This document shows, piece after piece, positions 1 through 64,000 of a DNA stretch of 64,000 nucleotides. This DNA is from Parvimonas sp. oral taxon 393 str. F0440. GTDB lineage: Bacteria > Bacillota > Clostridia > Tissierellales > Peptoniphilaceae. The stretch lies in assembly GCA_000223315.2 (NCBI GenBank), contig AFUS01000005.1, forward strand, positions 496,001-560,000, written 5' to 3'. Under the pieces are notes generated by a model. That model worked only from the letters and a program-made list of their open reading frames with translations. It searched no databases and was not told the origin of the DNA. The number at the start of each line of letters is the position of its first letter. The first letter of the stretch is position 1. Both the position numbers and the translations under genes were made by a program.

Positions 1-9
1 AGTTTTGTG

Positions 10-20
10 ATATGGTATAA
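10..20 (+). promoter_or_regulatory. Probable -10 promoter element of rpmE
   Basis: TATGGTATAAT contains an extended -10 (TGnTATAAT-like) about 45 bases before the rpmE start codon. The -35 box would fall at or beyond the window edge, so only half of the promoter can be judged. Confidence 0.5.
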
Positions 21-64
21 TACCTAAAGTGATTAATTTACAATATTTAAGCGAGGTGAATACA

Positions 65-309
65 ATGAAAAAGGGAATACATCCAGAATATAATAAAGTA
101 GTTTTTATGGATACAACAAGTGGATATAAATTCATCTGTGGTTCAACAAAAACTTCAAATGAAACAATAGAAATGGAAGACGGTAACACTTATCCATTAA
201 TTAAAATCGAAATCAGTTCTGACTCTCACCCATTCTACACAGGTCGTCAAAGATTTGTTGAAAAAGGTGGTAGAATTGAAAAATTCAAAAAAGATACAAT
301 ATGGACTAG
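65..309 (+). CDS. rpmE2: 50S ribosomal protein L31 type B (one-base deletion near the end)
   Basis: L31 is a large-subunit ribosomal protein. The reading [20 protein letters not shown], followed by [12 protein letters not shown], matches the type B (zinc-free) form; there is no CxxC pair. The start at 65 follows GAGGTGAA (53-60). The literal frame runs past the gene to 472, but the run of six A at 287-292 appears one base short. With seven A the end reads KKRYNMD and stops at TAG 307-309, giving 81 residues, the usual size, directly before a Rho-independent terminator. The longer literal protein is therefore an artefact. The family is certain; the cause of the frameshift (most likely sequence error) is inference. 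Confidence 0.93.
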
Positions 310-310
310 T

Positions 311-336
311 AAAAAGCAGAGCAATCTGCTTTTTTT
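311..336 (+). terminator. Rho-independent terminator of rpmE
   Basis: AGCAGA (315-320), loop GCAA, TCTGCT (325-330), then a run of T to 336. It begins two bases after the restored L31 stop, which supports that stop. Confidence 0.9.
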
Positions 337-428
337 GTTGCAAAAAATCATGGGCTTTAGGAGACTTCTCGACTATTGCTTGTTTACAAAAAATAGTATT
401 TATGAAAGAAACTCTATAATAATTTTAG

Positions 429-635
429 TATGTATCTTCGATACATTTACTTTTGATAAAGCAAAAGTATAAGATTTCCGCAGTCGATTGTATTCCAAAT
501 CAAAGATTTGGACAATCTTTGCGTCAGACCTACTTTTGTTTACAAGTAAACAAAGTTAGGGCTAGATTCATTTTGCTAACGCTACAGTCGAAATGACGGA
601 TAAGGAAAAAAACTTCGTTTAATAGCTTACCGTTA
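429..635 (+). repeat. Composite intergenic repeat, copy A
   Basis: Fills most of the 337-752 gap, which holds no gene. In order: a palindrome around ATGTATC/GATACAT (430-446), a second around ACTTTTG/CAAAAGT (449-468), AGATTTCC, a variable hairpin containing CAAATC/GATTTG, GTCAGACCTAC (523-533), a palindrome GTTTACAAGTAAAC, GTTAGGGCTAGATTC (about 555-569), and CAGTCGAAATGACG (585-598). The variable hairpin is nearly the same as that of the inverted copy at 58175-58391. This is one of about nine related copies in the window. Confidence 0.85.
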
Positions 636-723
636 AATGTAAATCAGCTTACGAGTTATTTTAAAAAATTATAACAAATAAAATATTTAACATCATAAAA
701 CTTAACAAAGCAAAAAACAACAA

Positions 724-750
724 AAAAGAGCTGTTTTCACAGCCCTTTTA
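724..750 (-). terminator. Terminator of the ABC exporter operon
   Basis: AAAAGAGCTGT, loop TTTC, ACAGCCCTTTT; on the minus strand it follows the small gene that ends at 753 and closes the operon. Confidence 0.75.
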
Positions 751-752
751 AA

Positions 753-986
753 TTAGCAACCACCTTTTAATTTTTTACTTCTTATATAAATCTTTGGGAA
801 TTTATCATGCTGATTAAAATATCCCATAAGTTCAAAAAATTGAAAAGCTCTTTTCTGTTGATCAACGGTCATATTTGTTTTTTCTCTTATGAATTTTTTA
901 GCCCTTTTTGAATAAACAAAATATCCGTCAGCATTTATATCCTTAATAACTATATCATATAAATCATAATACTCTTGCTTCATCAT
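753..986 (-). CDS. Small protein of unknown function, 77 residues, overlapping an ABC exporter gene
   Basis: Begins MMKQEYYDLYDIVIKDINAD and ends KLKGGC. It has no signal peptide or membrane segment; it is lysine- and tyrosine-rich and probably a small folded cytoplasmic protein. The start at 986 (or 983) is preceded by AAAGGGG at normal spacing. The frame lies inside the 3' end of the upstream ABC exporter gene (about 23 bases of overlap), so the two are probably translationally coupled, and a terminator follows. I do not recognise a family. A role tied to the exporter is suggested only by the overlap. Confidence 0.6.
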   Translation of the reverse strand: MMKQEYYDLYDIVIKDINADGYFVYSKRAKKFIREKTNMTVDQQKRAFQFFELMGYFNQHDKFPKIYIRSKKLKGGC

Positions 987-2717
987 TGTCCCCTTTTGCA
1001 GATTGTATTTCGTACCAAGTTTTATATTTACCATTCAAAGCGATAAGCTCGTCATGTGTACCTGTTTCTAAAACTTTTCCATTCTCTATCATAACTATTG
1101 TATCACAATTTTTTACTGTGGACAATCTATGTGCAATAATCATCGTACTTCTACCCTGTTTCAAAACATCAATTCCATAATTGATTATTTTTCCGTTTCA
1201 GTATCAATATTTGCAGTTGCTTCATCCAAGATTAAAACTTTCGGATTTCTTACAATGGCTCTTGCAAAGCAAATGATTTGTTTTTCTCCAAGAGATAAAT
1301 CTGAACCGCTTATCGCCAATTCATAATCTAAATTATCATTTCTTTTTTGTAAAAGATTTTTACCACCAACTTTTATAATCGCATCTAAAACTTCACTTTC
1401 AGTTATATTTTCTTCTTTAAGAGTAATATTATCTCTTATACTTCCTGTGAAAATATATGGATCTTGAAGAACTACAGCCATTTGTTTTCTGTAAGATGCT
1501 TTACTTAGTGTTTTTATATTTTGTCCGTCAAGTAAAATTTCTCCTTTTTGATTGTCGTAAAATCCTAAAATCAAATTCATTATAGTTGACTTTCCACTTC
1601 CGGTAGCACCTACAAAGGCAATAGACTTTCCTTTGTCTAATTTAAAATTAACATCCTTTAAAACAGGAACATTTTCTTTGTACTCAAAGCCTACATTTTT
1701 AAATTCAATATTTCCTTCAAGGTCAATTTCTCTATCCGTAGTTTTTTCTTCTTCTATTTCAAAAATTTTGATTATTCTGTCGCAAGAAACAAGTGCAGTC
1801 TTATATCTATTTATTTGTGATAAGAAATTCATAAAAAGCCTTAAAATTCTTTTATTATATTCAATTAAAATATACAAAATCCCTACACTCAATCCCAAGC
1901 CATTAATCTTTAAAATTGTAAATACTAAAACTATCATAGCATTTGTAAAAATCATTACAAAGTCAATTAAATTCCAAGAGAATAAAGCATTTAATATAGT
2001 TCTTTTGATATAATTTTTTTCAACTTCCTTATTTTCTTTTTCAAAAGACTCAATCATCAAATCTTCATTCCCATAGACTTGAATTACAGGTAATGATTTA
2101 ATCGTTTCATTATAAATTGAGCTTGTAATTCCCTCATGTTTTCTTATCGTCTTAGTAACTGCTGTAAGTTTTTCTCCGTAATATTTAGTTACCATATACA
2201 TAAGTGGTAAATAAATTAAAACAATTAATAGCAGATATGGACTGATATAAAACATAACAGTAAGCATCATTGCCAAATTCAACACAAAACCCAAAAGATC
2301 ATTTAAAAGAGTTTGATATAACTCTTTAATTGTATTAGTATCTGTTGTAAATCTTGAAACCAAATCTCCGGCATAAGAACTGTCAAAATATTGCATTTTA
2401 AAGTTTTGCATATGTCTTATTAAACTGAATTGAATTTTATATGCAATATTACAAGATAGTTTATTAAAACAAATTCTTACAAAGAATAAAAATACTAAAA
2501 GCAATACATTAAGTCCCAGATATAATAGTGCTTTTTGAACAATAAAAGAATAAAAATTTTCCATATTTACTAAATCTGCATCTATAATTGAAGAAATTAC
2601 AGTTGGTAAATATACATCAAGAAAAACTCTAAATACAGTACAGATTGAGCCTGTAAAAAACAGGAATTTTTCTTCTAAAAGGTAGGAAGTTAAAAATTTT
2701 AATTTACTATTTTTCAT
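964..2717 (-). CDS. Heterodimeric ABC exporter, second subunit (frameshifted)
   Basis: Type IV (multidrug/lipid-type) exporter half-transporter: an N-terminal six-helix membrane domain (about residues 15-300) and a C-terminal ATPase with Walker A GATGSGKST, signature region LSLGEKQ (degenerate for LSGGQ), Walker B VLILDEA and H-loop IIAHRLST. The literal frame stops at 1185 after DTETEK, because the T run at 1188-1192 (A on the coding strand) is one base short. One more base gives EKIINYGIDVLKQGRSTMII and joins the 66-residue C-terminal piece, 584 residues in all. The start ATG at 2717 follows AAGGAGG inside the end of the upstream partner (11-base overlap). The partner carries the degenerate Walker B, as in BmrCD/TM287-288 exporters. 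Substrate unknown. Confidence 0.9.
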
Positions 2718-4449
2718 CTTCTTCCTCCTTATCCAAACTTTGATACTCAAATTGTTCCTTATACCAAGAATCTCTAGAAATAAGTTCTTCATGAGTACCT
2801 CTGTCGATTATTTCTCCATTGTCCATAACTAAAATCAAATCAGAATGTTCAACTGCAGAAATTCTATGAGAAATAATTATATTTGTCCTATTTTTTCTAT
2901 TTTCCTTAAGAGAATTTACAATTTTACTTTCAGTATTCGCATCAATTGCAGAAAAAGAATCATCTAAAATTAAAATTTCAGGATCCCGATATAAAGCTCT
3001 CGCAAGAGAAATTCTTTGCTTTTGTCCTCCGGAAAGTCCAAGTCCACGTTCTCCAACAATAGTTTCAAGTCCTTTTTCTAAATTTTGTATATCTTTGTAA
3101 AAGTCTGCCTTTTTTAGAACATTTATAATTTTTTCGTCATTTTCTGCAATACTTCCAAACAAAATATTTTCTCTGACTGTTTTAGAAAGTAAAATATTTT
3201 CTTGACTTACATATCCGAATTTATTTCTTACTGACGTAATATCATAGTCTTCATAAGGAATATCATTAATAAAAATCCTATTTTTATCAAAATTATAAAA
3301 TCTTAAAATCTGTTTAACTAATGTACTCTTTCCACTTCCACTTTTTCCAACTATTCCTAAAGTTTCTCCTTTATTTAACTTAAAACTGATGTCTTTAAGT
3401 GAAACTTCTTTTTCTCCGGGATAAATAAAAGAAAAGTTTTTAAATTCCATAGTGGAAAAGTTCTCTAAAATCTTATCTCCATTTTCTATTTCCGTCTTAT
3501 CATCAAGTAAAAGATTTATTCTATTTATTGAAACCAGAGCTCTTTTATAAGTATTTATACAATCTCCAAGTCCCCAAAAAGACCAAGCTAAAGTTTCTCC
3601 AAGTCCAAAAAATACCACTAACTTTCCAATTGTAATACTACCATCTCTTACTAAAAATGCTCCGTAAAAAAGTCCTATAATCATAGAAATTACTCTTATA
3701 AAAGAGTTTGAAAGAAATGTTAACATCCATAGATTAGCTTCCATAAAAGCTAAATCAAAATAATATTTAATGATTTTAGAAATATTTTTTTGTCTTACTT
3801 CTTCATTTACATAACTTTTTATAAGTTTTATTCCTTCTATTATTTCTAAAATCTCTTGACTAGACTTTCCAAAAGTTAAATTCATTTCTTCACTTACTTT
3901 TCCAACTTTTTTACTTACTATATTTGTAATAATAGCTGTAAAGATAAAAGGAAACATAACCGCAATCGTCAGCTTCCAAGATAGGAAAAATACTAAATAT
4001 GATGCACATATTAAAGGCATAAACATAGAATCACAAACTAATAGAATTCCAAAACTGAAATATTCAAATATATATTTAGTTTCATTATCTGCAAGTCCAA
4101 TTACATCTCCTGCAGTATTTTTTTGAAAAAAGTCGGGAGATTTTTTTAAAATTTTTCTAAAAATTATATCTTTATAGTACATCTTAAGTTTTGCCCCCGA
4201 GCCAAAGACCAAATATGAAAAAGTCATAAAGCTTAAAAAGTTAATCACTCCCAAAAATATCATTAAAGCTACATATTTATAAATTTTTGTAACATCAAAA
4301 TTCGGACTTTTAAACAAATCCACAATTGTTCCGGTTAAAGTTACTATATAAATTAAAATAAAACCACTAATTATATCAAAGACACAACCAAGTAAAAATC
4401 TGGTTTTTGCCTTTTTAAAGCCGTCTCGGACAGCCAAATAAATCCCCAT
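2707..4449 (-). CDS. Heterodimeric ABC exporter, first subunit
   Basis: Half-transporter of 580 residues: six membrane helices (about residues 15-300), then an ATPase domain with Walker A GKSGSGKST, signature LSGGQKQR, Walker B ILILDDS and H-loop ISHRIS. The catalytic glutamate that normally follows Walker B is aspartate (LDDS), while the partner has LDEA but a poor signature. Together they predict one active and one degenerate ATP site, a known trait of heterodimeric exporters. The start follows AAGGTGATTAA. It is the first gene of a three-gene operon and sits downstream of the LacI gene, but a terminator lies between them. Substrate (drug, lipid or peptide) cannot be told. Confidence 0.92.
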   Translation of the reverse strand: MGIYLAVRDGFKKAKTRFLLGCVFDIISGFILIYIVTLTGTIVDLFKSPNFDVTKIYKYVALMIFLGVINFLSFMTFSYLVFGSGAKLKMYYKDIIFRKILKKSPDFFQKNTAGDVIGLADNETKYIFEYFSFGILLVCDSMFMPLICASYLVFFLSWKLTIAVMFPFIFTAIITNIVSKKVGKVSEEMNLTFGKSSQEILEIIEGIKLIKSYVNEEVRQKNISKIIKYYFDLAFMEANLWMLTFLSNSFIRVISMIIGLFYGAFLVRDGSITIGKLVVFFGLGETLAWSFWGLGDCINTYKRALVSINRINLLLDDKTEIENGDKILENFSTMEFKNFSFIYPGEKEVSLKDISFKLNKGETLGIVGKSGSGKSTLVKQILRFYNFDKNRIFINDIPYEDYDITSVRNKFGYVSQENILLSKTVRENILFGSIAENDEKIINVLKKADFYKDIQNLEKGLETIVGERGLGLSGGQKQRISLARALYRDPEILILDDSFSAIDANTESKIVNSLKENRKNRTNIIISHRISAVEHSDLILVMDNGEIIDRGTHEELISRDSWYKEQFEYQSLDKEEEDEK

Positions 4450-4470
4450 TTAATCACCTTCTTCCATTTC

Positions 4471-4504
4471 AAAAAAAGCTCTTCAAAAAGAAGAGCATTT
4501 TTTA
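4471..4504 (-). terminator. Terminator of the LacI-family gene
   Basis: GCTCTTC, loop AAAAA, GAAGAGC, flanked by A and T runs on both sides; on the minus strand it separates the LacI gene from the ABC exporter operon. Confidence 0.8.
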
Positions 4505-4516
4505 AATTTTATTTAC

Positions 4517-5529
4517 TTATTTTTTCTTAAAAGTTGCAACTGATCCTCTTTCAATTATTCTTGAAGGTAGAATTGTAACATCTTTTAATTTTCTTCATTT
4601 CTAAGTTCCTTAATCAACTTTCTCATAGAAATTGCACCCATATCATAATATGGTTCTTCTATTGTTGTAAGAGCAGGTCTGTAAATTGAAGCAATTAAAT
4701 CATCTCCAAACCCTGCAACTGAAATGTCTTGCGGAACTTTAAGACCGTTATCGTAACAATAACTAATAAAACCGATAGCTAAAGCATCTTCACTCGCAAA
4801 AACTACAGTTGAATTATTTTCCTTGATAAGTTTGAAAATTTCTTCTCCCATATCATATCCTGTTTGAACTGTAATATCTTTTGCATTTATAAGTGCCGAT
4901 TTTACTTTTCTTTCTGCAACAGCTTCATTAAATCCTGCAAGTTTTTCTCTACCGATTCTACTTGTAATATCTTCGCTAATAAAAACGATACTCTCATGAC
5001 CTTCATCTACAAGATAATTTGTCATTTTATTACAAGTTGATTTATAATCTATACTTACAGTATGTTCATCTGTATATTCGTAAAATTTATCAAGTCTTAC
5101 AAAAGGAATATTTTTACTTTTCAACTTAAACAGTATTTCAGGATTAATCTTTTCACTAATCATAATTATCCCTTCAACCTGTTTAGTGCACATAAATTCG
5201 ATAATCTTATGCTCTACTTCAATATCTCCGTATGTACTGGAAAGTAAAATATCGTAATTATACATTCTTCCGATTTCTTCAATTCCTCTAATAATTTGTG
5301 CCATATATGAAATGCCAATATCTTTCACAATAACCCCAATCATATTTGATTTTCTCATTACAAGACTTCTTGCCAATTCATTAGGCTTAAAATCCAATTT
5401 CTTTATCGCATCTAAAACCTTTCTTCTGGATTCCGGACTTACAGGTTTTGATTCATTCATAACTCTGGAAACAGTTGAGATAGAAACTCCTGCTAACTTA
5501 GCTACATCTTTTATTGTAGGTGCTGACAT
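4517..5529 (-). CDS. LacI/GalR-family transcription regulator (CcpA-like; frameshifted)
   Basis: The N-terminal helix-turn-helix begins MSAPTIKDVAKLAGVSISTV with the LacI-type hinge (RRKVLDAIKKLDFKPNELAR), followed by a periplasmic-binding-protein-like effector domain (about residues 60-330). The literal frame ends after RNEEN at 4585. The T run 4589-4592 appears one base short; one more base extends the protein with KLKDVTILPSRIIERGSVA to a stop at 4517, giving 337 residues, the usual LacI-family length with the typical LPxRIIxRGS tail. Ribosome-binding site AAAGGAGTGATAAA lies before the start. No sugar genes adjoin, so the effector is unknown; a global (CcpA) role is possible but not shown. 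Confidence 0.9.
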
Positions 5530-5715
5530 TTTATCACTCCTTTAAAATAAATATATAATTATAATTAAATCGTTTACAAACTTCAACATAATTATATCAT
5601 AGTTTTTAATAAAATAAAACAGTTAAGGAAAATAAATTCACGAAATTTTCCTAAAAAACACATAATTTTCTAATAATAAAAAATTTTTCAAAATTAAATT
5701 TTCACAATAAAAAAA

Positions 5716-5742
5716 ACTGTAAAATGATTTTCATTTTACAGT
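5716..5742 (-). terminator. Terminator of the four-gene ABC operon
   Basis: ACTGTAAAATGA, loop, TCATTTTACAGT, with flanking A/T runs, just after the permease stop at 5751 on the minus strand. Confidence 0.8.
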
Positions 5743-5750
5743 AAAAAATT

Positions 5751-6626
5751 TTACTTTTTAATTTTAATATATAAGCTGTAAAAAATAGCAGAAATAATCA
5801 ATGCAACAAAACATATCCCGATTTCTATTCCTACATAATTAACCAAAGCTTTATTAACAGGTAAAAATCCTCCTGTCAAATCAGAAAATACAGGATAATT
5901 AAAAGTATTTTTCCACTTCCATAGATAAGAAAAAACTAAACTTAACCCAAACTGACTTATTATCAATATAATATTAATAGCAAAAGAAATCATAGCCTTT
6001 CCAATTATAAAACTCGTCTTTTTCATTGGAAGTGTAAATAAAAATCCCTTATGATAATAAAAATCTAAATAAGTTGTTATAAAGAAGTAAGATAGAGCCA
6101 TCAAAAAAATTACAGCTAGAATATACTTTATATTATTATATTCAAGCAAAACACCGTCTAAAGGGGCTTCTTCATATTGAAAAGTTCCATTTGCTTTTAT
6201 TACTTCGGATAACCTTTCTTTTTCGTGATTAGCATAACTTTTTGACATAGAAAAATTTATTTCATTTTCTTTGATTTCAATGATTTTTTCGTACATCAAA
6301 ATTGCACTTTCCATATAGCCTCTATCGTCTCCGCTGTGCTTTAGTTTTAAAGTCTTTTCTGATATTTCAAGAGATTTTTTTAATAAATCCATTTTTTCTT
6401 CATCAGCAGAATACCTACAAGGTGACTTTCCGTCAGCAGGATATAAAATTTCTCCTATTTCTTTTTTTATCATAAGTAATTCATGCTTTTTATCGGCATC
6501 GACTTGCTGATAATTTAAATAATTTTTATAAAACAGAGAAGCTAATAAAACTAATATAACTCCTAAAATTACTACAAATATTCTACTTCTTATAAATTTT
6601 TTACATTCTAATATCAAAGTATTCAT
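5751..6626 (-). CDS. ABC transporter permease (ABC-2-like), last gene of the cluster
   Basis: Membrane protein of 291 residues. One N-terminal helix (IFVVILGVILVLLASLFY), then a hydrophilic extracytoplasmic stretch of about 130 residues, then four or so helices (ILAVIFLMALSYFFITTYL; IIGKAMISFAINIILII; IGICFVALIISAIFYSLYI). This layout resembles permeases of bacitracin/lantibiotic-type export or the Ytr type. The ATG at 6626 is chosen because GGTGA lies six bases upstream; the frame is open to a GTG at 6635. It follows the ATPase gene by 9 bases, so the two are co-transcribed. Specific substrate unknown. Confidence 0.8.
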   Translation of the reverse strand: MNTLILECKKFIRSRIFVVILGVILVLLASLFYKNYLNYQQVDADKKHELLMIKKEIGEILYPADGKSPCRYSADEEKMDLLKKSLEISEKTLKLKHSGDDRGYMESAILMYEKIIEIKENEINFSMSKSYANHEKERLSEVIKANGTFQYEEAPLDGVLLEYNNIKYILAVIFLMALSYFFITTYLDFYYHKGFLFTLPMKKTSFIIGKAMISFAINIILIISQFGLSLVFSYLWKWKNTFNYPVFSDLTGGFLPVNKALVNYVGIEIGICFVALIISAIFYSLYIKIKK

Positions 6627-6635
6627 AACATTCAC

Positions 6636-7505
6636 CTACTCAGCAAACAGTCTTTGATACATCTGTTCAGACGCATTTATATGCTCTCTTATTTTAATTA
6701 ATTTTATGCCTTTATCCTGTATTGCCTTAATTGCATCGTCAAAAGAATTCTTTTTAAATTGACAAATAATCATACCTTTTTCAATTTCGGCACTTACTAC
6801 AAATGGAGATAAAATTTCTAAAGTTTGATCATTTGAAGTAGTATCAATGGCATAGATTAAAAATTCGTCTTCTACAATTTTTTTGACAATTTTTTTATCC
6901 TTTATGAATAAAAGATTATCGGTTAATTGACTAATTTCTCCTAAAAAATGTGTAGATAAAATTACCAGAGTTCCCCTTTCTGATATTTCCTTTAACATAA
7001 CTCTAAGCTCTATTTGACTGCTAGGATCAAGTCCGTTAAAAGGTTCGTCAAGCAATAAAACTTCAGGATTATTAATAAGAGCAATAGCTAAAAGTAATCT
7101 CTGCTTCATTCCCAAAGAATAAGTCTTTACAGCTCTTTTATAAAATTTTTCAATCTTTGTTAAACTTACAATTTCTTTTATTCTAGTCTTAGGCAATTTT
7201 TGTATATTTGCGACAAATTTCAAATGATCAAGTCCTGTTAAATTAGGAAATAAAATACTTGCATCCTGTAAATACGACAATTTTTTAAAAATTGCATTAT
7301 CTCTATTATCTATCCCATTTACAGTAATCTGTCCGGATTGATAGCTAATCAAATTTGTAATACAATCTAAAAGAGTAGTCTTTCCGGTTCCATTAGGTGC
7401 AACCAAAGCCCAAACCTCTGCATTTTCAAGTTCTAAAGACAAATCATTTAAAACTACATTCTCTCCATATCTTTTAGTAAGATTTTTTATACACAAACTA
7501 GGCAT
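6636..7505 (-). CDS. ABC transporter ATP-binding protein
   Basis: Stand-alone ATPase of 289 residues: Walker A APNGTGKTT, Q-loop around LSYLQDAS, signature YSLGMKQRL, Walker B VLLLDEPFNGLD, H-loop LSTHFLG. The signature form SLGMKQR is typical of the BcrA/NatA group of exporters, which also carry a C-terminal extension of about 80 residues as here. The start at 7505 lies seven bases after GGAGG; the in-frame ATG at 7511 is too close. It overlaps the upstream permease end by 8 bases. It presumably powers all three neighbouring permeases. Confidence 0.9.
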   Translation of the reverse strand: MPSLCIKNLTKRYGENVVLNDLSLELENAEVWALVAPNGTGKTTLLDCITNLISYQSGQITVNGIDNRDNAIFKKLSYLQDASILFPNLTGLDHLKFVANIQKLPKTRIKEIVSLTKIEKFYKRAVKTYSLGMKQRLLLAIALINNPEVLLLDEPFNGLDPSSQIELRVMLKEISERGTLVILSTHFLGEISQLTDNLLFIKDKKIVKKIVEDEFLIYAIDTTSNDQTLEILSPFVVSAEIEKGMIICQFKKNSFDDAIKAIQDKGIKLIKIREHINASEQMYQRLFAE

Positions 7506-8759
7506 ATCCATTCCTCCTTCTATCTTGAATAAAAGCTATACAAATCAATAAAATTGTTAAAATACAAATTCCAATTGCTAAAATTTTACAAGATTTATCA
7601 AAACTATAAGTAATGGTTTTAGATAAAATATTTATACTGCCATCTGCAATTTTCCCAACTCTCCAGTATGAAAACGGATTATACCATTTATTAAACATCT
7701 GTAAAGTCGCTATCAGTCCAAAGGATAAAATAACGGATTTTACACTTGATTTTACAAAAGTTGAAATTGCACTTGTAACAAGGAAAATAAATATTCCATA
7801 GAGCAAAAACAAAATCAAACTTTTTGTTAAAACATCAGATATTGGAACAATCTTATATCCAAAACTCATAAGTGAAAAATAATCACTTTTTACAATATAA
7901 GTTGTAATCGGATACTTAAAAGATGATGACCCGTTTATTAAAAATTCTATTCCAAAAAATATTGTAGGTATCAACAGTCCAAGTATAATCGTTAAAATTC
8001 CACCTGTGAAAAGTCCCGACGATACAATCCTAAATTTACTTGCCCCTGATGTCCTTAAAAATCTAATTGTTTTATTTTGACTCTCCTCAAGTTTTGAAAA
8101 TAGAATTCCAAAAGTTACTACAATTATAAAAGTATAGATTAACATCAAATTATTTGTAAAAAAATCCCATAATCTATGTGAAGTTCCAACTAATGTTTTT
8201 TTGCTATGATAATCAAGAAGATTACTTTCTTCTGAAGTTCTAGGTTGATCAAATTCTGTTCTCTGTATATTCGAAGGATGAGCTGATGGAATATTATTTT
8301 CCTTTAAATACTTCAATATTTCGTATGTTATCTCTACTGTCAACTGATCTACAGTATAACTTACTCCCTTTTTTACAAATCCTTTTGAAATAAAATTTCC
8401 GTTGGGATCTAAAAAATGTTTTAATTCATCTTCATATAATACCTGCCAATTTTCATTTTTAATATTTTGGATTATTTCTTCATAACCCTTTATAATTTTA
8501 ATTTTTCTTTTTTTATATTATTTAATTCTGTTTTTTCTTCATCTGAAATATTACTGCTTTCTAAATCTTTATCCACCTCTTTAATGTCCTGTTTAAATAT
8601 ATCTATAACTCTTTCTCTGCTAAAAATTTGTTCTTCCTTATTTTTATTATTTTCAATTTTTGAAATAGAAGATATAACAGTTCCAATAATTATAATTATA
8701 ATAAGGAATAGAATATTCTTTTTCTGTTTAATAAAATACTTAAAAAACAAATTACACAT
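7498..8759 (-). CDS. ABC-type membrane protein, paralogue 2 (frameshifted)
   Basis: Starts MCNLFFKYFIKQKKNILFL after a GGAGGTAGCT site. The literal frame stops at 8490 after KEKLKL. The T run 8496-8499 is one base short; one more base reads KLKIIKGYEEIIQNIKNENW and connects to the second piece, 420 residues in all. Layout: N-terminal helix, a charged extracytoplasmic region with coiled-coil character (about residues 30-160), then five or six helices. From RTEFDQPR onward it is almost identical to the neighbour at 8897-10150, while the extracytoplasmic region is divergent. It overlaps the ATPase gene. A permease of the same transporter is the simplest role. Confidence 0.85.
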
Positions 8760-8825
8760 AGCTACCTCCAAAGCAAAACGCAACAAAAAAACATTTTATA
8801 TAAAATACATTTCAGAAAATCAATT

Positions 8826-8893
8826 TATCTATTTACTTTCTATCCTAGGTAAATCGTTACCACAAGAATATCATAATTGTTATTTTTTGTCAA
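8826..8893 (-). promoter_or_regulatory. Promoter of permease paralogue 2, duplicated with paralogue 1
   Basis: On the minus strand TTGACA, 17 bases, TATTCT, then GTAACGATTTACC and, 12 bases later, GTAAAT (arms ATTTAC/GTAAAT). The same arrangement stands before paralogue 1, with only a few differences, so the promoter and a possible operator were duplicated with the gene. Confidence 0.65.
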
Positions 8894-8896
8894 ATA

Positions 8897-10150
8897 TTAT
8901 ACATATTTTCGAGTTATTTTATCTTGAATAAAAGCTATACAAATCAATAAAATTGTTAAAATACAAATTCCAATTGCTAAAATTTTACAAGATTTGTTAA
9001 AACTATAAGTAATAGTTTTAGATAAAATATTTATACTTCCGTCAGCAATTTTTCCAACTCTCCAATATGAAAACGGATTATACCATTTATTAAACATCTG
9101 TAAAGTCGCTATAAGCCCAAAGGATAAAATAACGGATTTTACACTTGATTTTACAAAAGTTGAAATTGCACTTGTAAATAGGAAAATAAATAGTCCATAG
9201 AGTAAAAACAAAATCAAACTTTTTATTAAAACATCAGATATTGGAACAATCTTATATCCAAAACTCATAAGTGAAAAATAATCGCTTTTTACAATATAAG
9301 TTGTTATCGGATATTTAAAAGATGATGAACCACTTATTAAAAATTCTATTCCAAAAAATATTGCGGGTATCAATAGTCCAAGTATAATCGTTAAAATTCC
9401 ACCTGTGAAAAGCCCCGACGATACAATCCTAAATTTACTTGCACCCGATGTCCTTAAAAATCTAATTGTTTTATTTTGACTTTCCTCCAGTTTTGAAAAG
9501 AGAATTCCAAAAGTTACTACAATTATAAAAGTATAGATTAGTACTAAATTATTTGTAAAAAAGTCCCATAATCTGTGGGATGTTCCTATTAAAGTCTTTT
9601 TGCTATAATAGTCTAGAGCTTTATTTTCTTCTGAAGATCTCGGTTGGTCAAATTCTGTTCTCTGCAAAAACAAAGGAAGTGCTGAAGGAATATTATGTTT
9701 TTTTAGATATGTTAAAGTTTCAAATGTAATTTCTATAGTTGTCTCATTTACATTATAGTTATTACCTATTTGAATAGAAGCAAATCTCCCTTCGGGATCT
9801 TTGAGATGCTTTAAACTGTCATCATATAAATACTGCCAATTTGAATTTTCAATACTTTCTATATATTCTTTACTTTCTTCTATATATTTAGGGATAATTT
9901 CCTGATATTTTTCTATTAATTCCTTATCTTCTTCTGAGATATTATCCTTTTCAAGTTCATTTTTATAATGCTCCAGTTCATTTTTATATTCTTCGATATT
10001 TCTTTTACATCTTTCAATTTTTTCCTTATTAATTTTATTATTTTCAAACTTTTTTAAAGATGATGTCCCAAATCCAAGAATTATGAGCATAATAAGGAAT
10101 AAAATATTTTTCTTCTGCTTTATAAAATATTTAAAAAATAATCTACACAT
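8897..10150 (-). CDS. ABC-type membrane protein, paralogue 1
   Basis: Intact 417-residue paralogue of the next gene. Starts MCRLFFKYFIKQKKNILFLI after GGGAGGT. One N-terminal helix, a long charged region (about residues 30-165, KYxxELExYKNELEKDN-like heptads, probably coiled coil), then helices such as LVLIYTFIIVVTFGILF, LTIILGLLIPAIFFGIEFL, SLILFLLYGLFIFLFTSAI and KILAIGICILTILLICIAF. The C-terminal 250 residues are almost the same as paralogue 2, so the duplication is recent or kept alike by gene conversion. It is the first gene of the cluster and has its own promoter. Permease of an export system is inferred from context. Confidence 0.85.
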   Translation of the reverse strand: MCRLFFKYFIKQKKNILFLIMLIILGFGTSSLKKFENNKINKEKIERCKRNIEEYKNELEHYKNELEKDNISEEDKELIEKYQEIIPKYIEESKEYIESIENSNWQYLYDDSLKHLKDPEGRFASIQIGNNYNVNETTIEITFETLTYLKKHNIPSALPLFLQRTEFDQPRSSEENKALDYYSKKTLIGTSHRLWDFFTNNLVLIYTFIIVVTFGILFSKLEESQNKTIRFLRTSGASKFRIVSSGLFTGGILTIILGLLIPAIFFGIEFLISGSSSFKYPITTYIVKSDYFSLMSFGYKIVPISDVLIKSLILFLLYGLFIFLFTSAISTFVKSSVKSVILSFGLIATLQMFNKWYNPFSYWRVGKIADGSINILSKTITYSFNKSCKILAIGICILTILLICIAFIQDKITRKYV

Positions 10151-10189
10151 AGATACCTCCCAAAGTAAAAACGTCAAAAGATAATTTAT

Positions 10190-10258
10190 CTATTTACTTT
10201 CTCTTCTAGGTAAATCGTTACTACGAGAATATCATAATTGTTATTTTTTGTCAAATAT
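10190..10258 (-). promoter_or_regulatory. Promoter of permease paralogue 1
   Basis: On the minus strand TTGACA, 17 bases, TATTCT, followed by GTAACGATTTACC and GTAAAT. The conserved downstream inverted arms ATTTAC/GTAAAT overlap the expected transcription start and could bind a repressor. The remaining 10260-10500 stretch is AT-rich and holds no gene that I can support. Confidence 0.65.
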
Positions 10259-10498
10259 AATAACTAGTATTTTTCATCTTATATTGATATAAAATAAAAT
10301 TATATCATATAGTAAGATAATTTGAGATTGTATAATTTTAATTTTAAAATATCGTTCTTATTATTTATGTAGCTTTTAATTATGAAAAAATATTAAAAAA
10401 TGTATTTCTATTTTCAATTTTAATTCTATATTCTTGTAGCAGTATAAAAAAAGATAAAGCATTTTTATACTACATAAGCATAAGTGAAAATTGTATAA

Positions 10499-10531
10499 AA
10501 AAACTCATCTAAGCATGTTAGATGAGTTTTT
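10499..10531. terminator. Rho-independent terminator
   Basis: AAAACTCATCTAA, loop, TTAGATGAGTTTTT. It lies between the ABC cluster promoter and the end of the alcohol dehydrogenase gene. No gene feeds it on the plus strand, so its partner is unclear. Confidence 0.6.
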
Positions 10532-10606
10532 ATTGTGAAACAACAAGGTTCCCGGGTACCCACCCGATGCGAAGCATCGAGGAAGGGTGGGGTTCTTATT
10601 TAATTA
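10529..10606 (+). repeat. GC-rich hairpin repeat, copy 1
   Basis: TTATTGTGAAACAACAAGG, then TTCCCGGG, then a palindrome CCCACCCGATGC...GCATCG..GGAAGGGTGGG, then TTCTTATTTA. The same unit, differing at only a handful of positions, stands at 19121-19197. Both copies directly follow a terminator hairpin and precede the 3' end of a minus-strand gene. Confidence 0.85.
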
Positions 10607-10617
10607 TTTTTAAAATT

Positions 10618-11793
10618 TTACAAACACATTCTATAAATATTTTCTATATCTTCAGGTGTTAATTCTCTAAAGCCTTTTATACTTTCTTTTCCCTTACAAG
10701 CCTTCTTAGCCATAATAGCAAAATTTTTATCATCAATATTTACATCTTTTAATGTACTTTGTAATTTTAAGTCATTAAATAAAAATTCTGAAAGTTTTTC
10801 AATGGCTTTTTCTGCAATTTCTCTATCAGAAAGATTTTTATCTATGTCAAAAACATTAACTCCAAATTGAACATATTTATATATATTTTCATCATTTAAA
10901 CAATATTGCATCCAACGTGGAGTTAATATTGCAAGTCCATGTCCATGAGTTATATCATAAAAAGCTGAAAGTTCATGTTCCATTGGGTGGCAACTCCATG
11001 CAGTTGATTTACTTCCATTTATAAAACCGTTTATTGCCCAGGAAGATGTCCACATTAAATTAGCACGAGCTTCATAGTTTGTAGGGTCTTTCATTGCTAT
11101 CGGAGCATATTTTATAACTGTTTTCATAAGACCTTCCATAACACAATCAAGCATAAACAAATCATTTTCTGTTGTAAAATAAACTTCTAGGATATGACTT
11201 AAAATATCTGCTGACCCGCAAGCAGTTTGATACTCACTTACACTGTATGTATTTTTTGGGTCAAGAAATGAAACTTTTGGTAACATACACATTGAACCAT
11301 TGCTTAATTTTTCATTTGTTTTAAGGTTTGAAATAACTCCGTCATTATCCATTTCAGAACCGGTTGCTGAAAGTGTTAATATAGTTAAAAGAGGCAGTGC
11401 ATCTTCTATTTTTGCTCTTTTTTCTAAATCAAGAAAATCCCATGGGTCAAAATCAACTTTTGCTCCGGCACAAATAAATTTTGAGGCATCAATCGTTGAA
11501 CCTCCACCAACAGCAAGAACCACATCAATATTTTCTTCTTTACATATTCTAACACCCTCTCTAACAGATTCTATTCTAGGGTTAGGTTCTATCCCTGAAA
11601 GTTCAAAAACTTCAAGTCCTGCACCTTTTATTTCTTTTATAACCTCATCATAAAGTCCTATTTTTTTAATGGAACCTCCTCCATAAGTTAATAAAACTTT
11701 TTTTCCATATTTTGACAATTCTCTTCCAAGATTGGAAAGTTGTCCTTCTCCAAAATATACCTTAACAGGAATATTGTAAATAAATGGTTTCAT
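10618..11793 (-). CDS. Iron-containing alcohol dehydrogenase (butanol dehydrogenase-like)
   Basis: Group III NAD(P)H-dependent alcohol/aldehyde dehydrogenase of 391 residues; interconverts alcohols and aldehydes in fermentation. The N-terminal Rossmann-like half has the cofactor motif GGGSTIDASK, and the C-terminal half has the metal-binding histidine run HPMEHELSAFYDITHGHGLA. N-terminus MKPFIYNIPVKVYFGEGQL resembles the BdhA/YqhD branch. Full length for the family. Start follows AAAGGAGGA. It stands alone between a repeat and a terminator. The exact substrate cannot be told from sequence. Confidence 0.93.
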   Translation of the reverse strand: MKPFIYNIPVKVYFGEGQLSNLGRELSKYGKKVLLTYGGGSIKKIGLYDEVIKEIKGAGLEVFELSGIEPNPRIESVREGVRICKEENIDVVLAVGGGSTIDASKFICAGAKVDFDPWDFLDLEKRAKIEDALPLLTILTLSATGSEMDNDGVISNLKTNEKLSNGSMCMLPKVSFLDPKNTYSVSEYQTACGSADILSHILEVYFTTENDLFMLDCVMEGLMKTVIKYAPIAMKDPTNYEARANLMWTSSWAINGFINGSKSTAWSCHPMEHELSAFYDITHGHGLAILTPRWMQYCLNDENIYKYVQFGVNVFDIDKNLSDREIAEKAIEKLSEFLFNDLKLQSTLKDVNIDDKNFAIMAKKACKGKESIKGFRELTPEDIENIYRMCL

Positions 11794-11897
11794 AAAAATC
11801 CTCCTTTAAATTTATTTTTTAATACTTCTAAATTAATTTTACCTCTCCTCTATACCTAGTTAAAGAATACCCTTATTTTAAAATAAGAAAACAAAAA

Positions 11898-11931
11898 AGA
11901 GAGAATTATTTAAAACAATCCTCTCTAATTT
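11898..11931 (-). terminator. Terminator after the apeB operon
   Basis: AGAGAG ... CTCTCT hairpin with flanking A and T runs, about 30 bases past the stop of the small membrane gene on the minus strand. Confidence 0.6.
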
Positions 11932-11962
11932 TTATTCTGTAAAAACAATATAACCATGTGAT

Positions 11963-12342
11963 TTATTTTACCATTTTATTAAATATTCGCTTTGTTGCAT
12001 AATGGGAAATCAACAAGATGATTAAAGAAAAGTCGAAAGGAATTTTTACTACAACTTTTATTAAAAAGCATAGAGTAAAAGCTATTACATCTAAAATCAT
12101 AAATTGTTTCTCACTTGTGTATTTTTTTATAGTATCATATTTTATTTTTAGATTTCTAACAAGGATTACAAGAGCAACTACTCCAACTAATGCATCAATA
12201 CTGAAATTAACTAAAAATTTATTATTTATAACAGCCCATAAAAATATATAAACAAAGTTCCCATCATAATTATGGTTAATCCTGTCAAAGATATCTTTGA
12301 TTTATCTTCTGACATTTCTTTTGGTGTAATTCTTCTTGCCAT
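11963..12342 (-). CDS. Small membrane protein hidden by a frameshift
   Basis: Begins MARRITPKEMSEDKSKISLT with its ATG overlapping the apeB stop (TAATG), so it is coupled to apeB. The literal frame ends after about 40 codons. The A run 12240-12244 appears one base short; one more base (a T on the coding strand) gives IYFLWAVINNKFLVNFSIDA and an open frame to 11963, 126 residues. It has about four hydrophobic segments, for example IIMMGTLFIYFLWAVI, ALVGVVALVILV and VIAFTLCFLIKVVV. A plus-strand reading over the same bases is a shadow. I do not recognise a family; function unknown. Confidence 0.7.
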
Positions 12343-13661
12343 TATTCAAAAATCACTCCGTCAGCACAATCAATTTTAATATTTGTTGAGAAGAATTCTT
12401 TTAATGCAGTAACCATATATCCTGTATCTTTAATTCCACAAGTTTCAAAACTTGAGTGCATTCCAAGTTGTGCAACCCCAATATCAAGAGCATGTAAACT
12501 AACTTGAATATTTGATAAGTTTCCAAGAGTTGAACCACCAACTTTGTCTGATCTGTTTGCAAAGTATTGTGTAGGAACATCTACTTTTTTACAAATTTCT
12601 AAAAATACTGCTCTACTGAAAGCGTCAGTTGTATATTTTTGATTTGCAGCTTCTTTTATAACGATACCTTTATTCATAAAAGTTCTATTTGTTGGATCAT
12701 AAAGTTCTGGATGATTTGGATGAACAGCATGAGCATTATCACAACTTACTAGGAAAGATTTTGCAACTGCTTGATGATATTCATCAGTTCCAAATCCAAG
12801 AGAAGCATTAATTCTCTTTAGCGCATCTTTCATAAATGTTGACATTGCACCTTGTTTTGTGTTTGAGCCAACTTCTTCGTTGTCAAAAACAGCACAAACA
12901 TTTATTGCCTTTGGATTTTTAGCATCTAAAAATGCTTTCATTGAAGTAAATGCACATTGTAAGTCATCAAGTTTTGGAGTTGAAACGAATTCATCTTTGT
13001 ATCCCCAGATACATTGTCTTTGACGATTTACTAGGAATAAATCTTTTGCAACTATATCTTCAACTTTAACACCTAATTCTTCTGCAATCATTTTGTCAAA
13101 GTCACCTTTCTTTAATTCTCCTGATGAGAATAAAGGTAATAAATCAACTTGTTTATTGTAAGCATAACCGTTATTTATTTCTCTGTTTAAATGAATTGCA
13201 ACATTTGGTATCATTAAAATATCTTTATCAATATAGAATAATTTATTTACAATATTTCCATTTTCTCTAACTAAAACTCTACCCGCAAGACTTAAAGGTC
13301 TATCAAACCAAGTTGAGTCAATCATTCCACCATAACCTTCAACATTTAATTTTAAATGTTCTCCCGGTGCATCCATTTCAGGAACAGCTTTAACTTTATA
13401 TGTTGGAGAGTCGCTGTGTGCGGCTGTAATTTGGAAATGGTAATCGCTAAGTTCTTCTCCAACTTGGAAAGCTAATATACTTGAGTTATTTCTAGTAGTA
13501 TAGTAATTTCCACCTTTTTTTATTTCCCATTTTGCATTTTCCGGTAAAAATGTATAACCGGCTTTATCAAAATATTTTTTCATTGTATCAACAGTATGGA
13601 ACATACTTTTACTTGAATCAATAAAAGTTAATAATTCTTTTGAAATTTCAATATTATTCAT
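12342..13661 (-). CDS. apeB: M18-family aminopeptidase
   Basis: Zinc aminopeptidase of 439 residues in the aspartyl aminopeptidase family; cytoplasmic dodecamer that trims N-terminal residues from peptides. Metal and catalytic motifs are seen in order: TAAHSDSP (His ligand), the DDLQ region (bridging Asp), NEEVGS (catalytic Glu plus ligand), and the C-terminal GMHSSFE (His ligand). The start at 13661 is chosen because AGGAGG precedes it; the frame is open a little further upstream. Fits a peptide-fermenting anaerobe. Confidence 0.95.
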   Translation of the reverse strand: MNNIEISKELLTFIDSSKSMFHTVDTMKKYFDKAGYTFLPENAKWEIKKGGNYYTTRNNSSILAFQVGEELSDYHFQITAAHSDSPTYKVKAVPEMDAPGEHLKLNVEGYGGMIDSTWFDRPLSLAGRVLVRENGNIVNKLFYIDKDILMIPNVAIHLNREINNGYAYNKQVDLLPLFSSGELKKGDFDKMIAEELGVKVEDIVAKDLFLVNRQRQCIWGYKDEFVSTPKLDDLQCAFTSMKAFLDAKNPKAINVCAVFDNEEVGSNTKQGAMSTFMKDALKRINASLGFGTDEYHQAVAKSFLVSCDNAHAVHPNHPELYDPTNRTFMNKGIVIKEAANQKYTTDAFSRAVFLEICKKVDVPTQYFANRSDKVGGSTLGNLSNIQVSLHALDIGVAQLGMHSSFETCGIKDTGYMVTALKEFFSTNIKIDCADGVIFE

Positions 13662-13731
13662 ATTAATACCTCCTATCATTTTAAATTTACCCTGTTTATT
13701 TTATTTAAAATCATAAAATATATTTCAAAGA

Positions 13732-13759
13732 AAATAAAGGAACCAAAGTTCCTTTATTT
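13732..13759 (-). terminator. Terminator of the APC permease gene
   Basis: AAATAAAGGAAC, loop CAAA, GTTCCTTTATTT, ten bases past the permease stop on the minus strand. Confidence 0.85.
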
Positions 13760-13768
13760 CTTTATAAT

Positions 13769-15205
13769 CTACATTTTTTTATTATCTTCTCTTTTTCTAA
13801 GAACCGGTAAGATTAAACCTAAAGCAACTAAAACTGCTGGAGTTATAATCTTTAATACCATTTCGAATTGGTCTTTTGAGTACATACCTAATAAACAACA
13901 AGCTAATGTTACTAAGAAACACCAAGCACCAAAGAACAATCCAACTCCTCTATTTTTAGTAAATCTATAATGTCTGTCAAGTTCTTCTTTACCATATCTA
14001 AGAGCAAAGTAAGCTACGAATACCCACATATATCTCATCGGCATTACTACACCGTTAAGACGAGTAAGTTGTCTAAGAACTGTAGTAGCTCCCGGTACAA
14101 ATGATTGAGCTAATATGATTGCTCCACCAAGGATTGCAACTAATGCGATACCATTTACATAAGCTCCTCTTTCGTTCTTCTTTAACAATCTTGTTGGGAT
14201 ATATTGACTTGCATTAGGGTCTTCTAATAACATTCTTAAAGGAGCATCTATACTGATTAATAATGTTGAGAATTGTCCAACAGTGTTAGCTGCTGAATAG
14301 ATGATTAATAGTAAATCACCAACACCATAGTATTGTCCTAATTTTTGGAATGCCCAGTAAGCACCGTTTGCTGCATAAGAGTCAAATGCTTTTTTACTTG
14401 CATTAATTTCGTTGATATCGAACATAAGTCCCATAGCAACTGTTCCGAAGATAGCACTGATAACAACCATTAAAGTTGCAAACATCATAGCTCTAGGGAA
14501 TTCTTTAGCAGAATCTCCTTCAATTTTATTTACATAAGGTGAAATCTTTTCAATACCACCAACTGCAAATACTAAGATTGATAAACTACTTAAATAGTTT
14601 AAGTCAACTTTAGGGAATAAGTTATTCCAAGCGAAATTTAATTTTAAATATCCACCATTTGGATTGATAACAGGTGCAGCATACATCATAAGAATAAATA
14701 AAATACCTAAAACAAACATACTTGAACCTGCAAGTGTTGCTAATCTCTTAATAGGACTTAAACCCCTTGATGCTAAATAACAGAATAATAGTAAAACACC
14801 AAAAGTAGCTAATTGAACATAGATAGTAGGAATACTGTCATATGCTTTAGCGTCTCTGAAAATCATAAAACTTAAAGCCTTAAGACCACCTGAACCTTTT
14901 CCGGCAATATAAGTAATATGTACTGCCCAGTAAGTCCAACCTGCATAGTAAGCTAATTTAGAGTTAGTAGTTTCTTGAATCCAAGATGTTACCCCACCAC
15001 CTAAATCTTTAAATGTAGAACCAAGTTCTCCAACCATAAGTGCATACGGAATAAAATAAAATGCAAACATTAGTATCCAAGAAAATATTACTTGAGTACC
15101 ATGAAAGTAAATATAACCGTTTAAAACATTTCCAAATCCCCAAAGTGTTGAGAAACACATAAATACAAGGGACTGCCATTTAATTTTCTTTTCGGAAACT
15201 TCCAT
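13769..15205 (-). CDS. APC-family amino acid permease (YjeM-like)
   Basis: Membrane transporter of 478 residues with about 12 helices, starting MEVSEKKIKWQSLVFMCFST, with the unwound first helix GFGNVLNG and GELGSTFKDLGGGVTSW typical of APC superfamily members near YjeM and glutamate/GABA antiporters. It probably imports or exchanges amino acids. The ATG at 15205 is chosen because AGGAGG lies six bases upstream; the ATG at 15211 abuts the site. Single-gene unit with its own terminator. Substrate unproven. Confidence 0.85.
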   Translation of the reverse strand: MEVSEKKIKWQSLVFMCFSTLWGFGNVLNGYIYFHGTQVIFSWILMFAFYFIPYALMVGELGSTFKDLGGGVTSWIQETTNSKLAYYAGWTYWAVHITYIAGKGSGGLKALSFMIFRDAKAYDSIPTIYVQLATFGVLLLFCYLASRGLSPIKRLATLAGSSMFVLGILFILMMYAAPVINPNGGYLKLNFAWNNLFPKVDLNYLSSLSILVFAVGGIEKISPYVNKIEGDSAKEFPRAMMFATLMVVISAIFGTVAMGLMFDINEINASKKAFDSYAANGAYWAFQKLGQYYGVGDLLLIIYSAANTVGQFSTLLISIDAPLRMLLEDPNASQYIPTRLLKKNERGAYVNGIALVAILGGAIILAQSFVPGATTVLRQLTRLNGVVMPMRYMWVFVAYFALRYGKEELDRHYRFTKNRGVGLFFGAWCFLVTLACCLLGMYSKDQFEMVLKIITPAVLVALGLILPVLRKREDNKKM

Positions 15206-15376
15206 TTTCATCCTCCTAAAATATAAATTTTTAGCTAAATTCTTAGCCAAACACAGTATACCAAATTTATACCTTCTTGTCAAAGGTTTTAAGAACAGGA
15301 TAACGTTTTGTTTTTAATCTAAAAATATTATCACTTCACTCTATCGTTTCTGTAAATCACAATTCAACAAAAGACA

Positions 15377-15399
15377 AAAGACACCTTGCAGTGTCTTTT
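15377..15399 (-). terminator. Terminator of the potBCD operon
   Basis: AAAAGACAC, loop CTTGCA, GTGTCTTTTG, about 20 bases past the potD stop on the minus strand. Confidence 0.8.
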
Positions 15400-15420
15400 G
15401 ATTATAATATTTTATCATAT

Positions 15421-16507
15421 TTATTTTGCTTTTATTTCTGTCCAAGCATCTTGTAATTTTTCATTTGATTCGCCTAAATCTTTTAGTATGAATCCCTTTT
15501 CAAAAACTTCTTTTTTAGGAAATACTATATCACTATTTTTTAAACTTTCGTCCATAAGCTCTCTTGCTCCATCTATCGGTGAGCCATATTTTACAAAATT
15601 ACAATTTCTTGCGGAAATTTCCGGTCTTGACATAAAGTCGATAAATTTAGCTGCTAAATCTTTATTTTCTGAAACCTTTGGAATTACCCAGTTATCAAAG
15701 ATAAATATTGCTCCCTCTTTAGGAAAAACAAATTCTACATTTTTGTTTTCATCTTTTGCAAGTAGTGCTTCTCCACCCCAGATACAAGTTAATTTTGAAT
15801 CTCCATTTATTAAATTATCTTTTGCTTTATCATCACCAACATAATTTTTAACTATTTTCTTTTGAGCGATCAAAGAGTTTTTGGCTTTTTCAATATCCTC
15901 AACTTTTGTTGAGTTTGGATCTAATCCTTCTTTAATCATAGCTATTGCCATTGTAAATCTACTTCCGTCTAACATTACAACTTCGCCTTTATTTTTTTCG
16001 CTCCAAAGGTCAGCCCAACTGTCAACTTTTTCTTGTTTTGATTTATCATAAGCAATTCCGATATTTCCAATAGTATATGGTACTGAATATTCAGTTGTAG
16101 GGTCAAAAACTAAATTTCTATATTCTTTTTAACCTTTTCCATATTTGGAATTTTATTTTTATCAAGTTTTTCCAACATATTTTCTTTAATCATAGTATCA
16201 ACCATATAGTCACTTGCTACGATTACATCATATTTTTCAGCACCACTTTTTAATTTTGTGTAATATTCTTCGTTTTCTTCAAAAAATGTATAATTTACTT
16301 TACAGTTATATTCTTTTTCGAATTCCTTGATTGTTTCAGGATCTATGAAAAGATCTGTATTTGTTACATTTAAAACCTTCTTTTCTGAACTTTGTTCTGT
16401 TTTTTCTTCTTTTTTCTCTTCTTTTTTATCATTTTTCCCACAAGCTGTAAGAGATACAGTTGCAATTAAAACTAAAAGTAATACTAATAAATTTTTAATT
16501 TTTTCAT
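15421..16507 (-). CDS. potD: Spermidine/putrescine ABC transporter substrate-binding lipoprotein (two frameshifts)
   Basis: Extracellular polyamine-binding lipoprotein. The signal peptide ends in lipobox LTAC (LIATVSLTACGKNDKK), followed by a lysine/glutamate-rich linker and a type-2 periplasmic-binding fold. Two one-base deletions split it: the T run 16499-16504 right after the ATG, and the T run 16126-16130, where restoring a base gives KVKKEYRNLVFDPTTEYS. Restored length 362 residues, normal for PotD. Because of the first deletion, potC and potD appear as one chimeric protein; this is an artefact. Last gene of potBCD. Confidence 0.9.
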
Positions 16508-17281
16508 TTTTTACCCCTTTATTTTTAAATATATATGTTATTGTTGAAATTAAAATTATTATTGCAAAAAGCAATGTTGACAATGCATTTATCTTTGGAC
16601 TAATTCCCCTTTTAGTCATTGAATAAATTTTTACCGAAAGTGTTGCAACTCCATTTCCCGAAGTAAAATAACTAACAGTAAAATCGTCTAAGGACATAGT
16701 TATACAAACCAATGCCCCTATAATTAAATTAGGTATTAACTGTGGTAAGACAATTCTTTTAAAAACTTGAAATTGTCTTGCTCCCAAATCCATTCCCGCA
16801 TCATAAAGACTCTTATCAAAAGTCAATAATTTAGGCAAAATTGCAAAGACTACAAATGGAACATTAAATATTATATGCGATAAAATTATCGTAAAATATC
16901 CGAAATTAAATTTGAAAAACACATACAGTATTATCATTCCAATAGCGATTACAATATCCGGAAGTATAAGTGGAAGATAAGTTACATTTGTAAAATAACT
17001 TCTAAGCTTTGGACTAACAGACTTATATATTGACCAAGCTCCAAGAGTTCCGATTACAAGTGCAAAGGCAGTCGCAATACCTGTTATGATAAGTGTTTGA
17101 AAAAAACTTTCATAACGGATTCGTCTTTAAAAAGCTCTGCATACCATTTTAAGCTAAAACCTGTAAAAGCATTGTTATATCTTGATTCATTAAAGGAAAA
17201 TATCATCATAAATATAATTGGCATATATAAAAATATATAACACAAAAATAGATAAATTTTCCCGTTATGTTTTTTTACCAT
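16495..17281 (-). CDS. potC: Polyamine ABC transporter permease PotC (frameshifted)
   Basis: Inner-membrane permease with six helices and the EAA-type loop SLYDAGMDLGARQFQVFKRIVLPQLIP. The literal N-terminal piece stops at 17084; the A run 17100-17106 lacks one base, and restoring it gives VMKVFFQTLIITGIA. A second missing base at 16499-16504 removes its stop. With both restored the protein ends GVKNEKN at 16495, 262 residues, overlapping the potD start by 13 bases. It overlaps potB upstream by 7 bases. Confidence 0.9.
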
Positions 17282-18132
17282 ATTTTAAATCCTTCTACAA
17301 ATTCACTCTCTGATTTATTTATAAACAATTTAAAAAGTATAAGACTTGCAAAAATTATAAAAATCATAATTAAGGAAATACTTGAACCTGTTTCCCAGTT
17401 TCTAGCCTGTAAAAACTCCCTTTGAATTAAATTTCCAACCAACATATTCTGACTTCCACCAAGAAGATCAGAAATTATAAAGGTTGTAACGGAAGGCATA
17501 AAAACCATAATACAACCTGATATTACTCCCTTAAAACTTAATGGAAAAATAATTCTTAAAAATAAATCTTTTCCTCTTGCTCCCAAATCTTTAGCACATT
17601 CAATATATTCTTTGTCGATATTTATAAGTGCAGTATATATTGGAAGTACCATAAAAGGTAAAAAGTTGTAAATCATTCCTATAATAATTGCAAAGTTGTT
17701 GTTTAAAAATTTTATCGGACTTCCTATAATTCCGATATTTATAAGCATTTGATTTATAATTCCCCGTTCTCTAAAAATACTCATCCAAGAGTAAGTTCTA
17801 AGTAAAAAGTTAGTCCATAAAGGCATAATGAATAATAAAACAAAGATATTTCTTCGCTTTTCGCTTTTTATTCTGCTTAAAAAAAGTCCCGCAGGAAAGC
17901 CTAAAATTAGACATAAAAAAGTTGAAATCAAGGATAATTTTAAAGACACAAAAATAATTTTCACATAAGTCGGTGTGAAAAATTTCTTGTAATTATCCAA
18001 AGTAAAAACAAAATTTTCATCTTTAACTTTAAAAGAATAATAAATTATAAAAATCAAAGGCACTATCGTAAATAAAGTCGTCCATAACAAATATGGCATT
18101 GCTCTAATTCTATATAAATGTTTTCTTAACAT
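17275..18132 (-). CDS. potB: Polyamine ABC transporter permease PotB
   Basis: 285-residue permease, six helices, EAA loop IECAKDLGARGKDLFLRIIFPLS. The start at 18132 (MLRKHLYRIRAMPYL) follows TTTGGAGGAAAT. First gene of potBCD here. The usual ATPase gene potA is not next to it: upstream lies the divergent gpmA. The ATPase must be encoded elsewhere. Confidence 0.93.
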   Translation of the reverse strand: MLRKHLYRIRAMPYLLWTTLFTIVPLIFIIYYSFKVKDENFVFTLDNYKKFFTPTYVKIIFVSLKLSLISTFLCLILGFPAGLFLSRIKSEKRRNIFVLLFIMPLWTNFLLRTYSWMSIFRERGIINQMLINIGIIGSPIKFLNNNFAIIIGMIYNFLPFMVLPIYTALINIDKEYIECAKDLGARGKDLFLRIIFPLSFKGVISGCIMVFMPSVTTFIISDLLGGSQNMLVGNLIQREFLQARNWETGSSISLIMIFIIFASLILFKLFINKSESEFVEGFKIW

Positions 18133-18201
18133 ATTTCCTCCAAAAATAAATAAATCCAACTATTATTTTATCATCAAAAAGGTTATTAGACAAGTTTTTT
18201 C

Positions 18202-18230
18202 TTGTAAAGTTTTGCTATTTATAATATAAT
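18202..18230 (+). promoter_or_regulatory. Promoter of gpmA
   Basis: TTGTAA (18202-18207), 17 bases, TATAAT (18225-18230), then AAAGGAG before the start codon at 18263. A good sigma-70 type match. Confidence 0.75.
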
Positions 18231-18262
18231 TAATATAAGAAAAATTAAAGGAGTTTTAAAAA

Positions 18263-19006
18263 ATGAAATTAGTTTTAATAAGACATGGAGAAAGCGAGTG
18301 GAACAAATTAAATTTGTTTACAGGATGGACTGATGTAGGTCTTTCAGATAAGGGTGTTATCGAAGCAAATGAAGCCGGTTTTTCTTTAAAGGAAAATGAA
18401 TTCGATTTTGATGTATGCTACTGCTCATATCTTAAAAGAGCTATTAACACTTTAAATATTGTTTTGGAAAGAATGGACAGACAGTGGTTACCTGTTATAA
18501 AAACTTGGAAATTAAATGAAAGACATTATGGAGCATTACAAGGCTTAAACAAGGCTGAAACTGCTGAAAAATATGGAGAAGAACAAGTAAAACTTTGGAG
18601 AAGATCCTTTGATGTACCACCTCCTGCACTTGATAAAGATGACGAAAGATGTCCTCATAATCAAGAGCCTTACAGAAATGTCGATAAGAGTGAATTACCT
18701 TATAATGAAAGTTTAAAAAATACCATTGAAAGAGTAATACCTTATTATGAAGATGTTATAAAAAAAGATATGTTAGATGGAAAAAGAGTTCTAATAACTG
18801 CACATGGAAATTCATTAAGAGCATTGGTTAAATATTTAGATAATTTAACAGATGAAGAGATTATTTCTGTAAATATACCTACAGGAATTCCTTTAGTTTA
18901 TGAATTCGATGATGATTTCAAAGTTACAAATAAATACTATTTAGGAAATCAAGATGTAATAAATGCAAAAATAAATTCTGTTGCAAATCAAGCAAAGAAA
19001 AAGTAA
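18263..19006 (+). CDS. gpmA: 2,3-bisphosphoglycerate-dependent phosphoglycerate mutase
   Basis: Glycolytic interconversion of 3- and 2-phosphoglycerate. 247 residues, the usual size. The phosphohistidine motif [10 protein letters not shown] is near the N-terminus, with [10 protein letters not shown] and the second histidine in [11 protein letters not shown]. Start is set by AAAGGAG. Single gene with its own promoter and terminator. Confidence 0.97.
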
Positions 19007-19023
19007 ATTTTTTTAAACAAAAT

Positions 19024-19050
19024 AGGTTGAGGAATAAAATCCTCAACCTT
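19024..19050 (+). terminator. Terminator of gpmA
   Basis: GGTTGAGGA, loop, TCCTCAACC followed by TTTTAATTTT. Confidence 0.85.
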
Positions 19051-19093
19051 TTAATTTTATCAATACTATCTTTATTCGAATATTGTAAAAGTA

Positions 19094-19123
19094 AAAAGCA
19101 ACAATGTAACTTGTTGCTTTTTT
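19094..19123. terminator. Second terminator-like hairpin next to repeat copy 2
   Basis: AAAAAGCAACAA, loop, TTGTTGCTTTTTT. It abuts the GC-rich repeat, just as the hairpin at 10.5 kb abuts copy 1. Confidence 0.7.
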
Positions 19124-19197
19124 ATTGTGAAACAACAAGGTTCCCGGGAACCCACCCGATGCAAAGCATCGTGGAAGGGTGGGGCTCTTATTTATTA
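19121..19197 (+). repeat. GC-rich hairpin repeat, copy 2
   Basis: Same unit as 10529-10606: TTATTGTGAAACAACAAGG, CCCGGG, then the palindrome CCCACCCGATGC...GCATCG..GGAAGGGTGGG and TCTTATTTA. The inner positions that differ sit mostly in the loop or at mismatches of the stem. Confidence 0.85.
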
Positions 19198-19216
19198 ATC
19201 TTTTAATATAATTTTA

Positions 19217-20512
19217 TTATGCCTTAGTAGCTTCAATATTATTTTTACTATTATTTTTACTATTATTTTCAAATATAGCAACAATAACAAATACAATTAT
19301 TGCTGGGATTAAATAACCAAAACTTAAAGAACTAAGTGGTAATAATTTTATAAATCCAAAAATCCCTAAAGAGTCATTTAATACAGTTATAAATCCGATA
19401 ATTATTGAAAGTATTGCTGAATATTTTATAGCTTTATTACATGGAATTTTATTTCTCAATATACTTGTCAAAATTAATATAATTATTGGTGGATACAATG
19501 TAAATAAAAGTGGAACTGCCAATTTTATTATTGCATCTACTCCAAGACAAGAGAATATAAAACTTGCAAAACAAACAATCATAACCCAAATTTTATAAGG
19601 TATTTTAGGCATTATTTCCGCAAAATATTCAGAAACTCCGCCTGTAAGTGCAACTGAAGTTGTAAGGCAAGCCAAAATTACTATAACTGAAAGCATTAAA
19701 ATACCTATACGACCGAATAATGCATTTGTAAAGTTAAGTAAAATAACTGTACCGTTTTTTGCACCTTCAACATTTAATTTTGAACTTGCTCCTAAGAAAC
19801 AAAGTCCTCCATAAACAATGCTTAAACAAATAAAAGCTATAATAGAAGAAGACAATATTACTTTTTTCTCTCTTTCTTTTCTAATTTTATAGAAAACTAA
19901 AGCATTTACTATAACCGCATTGAAAAGACCCGCACCAAGTCCGTCTAGTGTTTGAAAACCATTTAAAAATGATTCATACATTACTTTTTGTAAATCTTCT
20001 CCGGGTTGAATTTTTCCAACAGGATAAATTATACCTGTGATAATCATAATAATTAAAAATACAAGTAATGCAGGTGTTAAATATTTTCCAATAAAATCAA
20101 CTATTTTTTCAGATTTTATACAAATAAAATATGTAATAGTAAAAAATACCGCTGTAGTTATAATTAAACTGTTGAATCCAAAGTTTGCAACCCCCAAATT
20201 ATATGTAATTGCACCTGTTCTTGGTATTGCTACCAAAGGTCCTATACATAAAGATATACAAACTAAAACTATTGTCCCCAAATATTTTCCTAAAGGTTTT
20301 ACAAATTCTGTGATACCTCCGGAAGAAAATACACAATAAAGTGATATCATTGCCAAAAGTCCATCAGCAGCCATATATAAAATAAAAGCTATAAGCCAAT
20401 AAGAACCGGAAGTATATCCCAAATATGTTGGAAATATTAAATTTCCAGCACCAAAGAACATTGCAAATAAGCTAAAACCTATTACAAATATTATATTTAC
20501 TTCTTTTTTCAT
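19217..20512 (-). CDS. brnQ: Branched-chain amino acid transporter BrnQ (LIVCS family)
   Basis: Sodium-coupled uptake of Leu/Ile/Val. 431 residues with about 12 helices; the N-terminal signature FAMFFGAGNLIFPTYLG is diagnostic of the family. The start at 20512 (MKKEVNIIFVIGFS) follows TAGGAGGGATT. The C-terminal end is asparagine-rich (NNSKNNSKNN). Single gene, ending at the repeat. Confidence 0.95.
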   Translation of the reverse strand: MKKEVNIIFVIGFSLFAMFFGAGNLIFPTYLGYTSGSYWLIAFILYMAADGLLAMISLYCVFSSGGITEFVKPLGKYLGTIVLVCISLCIGPLVAIPRTGAITYNLGVANFGFNSLIITTAVFFTITYFICIKSEKIVDFIGKYLTPALLVFLIIMIITGIIYPVGKIQPGEDLQKVMYESFLNGFQTLDGLGAGLFNAVIVNALVFYKIRKEREKKVILSSSIIAFICLSIVYGGLCFLGASSKLNVEGAKNGTVILLNFTNALFGRIGILMLSVIVILACLTTSVALTGGVSEYFAEIMPKIPYKIWVMIVCFASFIFSCLGVDAIIKLAVPLLFTLYPPIIILILTSILRNKIPCNKAIKYSAILSIIIGFITVLNDSLGIFGFIKLLPLSSLSFGYLIPAIIVFVIVAIFENNSKNNSKNNIEATKA

Positions 20513-20742
20513 AATCCCTCCTAAAGTAAAAAACGATTTCGTAAGTAATATTAACATAAAATATAAAAACATGCAAGGTATGGCAACTAAAAAAATTATC
20601 TTTAATTTTTCTAATTTATTTTATAATATGAAGTATATAAAACTAAAAATAAATAAAGTTTATTGTAAAAAAATTATGTTTACTAATTGCTAATAATTAA
20701 TAAAAAGAATTTCAATAATATGATTTACACCTTTTACAACAA

Positions 20743-20768
20743 AAAAGGGAACTACAAAGTTCCCTTTT
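20743..20768 (-). terminator. Terminator of the str operon (after tuf)
   Basis: AAAAGGGAACT, loop ACAA, AGTTCCCTTTT; lies just past the tuf stop on the minus strand. Confidence 0.9.
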
Positions 20769-20784
20769 AAAATCATAAATTTAA

Positions 20785-21978
20785 TTATGCTAAAATCTTA
20801 GTAACAACGCCTGATCCTACTGTTCTTCCACCTTCTCTGATGGCAAATCTTAAACCTTCATCAATAGCGATTGGAGTAATTAATTCGATTATGAATTTAG
20901 CGTTATCTCCAGGCATAACCATTTCTACGCCTTCTTCTAATTGGATATTACCAGTTACGTCAGTTGTTCTGAAGTAGAATTGTGGTCTGTATCCTGAGAA
21001 GAATGGAGTATGTCTTCCACCTTCTTCTTTAGTTAATACGTAAACTTCTGATTCAAATTTAGTATGTGGGTTGATTGAACCTGGTTTTGCAAGAACTTGT
21101 CCTCTTTGGATTTCGTTTCTTTGAACACCTCTTAATAATAGACCGATGTTATCTCCGGCAGCAGCTTCATCTAACATCTTCTTGAACATTTCAACACCAG
21201 TTACTACAACTGTTCTTCTTTCAGTAGTTAAACCTACTAATTCAACGCTATCTTGAACTTTTACTTTACCTTTTTCTACTCTACCTGTAGCAACAGTTCC
21301 TCTACCTGTGATTGAGAATACGTCTTCTACTGGCATTAAGAATGGATTGTCAACATCTCTAACTGGTTCAGGAATGAAAGCGTCAACTTCTTCCATTAAT
21401 TTAACGATTTTATCTCCCCATTCTCCATCTGGATCTTCAAGAGCTTTTAAAGCTGAACCAACTACGATTGGAGTGTTATCTCCATCATATTCATATTCAC
21501 TTAATAATTCTCTAACTTCCATTTCAACAAGTTCGATTAATTCTGGGTCATCAACTTGGTCTTCTTTATTTAAAAATACAGCAATTCTAGGAACGCCTAC
21601 TTGTCTTGCAAGTAAGATATGTTCTCTTGTTTGAGGCATTGGACCGTCAGCAGCACTTACTACTAAGATAGCTCCGTCCATTTGAGCAGCACCTGTAATC
21701 ATGTTCTTAACATAGTCGGCGTGTCCTGGGCAGTCAACGTGTGCATAGTGTCTGTTAGCTGTTTCATATTCAACGTGAGAAGTTGAAATTGTAATTCCTC
21801 TTTCTCTTTCTTCTGGAGCCTTGTCAATATTTGCATAATCAACGAATTCACCAGTACCAAATCTCTTATTTAATACTAAAGTGATAGCTGCAGTTAAAGT
21901 AGTTTTACCATGGTCAACGTGACCAATAGTTCCGATATTAACGTGTGGTTTAGTTCTTTCAAATTTTTGCTTAGCCAT
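20785..21978 (-). CDS. tuf: Elongation factor Tu
   Basis: GTPase that brings aminoacyl-tRNA to the ribosome. 397 residues; G1 GHVDHGKT, switch region RGITIST, G3 DCPGH, G4 NKED (commonly NKCD), and domains 2 and 3 ending VTKILA. Last gene of rpsL-rpsG-fusA-tuf. The start follows TAGGAGGAC. High-expression codon use. Confidence 0.99.
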
Positions 21979-21998
21979 TTTACTAAAGTCCTCCTAAT

Positions 21999-24074
21999 CT
22001 ATTTTTTTGCTCTCTCGCCAATTACTTTTTCTGCAATTGCTTGAGGCACTTTTTCATAATGATCGAATTGCATTGAATATGTTGCACGACCTTGAGTATT
22101 ACTTCTTAAGTCTGTTGCATATCCAAACATTTCAGCTAAAGGTATAAATGCATCAAGTACATGAACACCATTTTTAGGATTCATCCCCTGGATTCTACCT
22201 CTTCTTGATGAAACATCTCCCATAACATCTCCTAAATATTCATCCGGAGTTGTTATTTCAACTTTCATCATCGGTTCTAAAAGAACCGGAGCAGCTTTTG
22301 ATACTGCTTGTCTAAATGCCATTGAACCAGCAATCTTAAATGCCATTTCAGATGAGTCAACTTCATGGTATGAACCATCATATAAAGTAACTTTAACATC
22401 TAAAACAGGATATCCTGCAAGTACACCTGCTTGAGTTGCTTCTTCAATACCTTTTTGAACAGGTCCGATATATTCTTTTGGAATAGCTCCCCCTACGATA
22501 TTATTTACAAACTCAAAGCCTTTACCAGCTTCTTGAGGTTCAATTTTAATTTTACAGTGTCCATATTGTCCACTACCACCAGATTGTCTGATGTATTTTC
22601 CTTCAGCTTCTGCACCTTGAGAAATAGATTCTCTGTAAGAAACTTGTGGATTACCTATATTAGCTTCTACTTTGAACTCTCTTAAAAGTCTGTCAACGAT
22701 GATTTCTAAGTGTAATTCACCCATTCCTGAAATGATTGTTTGACCAGTTTCTTCATCAGTATAAGTTCTAAAAGTAGGATCTTCTTCTGCTAATTTGTGT
22801 AAAGCTATACTCATTTTTTCTTGAGATGCTTTTGTTTTTGGTTCGATAGCAACAGAAATAACCGGTTCAGGGAATTCCATTTTTTCAAGAATTACATGGC
22901 TATTCATATCACAAAGAGTATCTCCAGTTGTAGTATCTTTAAGACCTACTGCTGCTGCGATGTCTCCAGCTGATACGCTGTCAACTTCTTCTCTCTTGTT
23001 AGCATGCATCATAAGAATTCTACCAATTCTTTCTTTTTTGCCTTTTGTTGAGTTATATACATAAGAACCTGATTCTAAAGTTCCTGAGTATACTCTGAAA
23101 TATGCAAGCTTTCCAACAAATGGGTCAGCTACAATTTTAAATGCTAATGCTGAGAAAGGTTCTTCATCTGAAGCATGTCTTTCTACAGGTTCTTCATTAT
23201 CATCCACGCCTTCAATTGCAGGAATGTCTAATGGAGATGGCATATAAGCCACGATAGCATTTAATAGAGGTTGAACCCCTTTGTTTTTATAAGCTGAACC
23301 ACAAAGTACCGGGTTTATTGATAGATTAATAGTAGCTCTTCTAATAGCTTCTCTTAATTCAGTTGGTGAAATAGCTTCTCCTTCTAAATATTTTTCCATA
23401 ATAAACTCATCTGTTTCAGCTAATGCTTCCAATAAGTTTTGACGATATTCTTCTGCTTTATCCTTGTAAGCATCCGGAATATCTATTTCTTCTATATCTG
23501 TACCTAAGTCGTTTTTATAAATAATAGCACCCATTGTAACTAGGTCAATAACTCCTACGAATTCTGATTCAGCTCCAATAGGAATTTGTACAGGAACCGG
23601 ATTAGCTTTTAACTTATCTTTAATAGTTTCGATAGAGTCATAGTAATTAGCTCCGGTAGCATCCATTTTATTTATAAAGCAAATACGTGGTACGCCATAT
23701 TTATCTGCTTGTCTCCAAACAGTTTCTGATTGTGGTTCTACACCGCTCTTTGCATCAAAAAGTGCAACTGAACCGTCAAGAACTCTTAAAGATCTTTCAA
23801 CTTCTACAGTAAAGTCAACGTGTCCTGGAGTGTCAATGATGTTAATTCTTGTATCATTCCATACACAAGTTGTAGCAGCTGAACAAATAGTGATACCTCT
23901 TTCTTTTTCTTGCTCCATCCAGTCCATTTGTGCAGCACCTTCATGAGTATCACCTATTTTGTGGATCTTTCCTGTATAATAGAGCATTCTTTCTGTTACT
24001 GTTGTCTTACCAGCATCGATATGCGCCATTATACCAATATTTCTTGTATTTTCAAGTGAATATTGTCTTGCCAC
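21999..24074 (-). CDS. fusA: Elongation factor G
   Basis: Translocation GTPase of 691 residues. G1 [31 protein letters not shown]; domains II-V follow with the usual C-terminal region [18 protein letters not shown]. Between rpsG and tuf in the standard str order. Confidence 0.99.
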
Positions 24075-24113
24075 AATAGCATTTCCCCTTTCCTTTTAAA
24101 TAAAATTCCTATA

Positions 24114-24583
24114 TTAGAATCCGTAATGTGCAAAAGCCTTGTTAGCTTCAGCCATCTTATGAGTGTCTTCTCTCTTCTTAACACTTGCTCCTGTGTTATT
24201 TACAGCATCTAAAATTTCTTTAGCAAGTCTTTCTTTCATAGTTTTTTCTCCTCTATTTCTAGAGTAAGTTACTAACCATCTTAAACCTAAAGTTTGTCTT
24301 CTTTCAGGCCTAACTTGAATAGGTACTTGGTATGTTGCCCCACCTATACGTCTTGCTTTAATTTCTAAAACAGGCATTATATTTTCAAGAGCCTTTCTGA
24401 AAACTTCAGTTGGTTCTTCGCCAGTCTTTTCTTTTACGATTTCAAATGCACCGTAAACGATAGCTTGAGCAGTTCCTTTTTTCCGTCAAGCATAATGTTG
24501 TTTATAAGTTTAGTAACAACCACATCTCCATAAATCGGATCCGGCATTACCTCTCTCTTTGGAACATGTCCTTTTCTTGGCAC
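24114..24583 (-). CDS. rpsG: 30S ribosomal protein S7 (frameshifted)
   Basis: Assembly and head-domain protein of the small subunit, essential in all bacteria. The start is a GTG at 24583 read as [20 protein letters not shown], after GGAGGGAAGAAAG. The literal frame goes wrong after LDGKK: the T run 24477-24482 lacks one base, and restoring it gives [13 protein letters not shown] and joins the C-terminal piece ([19 protein letters not shown]). Restored length 156 residues, exactly normal. A real break here would be lethal, so this is the clearest evidence of sequence error in the window. Confidence 0.95.
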
Positions 24584-24715
24584 CTTTCTTCCCTCCTTAC
24601 CATATTTAGTAGTATCACTGGTACTCAGCGATTTTTCTTTGCTGATAAGCACACAAATGTATGTATTATAAAGTTAAACTCTAATTAATAAAACATTTCT
24701 GCCACATCAGTTTAA

Positions 24716-25126
24716 TTATTTAGGTCTTTTAGCTCCATATTTAGATCTTCCTTGCTTTCTGTTAGCTACCCCGGCAGTATCCAATGTACCTCTGATAATG
24801 TGGTATCTAACCCCTGGAAGGTCCTTTACTCTTCCCCCTCTAATAAGCACAACACTGTGTTCTTGAAGGTTATGACCTATACCTGGAATATAAGCTGCAA
24901 CTTCCATTCCGTTTGTTAATCTAACCCTTGCAACCTTACGTAACGCTGAGTTAGGTTTCTTAGGAGTTACAGTTCTTACAGCTGTACATACACCTCTCTT
25001 TTGTGGTGATTCACTAGCAGTACTTCTCTTTTTAAGTGTATTAAAATTAAAACTTAATGCTGGTGCTTTTGATTTAGTAACAGCTCTTTCTCTTCCTTGT
25101 TTAATTAACTGGTTAATAGTTGGCAT
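24716..25126 (-). CDS. rpsL: 30S ribosomal protein S12
   Basis: Decoding-centre protein of 136 residues. [13 protein letters not shown] start; conserved loops [17 protein letters not shown] and [15 protein letters not shown]. The lysines at the usual streptomycin-resistance sites (PKKPNSA and GRVKDLP) are wild type. First gene of the str operon; ribosome-binding site AAGGAGG. Confidence 0.98.
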
Positions 25127-25245
25127 TTCTTCACCTCCTTAAATTTTTTCTAAAAATGCACATAACTATACATTATTAAATGTACCTAAATATTCTAACA
25201 TTTATATATACAAAAGTCAATATTTTTTAAGTTTTTTAATATTTT

Positions 25246-26384
25246 TTATCTGCTATTTTCAGAAATTTTCCCCTTTATAATTATCGAACCTATGTCTGAT
25301 AATATTGGTTTAAATAGGCTTGTTATTTCCGAAGCATCAAGGTCACTTTCATTCTTTGTAAATTCCCTTGTAAGTTTTGTAAATCTTTTAAAAAAGCCTT
25401 TTGGTGAAATTGGACATTCAACTCCAAAAACTTCCTTTCCTGAATCCATCATTAACAAGGACATTCTATAATACATGAATTTATTATCTTCTTCATCCAT
25501 ATTTGCATCATAGTATTCAAAAAGTTTTTCAAAATTTTTCATAATTTCACTCTGTTCGACAACTTCATTTAAAGTTAAAATTCCATTTTCTTTTTTAAAC
25601 ATTGAGTATGGAGAATGAACCCCTCCTAATATATGAACTATTTTAGAATATCTGGTATCTTCATTTCCAATATTTGTAGTAGATTTTATAAAAATCTTAT
25701 TCGATACTGACCGCATAATAATATTTACATAGTCATATTCGTTACAAATATTATAGATTTTATATCCATTATCTGTAATTTCTTTGTTATATTTTTTTAG
25801 AAAATTTTCATTAAATCCCTGCCCATCAAAAGAATATACTTTTTTCAGTTTGGACATATCTCCCCGTAGAACTCCAATGTATTGAGCCTTATTTCCACCT
25901 TTGGAATGACCTGAAACATAAATTTTATTTATATCCGGAAACTTTTCAACCATCTCATCAAAATAGCTTAAAGCTCTTCTTTGTTGCTTTGTATCTGTTA
26001 TATTATACGTTCCTTCTACATTATCTTTCCACTCAAAATCTCCTGCAGTACCCTTGTAAACTATAATTAAATTATCTTTAAACTGAAAACTCACATTTAC
26101 AACTCTATAACTACCGGAAGCATTTCCATAGACCGAGTTATCAACATCTACTATTTTTATTTTTTCATAAATTTTTCTATTATGGTCAACTGTATTTAAA
26201 ATATTTAAAAATTCTTCTTCATCTATTCCTGCCGGGTAATTTCCAGATTCATCTTTTTTATTCCTAATAAAATCAAATATCTCATTAATATTTTTACCTA
26301 CTATTTTTTCTTGTACATCATCTTTTTCAAAATTATGAACATAAATTATACAGTTTAAAATTAAAAAACATCAATATTAAACAT
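25246..26384 (-). CDS. DUF2974 (Mbeg1-like) alpha/beta hydrolase-fold protein (frameshifted)
   Basis: Predicted lipase/esterase-like protein. The nucleophile elbow GHSKGG lies in IYVSGHSKGGNKAQYIG, with a class 3 lipase-like neighbourhood (VYKGTAGDFEWKDN; SFDGQGFN). The literal frame starts late. Upstream the frame remains open through IFDFIRNKKDESGNYPAGID, and restoring one base in the A run 26363-26368 links it to MFNIDVFLILNCIIYV, whose ATG at 26384 follows AGGAGGAAAT; 379 residues. It follows rpsL without a clear terminator. Substrate unknown. Confidence 0.85.
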
Positions 26385-26395
26385 ATTTCCTCCTA

Positions 26396-27064
26396 TTATT
26401 CAAAGCTATAATGTTCTTTACCTGCTCCAAGTTCAAAATGGTATTTAATAATTCCCAAATCAACCTTTGTATAAAATCCCATTTTTGAAACTATATCTAC
26501 CTTATTATCTTTTAGAATAATTTTATATCTTTGTTGATTTAAGGCTGTAGGTGCAAGCAGTGCAAATCTTACTCCTTTTAAAAACCAATCAGGCATTTCT
26601 ACATCACTACTTGCAACTGAAGAAATACTTTTAAGTTTTCTTGTCTTTCCGTTTGTCTCTCCATATCCTATAGCTATAACACATACAAGTTTTTCATCTT
26701 CTTTTATATCATATTTAGCATTTTTCTTACTATATGTTCCTCCAACCCAACAGGTATTAAGCTCCAAACTTTGAGCTTTTATAACTAATTTTTCTGCAAA
26801 ATATCCAATCTTTTCATCTAAATTATCACATTTTTTCCCAATCATTGCTATATAGTTATTAACATTTTTAAATTTTCCAAAATCTGCCAAAATACTCTTT
26901 CCAAAGGCATTCGGTTCATTTGTAATGAATTGAATATGCAAATCTCCAATATTATTGTATTCTTCTATATCTCTATTTATTTCATTTATTAAATTTTGTT
27001 CTATATCTTTTTTAAGATATGCTCTTACGGAATGTCTTTCTTCTACAAATTTATCAAAATTCAT
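26396..27064 (-). CDS. Nitroreductase-family protein
   Basis: FMN-dependent oxidoreductase fold, 222 residues. The N-terminal signature VEERHSVRAYLKKDIE, central LNTCWVGGTYSK and C-terminal LGIIKYHFELGAG are those of the nitroreductase/Tm-1586-like group. The ATG at 27064 (MNFDKF) follows GGGGGAAAT. It lies 11 bases upstream of the DUF2974 start, so the two are probably co-transcribed. Physiological substrate unknown. Confidence 0.88.
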   Translation of the reverse strand: MNFDKFVEERHSVRAYLKKDIEQNLINEINRDIEEYNNIGDLHIQFITNEPNAFGKSILADFGKFKNVNNYIAMIGKKCDNLDEKIGYFAEKLVIKAQSLELNTCWVGGTYSKKNAKYDIKEDEKLVCVIAIGYGETNGKTRKLKSISSVASSDVEMPDWFLKGVRFALLAPTALNQQRYKIILKDNKVDIVSKMGFYTKVDLGIIKYHFELGAGKEHYSFE

Positions 27065-27189
27065 ATTTCCCCCTATATAAGAAAAGGGCACATACTGCCC
27101 CCCAAATTTATCTCTATACTAACATACGAAAGCTCAAAAGTCAATATAAATCAAAAAACTCTATCGATACAAACCGCTTGAATTCCAAT

Positions 27190-27214
27190 AAAAAAAGAAG
27201 TCCTAAGACTTCTA
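27190..27214 (-). terminator. Terminator of the OTC-carbamate kinase-EamA operon
   Basis: AGAAGTC, loop CTAA, GACTTCT with A/T runs, overlapping the EamA stop region on the minus strand. Confidence 0.75.
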
Positions 27215-28147
27215 AATTTTATTTTCAGCTTCTTCACTTTTCTTTTTAAATATGAAAGATAATTTTGTTTCTGAAATTATTATCGCAATAAAAATTAGAA
27301 CAAAACCTATAACTGATTTAACAGTTAAACTTTCAATTCCAAGCGCAACAGGTAATGCAACTCCAAAGATTGACTCACAACCTAAAATAATAGCGGCACT
27401 GCTTGGATCTGTATATTTTTGCCCTAAGTTTTGTAATAATAATGCAACTGCAGTACACATTATAGAAAGATATAAAACTTCAAGCATAGGTCTTAATGTA
27501 ATTTGCATTCCTGCATTATTTTCTAAAGCAAAAGTAGTTATCCAAGATAAAACACCTGATACTAAAAATTGCATTATTGTAAGTACAAATGGATCTTTAC
27601 CTACTCCAAGTTTTGTAACCATTACTATATGTGATGCAAATAAAATTCCGCTTAAAAGTGCAAGTGCATCTCCATAAATCGCTGTCCAACTTGAATTAAA
27701 AATTGAACCGCTCTCTCCTGCCATAGCTATAAAGAATATACCAATTATACAAAAAATTGCAGCAGATACATTAAATTTATCAGGTCTAACTTTATTTGTT
27801 ATCCAATATAAAAACGGTACAATTACACAATATGATGCTGATAAAAACCCGCTACGTCCCGGAGTTGTAAAAGTAACTCCAAGTGTTTGACTTGAATAAG
27901 CAACAAATAAAAATACTCCAATTATAGCTCCGGCTGTCAATTCATCTTTTCTTGCTTTAAACAATTTTTTATGAAAAATAATTGCTAAGATAATTCCGGC
28001 TATGGTAAATCTAATACCTAAAATAAAATTAGGTTTAAATACATCCGCTGCACTTTTAACTACCGTAAGAGAAGTTCCCCATAAAATAGCTACAATAAAA
28101 AGCGCAATTTTTGCCAAAAAGCTTGTTCTATGTGAAATATTGTTCAA
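27212..28147 (-). CDS. DMT-superfamily (EamA) transporter
   Basis: 311-residue membrane protein with ten helices in two EamA repeats (GTSLTVVKSAADVFKPNFILGIRF in the first; LQNLGQKYTDPSSAAIILGCESIFG in the second). Exporters or exchangers of small metabolites and amino acids are typical. It is the third gene behind argF/arcB and arcC (9 bases after arcC), so it may move ornithine, citrulline or a related compound; that is inference from position only. Confidence 0.9.
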   Translation of the reverse strand: MNNISHRTSFLAKIALFIVAILWGTSLTVVKSAADVFKPNFILGIRFTIAGIILAIIFHKKLFKARKDELTAGAIIGVFLFVAYSSQTLGVTFTTPGRSGFLSASYCVIVPFLYWITNKVRPDKFNVSAAIFCIIGIFFIAMAGESGSIFNSSWTAIYGDALALLSGILFASHIVMVTKLGVGKDPFVLTIMQFLVSGVLSWITTFALENNAGMQITLRPMLEVLYLSIMCTAVALLLQNLGQKYTDPSSAAIILGCESIFGVALPVALGIESLTVKSVIGFVLIFIAIIISETKLSFIFKKKSEEAENKI

Positions 28148-28156
28148 AATGTCCTC

Positions 28157-29092
28157 CTACTTAACTATTTTAGTTCCTGTAAGACCTTTTACAGCATCTG
28201 ATGCTTTTTCAAGCAAAGTAATGATGGCACATCTGTTTTCTGAACCATTTACAAAATCTAAACAAGCCTCAACCTTAGGAAGCATACTTCCCTTTCCAAA
28301 TTGACCTTCTGCAATGTATTTCTTAGCTTCTTCAACTGTGATTTCATCTAATTCTTTTTGTTCGGGTGTGTTGAAATTAATACAAACTTTGTCAACTGCA
28401 GTTAAAATTAAAAGGAAATCAGCATCTAGTTCTGATGCAAGTTCAGCACTTGATTTATCTTTATCAATTACCGCATCAATTCCTACTAGTTTTCCATTTT
28501 TCTTAACAACAGGTATTCCACCGCCACCTACTGTTATAACTACAAGCCCGGCATCTACCATTTTCTTAACAGCGTCAATTTCAACAATGTGTAATGGTTT
28601 TGGTGAAGGAACAACTTTCCTATATCCTCTTCCTGAATCCTCAACAAAAGTAAAGCCCTTTTCTCTTTCAAGTTCTTCAGCTTTTTCCTTTGTATAGAAC
28701 ATTCCAACAGGTTTAGTTGGATTTTCAAATGCTTTATCATCCTCTGCAACTTCAACTTGAGTTACAACGGAAACAGCAGTTTTATTTATTCCTTTTTCTT
28801 TAAACGCTTGACCTAAGGCTTGTTGTAAATGATATCCAATATATCCTTGACTCATAGCTCCACATTCAACAAGAGGCATTAAAGGAGTTTTTTCCTTACC
28901 ATTTGCTGAATAATCCATAGCCAAATTAATCATTCCTACTTGAGGTCCATTTCCATGTCCGATTATAACATCATTTCCATCTTTAACTAAATCTGAAATA
29001 ATATCGGCAGCTATTTTAACTTTCTCTAATTGCTCTAAAGGGGTATTGCCTAAAGCATTACCCCCCAAAGCTACAACTATTCTCTTTCCCAT
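28157..29092 (-). CDS. arcC: Carbamate kinase
   Basis: Makes ATP from carbamoyl phosphate and ADP, releasing ammonia and CO2. 311 residues, full length. MGKRIVVALGGNALG start, GHGNGPQVG, and the C-terminal GSMLPKVEACLDFV loop of amino-acid kinases. Sits 9 bases behind the ornithine carbamoyltransferase gene: together they convert citrulline to ornithine with ATP gain. No arginine deiminase gene is in the window. Confidence 0.97.
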   Translation of the reverse strand: MGKRIVVALGGNALGNTPLEQLEKVKIAADIISDLVKDGNDVIIGHGNGPQVGMINLAMDYSANGKEKTPLMPLVECGAMSQGYIGYHLQQALGQAFKEKGINKTAVSVVTQVEVAEDDKAFENPTKPVGMFYTKEKAEELEREKGFTFVEDSGRGYRKVVPSPKPLHIVEIDAVKKMVDAGLVVITVGGGGIPVVKKNGKLVGIDAVIDKDKSSAELASELDADFLLILTAVDKVCINFNTPEQKELDEITVEEAKKYIAEGQFGKGSMLPKVEACLDFVNGSENRCAIITLLEKASDAVKGLTGTKIVK

Positions 29093-29101
29093 TTGTACCT
29101 C

Positions 29102-30094
29102 TTACCATAAAGTTGAATACATAACTGCTTTTATAGTATGCATTCTGTTTTCAGCTTCATCAAATACAACTGATTGAGGTCCTTCAATAACTTCATCAGT
29201 AACTTCCATTTCAGGAATACCAAATTTTTCAAAAATTTGTCTTCCGATAACAGTTTTTTGGTCATGGAATGAAGGTAAGCAGTGCATAAAGATAGCAGTT
29301 TCTTTAGCATTTGCCATAACTTCTTTGTTTACTTGGTATGGTTTTAATAATTTAATTCTTTCAGCCCAAACTTCGTCCGGTTCACCCATTGAAACCCAAA
29401 TATCTGTGTAGATTACATCAGCATTTGTAGTTCCTTTTTTAACATCTTCTTCAAAGCTTACAGTACAATGAGTAGCTTTAGCGATTTCTAATGCTTTTTC
29501 TCTTAATTCTTCTTCAGGCCATAATTCTTTTGGAGCACAAGCTGTAAAGTTTACACCCATTTTAGCACAAGCTATCATAAGTGAGTTACCCATATTGTTT
29601 CTTGCATCTCCCATATATACAAAGTTTAATCCCTTTAAGTATCCGAATTTTTCTTCAATTGTTAAAAGGTCAGCTAACATTTGAGTTGGGTGGAATTTGT
29701 CAGTTAAACCGTTCCATACAGGTACTCCTGCATATTTTCCTAAAGTTTCAACTAATTCTTGGCTGAATCCTCTGTATTCAATACCGTCATACATTCTTCC
29801 TAAAACTCTTGCAGTATCTTCAATAGATTCTTTTTTACCCATTTGTGAAGAACCCGGATCTAAGTAAGTAACTCCCATACCTAAGTCCATTCCCGCAACT
29901 TCGAAAGAACAACGAGTTCTTGTTGAAGTTTTTTCAAATAATAATACTATATTTTTTCCTTCTAAATAACGATGAGGAGTTCCACTTCTCTTTAAATCTT
30001 TAAAATTTCTTGAAAGATCTAAAAGGTAACGAATTTCATCACTTGTAAAGTCTAATAATGTTAGGAAATTTCTTCCTCTTAAGTTTTTGCTCAT
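29102..30094 (-). CDS. arcB: Ornithine carbamoyltransferase (probably catabolic)
   Basis: 330 residues. Carbamoyl-phosphate loop [25 protein letters not shown], and the ornithine/SMG region HCLPSFHD. Coupling to carbamate kinase points to the catabolic direction (citrulline to carbamoyl phosphate and ornithine). Sequence alone does not separate ArcB from ArgF. The start follows AAAGGAGAATTG. First gene of the operon, divergent from a double-AraC regulator. Confidence 0.96.
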
Positions 30095-30120
30095 AACAAT
30101 TCTCCTTTGAATATATATTT

Positions 30121-30137
30121 GGTACAGTAACTGTACC
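30121..30137. promoter_or_regulatory. Perfect palindrome in the arcB leader, possible operator
   Basis: GGTACAGTAACTGTACC: seven-base arms with a three-base centre. On the minus strand it lies just downstream of a TATAAT box (30149-30154) and before the arcB ribosome-binding site, where a repressor site or small hairpin is expected. The rest of 30138-30543 is AT-rich divergent promoter DNA with no gene seen. Confidence 0.55.
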
Positions 30138-30543
30138 CCTACACCATTATTATACTATATTCATTAAAAAATTTCGGACATTTTATTTAATAAAATTTGT
30201 ATTACTTTCTATTTATTTTATAAGTATAGTCTTAATAGATTTGTCATTTTTAGTATTTTTCAAAAATGAATTAATATAAAATCATTTAATAAAAATATAA
30301 TTATTGTCTTATATTAATGAAAAATATAACACAATTTTACAAATAATATATTATAAATTGTCCATTGATTAATATTAATTATTTGAATATAAACTATTTT
30401 AAAATTAAATATTTATAATATTGAAAATAATTTTATATTATATTAAAAAAAGACATATATTTTAACCTCTTAAACTTTACATAAACTAGATTATGATTTA
30501 TACTAATAATGTACATAGAAAATATTTTATAACAGGAGTATTT

Positions 30544-31800
30544 ATGACTAAACAAAAAGGAATAGAAATACAAAACAGAGCTAATTCATATATAAATGAA
30601 GAGAGTATGTATAGTATTGATAGAGAGATAATTTCATCCCCGACAAAAGGTCTTTTTCATCAGTCTGCCAGGTTTTTATTGATAAAAAAAGGAACTGCAA
30701 AGATGAGAATACAAAATAATATCTACGAAATAAAAGACAGGACTTTAGTTTGTATTCTACCTTGGGAATATACTGAAGTTGTTGAAGTTTCAAAGACTAT
30801 ACAATATTTTATTCTAAAATATAATTTTGATAGCGCTAATAAAATAATAAAATCATTTTACAATGTAGATGCGGAAAATTTAAGTTTAATAAATTCATTT
30901 TACGATAATCCGGTAATTCAATGTACTGATGAGCAATTCGAATATTTTTCAAATATATTTGATATGCTAAGAGATGAATTAGGTGAAGATTCAACATTAT
31001 ATAATAAAAATGAAAACCCAATATCTTCAGCTTATGTCTTAAATAAAATAATTGACTTGATTATAACTTACAGAAGAATGCAGGATGAAGACACTAATAA
31101 GATAAGAAAAATGGATGAAAAATTTGATAAAATAAATATTTTTAGATATATCCATGCCCATTTAAGCGAAAAACTTACAATTTCCACTATTTCAAAACTA
31201 TTTTTCATGAGTGAATCAACCATAAATAGATATGTAAAGGAAACAACCGGACTTTCATTTAACACCTTAATAAATGAAATGAGAGTCGGAAAAACTATGG
31301 ATATGTTACTATATACAGATTTAGATATAGAAGAAATAGCAGAAATAACCGGATTTTCCGATCGTTCTCACCTTTCAAAAGTTTTTACAGCAAGAACAGG
31401 TCAAAATCCTAATAAGTACAGACAAACTTTCAATAAAGTATCTCAAATTTGTCAAATAGAAAATATCAGAAAATTCTACAGAATACTTAACTATGTAGTC
31501 AAAAATTCAAGTGAAGATATTGATATAGAAAGTATATGTAAAAACTTCTCAATATCTATAACTGAACTGAATAGATTGTTTATATACTATGTAGAGAAAA
31601 ATTTTAAAAGTTTTTTAAATTTTGTACGAATTAACAAATCCACAAAACTATTATTAAAAACAGATATGCAAATTACAGATATTGCATTTGAAGTCGGATA
31701 TAATACCGTTAAAACATTTAATCGAAATTTTTTAAAATATCAAAAAATGTTGCCTACAGAATTTAGAAAAAATCTAAAACTACAAGATAGAGAAATTTAG
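30544..31800 (+). CDS. AraC-family regulator with two DNA-binding domains
   Basis: 418 residues. The N-terminal 170 or so residues look like a cupin-type sensor (RFLLIKKGTAKMRIQNNIYE). A first AraC domain (about residues 195-295) carries LTISTISKLFFMSESTINRY and the second helix-turn-helix IEEIAEITGFSDRSHLSKVF. A second AraC domain (about 315-412) repeats the pattern: IDIESICKNFSISITELNRL and ITDIAFEVGYNTVKTFNRNF. AraC proteins normally have one such domain. The ATG at 30544 follows CAGGAG. Transcribed away from the arcB operon, so it is a candidate regulator of it (inference). Confidence 0.9.
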   Translation: MTKQKGIEIQNRANSYINEESMYSIDREIISSPTKGLFHQSARFLLIKKGTAKMRIQNNIYEIKDRTLVCILPWEYTEVVEVSKTIQYFILKYNFDSANKIIKSFYNVDAENLSLINSFYDNPVIQCTDEQFEYFSNIFDMLRDELGEDSTLYNKNENPISSAYVLNKIIDLIITYRRMQDEDTNKIRKMDEKFDKINIFRYIHAHLSEKLTISTISKLFFMSESTINRYVKETTGLSFNTLINEMRVGKTMDMLLYTDLDIEEIAEITGFSDRSHLSKVFTARTGQNPNKYRQTFNKVSQICQIENIRKFYRILNYVVKNSSEDIDIESICKNFSISITELNRLFIYYVEKNFKSFLNFVRINKSTKLLLKTDMQITDIAFEVGYNTVKTFNRNFLKYQKMLPTEFRKNLKLQDREI

Positions 31801-31810
31801 TTAAATTTTA

Positions 31811-31840
31811 AAAAGTCGTTGAATTAAATCAACGACTCTT
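31811..31840. terminator. Bidirectional terminator between the AraC gene and a small wHTH gene
   Basis: AAGTCGTTGA, loop, TCAACGACTCTTT; serves both converging genes. Confidence 0.8.
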
Positions 31841-31841
31841 T

Positions 31842-32018
31842 CTATTTTTCAACAGAATAATAACATCTCTTTGGAGAAATTATTTTTTCTTCAGCCTTTA
31901 ATTTCTTTAAAACTTTATCCACATCTGCCTTTTCAACTCCTAATTTTTCGGCAATTTCTCCACTTTTAAGAGCTTCTGAAGATTTTAATAATTCAATAAT
32001 CTTTTCACTTAATTCCAT
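31842..32018 (-). CDS. Small winged-helix DNA-binding protein, 58 residues
   Basis: Reads MELSEKIIELLKSSEALKSG, then EIAEKLGVEKADVDKVLKKL and a short wing ending CYYSVEK. The helix-turn-helix pattern of small MarR/ArsR-like wHTH proteins is clear: helices with the glycine turn GEIAEKLGVEKADV. ATG at 32018 follows AAGGAGG. It lies just past the tRNA operon terminator. A DNA-binding role is likely, target unknown; it was too short for routine gene calling. Confidence 0.75.
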   Translation of the reverse strand: MELSEKIIELLKSSEALKSGEIAEKLGVEKADVDKVLKKLKAEEKIISPKRCYYSVEK

Positions 32019-32100
32019 TTTAATACCTCCTTATTTATAAGACTTTTATACCCTAAATACAGAACAATTAAATTAAAATAAAAAATTATCTAAAAATAGA

Positions 32101-32125
32101 CAAAAAAATCCTGCATCAGCAGGAA
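32101..32125 (-). terminator. Duplicate copy of the tRNA-operon terminator
   Basis: TCCTGC, loop ATCA, GCAGGA next to a run of A on the plus strand (T on minus). It is the same as the hairpin at 32434-32455 and belongs to the broken tRNA-Phe copy. Confidence 0.7.
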
Positions 32126-32165
32126 AATAATAGCAATCCGTAACAGAATTCTCGAATTACAGATC

Positions 32166-32225
32166 TGGTGCCCAGAGGCGGAATCGAACCACCGACACGA
32201 GGATTTTCAGTCCTCTGACTCTACC
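32166..32225 (-). pseudogene. Truncated tRNA-Phe copy
   Basis: CCA end, acceptor 3' strand, T arm and anticodon arm (loop with GAA) match the intact tRNA-Phe at 32496-32571 base for base up to 32217. The D arm and 5' acceptor strand are replaced by unrelated sequence. About 170 bases further on, a short remnant GCTATCTGGGC (32394-32404) resembles the missing 5' end. Confidence 0.85.
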
Positions 32226-32306
32226 AGATGATAACTATTTATTAACACTTTTATTTTATTTGCTTTTTAAGATTTTCTCTATTTTAACTTTTCATAACTC
32301 ATCTTA

Positions 32307-32404
32307 TCGTGCTTCGCACTAGACTAAGATATTAACTCAAAATATCTTCGATTTCATCTCGATATTTTGGTTACTCTCTTATACCGACTTTTCGCTATCT
32401 GGGC
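32307..32404. repeat. Direct repeat near tRNA-Phe, copy 1
   Basis: TCGTGCTTCGCACTAGACTA, then an imperfect palindrome AAAATATC...GATATTTT, then TTACTCTCTTATACCGACT and GCTATCTGGGC, which resembles the tRNA-Phe 5' end. Repeats almost unchanged at 32616-32712. Confidence 0.85.
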
Positions 32405-32433
32405 TTAAAATTATAAAACAAAAAATGAGCAAA

Positions 32434-32455
32434 AAAAATCCTGCATCAGCAGGAA
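32434..32455 (-). terminator. Terminator of the tRNA operon
   Basis: TCCTGC, loop ATCA, GCAGGA with a T run on the minus strand, about 40 bases after tRNA-Phe. Confidence 0.8.
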
Positions 32456-32495
32456 AATAATAGCAATCCGTAACAGAATTCTCGAATTACAGATC

Positions 32496-32571
<76 letters not shown>

Positions 32572-32615
32572 ATATTTAATATTATGATTTTTTTGCTATG
32601 CGATAGCTCATTCTC

Positions 32616-32712
32616 TCGTGCTTCGCACTAGACTAAGATATTAATTTAAAATATCTTCGATTTCATCTCGATATTTTGGTTACTCTCTTATACCGACTAT
32701 CGCTATCTGGGC
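32616..32712. repeat. Direct repeat near tRNA-Phe, copy 2
   Basis: Same unit as 32307-32404. It again ends in a sequence resembling the tRNA-Phe 5' half plus its upstream flank (GCTATCTGGGCATATTTA). Confidence 0.85.
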
Positions 32713-32733
32713 ATATTTAAAATATTATGTAAA

Positions 32734-32807
32734 TGGCAGGGGTAGAAGGAATCGAACCCTCATCAGCGGTTTTGGAGACCGACATTCTACCGTTGAACTA
32801 TACCCCT
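32734..32807 (-). tRNA. tRNA-Trp (CCA)
   Basis: Acceptor AGGGGTA/TACCCCT, anticodon loop CTCCAAA with CCA, encoded CCA end. Confidence 0.96.
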
Positions 32808-32877
32808 ACAGTATCAATCCTTTTTTAGCTCTATAAAATAAGAGATATTTCTATAATAGAAATATCTTCAGATAATT

Positions 32878-32954
32878 TGGTGGGCCTTCAGGGACTTGAA
32901 CCCGGGACCTACCGGTTATGAGCCGGGCGCTCTAACCAACTGAGCTAAAGGCCC
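32878..32954 (-). tRNA. tRNA with CAT anticodon (elongator Met or Ile2)
   Basis: Acceptor GGGCCTT/AAGGCCC, anticodon loop CTCATAA with CAT, encoded CCA. The three CAT tRNAs cannot be told apart with confidence by eye; it lacks the unpaired first base of initiator tRNA, so elongator Met or lysidine-modified Ile2 remain. Confidence 0.92.
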
Positions 32955-32961
32955 AAATTAT

Positions 32962-33052
32962 TGGCGGAGAAAGAGGGATTTGAACCCTCGCATCCCGTAA
33001 AGGATCTACTCCCTTAGCAGGGGAGCCTCTTCAGCCACTTGAGTATTTCTCC
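32962..33052 (-). tRNA. tRNA-Ser (GCT)
   Basis: Class II tRNA with long variable arm; anticodon loop CTGCTAA with GCT; acceptor GGAGAAA/TTTCTCC; encoded CCA. Confidence 0.96.
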
Positions 33053-33056
33053 ATTG

Positions 33057-33145
33057 TGGCGGAGAGGGTGGGATTCGAACCCACGTGGGCGTGAACCCAA
33101 ACGGTTTTCAAGACCGCCTCGTTATGACCACTTCGATACCTCTCC
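33057..33145 (-). tRNA. tRNA-Ser (TGA)
   Basis: Class II tRNA; anticodon loop CTTGAAA with TGA; acceptor GGAGAGG/CCTCTCC; encoded CCA. Confidence 0.96.
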
Positions 33146-33150
33146 ATGAA

Positions 33151-33226
33151 TGGTGATCCATCGGGGATTCGAACCCCGGACACCCTGATTAAAAGTCAGG
33201 TGCTCTACCGACTGAGCTAATGAATC
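33151..33226 (-). tRNA. tRNA-Lys (TTT)
   Basis: Anticodon loop CTTTTAA with TTT; acceptor GATTCAT/ATGGATC with one G-T pair; encoded CCA. Confidence 0.95.
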
Positions 33227-33233
33227 ATAAAAT

Positions 33234-33310
33234 TGGCTGGGGTAGCAGGACTCGAACCTGCGGAATGCTAGAGTCAAAGTCTAGTGCCTTACCGACTTGG
33301 CTATACCCCA
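33234..33310 (-). tRNA. tRNA-Gln (TTG)
   Basis: Anticodon loop CTTTGAC with TTG; acceptor TGGGGTA/TACCCCA; encoded CCA. Confidence 0.95.
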
Positions 33311-33315
33311 AAGGT

Positions 33316-33392
<77 letters not shown>

Positions 33393-33396
33393 AAAA

Positions 33397-33470
33397 TGGA
33401 GCGGGTGAAGGGAATCGAACCCTCGCAACCAGCTTGGAAGGCTGGGGCTCTACCACTGAGCTACACCCGC
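33397..33470 (-). tRNA. tRNA-Gly (TCC)
   Basis: Anticodon loop CTTCCAA with TCC; acceptor GCGGGTG/CACCCGC; encoded CCA. Confidence 0.96.
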
Positions 33471-33510
33471 ATATAAACTCAAACTTTATGGTCTTAACAA
33501 AAAATTCAAT

Positions 33511-33595
33511 TGGTGGAGGAGAGTGGATTCGAACCACTGAAAGCGCAGCTAACGGATTTACAGTCCGTCCCCTTTGGCCACTCGGGAACTCCTCC
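33511..33595 (-). tRNA. tRNA-Tyr (GTA)
   Basis: Class II tRNA; anticodon loop CTGTAAA with GTA; acceptor GGAGGAG/CTCCTCC; encoded CCA. Confidence 0.96.
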
Positions 33596-33617
33596 ATATA
33601 ATCTACAAAAAGCAGAT

Positions 33618-33693
<76 letters not shown>

Positions 33694-33701
33694 ATAATTA
33701 T

Positions 33702-33778
33702 TGGCGACCTGGATGGGACTCGAACCCACGACCTCTAGCGTGACAGGCTAGCATTCTAACCAACTGAACTACCAGGCC
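33702..33778 (-). tRNA. tRNA-Asp (GTC)
   Basis: Anticodon loop CTGTCAC with GTC; acceptor GGCCTGG/CCAGGTC; encoded CCA. Confidence 0.96.
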
Positions 33779-33783
33779 ATATT

Positions 33784-33859
33784 TGGTGGGCACAATAGGG
33801 CTCGAACCTATGACCCCCTGCTTGTAAGGCAGATGCTCTCCCAACTGAGCTATGCGCCC
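33784..33859 (-). tRNA. tRNA-Val (TAC)
   Basis: Anticodon loop CTTACAA with TAC; acceptor GGGCGCA/TGTGCCC; encoded CCA. Confidence 0.96.
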
Positions 33860-33888
33860 AAATATAACCAACACCAATTAAAATAAAG

Positions 33889-33963
33889 TGGTGACCCCAC
33901 CGGGATTCGAACCCGGGTTACCGCCGTGAAAGGGCGATGTCTTAACCGCTTGACCATGGGGCC
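33889..33963 (-). tRNA. tRNA-Glu (TTC)
   Basis: Anticodon loop CTTTCAC with TTC; acceptor GGCCCCA/TGGGGTC; encoded CCA. First gene of the minus-strand tRNA operon. Confidence 0.96.
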
Positions 33964-34152
33964 TCATCAATCAATTTATGTTTTAAAATTGACTGCCTAA
34001 TAATTATATACTATAACTCATAATTTGTCAATACTTTTTTAAAGTTTTTAATTTATCTAATCTTTTAAAAATGTATCTCTCAAACAGTTACTCGAATATT
34101 ATACACTTTATTTTTTTAGTTGTCAACACTTTTTTTAAAATTTTTTTAAAAA

Positions 34153-35163
34153 TTATAACTCCAAATTCGGCTCAACATTTAATGTCAAATCACTTCTTAC
34201 TCCGGATATATACTCATAATATCCGGACGATGCAATCATAGCGGCATTATCTGTACAGAGTATTTTATCAGGAAAATATGATTTGAAATTATTTTTTTTA
34301 CACATCTTTTCAATTTCCGCTCTTAATGTATTATTTGCAGAAACTCCACCTGATACGACAAGAGTTTTCAAATCTTTCTCTTTCATTAATTTTTCAGTCT
34401 TATAAATCAAAACATCAAAAACTGCTCTTTGAAAACTGGCACAGACATCTTCTTTTGATATTTCTTCATTTTTTTGCTTTTTACTGTTTAAATAATTTAA
34501 TACAGCAGTTTTAAGTCCGCTAAAGCTAAAGTTATAGCTATTTTTATCAAGCATTACTCTTGGAAAATCTATAGCTTCATCATTACCGAGTTTTGCCAGT
34601 CTTTCAACTTCAGGTCCACCAGGATAATTCATTCCTAAACATCTTGCAACTTTATCATAAGCCTCTCCACAAGCATCATCAATTGTCTTTCCTATCACTT
34701 CCATATTATTATAATCTTTTACATGTACTAAATAAGTATGTCCCCCGGAAATTAAAAGACAAATGAATGGTGGCTCCAGTTCTTTATGAGTTATATATGC
34801 TGCACAAATATGTCCTTTCATATGATTAACTCCAACCAATGGTTTTTTACAAGCATAGGAAAGTGCCTTCGCCTCTGAAATACCGACAAGTAAAGCACCA
34901 ACAAGACCGGGTCCTTTAGTTACAGCAATTGCATCTATGTCATCCATTGAGATTTTTGCTTCATCTAATGCCTCTTTTACAATATTATTGATAACTTCTA
35001 AATGCATTCTACTAGCAACTTCAGGAACAACTCCCCCAAATTTTTTATGCATATCTATTTGAGAAGAAATTATATTAGAAATAATTTCTCTACCATTTTT
35101 TACAATAGCTACACTTGTTTCATCACAACTGCTCTCTATCGCCATTATTTTTACATCTTCCAT
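34153..35163 (-). CDS. tsaD: tRNA t6A37 threonylcarbamoyltransferase TsaD
   Basis: Transfers the threonylcarbamoyl group to A37 of tRNAs that read ANN codons. 336 residues, ASKHA fold; metal-binding HMKGH (VGVNHMKGHICAAYI), GGHTYL and a C-terminal SGGVSANN. It overlaps rimI (TAATG) and closes tsaE-tsaB-rimI-tsaD, right next to the tRNA operon. Confidence 0.97.
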   Translation of the reverse strand: MEDVKIMAIESSCDETSVAIVKNGREIISNIISSQIDMHKKFGGVVPEVASRMHLEVINNIVKEALDEAKISMDDIDAIAVTKGPGLVGALLVGISEAKALSYACKKPLVGVNHMKGHICAAYITHKELEPPFICLLISGGHTYLVHVKDYNNMEVIGKTIDDACGEAYDKVARCLGMNYPGGPEVERLAKLGNDEAIDFPRVMLDKNSYNFSFSGLKTAVLNYLNSKKQKNEEISKEDVCASFQRAVFDVLIYKTEKLMKEKDLKTLVVSGGVSANNTLRAEIEKMCKKNNFKSYFPDKILCTDNAAMIASSGYYEYISGVRSDLTLNVEPNLEL

Positions 35164-35597
35164 TAAACTACCTCTTTTAACATCATAATACCATCTTCTT
35201 TAGGATTAGTATAATAGTCAATAATCTCTCTAATATTTATAAATCCACATTTTTTATATAAACTTATTGCAGGAATATTGCTTTTTCTAACTTCTAAAAA
35301 TATCTTCTTAACATTATTTTTCTTTAATTCATCAAGTAAAAATTCAACAATTTTAAATGCTATCTGTTTTTTTCTAAACTCTTTAGAAACAACTATTTTA
35401 TAAATTTCAGCTTCATCTAAAATTTGGTTAAATAAAATATACCCCACAATATTTTTTTGATTTTCTGCAACTACGACTCTTTGATTTTTTATATATTCCA
35501 AATAAAATTTTTCGTCAAAATTATTGGAAAAATTTTCATCATCTAAAGAAAGAATATCAAAGACATCCCCATTTTTCGCATATCTATATAAAATCAT
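35163..35597 (-). CDS. rimI: Ribosomal-protein-alanine N-acetyltransferase (RimI-like GNAT)
   Basis: 144-residue GNAT acetyltransferase. The acetyl-CoA binding region is VVSKEFRKKQIAFKIVEFLL, where the usual RGxG loop is altered to RKKQIA, and the C-terminal LEVRKSNIPAISLYKKCGF is typical of RimI. Located between tsaB and tsaD as in many Firmicutes; the stop overlaps the tsaD start. Confidence 0.9.
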   Translation of the reverse strand: MILYRYAKNGDVFDILSLDDENFSNNFDEKFYLEYIKNQRVVVAENQKNIVGYILFNQILDEAEIYKIVVSKEFRKKQIAFKIVEFLLDELKKNNVKKIFLEVRKSNIPAISLYKKCGFINIREIIDYYTNPKEDGIMMLKEVV

Positions 35598-36281
35598 CTA
35601 CTTACCTTTATTTTCTAAATCTCTTTGAGCTTGTGAAAGTCTTACATATTCAGGACTTAAATTAAAACAGTCTGAAATATCTCCACTTTCATATTTTTGT
35701 TTTCCGATAACACAGGCATTTTTTGAAATACAACTATTTAAACATGCAGGAGTAACCGCAAAATTTTTATTTTTAAAAATTCTTTCCTTATACAAATTAA
35801 CACAATCTCCTACAAAGACAAATTCACCTTTATCCGAAAATTCTTCTAAAAGCTCATCAATAGTTAAAAGAGCAGGAGCAACAATATTTTTATTATTTAT
35901 CCCCTCATAAACTCCATAGTAAACTCTTTCTCCCCTAGCATCAATTAAAGGAATTTTCTTTTTATCGGAAAACACCCCAAAAGAAAGAGCCTCTAATGTA
36001 TTCACTGCAACTATCGGTTTATTCAAAGCCATTGCCAAGGCCTTTACAACAGTAACCCCTATTCTTATTCCTGTAAAAGAGCCCGGCCCTGTAACTGCAA
36101 CGAATAAATCTATATCTTCTATATCAATATTTAATTTTTTAAGCATTTCATCAACCATTACAAGTAAAATCTCATTATGGCTCATACTTTGATTAATACT
36201 AAAATCTCCAACAATATTATTATCTTCCATTACTGCACAGGAGCTATGTGTTGTTGAAGTGTCTATCGCTAAAATTTTCAT
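35598..36281 (-). CDS. tsaB: tRNA t6A biosynthesis protein TsaB
   Basis: Inactive TsaD paralogue that scaffolds the t6A complex. 227 residues; MKILAIDTSTTHSSCAVME start and the TGPGSFTGIRIG motif are diagnostic. The start overlaps the tsaE stop by four bases (ATGA), so they are coupled. Confidence 0.96.
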   Translation of the reverse strand: MKILAIDTSTTHSSCAVMEDNNIVGDFSINQSMSHNEILLVMVDEMLKKLNIDIEDIDLFVAVTGPGSFTGIRIGVTVVKALAMALNKPIVAVNTLEALSFGVFSDKKKIPLIDARGERVYYGVYEGINNKNIVAPALLTIDELLEEFSDKGEFVFVGDCVNLYKERIFKNKNFAVTPACLNSCISKNACVIGKQKYESGDISDCFNLSPEYVRLSQAQRDLENKGK

Positions 36282-36730
36282 TCTAATTCCTCTATAATTT
36301 CTAATTCTCTTTTATTATTTCCATTAATTACAATCTTTCTTGAATTTTCAGAAATTTTTAAAATCTCAAGTTCAATTAAATTTTTAGGTAATAAATAATC
36401 TGCATTTTCTGCCCATTCTATCACCGTAATCCCGTCAGGATAAAAGTAGTTTTCATAATCTATTTGATAAAGTTCTTCCGGAGTATTAATTCTATACAAA
36501 TCCATATGATTAAATTCAAACTTTCCGTAATATAAATTAACTAAATTAAAAGTTGGTGAAGTAATATCTTCACCTATCCCCAAATTTTTTCCTAAAAATT
36601 TTGTAAAAGTTGTCTTTCCGGCACCAAGATCTCCAATTAAAGAAATCACATCGCCATTTTTTAATGTTTTTGAAAATCTTTTAGAAAAATTATCACATTC
36701 ATCTAAAGAATTTAAAATAATCTCTAACAA
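36278..36730 (-). CDS. tsaE: tRNA t6A biosynthesis ATPase TsaE
   Basis: P-loop ATPase of 150 residues with Walker A GDLGAGKTTFTK and the family motif SPTFNLVN...HMDLYRI. Regulates the TsaB-TsaD complex. First gene of the operon; ribosome-binding site AGGAGGGAAA. Confidence 0.97.
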   Translation of the reverse strand: MLEIILNSLDECDNFSKRFSKTLKNGDVISLIGDLGAGKTTFTKFLGKNLGIGEDITSPTFNLVNLYYGKFEFNHMDLYRINTPEELYQIDYENYFYPDGITVIEWAENADYLLPKNLIELEILKISENSRKIVINGNNKRELEIIEELE

Positions 36731-36898
36731 ATTTTCCCTCCTAAATTATAAATATAAATTACATTTTATTAAATCATAATCTCTTTTTAATAATTAAATT
36801 TTGGTTATTATGATGAAATAATTATGGCTTTATCATATGGCATAAAGCTATAATTATTATATCACAAAAAATATTTTTATAACAGTAAAAATAGAAAA

Positions 36899-36924
36899 AG
36901 GAGATTAATCCAATCTCCCTTTTC
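36899..36924 (-). terminator. Terminator of the leucine-rich-repeat gene
   Basis: GGAGATT, loop, AATCTCC with flanking A and T runs, just past the stop at 36933 on the minus strand. Confidence 0.8.
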
Positions 36925-36932
36925 GTTATATA

Positions 36933-39900
36933 TTATTCTGAAAATTTAAGCTTTACATTTTTTAAAGTCCAAGTATATTCATCAAAAGTCATTTTTAAAT
37001 TTATATCAAATGTTCTTCCTTTATATTCAGCAATAAATTCATCAGAAAACTTTAAAGTTATCTTATTTGTTTCTACATCATAACTTGCTTCAATTCCATC
37101 ATCACCTGCAGTAATTTCACTAAATAGATTAATAGTTTCTTCCGATCCAAATGCTTGTGCCAATGAATTTCCAAGTTCTTTAATTCCTTTAAAAGGTGTA
37201 TCAAAAGAAACTTCTTTACCATTTACTTCCACAGTAGAACCAAAGTTGACTCCTTGCCCTGAAAATTGTATACTTCCAACACCTTCATTTAATGCTTTTT
37301 CCAATCTTTCGGCAATATAATCTCCTAGTCCTTCATAATTTTTAACTCTATTTCCTGAAATATCCAAGTGTTCAATTTTATTCAAATCCTTAATAATTGA
37401 AACATCTTCTATTCTATTAGCTGAAATGTCCAAGAATGTTAAATTTTTCAAATTTTTTAAAGCTGAAATATCAGTAATTCCCTTAGATATGTTTTTATGA
37501 AGTTCATCTCCTTCAACAGTTACATTGTAATGTAAATCTAATCCTGTTAGATTTGTAAGATTAGAAAGAGGAGTTATATCTTCAATTAAATTGTTATATA
37601 ATTTCAAGAAAGTAAGATTTGTTAATTTTTCTAAAGGTTTTAAATCAACAATTCTATTTCTTTGAATTTCTAAATATTCCAATTTAGTCAAATTTTTTAG
37701 AGAAGTTATATCTGAAATTTCATTTTCATTTACTTTCAATTTCCTAAGATTTTTTGCATATTCCAAACCTTTAATGCTCTTCATTCCCCTTGTAACTGCA
37801 AATTTAAAATCTTTTGTTCCAGCTAAACTTTGAGGAACTCCAAGTATGGAATATTTTGCATTTTCACTAAAGTCGGCACTTCCATCTTCTTTTAAGAAAA
37901 TTGATAATTCTGTTAAACTTTCCATTTCTTCAACAGTAACCTCTTGATTATCCGCTCTATTTTTATCTAAATTCTTATTAATAACCTTTAAAAATTTAGC
38001 ATCTTCAATTTTAACAACTTTTTTGCTTGAATGAACAAGTTTTAAATTCAAATTTAATTCAGTAGGATTATTTGCATAGTCCATTTCATTTTCAAAAGCA
38101 AATTTAACTTTTAAGTCTAAACCGCCGTCTTTAGTTTTATTAAGTGCTTCATCTGTTAAATTAAATTTTAATTTTCCGTCTTCTAAAGTTACTGTAACTC
38201 CCTTAGTTTCTGAGCTAACATTGACATTTCCACCTTTAGCAATCTTGTCTAGTCCAATAAAAGGATTTTCAATTTCAAAATTTTTTTCACTAACAGCTAC
38301 ATCATCTAAATCTAAATTTTGATTATGAATAACTTTTTCAAATATACTGCTCTTATCGTTAATAGGTGAAAAATCTCTTACTTTATTTCCGTCAATTTTA
38401 ACACTTGCAAGTTCATTTAAGTCTTTAAGAGCTGAAATATCTGAAACATTGTTATTTGATATTGTTAAATTTGAAAGTTTATTTAAAGATTTCAAAGCTT
38501 CAATATTTGAAACTTTATTATTATTCATATATAGATAAATTAAATCTTTTAAATTACTAACAGCATCTATATTTTCTACATTGTTCTTATTCAAATTCAA
38601 GCTTGTAAGTTTAGTAAGTTTTTCTAAGAATGTAACATCTGAAATTTTATTATTTTCAAGATTCAAATCTTCAACTTTAGTAATATTTGTTAAATTAAAA
38701 CTGTCAAGATTATTACCCTTTAAACTCAATTTTGTCAATTTTGTTAAGCCGTCTATAACAGAAATATCTTTAATCTTATTATTTCCTAAATCTAGATTTT
38801 CTAATAATTTTAAATTTTTCAAAGCACTAATATTTTCAATATTATTGTTATCTGCTATTAAATATGTTATATTTTCAAGTTCTTTAACATAACTGATATC
38901 TGAAATTTTATTTGAATAAATATCTAGTAAATTAAGTTTCTTAAAGTTTTTAACAACGCTCATTTCATATACTTTATTAACTGCAAAATCAAAATTTTCT
39001 AAATTAGTTAAATCTTTCAACGAACTAATATCTGAAATATTATTATGTGAAATATACAAATATTTAAGTCTTGTCAAATCTTTTAGTGGAGAAATATCTG
39101 AAATTTCATTATGAGAAAGTCTTAACAATTCAAGTTTTTTAAGATTTGAAAGTGGTGTTAAATCTTTAATAGCTCCTTTTGAATATCTTATTTCTTCGTT
39201 ATCATCAGGAATTTCACCGGAAGAAATTGTAAGAGTCTTTAAATTTTTACAATATTCAAGTCCTTTAATACTGCTAACTTCAATAAGATTTTCTTCAGCC
39301 GCATCCATTCCTCTAATTCCTATTGATTCAATTTTTTCCAAATCACTCTTATATATTTCATTTGAATTTTTATCTTTTCTATATGACTTATCAGTAAGTT
39401 TAAAATTATATTCATTCATTTCTGTTTCAAAACTATCTTCACCTTCATAGGCATGTAGCTTATCTAAAATGAATTTTTTCAAGTTTGCATCCTCAATTTC
39501 AACAACTTTATCCTGTTCGTCATTTTCAACTTTAGAATTTTCACCATTCCACATCAAAATTCCGACATAGTCATAAGTCTTTCCTTTTATTTCTATCTTT
39601 CCGGATAAATTGGCAGAATTTTTATAAACTCCGTCTGCACTTGAATTATATGCCAAAACTGAAGACATCAAAATTCCTGTACCAACTGCAACAGATAAAA
39701 GTTTTTTTGCATTTATCTTTTTAGAAACTAAAACAGAAACAACTCCAACAATTCCTGCTACCGCAATTGTTACATTGATTTTATAAACACCATCTATTCC
39801 AGTTTTAGCCAGTTTTCCTTTTTTAATGCCATCTTTAATAGCTTCTACTACTTCAAATTGTATTTTTTCATTTTCTAAAATTTTCTTTTCTCCGGCTTTT

Positions 39901-40153
39901 ATATCGCCAATCTCAAGTTCTTTTCCCTTAATGATTTTAAGACCCTTAATATCTTCTGTCTTTACTTTAACCCCAACCATATCTTTTGAAGTCTTATTTT
40001 CAACAGAAATCTTAAAAATTCCATCGCCATCTCCAATTAAATTAACTATAATTCCGTCTTTGTTGTAAATCACAGTTTCACTATCGGCAAAACTTACCTG
40101 TGAAAAAGAGAATCCGCAAAGTAGTGCTAAAGCTAATATGCTTTTATTTTCAT
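36933..40153 (-). CDS. Large leucine-rich-repeat surface protein (internalin-like; start frameshifted)
   Basis: About 1073 residues. The literal frame seems to begin inside the GGAGG site (MEDSY). Restoring one base in the T run 40147-40150 gives a proper start at 40153, MKNKSILALALLCGFSFSQV, a signal peptide. A short domain follows, then LAKTG with a hydrophobic stretch and KK (about residues 140-175), then a second signal-like stretch LLSVAVGTGILMSSVLAYN. Two blocks of 22-residue LRRs follow (about 300-640 and 790-960; consensus L.LNKNNVENIDAVSNLKDL), each led by an EIxDANLKKFI-like cap and followed by a beta-rich domain. No C-terminal sorting signal. Probably exported and involved in adhesion. 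Confidence 0.88.
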
Positions 40154-40314
40154 AACTATCCTCCATTAAAAATAAATATACAATATTATTTTATCATATA
40201 ATGATTTTAAAGTATAATAGATATATCTTATTCTAAACTGTGAAAATATTAATATTTTCTATACAAAAAAGAACTATGCATAACACATAATTCTAAAATA
40301 TTTTATAATATTGA

Positions 40315-41160
40315 CTAAACGATAATAACATCTTCAAATCCATTTTGAAGTGCTATTTGTTTTAATTCTTCCATTTCATCATCCGTTGGAGCAGAAAACA
40401 TACTATATTCTTCTCTAACTCCATATTTTCTGTATTTTATAATTTTATATCGAATTTTATGTCCCATTTTTATGTATTTGGAAAGCATCTTTGTAATATT
40501 ATCAATAGTAGTTCTATTGTCCATTCCGGCAATTGTTACAGTCCTTATCTCAAATAGTTTATTAATACTTGCAAGATAATCTGCATTTTCTAAAACCACA
40601 TCAACCTTACTTTTAGTTATAAAAAGATGTTCCTCATTATCAAAAGCCTTTATATCGAGCATAAAAGCATCTGAAACTTCTACAAAATCAGGAAGTCTCT
40701 TTAAAGGTATTCCACCATTTGTATCAACAAAACAAGTAAGACCAAGCTTTCTAACCTCTGTAAAAAGAGAAGTTAAAAAAGTATGTTGCAAAGTACATTC
40801 TCCACCACTAACTGTAATCCCCCTTATAAAAGGTATATTCTTTTTTATTCTTTCGACCGTTTCTTCAACTGTCCAATTATAAATCTTTGGACTTGAAAGA
40901 TGCTTACAAACCCTTATACATTCATCACAATTTATACAGGTTTTATCATTCCAAACTATTTTTCCATTTACATTCTTCAAACTCTTAGTCGGACAAGACG
41001 GAATACATTCCATACAATTTATACAATGTCTAATAGTTTCAGGATTATGACAATAAAAACAGTTAAAATTACAACCCTGTAGGAAAATAGACGTCCTGTT
41101 TCCAGGTCCGTCTACCACCGACATATCTATTATTTTATTTATAATTCCTTTATTTGACAT
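40315..41160 (-). CDS. yjjW: YjjW-family glycyl-radical enzyme activase
   Basis: Radical SAM enzyme of 281 residues that installs the glycyl radical on its partner. The radical SAM motif CNFNCFYC (CxxxCxxC) is near residue 30. Two ferredoxin-like cluster motifs are inserted after it (CINCMECIPSCP and CINCDECIRVCKH), as in other GRE activases, and SGGECTLQ follows. The start overlaps the end of the yjjI gene by 11 bases. The physiological reaction of the pair is not known. Confidence 0.93.
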   Translation of the reverse strand: MSNKGIINKIIDMSVVDGPGNRTSIFLQGCNFNCFYCHNPETIRHCINCMECIPSCPTKSLKNVNGKIVWNDKTCINCDECIRVCKHLSSPKIYNWTVEETVERIKKNIPFIRGITVSGGECTLQHTFLTSLFTEVRKLGLTCFVDTNGGIPLKRLPDFVEVSDAFMLDIKAFDNEEHLFITKSKVDVVLENADYLASINKLFEIRTVTIAGMDNRTTIDNITKMLSKYIKMGHKIRYKIIKYRKYGVREEYSMFSAPTDDEMEELKQIALQNGFEDVIIV

Positions 41161-42685
41161 CTCTAACCTTACGTTCTAATAAATGATATTTTTCAAAAGC
41201 CTCTCTTGCATATTGAACAGTATCATAGCTGATACTTTCTCCGTCAATAAATTTTTGCATATCAGATTTCTTTACTAAATATCCTGTTACACGAATCAAA
41301 TCGCCATTTTCTCCATAACATGAAATATATCTCATATTTAATCTAAATGCAGCCTTAAAAATATCTAAAACAGCAGCAGGATTCTTTTCAGCAGTTTCAT
41401 CAAATGGAAAATGGTCGCCAATTCCTGATGGAAAATACTTATGGAATAAAGCTGAATGTTTAATATGGTCATACATAGGAATTTCCTTACCTATTCTGAT
41501 TCTAACTCCTGCACTATCTTCCATATCATCTTGTGCCCCAACTTGTGAATGAAGCATAAATCTATGGTTCCAGAAAGTTGAATACTTACTTTCAAATGAA
41601 TTAACTCTATTTTCTACAAAATCCATTACTTCTAGCCCCAAATTGTTGGCATAATCGTCTTTTCCATAAACTAAATCTTTACTTTCAAACTCTAAAAGTT
41701 TTTGAACACATTCATGAAGTCCTACAACTCCGAAAAGTCCAACAAATCTATCTAACTCGATAAAATCTTCTTTAACTAAGAAGTTTTCCTCAAAGAAAGG
41801 AGTTTCTTCAACTATAAATCTGATTTTTCCTTCCATAAAATTGCACATTAAATCTATTGCTTCAGGTAAAACTCTATTAAAGAAATCTTGTTTTGAACTT
41901 GAACTTCTAGCAAGAGAGCCAAGTCTTAATCTACTTAAAGTAAATGCTCCGCCTGAAATTGGAAGTCCATTATAGCAACTTGCTATCGCATAATCTCCAT
42001 TAAAATCTTTTCTATAGTATTTATCATTAGCAAAAGCAGGATTTGCAGTTAAAAGAGATGCATAAACTGCCTTTTCTCCAAAATCGTCAGGTGTAATATC
42101 TTCATCATAAAGAATTGTCATATTTGGAGTAACATTATTTAAAATTGGAAGTAATTCTAAAATAATTTCTCCTGCAACAGTCTTTTCAGGGCCGATATTT
42201 GCATGGCAAAAACTGTCATTAATTGTTCTATCCAAAGAAACTAAAAACCACTTAATTAACTTTTTAGCTTCCTCTCTATCTGTAATAAATGGATCTAAAA
42301 GCTTATCAATTTTCCCAATATAAACCGGGTATCTTGTTATAGAAGGAACATGATGATAAAAAATCAATAAACTATTTATTGCATCGAGTAAAGTTTCAGC
42401 CTTCTCAAGACGTAAAAACTTACAACCCTCATCTAAAAGTTTTTGATAATTAGGGCAAATATATCTCGGTGCATAAGGCGCATGACCTTCCCACAAATCG
42501 CAGAAACCTCCATTTTCAGAAATTTCAAAAATTCTATCATTAATTGAACTTACAGGAAAATCATTCAAATTCTCTGCAAGCTTTGCAAGTTGAGAAGTCT
42601 TTTGCTCATAAGTTAAATCCTTAGCCTTAATAATATTCATTGATAATTCTCTAGCTTCGTCCAATGTTTTTATTTTAGAAATCAT
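41150..42685 (-). CDS. yjjI: YjjI-family glycyl-radical enzyme
   Basis: 511 residues, shorter than pyruvate formate-lyase. The C-terminal glycyl-radical site is RVTGYLV (residue about 485), and a candidate thiyl cysteine lies in IASCYNGLPISGG. The start at 42685 (MISKIKTLDEAREL) follows GGAGGTATTT. The family (DUF3029) is conserved in anaerobes but has no established substrate. Paired with YjjW and no other metabolic gene. Oxygen-sensitive by nature of the radical. Confidence 0.93.
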   Translation of the reverse strand: MISKIKTLDEARELSMNIIKAKDLTYEQKTSQLAKLAENLNDFPVSSINDRIFEISENGGFCDLWEGHAPYAPRYICPNYQKLLDEGCKFLRLEKAETLLDAINSLLIFYHHVPSITRYPVYIGKIDKLLDPFITDREEAKKLIKWFLVSLDRTINDSFCHANIGPEKTVAGEIILELLPILNNVTPNMTILYDEDITPDDFGEKAVYASLLTANPAFANDKYYRKDFNGDYAIASCYNGLPISGGAFTLSRLRLGSLARSSSSKQDFFNRVLPEAIDLMCNFMEGKIRFIVEETPFFEENFLVKEDFIELDRFVGLFGVVGLHECVQKLLEFESKDLVYGKDDYANNLGLEVMDFVENRVNSFESKYSTFWNHRFMLHSQVGAQDDMEDSAGVRIRIGKEIPMYDHIKHSALFHKYFPSGIGDHFPFDETAEKNPAAVLDIFKAAFRLNMRYISCYGENGDLIRVTGYLVKKSDMQKFIDGESISYDTVQYAREAFEKYHLLERKVRDVK

Positions 42686-42898
42686 AAATACCTCCAATTT
42701 TATGTCAAAAAGTCATTTACTATTTACCCATATTATATATGAATAATCTCCAAAATGATACTGTTAATTGTCTTTTTTAAGTAGATATTTTAAAAAATTT
42801 TTCAGAAAAAACTAATAAACTTTTTATAAATACAATTGAGTATTTATTATATTTCTAAAACAATTAGCCCAAAATATACAATTACTCCAAATAAATTT

Positions 42899-43075
42899 AC
42901 TTTTGTTTACTTGTAAACAAAAGTATGAGATTTCCAGGGCGATTGTATCAGAAGATACAATTGCTCCCGTCAGGCCTACTATTGCTTGTAAACAAGCAAA
43001 GTTAGGGCTAGATTGACTACTCTCGAGATAACGTGTTGGTGGTTTTTCTTTAAGTTGCTATGACATGAATTATTT
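42899..43075 (+). repeat. Composite intergenic repeat, copy B
   Basis: Palindrome ACTTTTGTTTAC/GTAAACAAAAGT, then ATGAGATTTCCAGG, hairpin GCGATTGTATC/GATACAATTGC, CCCGTCAGGCCTAC, hairpin TTGCTTG/CAAGCAA, GTTAGGGCTAGATTG, then a degraded GAGATAACGTGT and TTGCTATGACATGAATTATT. Lies between yjjI and the GNAT gene; fills most of 42698-43114. Confidence 0.85.
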
Positions 43076-43114
43076 AGTTTCTATATATTTTTCAACTTAG
43101 ATATCTGAGAGTTC

Positions 43115-43582
43115 CTAATTTTTTATATAGTGAATAATATCCATTTTATCATTTATTCTATCAATTTCTCCAGTCTTTGTATATCCTAATTTTTCGTATA
43201 AGTAGCAGTTTCCTTTTTCTTGAAATATTGTATCAAGCTCCCAATTACCTTTACCATGAATTCTTTCTATTTCATAGAAAGCTTTTTGAGCTAACCCTCT
43301 ATTACGAAATCTCTCCATTATAAATACAGGTGCTACTCTTTTTCTGCTTCCGTCTCTTCTATCAATTACCCGAATAGCACCAACGATATTATTTTCCTCA
43401 TAAATATAATAAAAGAAAGTATATTCTTGAAGTAATTTAGTTTTGATCTTTTCTTTAGTTTCATTTGCAGGATTAGTATCAAAATCTTGATATTTATCCA
43501 ATAATTTTTGGAATGCTTGAACTTGCATTTCCCATAATTTTTCTGTGTCCTCAATGCTTATTCTAACTAACTTTATATTCAT
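43115..43582 (-). CDS. GNAT-family N-acetyltransferase
   Basis: 155 residues. The acetyl-CoA loop region is FRNRGLAQKAFYEIERIHG and the C-terminal YLYEKLGYTKTGEID is typical of small-molecule or peptide GNATs. The start follows GAGGTGAACT. Single gene behind a composite repeat in the accessory stretch. Substrate unknown. The following 43583-43899 stretch holds nothing I can support apart from AT-rich DNA. Confidence 0.88.
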   Translation of the reverse strand: MNIKLVRISIEDTEKLWEMQVQAFQKLLDKYQDFDTNPANETKEKIKTKLLQEYTFFYYIYEENNIVGAIRVIDRRDGSRKRVAPVFIMERFRNRGLAQKAFYEIERIHGKGNWELDTIFQEKGNCYLYEKLGYTKTGEIDRINDKMDIIHYIKN

Positions 43583-43899
43583 AGTTCACCTCAATTTCTA
43601 AATCTACTTCTCTAAAGATTAATATTATGACAAAATTAATTTTATATAAACCTTTTTAGTATTTCTTATTCAACTTTCTTAAATTTGCTAAATTAATATC
43701 ATAAATGACACTTCTTAATTCTATCATATAACATTAGTGTTATATTAGTTTTAAACTAACAATACATAAATCAATAGATTTTAATAATTGTGATTATAGT
43801 TTTCTCTTATATTAATTATCCCTTTAATTCCATGGAATTGTATTTCAGCTAAGACTCTTCAAAACTTACTAAATCCATATTATCTTTAAGACAAACTTT

Positions 43900-44914
43900 T
43901 TAACTATTTTCATAATAACTTTTAAGTTTATAAAGTTGTTCTTTTATGTTACTCTTTAATTCTTCTTCTACTTGAAAATAAGTCAACAACTCTTCTATTT
44001 CATCCTCATCTCGTTTTAATCTTACAAAATTAAATACTTCTTCATCATGATAGGAATCTTCAAATATACCTCTTAAAGTAATTAACCTAAGAAGATTTTT
44101 GTTAAAATTGTCTTCTAATTTATTAAAATATATCCCTAAATGTACTAAAGCTTTTTCTTTTTTCCTAATTTATATAAACATTTAAACATCATTCCATGTT
44201 TCCCAATAATATCAGAAGATTTTAGTGAACACTTATAAGCTTTTTTATACATTCCTTGCTCATAAAACACCCTTGACTTTTCTAATATTAAATCATACTT
44301 ATATCTATTTAAATCATTACTTAAATATTTGTATTTAAAAATTATATTATTAAGCTCATAAAAGTAATTATTAATAGTCTTAAAATTATTTGCCATAAAA
44401 CTTATATTTGGATTAAATGGAAAGAAAACTCTACCATTAAATTCATTTTTTGCATTATCATTATATGAATAACATGTAATAGCCTCTTTTATTTTCTTTA
44501 ACAAAATAATTTCCTTACAAGTCATAAAATTATGATAAAAACTTAAGCTTTCTACCTCTTCAACAATTTTTTTGACAGTCTATCTAGTTCATTCCCTATA
44601 GGTATCAAATAATCTTTGTTCTCATCATATAAATATGATTCATTTAAACATTTATTTTGTAACATCAAATCATACTATTCCTCACTAAAAATATTTGCTT
44701 TTATTTTGTTTTGAGATACTGAAGGCCTCATGCCACGATTGTCAAACGCCATTTGTAGATAAAATAAAATATACACGGAAATTACATTTACATCATATTC
44801 AACTACAGGCCTTACTTTTCTATATCTAATAATTTCTGGTATCTTTGTGAAAATCAGCCAAAAAATAAATCCTGAAACTAAAGATGTTACAACAGAAATG
44901 ATTATTTCATACAT
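43900..44914 (-). pseudogene. Broken membrane-anchored TPR-like protein (one nonsense codon, two frameshifts)
   Basis: Starts MYEIIISVVTSLVSGFIFWL with one N-terminal membrane helix; ribosome-binding site AAAGGAAA. After NIFSEE an in-frame TAG (44675-44677) interrupts, and the same frame goes on YDLMLQNKCLNESYLYDENK. Two one-base deletions follow, at the T runs 44567-44573 (restored SKKIVEEVESLSF) and 44158-44163 (restored KKEKALVHLGIYF). Restored length about 338 residues including the stop. The middle has helical pairs like tetratricopeptide repeats (VFYEQGMYKKAYKCSLKSSD). The two frameshifts match the error pattern of the window; the nonsense codon does not, so a real pseudogene is possible. 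Function unknown. Confidence 0.7.
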
Positions 44915-45064
44915 ACAACAATTTCCTTTCTAAATGTTAAATTATTTTTAATTTTTTATTATTCTTAAATTATACTAATTACAATTATTGAATAATATTG
45001 TAAAAGTATTAGCAATATACATATTAATTATAACATAAATAATTGTTTAAGATAATGATTTATT

Positions 45065-45250
45065 TACTTTTAAAGAAGTTAAATTATCTATGAAATCTCC
45101 AGCGCAATAGCGTCAGAAGGTACAATTGCTCTCGTCAGATCTACTATTGTTTGTAAACAATCAAAGTTAGGAGATTCACTTCACTCAGCTTCGATTTAGT
45201 CAAAATGACGTGTTTGTGGTTTTTCTTTAAGTTGCTATGACATGAATTTT
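45065..45250 (+). repeat. Composite intergenic repeat, copy C
   Basis: Degraded form: TGAAATCTCCAG, hairpin remnant, CTCGTCAGATCTAC, hairpin TTGTTTG/CAATCAA, AAGTTAGGAGATTCACTTCA, CTTCGATTTAGTCAAAATGA CGTGT, GTTGCTATGACATGAAT. Sits between the broken TPR gene and the pyrimidine-dimer glycosylase gene. Confidence 0.8.
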
Positions 45251-45258
45251 TTTGTTTT

Positions 45259-45627
45259 TTATAGTTTTAATTTTATCCCTTTTTCTCTTAAATTTTCTAT
45301 ACATTCAATCAAGTATTCATTATTATGCTCTTTGTAAATTGGGGTATCTGTAATTTTTTCTTCAAGATTATTATAACTTTCTGCTTTCTTTCCTCTATAA
45401 TTCTTATCTTTCCATTCTAAAGAAATATTATATCCTCTTTTTTCCATTTCATCCATAACTAATGAGTGATAAACAAACAAGTAATACGGAGAATATAAAA
45501 ATACATAATCTACAGTTTTGTGTTTTTTTCCCCATCCATTACCTCTAAGTGCACAACATTCTCTATGTTGACCAAGAAGCTGATTTCTAGGTAATAAGGG
45601 GATAATTTTTTCATGCCAAAGTTTCAT
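45259..45627 (-). CDS. Pyrimidine-dimer DNA glycosylase-like protein (endonuclease V fold, TIGR02328 type)
   Basis: 122 residues beginning MKLWHEKIIPLLPRNQLLGQ, then HRECCALRGNGWGKKHKTVD, a signature of the short Pyr_excise-type proteins. Such proteins are predicted to remove UV photodimers, though many short members are uncharacterised. It overlaps the end of the DUF1722 gene by 17 bases, and a DUF1722 domain is often linked with photolyase-like repair genes, so a DNA-repair pair is plausible. Confidence 0.8.
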   Translation of the reverse strand: MKLWHEKIIPLLPRNQLLGQHRECCALRGNGWGKKHKTVDYVFLYSPYYLFVYHSLVMDEMEKRGYNISLEWKDKNYRGKKAESYNNLEEKITDTPIYKEHNNEYLIECIENLREKGIKLKL

Positions 45628-46015
45628 ATTGTTCTCCTATTAATAAAGTTGATTCTTGTAAATATTTATTAGGATATTTCTTTAGTAAATAATTGATATA
45701 TTCAATTACATCTTCCTGATTATTTTTCCCTTTCATATATTCTTCTAATATATTAAATAATTCTTGTTTTTCAATTTCACTTGATTGCTTTTTGAAATAT
45801 CCCCATACATGAAGAATAGCGTTCGTGAAATCTTTTTTATTCTCTTTTACATCTCTCGCTTTTTGTATTTTTTCATTTAGAATTAAAATATCTACTTCTT
45901 TTTCCTTCAGATACTCTCTAATCTCTAAATATATTTTATGCGATTTGCTTAATACGTAATATTTATTTTTTGCCCATAGTTCTTCACATTCTTTTTTTAT
46001 ATTTTTGTTACTCAT
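45611..46015 (-). CDS. DUF1722 (YbgA-like) protein
   Basis: 134 residues: CEELWAKNKYYVLSKSHKIYLEIREYL, HVWGYFKK and the C-terminal LLKKYPNKYLQESTLL are characteristic of the DUF1722 domain. Function unknown in the family. The start at 46015 (MSNKN) is a guess; the frame is open to an ATG at 46051 and neither has a strong ribosome-binding site. Operon with the pyrimidine-dimer glycosylase-like gene. Confidence 0.82.
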   Translation of the reverse strand: MSNKNIKKECEELWAKNKYYVLSKSHKIYLEIREYLKEKEVDILILNEKIQKARDVKENKKDFTNAILHVWGYFKKQSSEIEKQELFNILEEYMKGKNNQEDVIEYINYLLKKYPNKYLQESTLLIGEQYETLA

Positions 46016-46280
46016 ATTAGCACCATCTTTCAAAATACTCAAGTTATTCATATATTTAATATAATCACTTCTTATACTAATTCAAAAAAAGATTTAAAAT
46101 TATATGTTTTTATTATACCACAAATAAACTAATTAATTTTTTAATAATAGTATTTGTATAAAACTATACTTTTTATCTTTATATATTTATATTAAATAAT
46201 GATAGAATATAATTAAGAAAGTAGATTTATGAGATTCCCATTACCATTGATTTAAAGAATAGAATTTTTCCTAACCACTC

Positions 46281-46400
46281 TACTTTTGTTTACAAATAAA
46301 CAAAAGTATGAGATCTCTCCACTTCACTCAGCTTCGCTTCGTTTCGGTCGAGATGACGTGTAGGGAGATTTTCTTTGTAAGGTACTATGACGCAAATTAT
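46281..46400 (+). repeat. Composite intergenic repeat, copy D (short)
   Basis: Palindrome ACTTTTGTTTAC..AAACAAAAGT, then ATGAGATCTCTCC and directly CACTTCACTCAGCTTCGCTT, GGTCGAGATGACGTGT and GGTACTATGACGCAAATTAT. The middle blocks (GTCAGACCTAC and GTTAGGGCTAG) are missing, as if deleted between the palindromes. Confidence 0.85.
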
Positions 46401-46437
46401 TTTATTTTTATACATTTTTAAAATTTTAAAATTTTAA

Positions 46438-46530
46438 AGTTTATCTACTGATAACGTCAAGCTATTAAACGAAGTTTTCTACCTTTTACGTCATTTCGAC
46501 TGTAGCATAGCGAAATGGAGAAATCTCATA
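46438..46530 (-). repeat. Composite intergenic repeat, copy E (inverted fragment)
   Basis: Reverse orientation: ACGTCATTTCGACTGTAGCA, TAGCGAAATGGAGAAATCTC. With copy D it makes an imperfect inverted pair around 46400-46440. Copies D and E account for most of the 46052-46643 gap. Confidence 0.8.
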
Positions 46531-46550
46531 TTTTTAATTTTTTTCACAAG

Positions 46551-46588
46551 AAAAAGCGACTAAGATTTTCTATTTCTTAATCGCCTTG
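46551..46588 (-). terminator. Terminator of the flavodoxin-fold gene
   Basis: AAGCGACTAAGA, loop, TTCTTAATCGCCTT with flanking A/T; on the minus strand past the stop at 46644. Confidence 0.6.
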
Positions 46589-46643
46589 TATCTTCAATAT
46601 TCAGTTTTATTTAGCTCGACAAACTGGGATTTGTTTAATGAAT

Positions 46644-47336
46644 TCAGTTTTTCCATGGTTTCTTTCCATCCAGCCATCCCTGTTCTTTCCAGTACTTAGT
46701 ATCGATTGGATTAAGTCCCTTTTTCTGGAAGAGTCTCATCACAGAGAATAGTACTCTTACCTTTATTCCGGGGCGAACCTTGTTTCGTCTGATTAGTATT
46801 TTCTTTGCTATTGATGAAACATTCTTTTCAATGTGTCTCCGTTTCTTATCGCTTACCTGTTCCCAACTTGTAGCTGCAACACCTGTTCCAAAACGATATA
46901 TCTTTCCAACTCCCCAGAAGAGGAGACTGTCCGCCATATCCTTGTTAGTTGACTTAACTCCTGCACCGGCAGCTGTAGAAATACAGACTCCCTGCTTTCT
47001 AAACATTGAGTCCTTTGGTCTATGAGACATCCAGCGGTAACCGTAATGATCTAATAAGCTCTTCATGGCACCTGTTGTATGGAAAACATAAACTGGACTT
47101 GCAAGTATTATCACATCGGCATTGTCAATTGCCTCTGTTATAGGGGAAAGCTTTTTAAAATGGGGGCATTTATCCTCTCCATTTATAAAGCAATTTGTAC
47201 ATCCACAACAAAATTCATCGAAATCTTTCGGAAGGAAAATCTCTGTTAATTCACCATCCAGTTTTTCAGCAAGCAAGTGAGCTATATGGAATGTCGAACC
47301 CTTATGGCTCTGACCATGAATTATTGTAATTTTCAT
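46644..47336 (-). CDS. Flavodoxin-fold NAD(P)H-dependent oxidoreductase
   Basis: 230 residues; N-terminal IIHGQSHKGSTFHIAHLLAE binds the flavin phosphate, followed by CCGCTNCFINGEDKCP, a cysteine-rich loop common in the iron-sulfur flavoprotein/NADPH-dependent FMN reductase group, and SPVYVFHTTGAMKSLLDH. Base composition is visibly less AT-rich than its neighbours, which suggests recent transfer. It begins three bases after the (interrupted) end of an XRE regulator frame, so the two form one unit. Substrate unknown. Confidence 0.9.
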   Translation of the reverse strand: MKITIIHGQSHKGSTFHIAHLLAEKLDGELTEIFLPKDFDEFCCGCTNCFINGEDKCPHFKKLSPITEAIDNADVIILASPVYVFHTTGAMKSLLDHYGYRWMSHRPKDSMFRKQGVCISTAAGAGVKSTNKDMADSLLFWGVGKIYRFGTGVAATSWEQVSDKKRRHIEKNVSSIAKKILIRRNKVRPGIKVRVLFSVMRLFQKKGLNPIDTKYWKEQGWLDGKKPWKN

Positions 47337-47390
47337 TTCTCACCTCAACACTATATAATCAATATTATGTTTAAGACAAAACTCTTTAAT

Positions 47391-47537
47391 TTATTTCATA
47401 GCTGACATATTTGGTTTGCTCTTTCCACCTTCCCAACGGTTGACGGATGAAAATGAGACACCAATTTCCCGTCCAAATGCTTCTTGTGATAAAAAGCACT
47501 TCTGACGAATTTTCTTTATTTCTTCTGAATAAGTCAT
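47391..47537 (-). pseudogene. Truncated XRE-family helix-turn-helix regulator
   Basis: Reads MTYSEEIKKIRQKCFLSQEA, then FGREIGVSFSSVNRWEGGKS and KPNMSAMK, then TAA at 47391-47393. The same frame continues IKEFCLKHNIDYIVLR to a natural stop at 47340, the usual XRE tail, so the TAA looks like a point mutation of a Lys codon (AAA). All of the DNA-binding helices are intact, so a 48-residue protein could still work. A run-length error cannot explain it. Start follows GGAGATGAAAT. Probably controlled the flavodoxin-fold gene behind it. Confidence 0.75.
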
Positions 47538-47604
47538 AATATTTCATCTCCTATTTTATATGTCATTAATATAGCATTATTATAACATAAATAACTAATT
47601 AAAA

Positions 47605-47820
47605 GAATGGTTTGTTTACATTTAAGGAAGTTGAATTGTCTGTGAGATTTCTAGAACAATTCTACCAGAAGATACAATTGCTCCCGTCAGATATACTTTT
47701 TGCTTTTTTAATAGTACTGAAATACCATTATGAAAGGAACTTGATGAGATTTCTCCACTACGGTCGAAATGACGTGTTGGGATATTTTCTTTACAAGGTG
47801 CTATGACGTGAATTATTTTA
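47605..47820 (+). repeat. Composite intergenic repeat, copy F
   Basis: GTGAGATTTCTAG, hairpin CAATTC...ACAATTG, CTCCCGTCAGATATAC, a diverged stretch, then GATGAGATTTCTCCACTACG, GGTCGAAATGACGTGTTGGG and GGTGCTATGACGTGAATTAT. Confidence 0.8.
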
Positions 47821-47840
47821 TTTTTTCATTTTTATTTATC

Positions 47841-47920
47841 AAATCTACTATTGCTTATAAACAAGCAAAGTTAGGGCTAGATTCGCTCCACTCAGCTTCG
47901 CTTCGTTTTAGTCGAGATTA
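47841..47920 (+). repeat. Composite intergenic repeat, copy G (partial)
   Basis: ATCTACTATTGCTTATAAAC, AAGCAAAGTTAGGGCTAGAT, then CTCCACTCAGCTTCGCTTCG and TAGTCGAGAT. Starts where copy F ends. With F it accounts for the 47538-48078 gap. Confidence 0.8.
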
Positions 47921-47938
47921 TGTATTAAGGAGAATTTA

Positions 47939-47980
47939 AAAGGAATGTCTCCTATTGATTATAGATTACATTCCTTTGAA
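47939..47980 (-). terminator. Possible terminator of the DAACS symporter gene
   Basis: AAAGGAATGT ... ACATTCCTTT hairpin with a long loop, about 100 bases past the symporter stop on the minus strand. Confidence 0.45.
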
Positions 47981-48078
47981 TAATTTATTTAATTTTCAAT
48001 GTTTTTATCATTGACCTTTTTCATCTATTTGTTTGCCACATTTTGTAGCATTTTTTATTTTATTTAAGTGTTTTTATT

Positions 48079-49356
48079 TTATTCATTTTCCTCATCAACT
48101 AAGCCTGAAAGTTTTGCAACACTGTAAGTACAAACCATATCACCTGTTACATTGTTCATAGTTTCGAACATATCAAGTATTGGGTTAATTCCTAATGCAA
48201 GACCAACTATAACAGCTATTTGTTCTGGAGAAAGTTTCATATTTTGTAAGATTATAAATAGTAACATTAAACTTCCGCCCGGAACTCCACCTGCTCCTAC
48301 TGATGCAAGAACAGTTGTTAAAACTAGAACTGAAAGTGAAACAAATGTAACTTTAACACCAAACATATTTGCAGCTAAAATTGCAAACATTGGTAAGTGG
48401 ATACAAACTCCGTCCATGTTGATTGTAGAACCTAAAGGTAATGCGAATGAAGAAATATTTTCACTTATTTTTAAATCTTCTTTTGCAACTCTAAGAGATA
48501 CAGGAAGTGCTGCAGCAGAACTTCTTGTTACAAATGCAGTAAGCATAGGTTCTTTTATTTTCATCAATACTTTAAAAGGATTTACTCTTAATGTAAGAGC
48601 CATCATTAAAGGATAAACAATCAATACCATAGCAAAAATTCCAAGTACAACTCCTATTGTAAGTTTGATATAAGGTCCAAATAATGAAGAACCATAACTT
48701 GCAAAGTTTACTGAAGTAAGAGCAAATACCCCAATTGGAGAATATGCTAAAATCCAATCTACAATTTTAAAGATAGCTTCTTTTGCAACATCAATTATAT
48801 CAAGTAAAGCCTTAACTTTTCCTGAATATTCAGCTCTTTCGGAAATCATCTTAAGTGCAAGACCAAAACCTATAGAAAATACAATAATAGCTAGGAAATT
48901 ACCTTGTGCTAAAGCTTGGAATGGATTTTGGAACATACTTATAAATACATCTGTTAATGAACTATTTGCTTTACTAGCAATTTCAGAAGTGTTTTGTGGA
49001 TTTATAAGAGTTTTCCAAGCAGCTTGTTGTGCTTCTCCTGATCCAGGATTAAATCCTACTGCAAGTACAGAACCTAAAACCGCAGCAAAAAGTGAAGTTA
49101 AGAAATACCAAACTATTACCTTTACCCCGATTTTTCCAAATTCCTTTGTAGGAACTGAAGCAGCCCCATCAATTAAAGACAAGAAGATTACCGGAATTAC
49201 AATCATTTTTAACATTGCAACCAAAACTTGACCGAATGGGGAAACGATTTTTACATAGCCGGAGATATCAACTTTCGCCAACCATAATACTACTCCAAGT
49301 ACCAAACCCGCAATAAAAGCAATGAACACTTGAAGTACAAGATTTTTTTTACTCAT
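48079..49356 (-). CDS. Dicarboxylate/amino acid:cation symporter (DAACS family)
   Basis: 425-residue GltP/SstT-type transporter, eight helices plus two re-entrant loops. Hallmarks: the serine-rich loop TRSSAAALPVS, LPLGSTINMDG, and the substrate region ETMNNVTGDMVCTYSV. Imports glutamate, aspartate, serine or a C4-dicarboxylate with Na+ or H+. Ribosome-binding site AAGGAGGC. Single gene, divergent from a Crp/Fnr regulator 435 bases away. The region between (49357-49791) is AT-rich promoter DNA. Confidence 0.93.
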   Translation of the reverse strand: MSKKNLVLQVFIAFIAGLVLGVVLWLAKVDISGYVKIVSPFGQVLVAMLKMIVIPVIFLSLIDGAASVPTKEFGKIGVKVIVWYFLTSLFAAVLGSVLAVGFNPGSGEAQQAAWKTLINPQNTSEIASKANSSLTDVFISMFQNPFQALAQGNFLAIIVFSIGFGLALKMISERAEYSGKVKALLDIIDVAKEAIFKIVDWILAYSPIGVFALTSVNFASYGSSLFGPYIKLTIGVVLGIFAMVLIVYPLMMALTLRVNPFKVLMKIKEPMLTAFVTRSSAAALPVSLRVAKEDLKISENISSFALPLGSTINMDGVCIHLPMFAILAANMFGVKVTFVSLSVLVLTTVLASVGAGGVPGGSLMLLFIILQNMKLSPEQIAVIVGLALGINPILDMFETMNNVTGDMVCTYSVAKLSGLVDEENE

Positions 49357-49752
49357 AATAGCCTCCTTATAAGAATTTTAACCTTGTTTCTCTATATTTA
49401 CAGAAAAACAAAGTTATTAAATAATAAAATTTTTCTTGAGAATCGTCAATAAAAAATAATTATATTTTGAACTAATTCTCTATGAGACAATGATAGCATA
49501 TATTTTATATATTTGTCAACCTGTTTGAATATGTTTTCATAAAAGAATTTAATAAATATTATATAAATATATTTTTTACTAATATTTTTTATTGTATGTC
49601 CGTTTCTTATCAATTTCTATTATAACAATAATATATTATCAATTATTTCTATTGTTTTATTATTTTAAATTCCTTTGAAAAGAAAATATTATAAATTAAA
49701 AAATTTTTTTAAATCTTTGTTATTCTCTATTTATTTTTTCTTCTATTTGTAT

Positions 49753-49784
49753 TATAATATTGTTGTATTAGGATATTAAGGAGG
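49753..49784 (+). promoter_or_regulatory. -10 box and ribosome-binding site of the Crp/Fnr gene
   Basis: TATAAT at 49753-49758 and AAGGAGG at 49778-49784, eight bases before the ATG at 49792. The -35 is weak (TTATTT at 49731). Confidence 0.5.
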
Positions 49785-49791
49785 GACATTG

Positions 49792-50487
49792 ATGGAAAGT
49801 AAATTGGTTACTTTATTAAGAAAAGTTTTAATTGATAAAACTTTTGATTTAAAATTAGATAAAAGATTATATTCAGAATTCACTGTACTTAAAGTAAAGA
49901 AGAAAACTGTAATAATCAAAGAAAATGATAAATTGGATTATTTATATTTATTAGTGCGGGGAAGTGCAAATGTTGTTCATTTTACACCGGTTGGGGAACT
50001 AATAGTATTTAATCATATAACTAATACTTCAATTTTAGGATTGTTTGAGTTTATGGATAACAAACATGATTTCTATAAGAGTGTTGCATTCTTCAAAGAT
50101 ACAAGACTTATAAGAATACCTGTAGAAAGATTTGAAAAAGAACCTGAAAGTATTGAACTTTTAAAAATTTACAACCAATTTTTATTAGATTTTGCAAAAC
50201 ATTCAATCGCCACATTTGATTTAACTAAAAACTATGGAAGAAAGAAAAACTTAATTGAATTCTTTTTATCAAAATGTGTTGATGCTGAATTCCCTGTTAA
50301 AATTTCTTTAACTAAAAAAGTTATTTCAGACTATTTGGGAATTAACGAAAGAACAATGTACAGATATTTGAATGAATTAATTGACAGAAATTGTATTTCC
50401 AGAAAAACCGGTAAAATTATAATTTCAAAAGAAAATTATGATAATTTAGTTGAATACTCTAAGGAAAAAGGTGTAGATAACGAATAA
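49792..50487 (+). CDS. Crp/Fnr-family transcription regulator
   Basis: 231 residues. N-terminal cyclic-nucleotide-binding-like beta roll (IKENDKLDYLYLLVRGSANV ... TNTSILGLFEF), a long helix, and a C-terminal winged helix with LTKKVISDYLGINERTMYRY. No cysteine cluster of the Fnr kind at the N-terminus, so it is not an oxygen sensor of the classic type. ATG at 49792; the TTG one codon upstream is rejected because of the AAGGAGG spacing. May regulate the divergent symporter and the next CPBP gene. Confidence 0.92.
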   Translation: MESKLVTLLRKVLIDKTFDLKLDKRLYSEFTVLKVKKKTVIIKENDKLDYLYLLVRGSANVVHFTPVGELIVFNHITNTSILGLFEFMDNKHDFYKSVAFFKDTRLIRIPVERFEKEPESIELLKIYNQFLLDFAKHSIATFDLTKNYGRKKNLIEFFLSKCVDAEFPVKISLTKKVISDYLGINERTMYRYLNELIDRNCISRKTGKIIISKENYDNLVEYSKEKGVDNE

Positions 50488-50498
50488 TAGGTGCCACA

Positions 50499-51301
50499 AT
50501 GAATGAATCTATAGAAAATACAAATGTATCAAATCCGGAAATTAAAACGAAAAGATTTAACTTAAAATCATTAATTTTAGTTATAAATTATTTTATAACT
50601 CCGATTTTAATTATGGTGATATTTTTTCTTTTATTAGAAAATATGAAATTTGTTGAAACTGTTATGAATTTACCTATTGTCTATAATTTCTTTCAGAATA
50701 ATAAACATTTAATAGAAAGTGAAGATATGTTTAATGACTTTCTAACAAGTGTAATTAGTTCTATTGCGACACTTATTACTTTTATAATTACTGTTTTCTT
50801 AAGTAAAAAAGAGATGACAGTATATCAATAAAAAAATCTGAATTTTCTATTAAAAAATTAATTCTAATTGGAGTAGGAATTGGTATAATTATGATTTTAT
50901 GGAATATCGTAATTTCGTATGTATATCCACTATTTGGACTAAATTTTAAAAGCGAAAACACTGAGCATATTTTTGAATCTTTAAAGTTCAATAAGATATT
51001 AATAGTAAATATGTTAATTTCTGCTCCAATTGGAGAAGAGATTGTTTTTAAGTATGGTATATTTACATTTTTACATGAAATTTTTCAAAATAGAGGAAAA
51101 CTCTTAAAAATATTTATACCGGCATTTATTTCTGCATTTGTATTTGCAGTAATTCACGATGGATTGTATTTAGTTCCTCTATACATATTTCCAAGTTTCA
51201 TTGGATGTTTAATATATGAAAAGACAAAATCTTTATTACCTTGTATATTAGGTCATTTTCTAAATAATTTCATTGCATTAATGATGATGTTATATAGTTA
51301 A
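50499..51301 (+). CDS. CPBP-family intramembrane metalloprotease (frameshifted)
   Basis: 267 residues after restoration. The A run 50805-50810 lacks one base; with it, LSKKRDDSISIKKSEFSIKK joins the two halves. About seven helices; CPBP motifs in order: EEIVFKYG (motif 1, with Lys in place of the usual Arg), FAVIHDG (motif 2 His) and GHFLNNF (motif 3). The family includes CAAX prenyl proteases and bacteriocin-immunity proteins. It follows the Crp gene by 11 bases and is probably in the same operon. Target unknown. Confidence 0.88.
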
Positions 51302-51336
51302 AAAGCTATTGAAGTTTTACTTCAATAGCTTTTTTG
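51301..51336. terminator. Bidirectional terminator between the CPBP gene and thrS
   Basis: AAAAGCTATTGAAG, loop TTTTA, CTTCAATAGCTTTTTT; perfect stem used by the converging genes. Confidence 0.92.
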
Positions 51337-51361
51337 TCTAATATTAAAATATATATTTTTA

Positions 51362-53308
51362 TTATTTTACAACTTTTGAATTAACTTCTTCTAAAATCAT
51401 TTCAAGGAAGTCTTCAGATTTCATTGAACCCTTATCTCCATCTACACGTTTTCTAACGGAAACAGTTCTTTCATTTACTTCATTTTCACCTACGATTAAG
51501 CTATATGGAATTTTTGCAAGTTGTGCTTCTCTGATTTTTAAACCAATTTTTTCTGCTCTATCATCAACTGCTACTCTTATATCTTTTTTAGCAAATTCTT
51601 TTTGCAATTCAAAAGCATAGTCATTAAATTTATCAGAAATTGGTAAAATCTTAACTTGTTCAGGTGCTAACCAAGTTGGGAATGCTCCTTTATATTCTTC
51701 AATCAGGTAAGCTACAAATCTTTCCATTGTAGAAACAATTCCTCTATGAATTACAACAGGTCTGTGAGTATTCTTTCCATCTTCTCCAACATAAGTTAAG
51801 TCAAATCTTTGTGGTAATAAGAAGTCAAGTTGAATTGTAGAAAGAGTTTCTTCTAAACCTATTGCAGTCTTAACTTGAACATCAAGTTTAGGACCATAGA
51901 AAGCCGCTTCCCCCTTTGCTTCAAAGTATTCATATCCTAAGTCATCCATTGCACTCTTAAGCATTGCTTCAGCATTGTTCCACATTTCATCATCATCAAA
52001 GTATTTTTCTTTATTTTCAGGATCTCTGTAACTTAATCTGAATCTGAAATTCTTTATGTCAAAATCTTCATAAACTGATTTCATTAAATTTACAACTCTT
52101 GTAAATTCTTCTTTTATTTGATCAGGACGAACAAAGATATGAGCATCATTTAAAGTCATTTCCCTAACTCTTTGTAATCCTGAAAGTGTGCCACTCATTT
52201 CATAACGGTGCATCATTCCAAGTTCAGCAATTCTTATAGGGAATTCCTTATAACTATGAACATCATTATTATAAATTTCCATATGATGTGGACAGTTCAT
52301 AGGTCTTAAAACTAATAATTCTCCATTTCCTAAGTCCATTGGTGGGAACATACTGTCTTGATAGTGATCCCAGTGCCCTGAAGTTTTATAAAGGTCAACA
52401 TTTGCAAGAATTGGAGTGTAAACATGTTCATATCCACATTCAATTTCTTTATCAACTATATATCTTTCAACTACACGTCTAATTGTTGCACCTTTAGGTA
52501 GCCAGAAAGGAAGACCTGTTCCAACATTTTGGCTAATCATAAAGATTCCCAACTCTTTACCAATTTTTCTGTGATCTCTTTGTTTACAATCTTCCAAATA
52601 TTCTAAATATTCGTCCAAATCTTTTTTCTTTTCAAAACTTATGCCATAAATTCTTTGTAGCATTTTATTTTTTTCGCTACCTCTCCAATAAGCACCTGCA
52701 ATACTTAGAAGTTTAACTGCTTTTATTTTTTTAACATCAATAAGATGTGGTCCTCTACAAAGGTCAGTAAATTCTCCTAATTCATAGAAAGAAAGTTCTG
52801 CATCTTTGTCAAAGCCCTCAATTAAGTCTATTTTATAATCTTGACCTTTTTCTGCAAAATATTTTAAAGCAAAGTCCCTATCAACTTCTTTTCTATCAAC
52901 AGAATATCCTTCCTTAACAATTTTTTTCATTTCCGCTTCGATTTTTTCTAAATCTTCCGGTGTGAATTTATGTTCTGAATCCAAGTCATAGTAAAATCCG
53001 TTATCTATTGCAGGACCTATTCCAAATTTTGTATCCGGAAATAGTCTTTGAATAGCAAGAGCCATTACATGGCTTGATGTATGCCAGAAAATTTCTTTTC
53101 CTTCTTTGTCTTCAAACTTTACGAATTTAACAGCACAATCTTCTTTTAAAGTTTCACTTAAACCTTTTATGACATCATCATTAACAACAGCTCCTAAAAC
53201 ATTTCTTGCAAAACCCTCTGAAATACTGATTGCCACATCTAAAATCTTTACACCTTTTTCAAATTTATGAACAGACCCGTCAGGGAATGTAACTTTAATC
53301 ATTTCCAT
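51362..53308 (-). CDS. thrS: Threonine-tRNA ligase
   Basis: 648 residues: TGS domain (1-62), editing domain with HTSSHVMAL, class II core with [10 protein letters not shown] (catalytic zinc Cys) and the C-terminal anticodon-binding domain ([14 protein letters not shown]). Start follows AGGAGGATAAT. Preceded by a T-box leader, so expression rises when tRNA-Thr is uncharged. Confidence 0.98.
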
Positions 53309-53317
53309 ATTATCCTC

Positions 53318-53497
53318 CTATAAAAAAAGAGCCCCATTCCTACAAAACTGTAGGGACGATGACTCGTGGTTCCACCCTAATTACTTCTTAATTAGATAAA
53401 AGACTCAGTAATAGTTTTCGGTAAATAGCATTCTTAAATGAAATTCCAGCCACGTTTCATTCTCTCTTAAAGCGCTTAAATCCTACTCGTTACTTCA
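53318..53497 (-). promoter_or_regulatory. T-box riboswitch of thrS
   Basis: On the minus strand: a stem I whose apical loop carries GTGGCTGGAA between AATGAAAC and TTTCATT, then the T-box core AGGGTGGAACCACGAGTC (about 53361-53378), then GTCCCTAC...GTAGG...GGGGC and a T run as the terminator. The specifier is not certain by eye; ACC in TATTTACCGAAA is the best Thr codon candidate. A promoter TTGATT, 18 bases, TAATAT (53504-53533) lies in the 3' end of hisS. Confidence 0.93.
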
Positions 53498-53501
53498 ACG
53501 T

Positions 53502-54803
53502 CTATATTAACTTTATCAATCCTTCAAAATCAACAGTCGATTGCTCCCCTGTCTTTAAATCTTTGACAGTATAAGTATTATTTGCTTTTTCATCTTCTCC
53601 TACTATGATTATATAAGGAATATTTAATTTGTCCGCATAAGATATTTTTTTCTTCATCTTTGCGTCTTCAAAGTATATTTGTATTATTTTACCACTATTT
53701 TCAAATAAATTCAATAGTTTTATAGCATAATCATAACAATTTTCCATTGGAATAATTAAAGCATCAACACTGTTAGTTTTTATTTCTTTAAATAAGTTTT
53801 TATCAAGCAATTGATAGAACAATCTTGTAAGCCCGATAGAAATTCCAACACCCGGTAAAATCTGACTTGTATAATTACTTGCCAAGTTATCATATCTTCC
53901 ACCTGAACAAACACTTCCAAGTTGTCTATAATTTTCTAAAAATGTTTCATAAACAGTTCCGGTATAGTAATCAAGACCTCTTGTAATTGTAAGATTAATC
54001 TTTATACAATCCTCTGGAATTCCAAAAAGTTTCATACAATTATAAACTTCTTTAAGTTCTTCAACACCTTTTTCAAAAAGTTCATTCTCAATTCCTAATG
54101 AATTTAGTTTTTCAATAATCTCTTCGTTACTTCCTGAAATTTTTATAAATTCTATAATTTTTTCTAAATTATTATCATTAAGACCTATATTTTTAAGTTC
54201 CTCAACAACTTTATCAAAACCAATTTTTTCAATCTTATCGATAATTCGAAGCATATCAGTCTTATTTTCTATACCCAAATTTTCAAAAAGTCCATTAATA
54301 ATTTTTAAATTGCTAAAATTAATCGCAAATTTTTCATTAATAATTTTTGAAAAAATTTCATAGATTATATAAGGAAGCTCTGCATCATTTTTAATATCAA
54401 GTTTTCCATTACCGATAACATCAATATCACATTGATAAAATTCCTTATATCTCCCCTTTTGATTTCTTTCGCCACGATAAACTTTACCTATATGATATCT
54501 TCTAAAAGGAAAATTCAACTCGCTAAAATATTGAGCAACATATCTTGCCAAAGGTACAGTAAGGTCAAATCTTAAAGAAATATCCTTGCTTTCAGAATCA
54601 ATTTTAAAAATTTGTTTTGTAGTTTCTCCGCCACCTTTAGCTAAAAGAATTTCATTTTTTTCAAAAACAGGTGTATCTATCGGTAAAAATCCACGTTTTT
54701 TAAAAGTATCTTCAATTATATTTTTAACATTGTCGAACAAAATTTGTTCATTTGGTAAAAGTTCCATAGTACCAACAACATTGCTCGGTTTAATAAATCC
54801 CAT
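53502..54803 (-). CDS. hisS: Histidine-tRNA ligase
   Basis: 433 residues, class II. Motif 2 region FRRYHIGKVYRGERNQKGRY, the histidine loop RGLDYYTGTVYE, GGRYDNL, and a C-terminal anticodon-binding domain. The start at 54803 (MGFIKPSNVVGTMELLPNEQ) follows GGAGGTAATT. It begins two bases after the DUF6873 gene, so the two are one operon. Confidence 0.97.
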   Translation of the reverse strand: MGFIKPSNVVGTMELLPNEQILFDNVKNIIEDTFKKRGFLPIDTPVFEKNEILLAKGGGETTKQIFKIDSESKDISLRFDLTVPLARYVAQYFSELNFPFRRYHIGKVYRGERNQKGRYKEFYQCDIDVIGNGKLDIKNDAELPYIIYEIFSKIINEKFAINFSNLKIINGLFENLGIENKTDMLRIIDKIEKIGFDKVVEELKNIGLNDNNLEKIIEFIKISGSNEEIIEKLNSLGIENELFEKGVEELKEVYNCMKLFGIPEDCIKINLTITRGLDYYTGTVYETFLENYRQLGSVCSGGRYDNLASNYTSQILPGVGISIGLTRLFYQLLDKNLFKEIKTNSVDALIIPMENCYDYAIKLLNLFENSGKIIQIYFEDAKMKKKISYADKLNIPYIIIVGEDEKANNTYTVKDLKTGEQSTVDFEGLIKLI

Positions 54804-54805
54804 AA

Positions 54806-55498
54806 TTACCTCCACAGCGAAACAATTCCACCCAAATCGACAAATGCTTCGCCTTTTGGATAGAGTATTTTCACATTTTCTTCATCAGCTACGCGTTTAA
54901 TTATATCATAATCTCGATATTTTGTCACATCACCATAAAATAATAAAATATCATCAGAAACAAAACCGCAGGTTCCCCCGATAAAGCCATTTTTATATCC
55001 ATTTAAAATAATTCCTTCATTTGTAACAAGTTCCACATCGATATTCTCAGCTTTTAATGTTTTATATACTCCCTCATCACTTGTTATTATATGATTTTCA
55101 AAACAAATCATACTACAATTTGCATATCCCTGATTTATCTTTAAATATTCTCTATTTAGTTTAAGTTTTTCAAAAATTTCTTTTGTGGTAAATTTTTCAT
55201 TATGAAAAAAATATTTCTTATTTTTTGCAATATTTAAAACCATCTCTCCATTTTTAAAATTAGAAACATCCACCTTTTTTAAATTAAATTCACTCAAATA
55301 CTTACTATAATAGTCAAAAACAGAAGACTCTATGTAAATATCGTCATCAATTTTTAGGACACTCAAATCAATATGGTCATTATAATTTATATTAAATTTT
55401 TCATTATTCAAACTTTTTATATAATCAAAATTTTCTTTTTCTAAAAGTTCAAAAAACATCGATGTTGCACAGTTGCTTACTATAATTTTTTGTAACAT
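54806..55498 (-). CDS. DUF6873 family (GME-fold) protein
   Basis: 230 residues starting MLQKIIVSNCATSMFFELLE. Repeated motifs such as INQGYANCSMICF, NHIITSDEGVYKTLK, GFIGGTCGFVSDDILLFYGD recall the guanidino-modifying-enzyme (pentein) fold, but the family has no known reaction. The GTCG near residue 180 might hold a catalytic cysteine (inference). Immediately upstream of hisS. Start follows AGGAGATTAAT. Confidence 0.75.
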   Translation of the reverse strand: MLQKIIVSNCATSMFFELLEKENFDYIKSLNNEKFNINYNDHIDLSVLKIDDDIYIESSVFDYYSKYLSEFNLKKVDVSNFKNGEMVLNIAKNKKYFFHNEKFTTKEIFEKLKLNREYLKINQGYANCSMICFENHIITSDEGVYKTLKAENIDVELVTNEGIILNGYKNGFIGGTCGFVSDDILLFYGDVTKYRDYDIIKRVADEENVKILYPKGEAFVDLGGIVSLWR

Positions 55499-55614
55499 AT
55501 TAATCTCCTAAATGGTTAAAATCTCTATATTTGGGTAATAACTGACTGAATGATTACAATGTAATTATTTAAATATAATATATTTTATCATATTTTATTT
55601 ACAGGAGGAAGTTT

Positions 55615-56028
55615 ATGTTAAAAGAATTTAAAGAATTTGCCTTAAAAGGTAATGTAATGGACTTGGCAGTTGGGGTAATTATAGGTGGAGCATTTGGAAA
55701 AATCGTTACATCTTTAGTAAATGATGTTCTAATGCCTTTACTTTCAATTTTAACAGGTGGAATTAATTTTTCAGACCTAAAAATTGTATTAAAAGCGGGA
55801 GACAAGTCTAAAGAAATTGCAGAAGTTGCTTTTAAATATGGTGCATTTATTCAAAATGTAATTGATTTTCTAATTATAGCATTTTGTATCTTTATGATGG
55901 TAAAAGCTATGAATAAGCTAACAAGAAAGAAAGAAGAAGTAGTTGAAGAAACTCCTACAGCTCCAACTCAAGAAGAAATTTTAACTGATATTAAGAATAT
56001 CTTAAATGATATTAAAGAAAAACATTAA
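55615..56028 (+). CDS. mscL: Large-conductance mechanosensitive channel MscL
   Basis: 137 residues. [20 protein letters not shown] is the conserved N-terminal amphipathic helix and first half of TM1; TM2 is [15 protein letters not shown]; the C-terminal bundle ends [12 protein letters not shown]. Releases solutes at hypo-osmotic shock. Start follows AGGAGGAAGTTT. Single gene with terminator. Confidence 0.97.
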
Positions 56029-56059
56029 TACAAAAATAGGATTTTATGTTTTTAAATCC

Positions 56060-56093
56060 AAAAGCCGAGTTGGAAATTCAACTCGGCTTTTAT
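56060..56093. terminator. Bidirectional terminator between mscL and the methyltransferase gene
   Basis: AAAAGCCGAGTTG, loop GAAATT, CAACTCGGCTTTT; perfect 13-base arms. Confidence 0.95.
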
Positions 56094-56106
56094 AATGCTA
56101 ATTTTA

Positions 56107-56712
56107 TTATTTGCAAATTCCTTCCATTAAGAAAATTCTAAAATCAATTTCCTTGCTTCTTCCATTCCATAAAATCTCATAGTTTTTCGGAATAAATGAT
56201 GCTCTTTTAAAGTAATTTTCCATTTCTTCTCTTGAAAATCCATCATGCCCGTCAAAATTTGGAAAATCCTTATGGAAGTCCGGAGAAACTGTATCCAAAT
56301 CCATTATAATTATTTTCCCATTTTCTTTTATATGTTCTCTTAACAACTTAAGCTCCGCATCTACATCTACAATATGATGAAAAGCAGTTAAACTGTAAAT
56401 TACATCGTATTTTTCATTCGAATTATCCAAAAAATTTTCATCATTTATACTGATATTTTCTATTTTCATTTCATTTATTCTCTTTAAAGACTCATCTCTC
56501 ATCTTTAAAGAAGTATCCATACAATCAATATGTTTTAAATCTTTAGATAATAAAGTTGCAAGAAGTCCATCTCCCGATCCGATTTCAAGAGCCTTTTTCT
56601 CTTTCAAACCTTCTCCTAAATACTTAAACATTTTTTCGTATATGGTAAAAGTTCTATTTTTTCTCTCCTCTGTGTTCCAAACTTTAGCAACTTCATCAAA
56701 ATAATTATTCAT
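56107..56712 (-). CDS. Class I SAM-dependent methyltransferase
   Basis: 201 residues. SAM motif I ALEIGSGDGLLATLL, acidic residue HIDCMDTS, motif NEKYDVIYSLTAFHH, then GKIIIMDLDTVSPDFHKDFP. Similar to small Methyltransf_11 enzymes that act on small molecules. Substrate unknown. Leads a minus-strand trio with ICMT-like and GNAT genes. Confidence 0.9.
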   Translation of the reverse strand: MNNYFDEVAKVWNTEERKNRTFTIYEKMFKYLGEGLKEKKALEIGSGDGLLATLLSKDLKHIDCMDTSLKMRDESLKRINEMKIENISINDENFLDNSNEKYDVIYSLTAFHHIVDVDAELKLLREHIKENGKIIIMDLDTVSPDFHKDFPNFDGHDGFSREEMENYFKRASFIPKNYEILWNGRSKEIDFRIFLMEGICK

Positions 56713-56742
56713 ACTACCCCCTAAATTTAAATAATAAGTTAA

Positions 56743-57231
56743 TCAAGATTTCCTAGAAAACCATGGGATACATCTATTTGTCCTCTTACAATATTCCAGA
56801 TATTCCTCTCCAAAAATATCTTTAAGCCATATTTCTTCCGTACTTTTCACTAAAATAGTCAAAAGAATCCAATAAATTGGAATTGTAACTAAAAAATATA
56901 AATTATTAAAAATAAAACAAATTCCCCAACAAAGAAACATAAAAGCTGAATAAATCGGATTTCTTACAATTGAAAAAACTCCCGTAGTTACCAATTTTAG
57001 TTCCTTTATATTCTTAGAAATTCTTGAATTAACAACTGCAGAAATCCACAGTCCAATACCTATAAATATACATATTATACCTATAATCATAAAAGGAATT
57101 TTTAAAAAAGGTATTTCTCCATTTTTAAAATAACCCTTGTTTTGTAAAAATATTAATATCGCTGTTATGACTAATATAATACCCACATATATTGGTCCAA
57201 TTCCTAAAACTGATAATTTTTCTCTTTTCAT
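56743..57231 (-). CDS. Isoprenylcysteine carboxyl methyltransferase-like membrane protein
   Basis: 162 residues, four or five helices; the family motif LVTTGVFSIVRNPIYSAFMF and the C-terminal FGEEYLEYCKRTNRCIPWF (ICMT/PEMT type) are clear. Bacterial members methylate unknown, possibly lipidic, substrates. Thirty bases separate it from the next methyltransferase gene. Confidence 0.9.
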   Translation of the reverse strand: MKREKLSVLGIGPIYVGIILVITAILIFLQNKGYFKNGEIPFLKIPFMIIGIICIFIGIGLWISAVVNSRISKNIKELKLVTTGVFSIVRNPIYSAFMFLCWGICFIFNNLYFLVTIPIYWILLTILVKSTEEIWLKDIFGEEYLEYCKRTNRCIPWFSRKS

Positions 57232-57241
57232 AATTTACTCC

Positions 57242-57736
57242 TTAAAATTTAGGAAATCTAAAAAAATAGTAATCATTTCCCTCCATAAAATCAGTTTTTA
57301 CAAAACCTCTATTAACATAAAACTTTTCAGCTCTGTAATTATATTTATGAACACCTAATGCAATAGGTCTTATTCCATATTCTTCATAACATTGTAAGAT
57401 AACTTTTTCTAAAACATAAGATCCTATCCCACAACCTCTATATCTTTTATCAATAATAAATGCCATAAGCCTATAAAAAGGCTCTTTTTTCATTATTTCA
57501 GGGTCTGTACTCCATTCAATAGCTTCCCATAACAGTATAAAGCCTATGTGTTTTTCATCATATTTAATTGCATAAGTATGTCCTTTACAATTATGTTCTA
57601 TTCCATAATTTGTTATTTCCAGAACTACATCCAACGAATCTACAAAATCTTCACTAATATCATCTCTTAAAATATTTTTTAAAAACCGTGAATTTTTTTC
57701 ACTTACATACTCAATATTTATATTTTCTTTTATCAT
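57242..57736 (-). CDS. GNAT-family N-acetyltransferase
   Basis: 164 residues. Acetyl-CoA motif DKRYRGCGIGSYVLEKVILQ; ALGVHKYNYRAEKFYVNRGF is typical of diamine/spermidine acetyltransferase-like GNATs. First of the three-gene unit with ICMT-like and SAM methyltransferase. Substrate unproven. Confidence 0.9.
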   Translation of the reverse strand: MIKENINIEYVSEKNSRFLKNILRDDISEDFVDSLDVVLEITNYGIEHNCKGHTYAIKYDEKHIGFILLWEAIEWSTDPEIMKKEPFYRLMAFIIDKRYRGCGIGSYVLEKVILQCYEEYGIRPIALGVHKYNYRAEKFYVNRGFVKTDFMEGNDYYFFRFPKF

Positions 57737-57822
57737 AATTTACTCCGGTTATTTGCTAACAAAATTATTAATCACTATAAATATATCACAATTGCAAAAC
57801 AATATCAATAATTTTATAACTA

Positions 57823-58120
57823 AATGTATCATAGATACATTTTATATTTGCTTGCAAACAAGCAAATATATGAGATTTCCAGGACAATTGCATCAGAAGA
57901 TACAATTGTTCCCGTCAGACCTACTTTTGTTTACAAGCAAATAAAGTTATGAGATTTCCATGGCGTTTATATCTTGCGATATAATCGCTACCGTCAGACC
58001 TACTTTTTGTTGTTTAAGAATAAACAACAAAAGTTAGGGCTAGATTCACTTCACTCAGCTTTGCTTCGTTTCGGTCGAAATGACGTGTCGGCATAGTTTC
58101 TTTGCAAAGTACTATGACGT
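57823..58120 (+). repeat. Composite intergenic repeat, copy H (longest)
   Basis: ATGTATCATAGATACAT, TTTGCTTGCAAACAAGCAAA, TGAGATTTCCAGG, hairpin ACAATTG/CAATTGT, CCCGTCAGACCTAC, then the unit TGAGATTTCCATGG, hairpin GCGTTTATATC/GATATAATCGC, CCGTCAGACCTAC a second time, then TTGTTGTTTA/TAAACAACAA, GTTAGGGCTAGATTC, CACTTCACTCAGCTTTGCTT, GGTCGAAATGACGTGT and GTACTATGACGTTAAATATT. The hairpin block is tandemly doubled with different arms. Confidence 0.9.
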
Positions 58121-58174
58121 TAAATATTTTATTTTAAATAATTTTTAAATATTTTTTGAAGTTTATTTACCATT

Positions 58175-58391
58175 CACGTCTAGCTCTAAAATGAGTACAC
58201 TCCCTTATACGTCATCTCGACCGGAATGAGTGAAATGTAGTGAATCTAGCCCTAACTTTGCTTATTTAGTTATAAATAAGCAATAGTAGGTCTGACGCAA
58301 AGATTGTCCAAATCTTTGATTTGGATACAATCGACTGTGGAGATCTCACACTTCTGTTGAAAACAAAAGTGAATGTATCGTAGATACATAT
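58175..58391 (-). repeat. Composite intergenic repeat, copy I (inverted)
   Basis: Reverse-orientation copy facing H. On the minus strand: ATGTATCTACGATACAT, AGATCTCCACAG, hairpin with CAAATC/GATTTG almost as in copy A, GTCAGACCTACTATTGCTTA, GTTAGGGCTAGATTC, ACTACATTTCACTCATTCCG, GTCGAGATGACG. H and I fill the 57737-58467 gap. Confidence 0.88.
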
Positions 58392-58414
58392 TTTTAACAA
58401 CTTTCAATTTTGCA

Positions 58415-58452
58415 TAAAAAAAGAATGTCCATATTTCTATAAACATTCTTGT
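58415..58452 (-). terminator. Terminator of RNase Y gene
   Basis: AAGAATGT, loop, ACATTCTT, with a T run on the minus strand. Confidence 0.8.
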
Positions 58453-58467
58453 TTTCAAATTTAAAAA

Positions 58468-60002
58468 CTATTTAGCGTAGTCAACAACTCTTGTTTCCCT
58501 AATTAAATTAACCTTAATTGTTCCGGGATACTCAAGTTCTTCTTGTATTTTCTTAATAATTTCTTTTGAAGTTAATAACATTTTATCTTCGTCAATAACT
58601 TCCGGTTTAACCAATACTCTTATTTCACGTCCTGCTTGAATTGCAAAAGATTTTTCAATTCCGTCAAATGAATTTGCAATTGCTTCAAGATTTTCCAAAC
58701 GCTTAATATAATTTTCAACAGACTCACGTCTTGCGCCGGGTTTTGCGGCTGAAATAGCATCTCCTGCTTGCACCAAAAGTGCTTCAACAGTTGAAGGTTC
58801 AACATCATTATGATGTGCTTCAATACAATGGATAACTTCACGTTTTTCTTTATATTTTTTAGCCATTTGAACACCTAATTCAACGTGATTTCCTTCCATT
58901 TCGTGATCTATAGCCTTGCCTATATCGTGTAATAGACCACCTCTTTTGGCAATTTTAACATCAGCTCCAATATCAGCAGCTAACATTCCTGCCATATGTG
59001 CAACTTCTATAGAATGTTTCAAAACATTTTGTCCATAAGAAGTTCTGTACTTTAGTCTTCCTAAAAGTTTTACAAGTTCAGGATGTAATCCATGAATATT
59101 AGTTTGATCACAGGCATCTTCTCCTGCAATTCTAATACTGTTTTCAACTTCCTGTCTTGATTTTTCAATCATTTCTTCAATTCTTGTAGGGTGGATTCTT
59201 CCATCATTAATCAATTTTTCAAGAGCAAGTCTTGCTATCTCTCTTCTAACCGGATCAAAAGAAGATAAAACAACTGCTTCCGGAGTATCGTCTATAATTA
59301 AATCTACTCCTGTTAAACTTTCAAATGTTCTAATATTTCTTCCTTCCCTACCTATAATTCTACCCTTCATTTCATCATTAGGTAAAGTTACAACACTAAC
59401 TGTAGATTCTGCAACATGATCTGCCGCATATCTTTGAATAGCCGTTCCAATAATATATCTAGCATTTTTTTCTGCATTATCTCTAGCATTTTGTTCAATT
59501 TCTCTAATGATATTTGCAGCATCTTTTATACTTTCTTGTCTAACTTCTTCAAGTATAATTTCTTTAGCTTCTTCAGATGATATATTGGCAACTCTTTCAA
59601 GTTCTTCTTTTTGTTTTTCAACTAATTTTTCAATTTCAGATTCTTTAACTTCTAAAGCCTTTAATTCTTTATTTAGACGTTCATTTTTCTTATCTAAATT
59701 TTCGTTTTTCTTGTCTAAATTTTCTTCTTTAGTAATTAAACGACGTTCCAATTTTTGAATTTCGTTTCTTCTCTCTCTGTTTTCCTTATCGCTTTCTTGT
59801 TTAATTCTATGTGCTTCTTCTTTAGCTTCAACTAATTTTTCTTTTTTCTTAGTTTCAGCTTCTTTAATAGCATCTTCAACAATTTTTTTAGCGTGGTTTT
59901 CGGCGCCATTTATTAGTTTTTCTGAAGAAAATCTTCTAAAAGCATAACCAATAATAGTTCCAACAATTAAAAAACAGGAAATAATATAAATTCCCTTGGC
60001 AT
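58468..60002 (-). CDS. rny: Ribonuclease Y
   Basis: Membrane-anchored endoribonuclease that starts mRNA decay in Firmicutes. One N-terminal helix, a long charged coiled coil (about residues 25-185), KH domain [20 protein letters not shown], and HD domain with [10 protein letters not shown] and [13 protein letters not shown]. Start uncertain: the open frame begins at a GTG (60015) that abuts the AAGGAGG site, which is unlikely. If one A is missing near 59996 the start would be ATG 60002 ([15 protein letters not shown]), 511 residues. Coordinates use that start. Confidence 0.93.
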
Positions 60003-60182
60003 TAGTCTTACACACCTCCTTGTATTAAATTTTCAAGTTACAATTATCAAATCATTATTCCTTAAAATTAAATGTGACTTCTCACATCTACTATTTTACA
60101 ACTTTTTTAGTGTTTTGTCAATTTAAAAAATTATATAAAAAATGTAATAATTATATATAAAACAATAATATACCTATCAAAA

Positions 60183-60204
60183 AATGGCGGTATAATCCGC
60201 CATT
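60183..60204 (-). terminator. Terminator of the tyrS-udk-ybaK-mobA-like operon
   Basis: AATGGCGG, loop TATAAT, CCGCCATT; on the minus strand a T run follows. It overlaps the last codons of the MobA-like gene. Confidence 0.8.
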
Positions 60205-60802
60205 AATCTTTCTTTTTATTTAATAATTTTGTTCTAAATTCTTCCAATTCCTTTATAGTATTTAGGTTTTCAAACATATTTCTTTCGTCAAAAAATTTCC
60301 AATCTTTATATTCCAAAAATTTAAAATTGTTATCTTCAATAAATCTAACAAATTTTCGATTATCTTTGATTAACTCTTTTCTTAAATCTTCTTTCAAAGA
60401 ATTTTTATAAATTGCATTCATAGGTAAAATTTTTCCATCTTCAGAAAGACAAACAATGCCGTCAAAATTTACATCAAGTTTTGAAATCAAAAATCTAATA
60501 AATTTTTCATCCATATTCGGCATATCACATGCAGTCAGAAAAGAAAAATAACTATTAGAATAGCAAAGCCCACTATGAAGTCCTGCCATAGGTCCTTTTT
60601 TGTAAAAGATATCCCTTACAACTCTAACTTTTAAATCCTTGTAATGCTCCTTATTATTTGAAACGACAACTATATCCTCAAAGATATTTTTTAAAACTTC
60701 TATTGAATTGTGTACTAAATACTTTTCTTCAAGCTCTATATATTCTTTCGGAAAAGTCATTCTTCTGGAATTTCCACCTGCAAGTATAATACAATTTATC
60801 AT
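60203..60802 (-). CDS. MobA-like nucleotidyltransferase
   Basis: 199 residues, GT-A fold: N-terminal LAGGNSRRMTFPKEYIELEE, DIVVVSNN, AGLHSGL and the metal-binding TACDMPNMD. The usual RMGxxK of MobA is RMTFPKEY. No other molybdopterin genes are near, so a true molybdenum-cofactor guanylyltransferase role is not assured; other MobA-like NTP transferases are possible. Its ATG overlaps the ybaK stop by one base. Confidence 0.82.
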   Translation of the reverse strand: MINCIILAGGNSRRMTFPKEYIELEEKYLVHNSIEVLKNIFEDIVVVSNNKEHYKDLKVRVVRDIFYKKGPMAGLHSGLCYSNSYFSFLTACDMPNMDEKFIRFLISKLDVNFDGIVCLSEDGKILPMNAIYKNSLKEDLRKELIKDNRKFVRFIEDNNFKFLEYKDWKFFDERNMFENLNTIKELEEFRTKLLNKKKD

Positions 60803-61262
60803 TATTCTACCACCAAATCAGCAAAATCTGCATCGCAAAAGTCTGCAAATTCAATAGGATTTACTATGATTGAATTTCTAACCTTACCGGCACTTACAAG
60901 AAATTTATCCATATTTTTTGCAGTCTCATCAAAAACCGTTTTAAATTTTGTCTTCATTCCAACAGGACTGCAACCACCATGAACATAACCTGTTAAAGGT
61001 TCTAAGTCTTTTTGTAAAATCATTCTAATACTTTTTAATTTAAAATGTTTACTAGCTTTTTTTAAGTCCAAATGAGAATCTATAGGAATAACACAGATAT
61101 AATGATTTTTATCACTTCCTTCTAGTACAAGTGTTTTAAAACAAATATTTCTGTCTATTCCAATCTCTTCAAATTCTTTGTCTTCTTCTCTAACTACAAA
61201 TTCATATTTTATTTTTTACTATCTAAAATTCTACATACATTTGTCTTACTTATCTTTTTCAT
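60802..61262 (-). CDS. ybaK: Cys-tRNA(Pro)/aminoacyl-tRNA deacylase YbaK type (frameshifted)
   Basis: Hydrolyses mischarged Cys-tRNA(Pro). The literal frame shows only the C-terminal 89 residues (LTGYVHGGCSPVGMKTKFKT is diagnostic). Upstream frame is open through NICFKTLVLEGSDKNHYICV, and restoring one base in the T run 61212-61217 gives DSKKIKYEFVVREED and a start MKKISKTNVCRIL at 61262, 153 residues, normal size. The start overlaps the udk end by 17 bases. Confidence 0.92.
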
Positions 61263-61887
61263 CTTTATCCAAAAAAGTCTTTAAATGTTGAACTAGCATC
61301 TTTATCGCAGGAGCATTTTCTCCTCCTCGAGGAATTATTATATCCGCGTGTTTTTTACTTGGCTCAATAAATTCCTCATGCATTGGTTTAACTGTAGTTT
61401 GATATTGAGTTAAAACACTTTCAAGACTTCTTCCTCTCTTTTTTGTATCTCTTAAAATTCTTCTTATAAGTCTTTCATCTGCATCTGCATCTACATAAAC
61501 CTTTAAATCCATAAGCTCTCTAAGTTTTGGGTCTTCCAAAATTAAAATCCCTTCAATTATTATTACAGGTTTTGGATAAACTCTCATAGTTTCTTTGCTT
61601 CTAGTATGCAATGTATAATCATAAATCGGTAAATCTACCGCTTTACCTGATTTTAAAATCTTTATATCCTCAATAAGTTTAGAAGTTTCAAAAGACTTTG
61701 GATGGTCATAGTTTAACTTTGCCCTTTCTTCTAAAGTCTTGTCATCATTTGACCAATAATAAAAATCATGACTAATCATAACTATTTCGTCTTTAAATTG
61801 TTCTTTTAATTTTTCAACAATAGTGGTCTTTCCGGAAGCAGAGCCTCCGGCAATCCCTACAACATAAATATCTTCTTTTTTCATCAA
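61246..61887 (-). CDS. udk: Uridine kinase
   Basis: Phosphorylates uridine and cytidine (pyrimidine salvage). 213 residues; Walker A GIAGGSASGKTT, DFYYW, NYDHPKSFE, and RLIRRILRDTKKRGRS. Seven bases behind tyrS; overlaps ybaK. Confidence 0.97.
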   Translation of the reverse strand: MMKKEDIYVVGIAGGSASGKTTIVEKLKEQFKDEIVMISHDFYYWSNDDKTLEERAKLNYDHPKSFETSKLIEDIKILKSGKAVDLPIYDYTLHTRSKETMRVYPKPVIIIEGILILEDPKLRELMDLKVYVDADADERLIRRILRDTKKRGRSLESVLTQYQTTVKPMHEEFIEPSKKHADIIIPRGGENAPAIKMLVQHLKTFLDKDEKDK

Positions 61888-61893
61888 AAACTC

Positions 61894-63120
61894 CTATAAA
61901 GCAATTACTCTGTGGTAGATTTTTTTACCTTTTTTTATAACAATTTCTTCTAAATTTAAAGAAACTTTTAAATTTGTATCGGTAATTTTTTCTCCATTTA
62001 AAGAAATTCCGCCTTGTTCTATAAGTCTTCTGGCTTCTCCATTAGACTTTGAAAGTCCACAAGTTCTAATTAAATCCAAAATTCCTATTTCTTCATTTTC
62101 AAAATCTGATTTTTTAATTTCAGTTGAAGGCATATTTTCATCTAAAAGTTCTCCACTAAATAATGCTCTGGCAGTTTCCAATGCTTTTTGAGCTTTTTCT
62201 TCTCCGTGAATAATCTTAGTTACTTCAAAAGCTAAAATTTCTTTAGCTTCATTTATTCTTTCATCTTTATATTTTCCTAATTCTCTACATTTTTCAGTTG
62301 GCAAGAAAGTAAGCATTAGTAAGAATTTTTCAACATCCCTATCATCAACATTTCTCATATATTGGAAAAGGTCATAAGGTGAAGTTTTTTCTTCATCCAA
62401 CCAAACAGCACCTTTTTGGGATTTACCCATTTTAACACCGTCAGCAGTTGTCAAAAGTTTAAAAGTCATAGCATAAACTTTATCTTGTTCGAGTTTTCTA
62501 ACTAAATCATATCCTCCAAGGATATTGCTCCATTGGTCAGAACCGCCTAATTGCAATTTACAACCATGTTTTCTATATAGGTATAAGAAATCATAACTTT
62601 GCATTAACATATATGAAAATTCAAAGAATGTAAGACCTTTTTCCATTCTGTTTTTGTATGCATCACAAGTAAGCATCTTATTTACACTAAAATGCACTCC
62701 TACTTCTTTCATAAATTTTATAAAATTTAAGTCTAAAAGCCAATCTTTATTATTTTCTATAATTGCATTTCCGTCTGAAAAATCAATAAATCTTGAAAGT
62801 TGTTCAAAAAATCTTTGAGCATTGTGATTAATTTGTTCTTCAGTCATTACCATTCTCATATCACTTCTTCCTGAAGGATCTCCAATCATTGTAGTTCCTC
62901 CACCTAGAAGTGCAATTGGAATATGTCCATAATTTTGCATTCTCTTCATAACCATAATTTGAATAAAATGTCCAATTGTCAAACTATCTGCTGTTGCGTC
63001 AAAACCGATATAGAATTTTACTCTTTCCTTGGATAATAACTCTTTTAATTCATCTTCATAAGTAGCTTGTTCAAAATATCCTCTATCGACAAGCTCTTCA
63101 AAAACATTCTTGTATTCCAT
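61894..63120 (-). CDS. tyrS: Tyrosine-tRNA ligase
   Basis: 408 residues, class I. HIGH-type motif TIGHF, KMSKS-type KMGKS, QLGGSDQWSNI, and a C-terminal S4 RNA-binding domain. Ribosome-binding site AGGAGG. First gene of tyrS-udk-ybaK-mobA-like, controlled by a T-box leader. Confidence 0.97.
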   Translation of the reverse strand: MEYKNVFEELVDRGYFEQATYEDELKELLSKERVKFYIGFDATADSLTIGHFIQIMVMKRMQNYGHIPIALLGGGTTMIGDPSGRSDMRMVMTEEQINHNAQRFFEQLSRFIDFSDGNAIIENNKDWLLDLNFIKFMKEVGVHFSVNKMLTCDAYKNRMEKGLTFFEFSYMLMQSYDFLYLYRKHGCKLQLGGSDQWSNILGGYDLVRKLEQDKVYAMTFKLLTTADGVKMGKSQKGAVWLDEEKTSPYDLFQYMRNVDDRDVEKFLLMLTFLPTEKCRELGKYKDERINEAKEILAFEVTKIIHGEEKAQKALETARALFSGELLDENMPSTEIKKSDFENEEIGILDLIRTCGLSKSNGEARRLIEQGGISLNGEKITDTNLKVSLNLEEIVIKKGKKIYHRVIAL

Positions 63121-63130
63121 AAAAACCTCC

Positions 63131-63268
63131 TATAAAAAAAGACCTACAACTCTGAAAGGACGACTTATCGTGGTACCACCTTTCTTCGCATAGGCCTCAT
63201 AATGTTTAAGCACAATCACTTTTGAACTCCTGTGTTGTATGCACAATCAACACTCACTATTAAATATT
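63131..63268 (-). promoter_or_regulatory. T-box riboswitch of tyrS, short form
   Basis: T-box core on the minus strand AAAGGTGGTACCACGATAAG (about 63185 down), pairing with CTTT of the antiterminator, then a terminator hairpin CTACAAC region with T run (63133-63145). Only about 85 bases separate the predicted transcription start from the core, with a perfect hairpin GTGTTG/CAACAC whose loop side holds GCATAC (a TAC Tyr codon). The conserved apical-loop motif seen in the thrS leader is not visible. Confidence 0.85.
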
Positions 63269-63274
63269 GAGATA

Positions 63275-63303
63275 ATTATATATAAAAAAGCAAAAAAAGT
63301 CAA
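63275..63303 (-). promoter_or_regulatory. Promoter of tyrS
   Basis: On the minus strand TTGACT (63298-63303), 17 bases, TATAAT (63275-63280); begins at the base next to the mgtC stop. Confidence 0.75.
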
Positions 63304-63968
63304 CTACATTTCAATCTTTTTTACTCTTTCATCATCAAAAATTAAATCTTCCAAATGTTCTCTTTCAAAATCCACAGGAACAACCGTATAAAATCTAACT
63401 ATTACAGATCTGCTCTTCTTTACAATCTCTACATTTTGAACTTCAAGTTTAAATCTTTCCAAATAATTTCTAATCTCTCTAATCGTATTAAAACTGTCCT
63501 CCAAACTTACCTCAAATGTTATAGTCAAATGGTCTTTGTTTAAAAATGCATCTTTATACATTAAAATTTGAACAATTACAATTAAAAGTGTCCCGCAAAT
63601 TGCAACTGCATAAAGTCCCGCTCCCATAGCAAGCCCGATGCCGGCAGTAGCCCAAATTCCGGCAGCAGTTGTAAGACCGTTTACTGAATTATTTTTTATA
63701 AAAATAAGACCTGTGCCTAAAAAACCGATTCCTGAAACAACTTGAGATGCAATACGTGCAGCATCATACTTATCAATATCAAAAAACCATATTTAGAAAT
63801 AATCATCATAAGTGCAGAAGCCAGTGCAACTATCGAGTGAGTTCTGATACCCGCTTCCTTATTTCTACTCTTTCTTTCAAAACCTATTATGGCTCCCATT
63901 ACAGTTGCAAGAACCATCTTTATCAAAAATTCAAAATTTTGAAAAATTAAATCCATATATATATCCAT
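63304..63968 (-). CDS. MgtC/SapB-family membrane protein (frameshifted)
   Basis: 221 residues after restoration. N-terminal helices with GAIIGFERKSRNKEAGIRTH, the family signature. The A run 63781-63786 lacks one base; with it, ISKYGFFDIDKYDAARIASQ continues into GIGFLGTGLIFIK, TTAAGIWATAGIGLAMGAGL and the C-terminal soluble domain (about residues 145-221, ACT-like). Start at 63968 follows GGGAG. Linked to magnesium limitation and virulence in some bacteria; role here unknown. Confidence 0.9.
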
Positions 63969-64000
63969 ATAATACTCCCAATTCTATTTAAAAATTACTA

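Follow-up and report, generated by a model that had tools for sequence, protein, structure and literature searches.

In the minimal mobile elements of Neisseria, conserved flanking genes enclose small genes that vary, no mobility gene is present, and spread is attributed to transformation. Here, we describe a pocket in Parvimonas that lies between a yjjI-like gene and a DAACS symporter gene and in which four repeat blocks are interspersed with small genes. It was found in a 64,000-nucleotide stretch of Parvimonas sp. oral taxon 393 str. F0440 (the whole stretch analyzed, hereafter the window). The pocket resembles minimal mobile elements in having conserved flanks (6/6 genomes), differing content, and no mobility genes in its seven proteins. 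It differs from them in that the variation here is between species rather than strains, that cupin and DAACS genes also come and go, and that repeats intersperse the modules. Pfam and NCBIfam scans of the seven pocket proteins or fragments detected neither transposase nor integrase families, a result that also bears on integron gene cassettes, for which an integron integrase would be expected.

Several described repeat families offer further comparisons. Neisserial intergenic mosaic elements and dRS3 are described (PMC3898611) as short-repeat arrays that might favor recombination with incoming DNA and thereby the exchange of neighbouring loci. On this description, the pocket is alike in having short-repeat arrays, but its repeats are without a known integrase target and their association with edges is weak. 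REP/BIME sequences with RAYT, as outlined in PMC2817692, are palindromes scattered between genes that form composite blocks and adjoin a gene for a small enzyme, and on that outline the Parvimonas repeats are alike in all of these respects. Unlike in REP/RAYT, the gene beside the Parvimonas repeat encodes a GIY-YIG nuclease, and RAYT was rejected as a partner, with the Y1 transposase family (PF01797) being detected in 1/6 Parvimonas genomes (G004) and not in the genome of the window. Correia elements and MITEs are regarded as non-autonomous mobile elements in excerpts of two reports (PMC2229807, PMC2649163); going by these excerpts, the Parvimonas repeats are likewise small and intergenic.

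Layout of the pocket

The preliminary description had repeat copies alternating with small modules from yjjI to the DAACS symporter, and our mapping confirmed both the four blocks and the gene families. The left border is the yjjI-like gene (41150–42697, minus strand), which is conserved at 85–100% protein identity in 6/6 Parvimonas genomes, and the right border is the DAACS symporter gene (48079–49356, minus strand); both names are retained from that description. Delimited by coverage with copies elsewhere, the composite palindromic repeats comprise copy B (~42880–43100), copy C (~45080–45290), copies D+E (~46280–46545), and copies F+G (~47640–47935), with slightly wider extents from a second mapping, partly owing to the chosen seed limits. 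Copies C and F have a common extension beginning at 45027 and 47579, respectively, and the P. micra counterpart of the copy B position is a repeat of different build.

Between copies B and C lie a GNAT acetyltransferase gene (43115–43582, minus strand; PF13673, 1.7e-8) and a broken TPR-like gene (43900–44929, minus strand) that is spread over several frames (open frames 43900–44169, 44145–44579, 44552–44674, and 44675–44929) and owes its label to a weak ANAPC3 match (E 0.01) under the Pfam cut-off. Both members of the proposed "GNAT plus broken TPR" module are therefore present, but no repeat lies between them and the pair is thus not a single repeat-bounded unit. Next to copy C, a gene of the Pyr_excise = TIGR02328 family (45259–45627, minus strand; Pyr_excise 2.3e-23, TIGR02328 2e-60) overlaps by 17 bases with a DUF1722 gene (45611–46051, minus strand; 1.4e-18). 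Beyond copies D+E are an FMN reductase-like flavodoxin-fold gene (46644–47336, minus strand; FMN_red, 9.9e-19), with a GC content of 40.0% versus 29.1% for the window, and an XRE-type HTH stub (47391–47537, minus strand; HTH_3, 1.6e-8) of only 48 codons that is closed by an in-frame stop. All modules indeed read in one direction, as had been observed earlier, although this carries little weight because yjjI and the symporter are on the minus strand too.

The assembly of the window's genome looks indel-prone, with dnaA spread over three frames. In the window's genome, 32 of the 209 G004 genes that could be paired with a full-length counterpart appear broken, as compared to 1 of 199 in the reverse direction. 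The "broken" pocket genes may therefore partly reflect sequencing error; the pocket has several lesions within ~1 kb, a density above background (33 frameshifts and 12 stops in 234 kb).

Other origins for the cargo were considered and rejected. Phage and plasmid searches returned short matches only, at 67–73% identity among the matches listed (4 phage and 27 plasmid records), and relatives of GNAT occur in 5 plasmid-collection records with protein identity up to 54%. As for defence genes, the six non-HTH module proteins had no PADLOC match and the HTH stub had weak matches only. No known RNA family reached the Rfam gathering score in the pocket.

Pocket content across Parvimonas and exchange of GNAT

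We compared the interval with that of five congeners (G001–G005, one genome per species, with G005 being P. micra SYY). The yjjI gene and a crp-like gene are present at the locus in 6/6 Parvimonas genomes and the content between them differs, with three further states across the five congeners. The two nearest relatives have a cupin gene in the interval and no repeats, no modules, and no trace of either (in G004, the nearest relative with 97.5% yjjI identity, the interval is the cupin region only); P. micra SYY has the order repeat-GNAT-repeat-cupin; and two congeners are without the pocket. The DAACS symporter is a remnant in P. micra and is absent from the equivalent place in G001 and G003. 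At E 1e-15, GNAT was matched in none of the four congeners other than P. micra, and in the five other Parvimonas genomes there was no match to the flavodoxin-fold gene at E 1e-20, no match to DUF1722, and no DNA match longer than ~80 bases to the TPR region. These comparisons demonstrate species-to-species variation of the pocket and support that it gains and loses genes between species; at one genome per species, the complete set of modules in an unchanging gene order is not a shared feature of the genomes.

The GNAT ORF is 98.7% identical in nucleotides to that of P. micra SYY, versus 89.6% for yjjI, 90.5% for crp, and 92.0% for thrS (Fisher p of 5e-13, 6e-10, and 3e-9, respectively, with sites treated as independent). 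At third codon positions, 4 of 156 GNAT sites differ between the window and P. micra versus 130 of 516 in yjjI. This likeness far above that of core genes, demonstrated at the nucleotide level, points to a recent exchange of GNAT between the species. The near-identical tract spans ~43070–43665, and its left identity switch falls at the end of a repeat and not inside yjjI, while its right end has no repeat. Since the flank directly right of yjjI (42698–42857) is only 87% identical to P. micra, the tract is short. The locus offers a case in which Parvimonas species apparently exchanged a gene recently, within a defined pocket of the chromosome.

It could instead be that a larger ancestral island was trimmed by independent deletions, with original repeats and little recent exchange. 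In P. micra, the XRE leader (~47542–47579) has an 89% identical counterpart but the XRE gene is missing, which is the state expected after a deletion, and the DAACS remnant of this species points in the same direction. Yet GNAT is too alike for species with core genes ~8–10% apart, and the cupin-bearing intervals of the two nearest relatives are clean of modules and repeats, and we regard trimming as quite unlikely.

The explanation to which we give moderate credence is that, in Parvimonas, yjjI and the crp-like gene bound a permissive pocket of variable content that is altered by ordinary homologous recombination and in which repeats also gather. Small cargo genes would come and go via recombination with DNA of other Parvimonas strains or species, taken up most likely by natural transformation, and the homology would probably be provided by conserved flanking DNA and sometimes by a repeat. 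The palindromic composite repeats would gather in the permissive space as independent elements, presumably passengers, and might at times coincide with one boundary of an exchanged segment without being a general crossover site. A ComEC-type competence gene is present in 6/6 Parvimonas genomes. Portions of a Parvimonas genomics paper (PMC12476148) state natural competence for P. micra and have it shown only by strain JM503A, a proposed separate species; the word "repeat" is absent from the main text of this paper.

Composite repeats at variable sites

Repeat matches number at least 72 in the window's genome, at least 70 in G004, at least 51 each in G002 and G005, at least 5 in G001, and at least 2 in G003, with counts being lower bounds from 40 first-look candidates scored per genome. 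The genome-wide total in the window's genome rules out chance repeats.

The preliminary description tentatively attributed the pocket to homologous recombination between repeat copies that inserts or removes whole repeat-bounded modules, a driver that we consider unlikely. It fits with modules being placed between repeat blocks and with the GNAT tract having a repeat at its left edge. However, the difference between the window and P. micra (3.9 kb) runs from ~43664–43678, which is repeat-free, to the XRE leader at ~47542, and neither of the two nearest relatives has a repeat at its short allele.

On the genome scale, we examined 243 of the 247 neighbouring pairs among 248 genes shared by four species, with four non-collinear pairs dropped. 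Intervals with repeats were more often variable among these 243 core intervals (odds ratio of 6.3, p 5e-7; second repeat annotation, odds ratio of 5.2, p 9e-6), which favors the repeat-copy driver. The odds ratio drops to 2.2–2.4 (p 0.06–0.07) with short intervals left out, which does not; requiring the repeat in the emptiest genome, again with short intervals left out, gives 2.8–3.3 (p 0.02–0.04), a point against the passenger reading. In its favor, 47 of the 70 variable intervals are repeat-free in all four genomes.

Between the window's genome and G004, 46 events minus three swapped-block artefacts left 43. Repeats overlap 12 of these (null mean of 17), but this permutation test counted repeats anywhere within events, so that long insertions inflated it, and therefore empty-site and edge tests were added, the first of them on 35 clean events out of the 43. 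A repeat lies at the empty site in 8/35 events versus 3.0–4.4 expected (p 0.008–0.07) and at both edges in 2/35 versus 0.2–0.4 expected, a modest excess in favor of repeat-copy recombination. Against it, at least one edge is at a repeat in 7/35 events, versus 5.1–6.8 expected. In 24 non-independent comparisons from nine other sites, in which edges are BLAST alignment ends with a 30-base tolerance, both long-allele insertion edges are in repeats in 1/24, one edge in 9/24, and neither in 14/24. In 17/24 comparisons, one or both breaks of the short allele fall at a repeat, a point for the repeat-copy driver, and in 4/24, all from one site, both do; some such breaks are expected because short alleles are rich in repeat.

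The earlier proposal of gene gain at repeat-flanked sites is hence borne out as to gain and loss, by the three other states and the GNAT likeness, while recombination between repeat copies as their driver is weakly supported. Two often-merged ideas are separated here, that of repeats sitting in variable sites and that of repeats causing the variation.

The GIY-YIG nuclease gene and repeat-bearing edges

A composite repeat lies just behind or on both sides of 7/7 close copies found of a GIY-YIG nuclease gene, in 5/6 Parvimonas genomes (adjacency in G001 and G003 being read by eye from the sequence). Another genus has a homologue at 57% identity, which adjoins a different repeat that is matched 87 times in its genome. 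From this, a nuclease coupled to the repeat might cut sites that carry it, and repair with incoming DNA as template might drive exchange of neighbouring genes. We find this highly unlikely as an account of the pocket, in view of P. micra SYY, which has at least 51 repeat matches and no close nuclease copy, and of the long-allele edges, which are mostly outside repeats. A broader and still unlikely possibility, drawn by analogy, is that the composite repeats are a dispersed target or transposition partner of the small nuclease in two or more genera of this family, where cuts at repeats would raise gene exchange around the replication origin and yield such pockets. The putative pair would be analogous to RAYT and REP with a different enzyme, and no pairing of GIY-YIG nucleases with bacterial intergenic repeats appeared in the titles and abstract openings of the literature searched. 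If real, the link would point to what drives a repeat family of otherwise unexplained origin.

Relative to the window's genome, a 51.7 kb insertion in G004 has repeats at both ends; this pair falls outside the 24 comparisons, as the window interval exceeds the 1100-base limit. This insertion, the empty-site excess, the short-allele breaks, and the left GNAT edge count against repeats being passengers, and they slightly lower our credence in that reading and raise that in the repeat-copy driver.

Gene content between yjjI and the symporter

In the window, the pocket between yjjI (41150-42697, minus strand) and the DAACS symporter gene (48079-49356, minus strand), both named in the preliminary description, holds from left to right repeat block B, a GNAT gene, a TPR-like gene, block C, a Pyr_excise/TIGR02328 gene, a DUF1722 gene, block D+E, an FMN-reductase-like flavodoxin-fold gene, an XRE-type stub and block F+G, the blocks being copies of a composite palindromic repeat. 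The Pyr_excise/TIGR02328 and DUF1722 genes overlap each other, and the TPR-like gene is broken into several frames. All pocket genes lie on the minus strand, as do their neighbours, in agreement with the earlier statement that the modules read in one direction. The GC content of the flavodoxin-fold gene (40.0% versus 29.1% for the window) suggests a foreign origin. Profile scans of seven pocket proteins matched no transposase or integrase family. DNA just past the end of the TPR-like gene (43872-43910) shares a similarity of 39-44 bases with the 3' end of the XRE gene (47357-47395) and is perhaps the remnant of a second XRE gene. Elsewhere in the window, an Rfam dfrA-dnaX RNA match at 36768-36843 scores over the gathering threshold, and 14 tRNA genes are clustered at 32499-33963.

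The dnaA gene of the window's genome (G000) is split over three reading frames (C2:1-2500, locus L097), a sign of indel errors in the assembly, and 32 of 209 genes that are full length in the congener G004 look broken in G000, versus 1 of 199 in the reverse comparison. Claims of broken genes in the window need accurate resequencing.

Five congeners were compared with the window, one genome per species, so that the comparison is between species. G004 and G002, whose yjjI DNA is 97.5% and 94.3% identical to that of the window, carry yjjI, a cupin gene and the symporter gene, with ~1.03 kb from yjjI to the symporter and no match in that interval to the window's repeats or modules (the cupin gene was called by Pfam in G002 and from a reading of like DNA in other genomes). 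The order in Parvimonas micra SYY is yjjI, repeat, GNAT gene, repeat, cupin gene and symporter remnant, the DAACS gene there being in three short pieces (L063 6409-6591). In Parvimonas parva S3374 (G001) and Tissierellia bacterium KA00581 (G003), yjjI adjoins the crp-like gene that forms the conserved border beyond the symporter, with nothing of the pocket between them. Genome-wide searches of these five genomes found the GNAT gene in P. micra only (E 1e-15), the flavodoxin-fold gene (E 1e-20) and DUF1722 in none, and matches to the TPR-like region only as pieces of DNA no longer than ~80 bases. The proposal that gene content varies at this site is thus borne out: all five congeners differ from the window, and an identical order with all modules everywhere was not seen.

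Exchange of the GNAT gene and its edges

Over 467 columns, the GNAT reading frames of the window and P. micra share 98.7% identity, versus 89.6% for yjjI, 90.5% for crp and 92.0% for thrS. At third codon positions, 4 of 156 sites differ in GNAT and 130 of 516 in yjjI. The nearest relatives of the window's genome have no GNAT gene. Vertical descent does not explain this similarity; it is explained by an exchange between the species or by acquisition from a common third source. The near-identical tract extends from ~43070, at a repeat end, to ~43665, where there is no repeat; to its left, the repeats of the two genomes differ in build. To its right, P. micra runs straight into sequence 89% identical to the window's XRE leader and the repeat extension behind it, the XRE gene itself being absent. 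The two arrangements thus differ by 3.9 kb that has its left end in non-repeat DNA and its right end at a gene leader. A crossover between repeats accounts for this less well than does a P. micra deletion from the longer arrangement or a gain of DNA by the window's lineage. Such a crossover, moving whole repeat-bounded modules in and out, was the mechanism first tentatively proposed for module gain and loss, and we now regard it as unlikely to be the driver.

The simplest account, to which we give slightly better than even chances, is that cells take up related DNA and homologous recombination places it where insertions do little harm. The repeats would gather at the same kind of site, at times providing one end of the exchanged piece. 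Minimal mobile elements are a known system for comparison, which the pocket, so explained, would resemble. It would likewise resemble the Neisseria repeat arrays (PMC3898611). A ComEC-type competence gene is present in all six Parvimonas genomes. One paper describes P. micra as naturally competent and elsewhere has competence shown only by strain JM503A, which it proposes as a separate species (PMC12476148).

Repeats and variable sites across genomes

Stretches of four genomes spanning the repeat-bearing region were compared. Of 99 gaps between G000 and G004, 46 showed a difference of 500 or more non-repeat bases. Three of these reflected swapped blocks and were excluded as artefacts. A repeat was involved in 12 of the 43 events kept, versus a mean of 17 under random intergenic placement, a measure inflated by long insertions. 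The empty site was clear in 35 events, and a repeat was present there in 8 of them (expected 3.0-4.4, p 0.008-0.07). In the longer allele of these events, a repeat lay at one edge or both in 7 (expected 5.1-6.8) and at both in 2 (expected 0.2-0.4).

Among 243 intervals between genes common to four species, 23 of 38 with a repeat were variable at a 500-base threshold, versus 47 of the 205 that lacked one (odds ratio 5.2, p 9e-6). When intervals shorter than 100 bases were removed, the counts became 22/34 versus 39/85 (odds ratio 2.2, p 0.07). With short intervals dropped, the odds ratio was 2.4 (p 0.06) when length was counted without repeats, and 2.8-3.3 (p 0.02-0.04) for a repeat in the emptiest genome. 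Twenty-four comparisons at nine sites set a short repeat-bearing allele against a longer counterpart. The longer allele had both edges within a repeat in 1 comparison, one edge in 9 and neither in 14; in the short allele, the alignment break fell at a repeat on one side or both in 17 comparisons, including 4 with a repeat on both sides. Accessory genes of repeat-bearing intervals somewhat more often had an ectopic copy than other accessory genes (18/243 versus 9/262), 9 of the 18 genes coming from a single 53 kb G004 interval. Overall, the evidence for some repeat involvement in exchange is not negligible.

A 51.7 kb insertion in G004 relative to G000 (C1:768874-820602) has each end in a composite repeat or no more than ~25 bases from one. 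The junction shows an 8-base overlap and in G000 lies inside a repeat; the insertion may be an integrating element with a repeat as target.

A GIY-YIG nuclease gene beside the repeat

A 92-residue GIY-YIG protein is encoded by seven gene copies with at least 87% protein identity in five of the six Parvimonas genomes: two in G000, one of them frameshifted (C3:126002-126280, locus L207, and C5:600-833), two in G004 (C1:722617 and C1:731586), and one each in G002 (C1:1531423), G001 (C11:72849) and G003 (C41:2795). Upstream DNA places them at no fewer than three different sites, and the composite repeat is directly beside the gene in all seven. It starts 26-34 bases 3' of the gene in four copies; the same palindromes come immediately after the gene in G001 and G003 (DNA read by eye), and the seventh copy, on a small contig, is flanked by two repeat matches. 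Similar hairpins often follow GIY-YIG genes in other bacteria. In the genus g3 (G007, locus L212), a 57% homologue stands next to a different palindromic repeat, which, counting itself, matches that genome 87 times. In P. micra SYY there are 51 repeat matches and no GIY-YIG copy at 87% protein identity or above, so the link between nuclease and repeat, if causal, is unnecessary for repeat persistence.

Among the repeat matches listed, from scoring the best 40 of 90 first-look candidates in G004 and the best 40 of 71 in G002, all 41 in G004 and all 30 in G002 lie within ~391 kb of dnaA by hand count, which may point to a confinement of the repeat to that part of the chromosome, spanning C1:363138-1033308 in G004 and C1:1158376 through zero to 186214 in G002.
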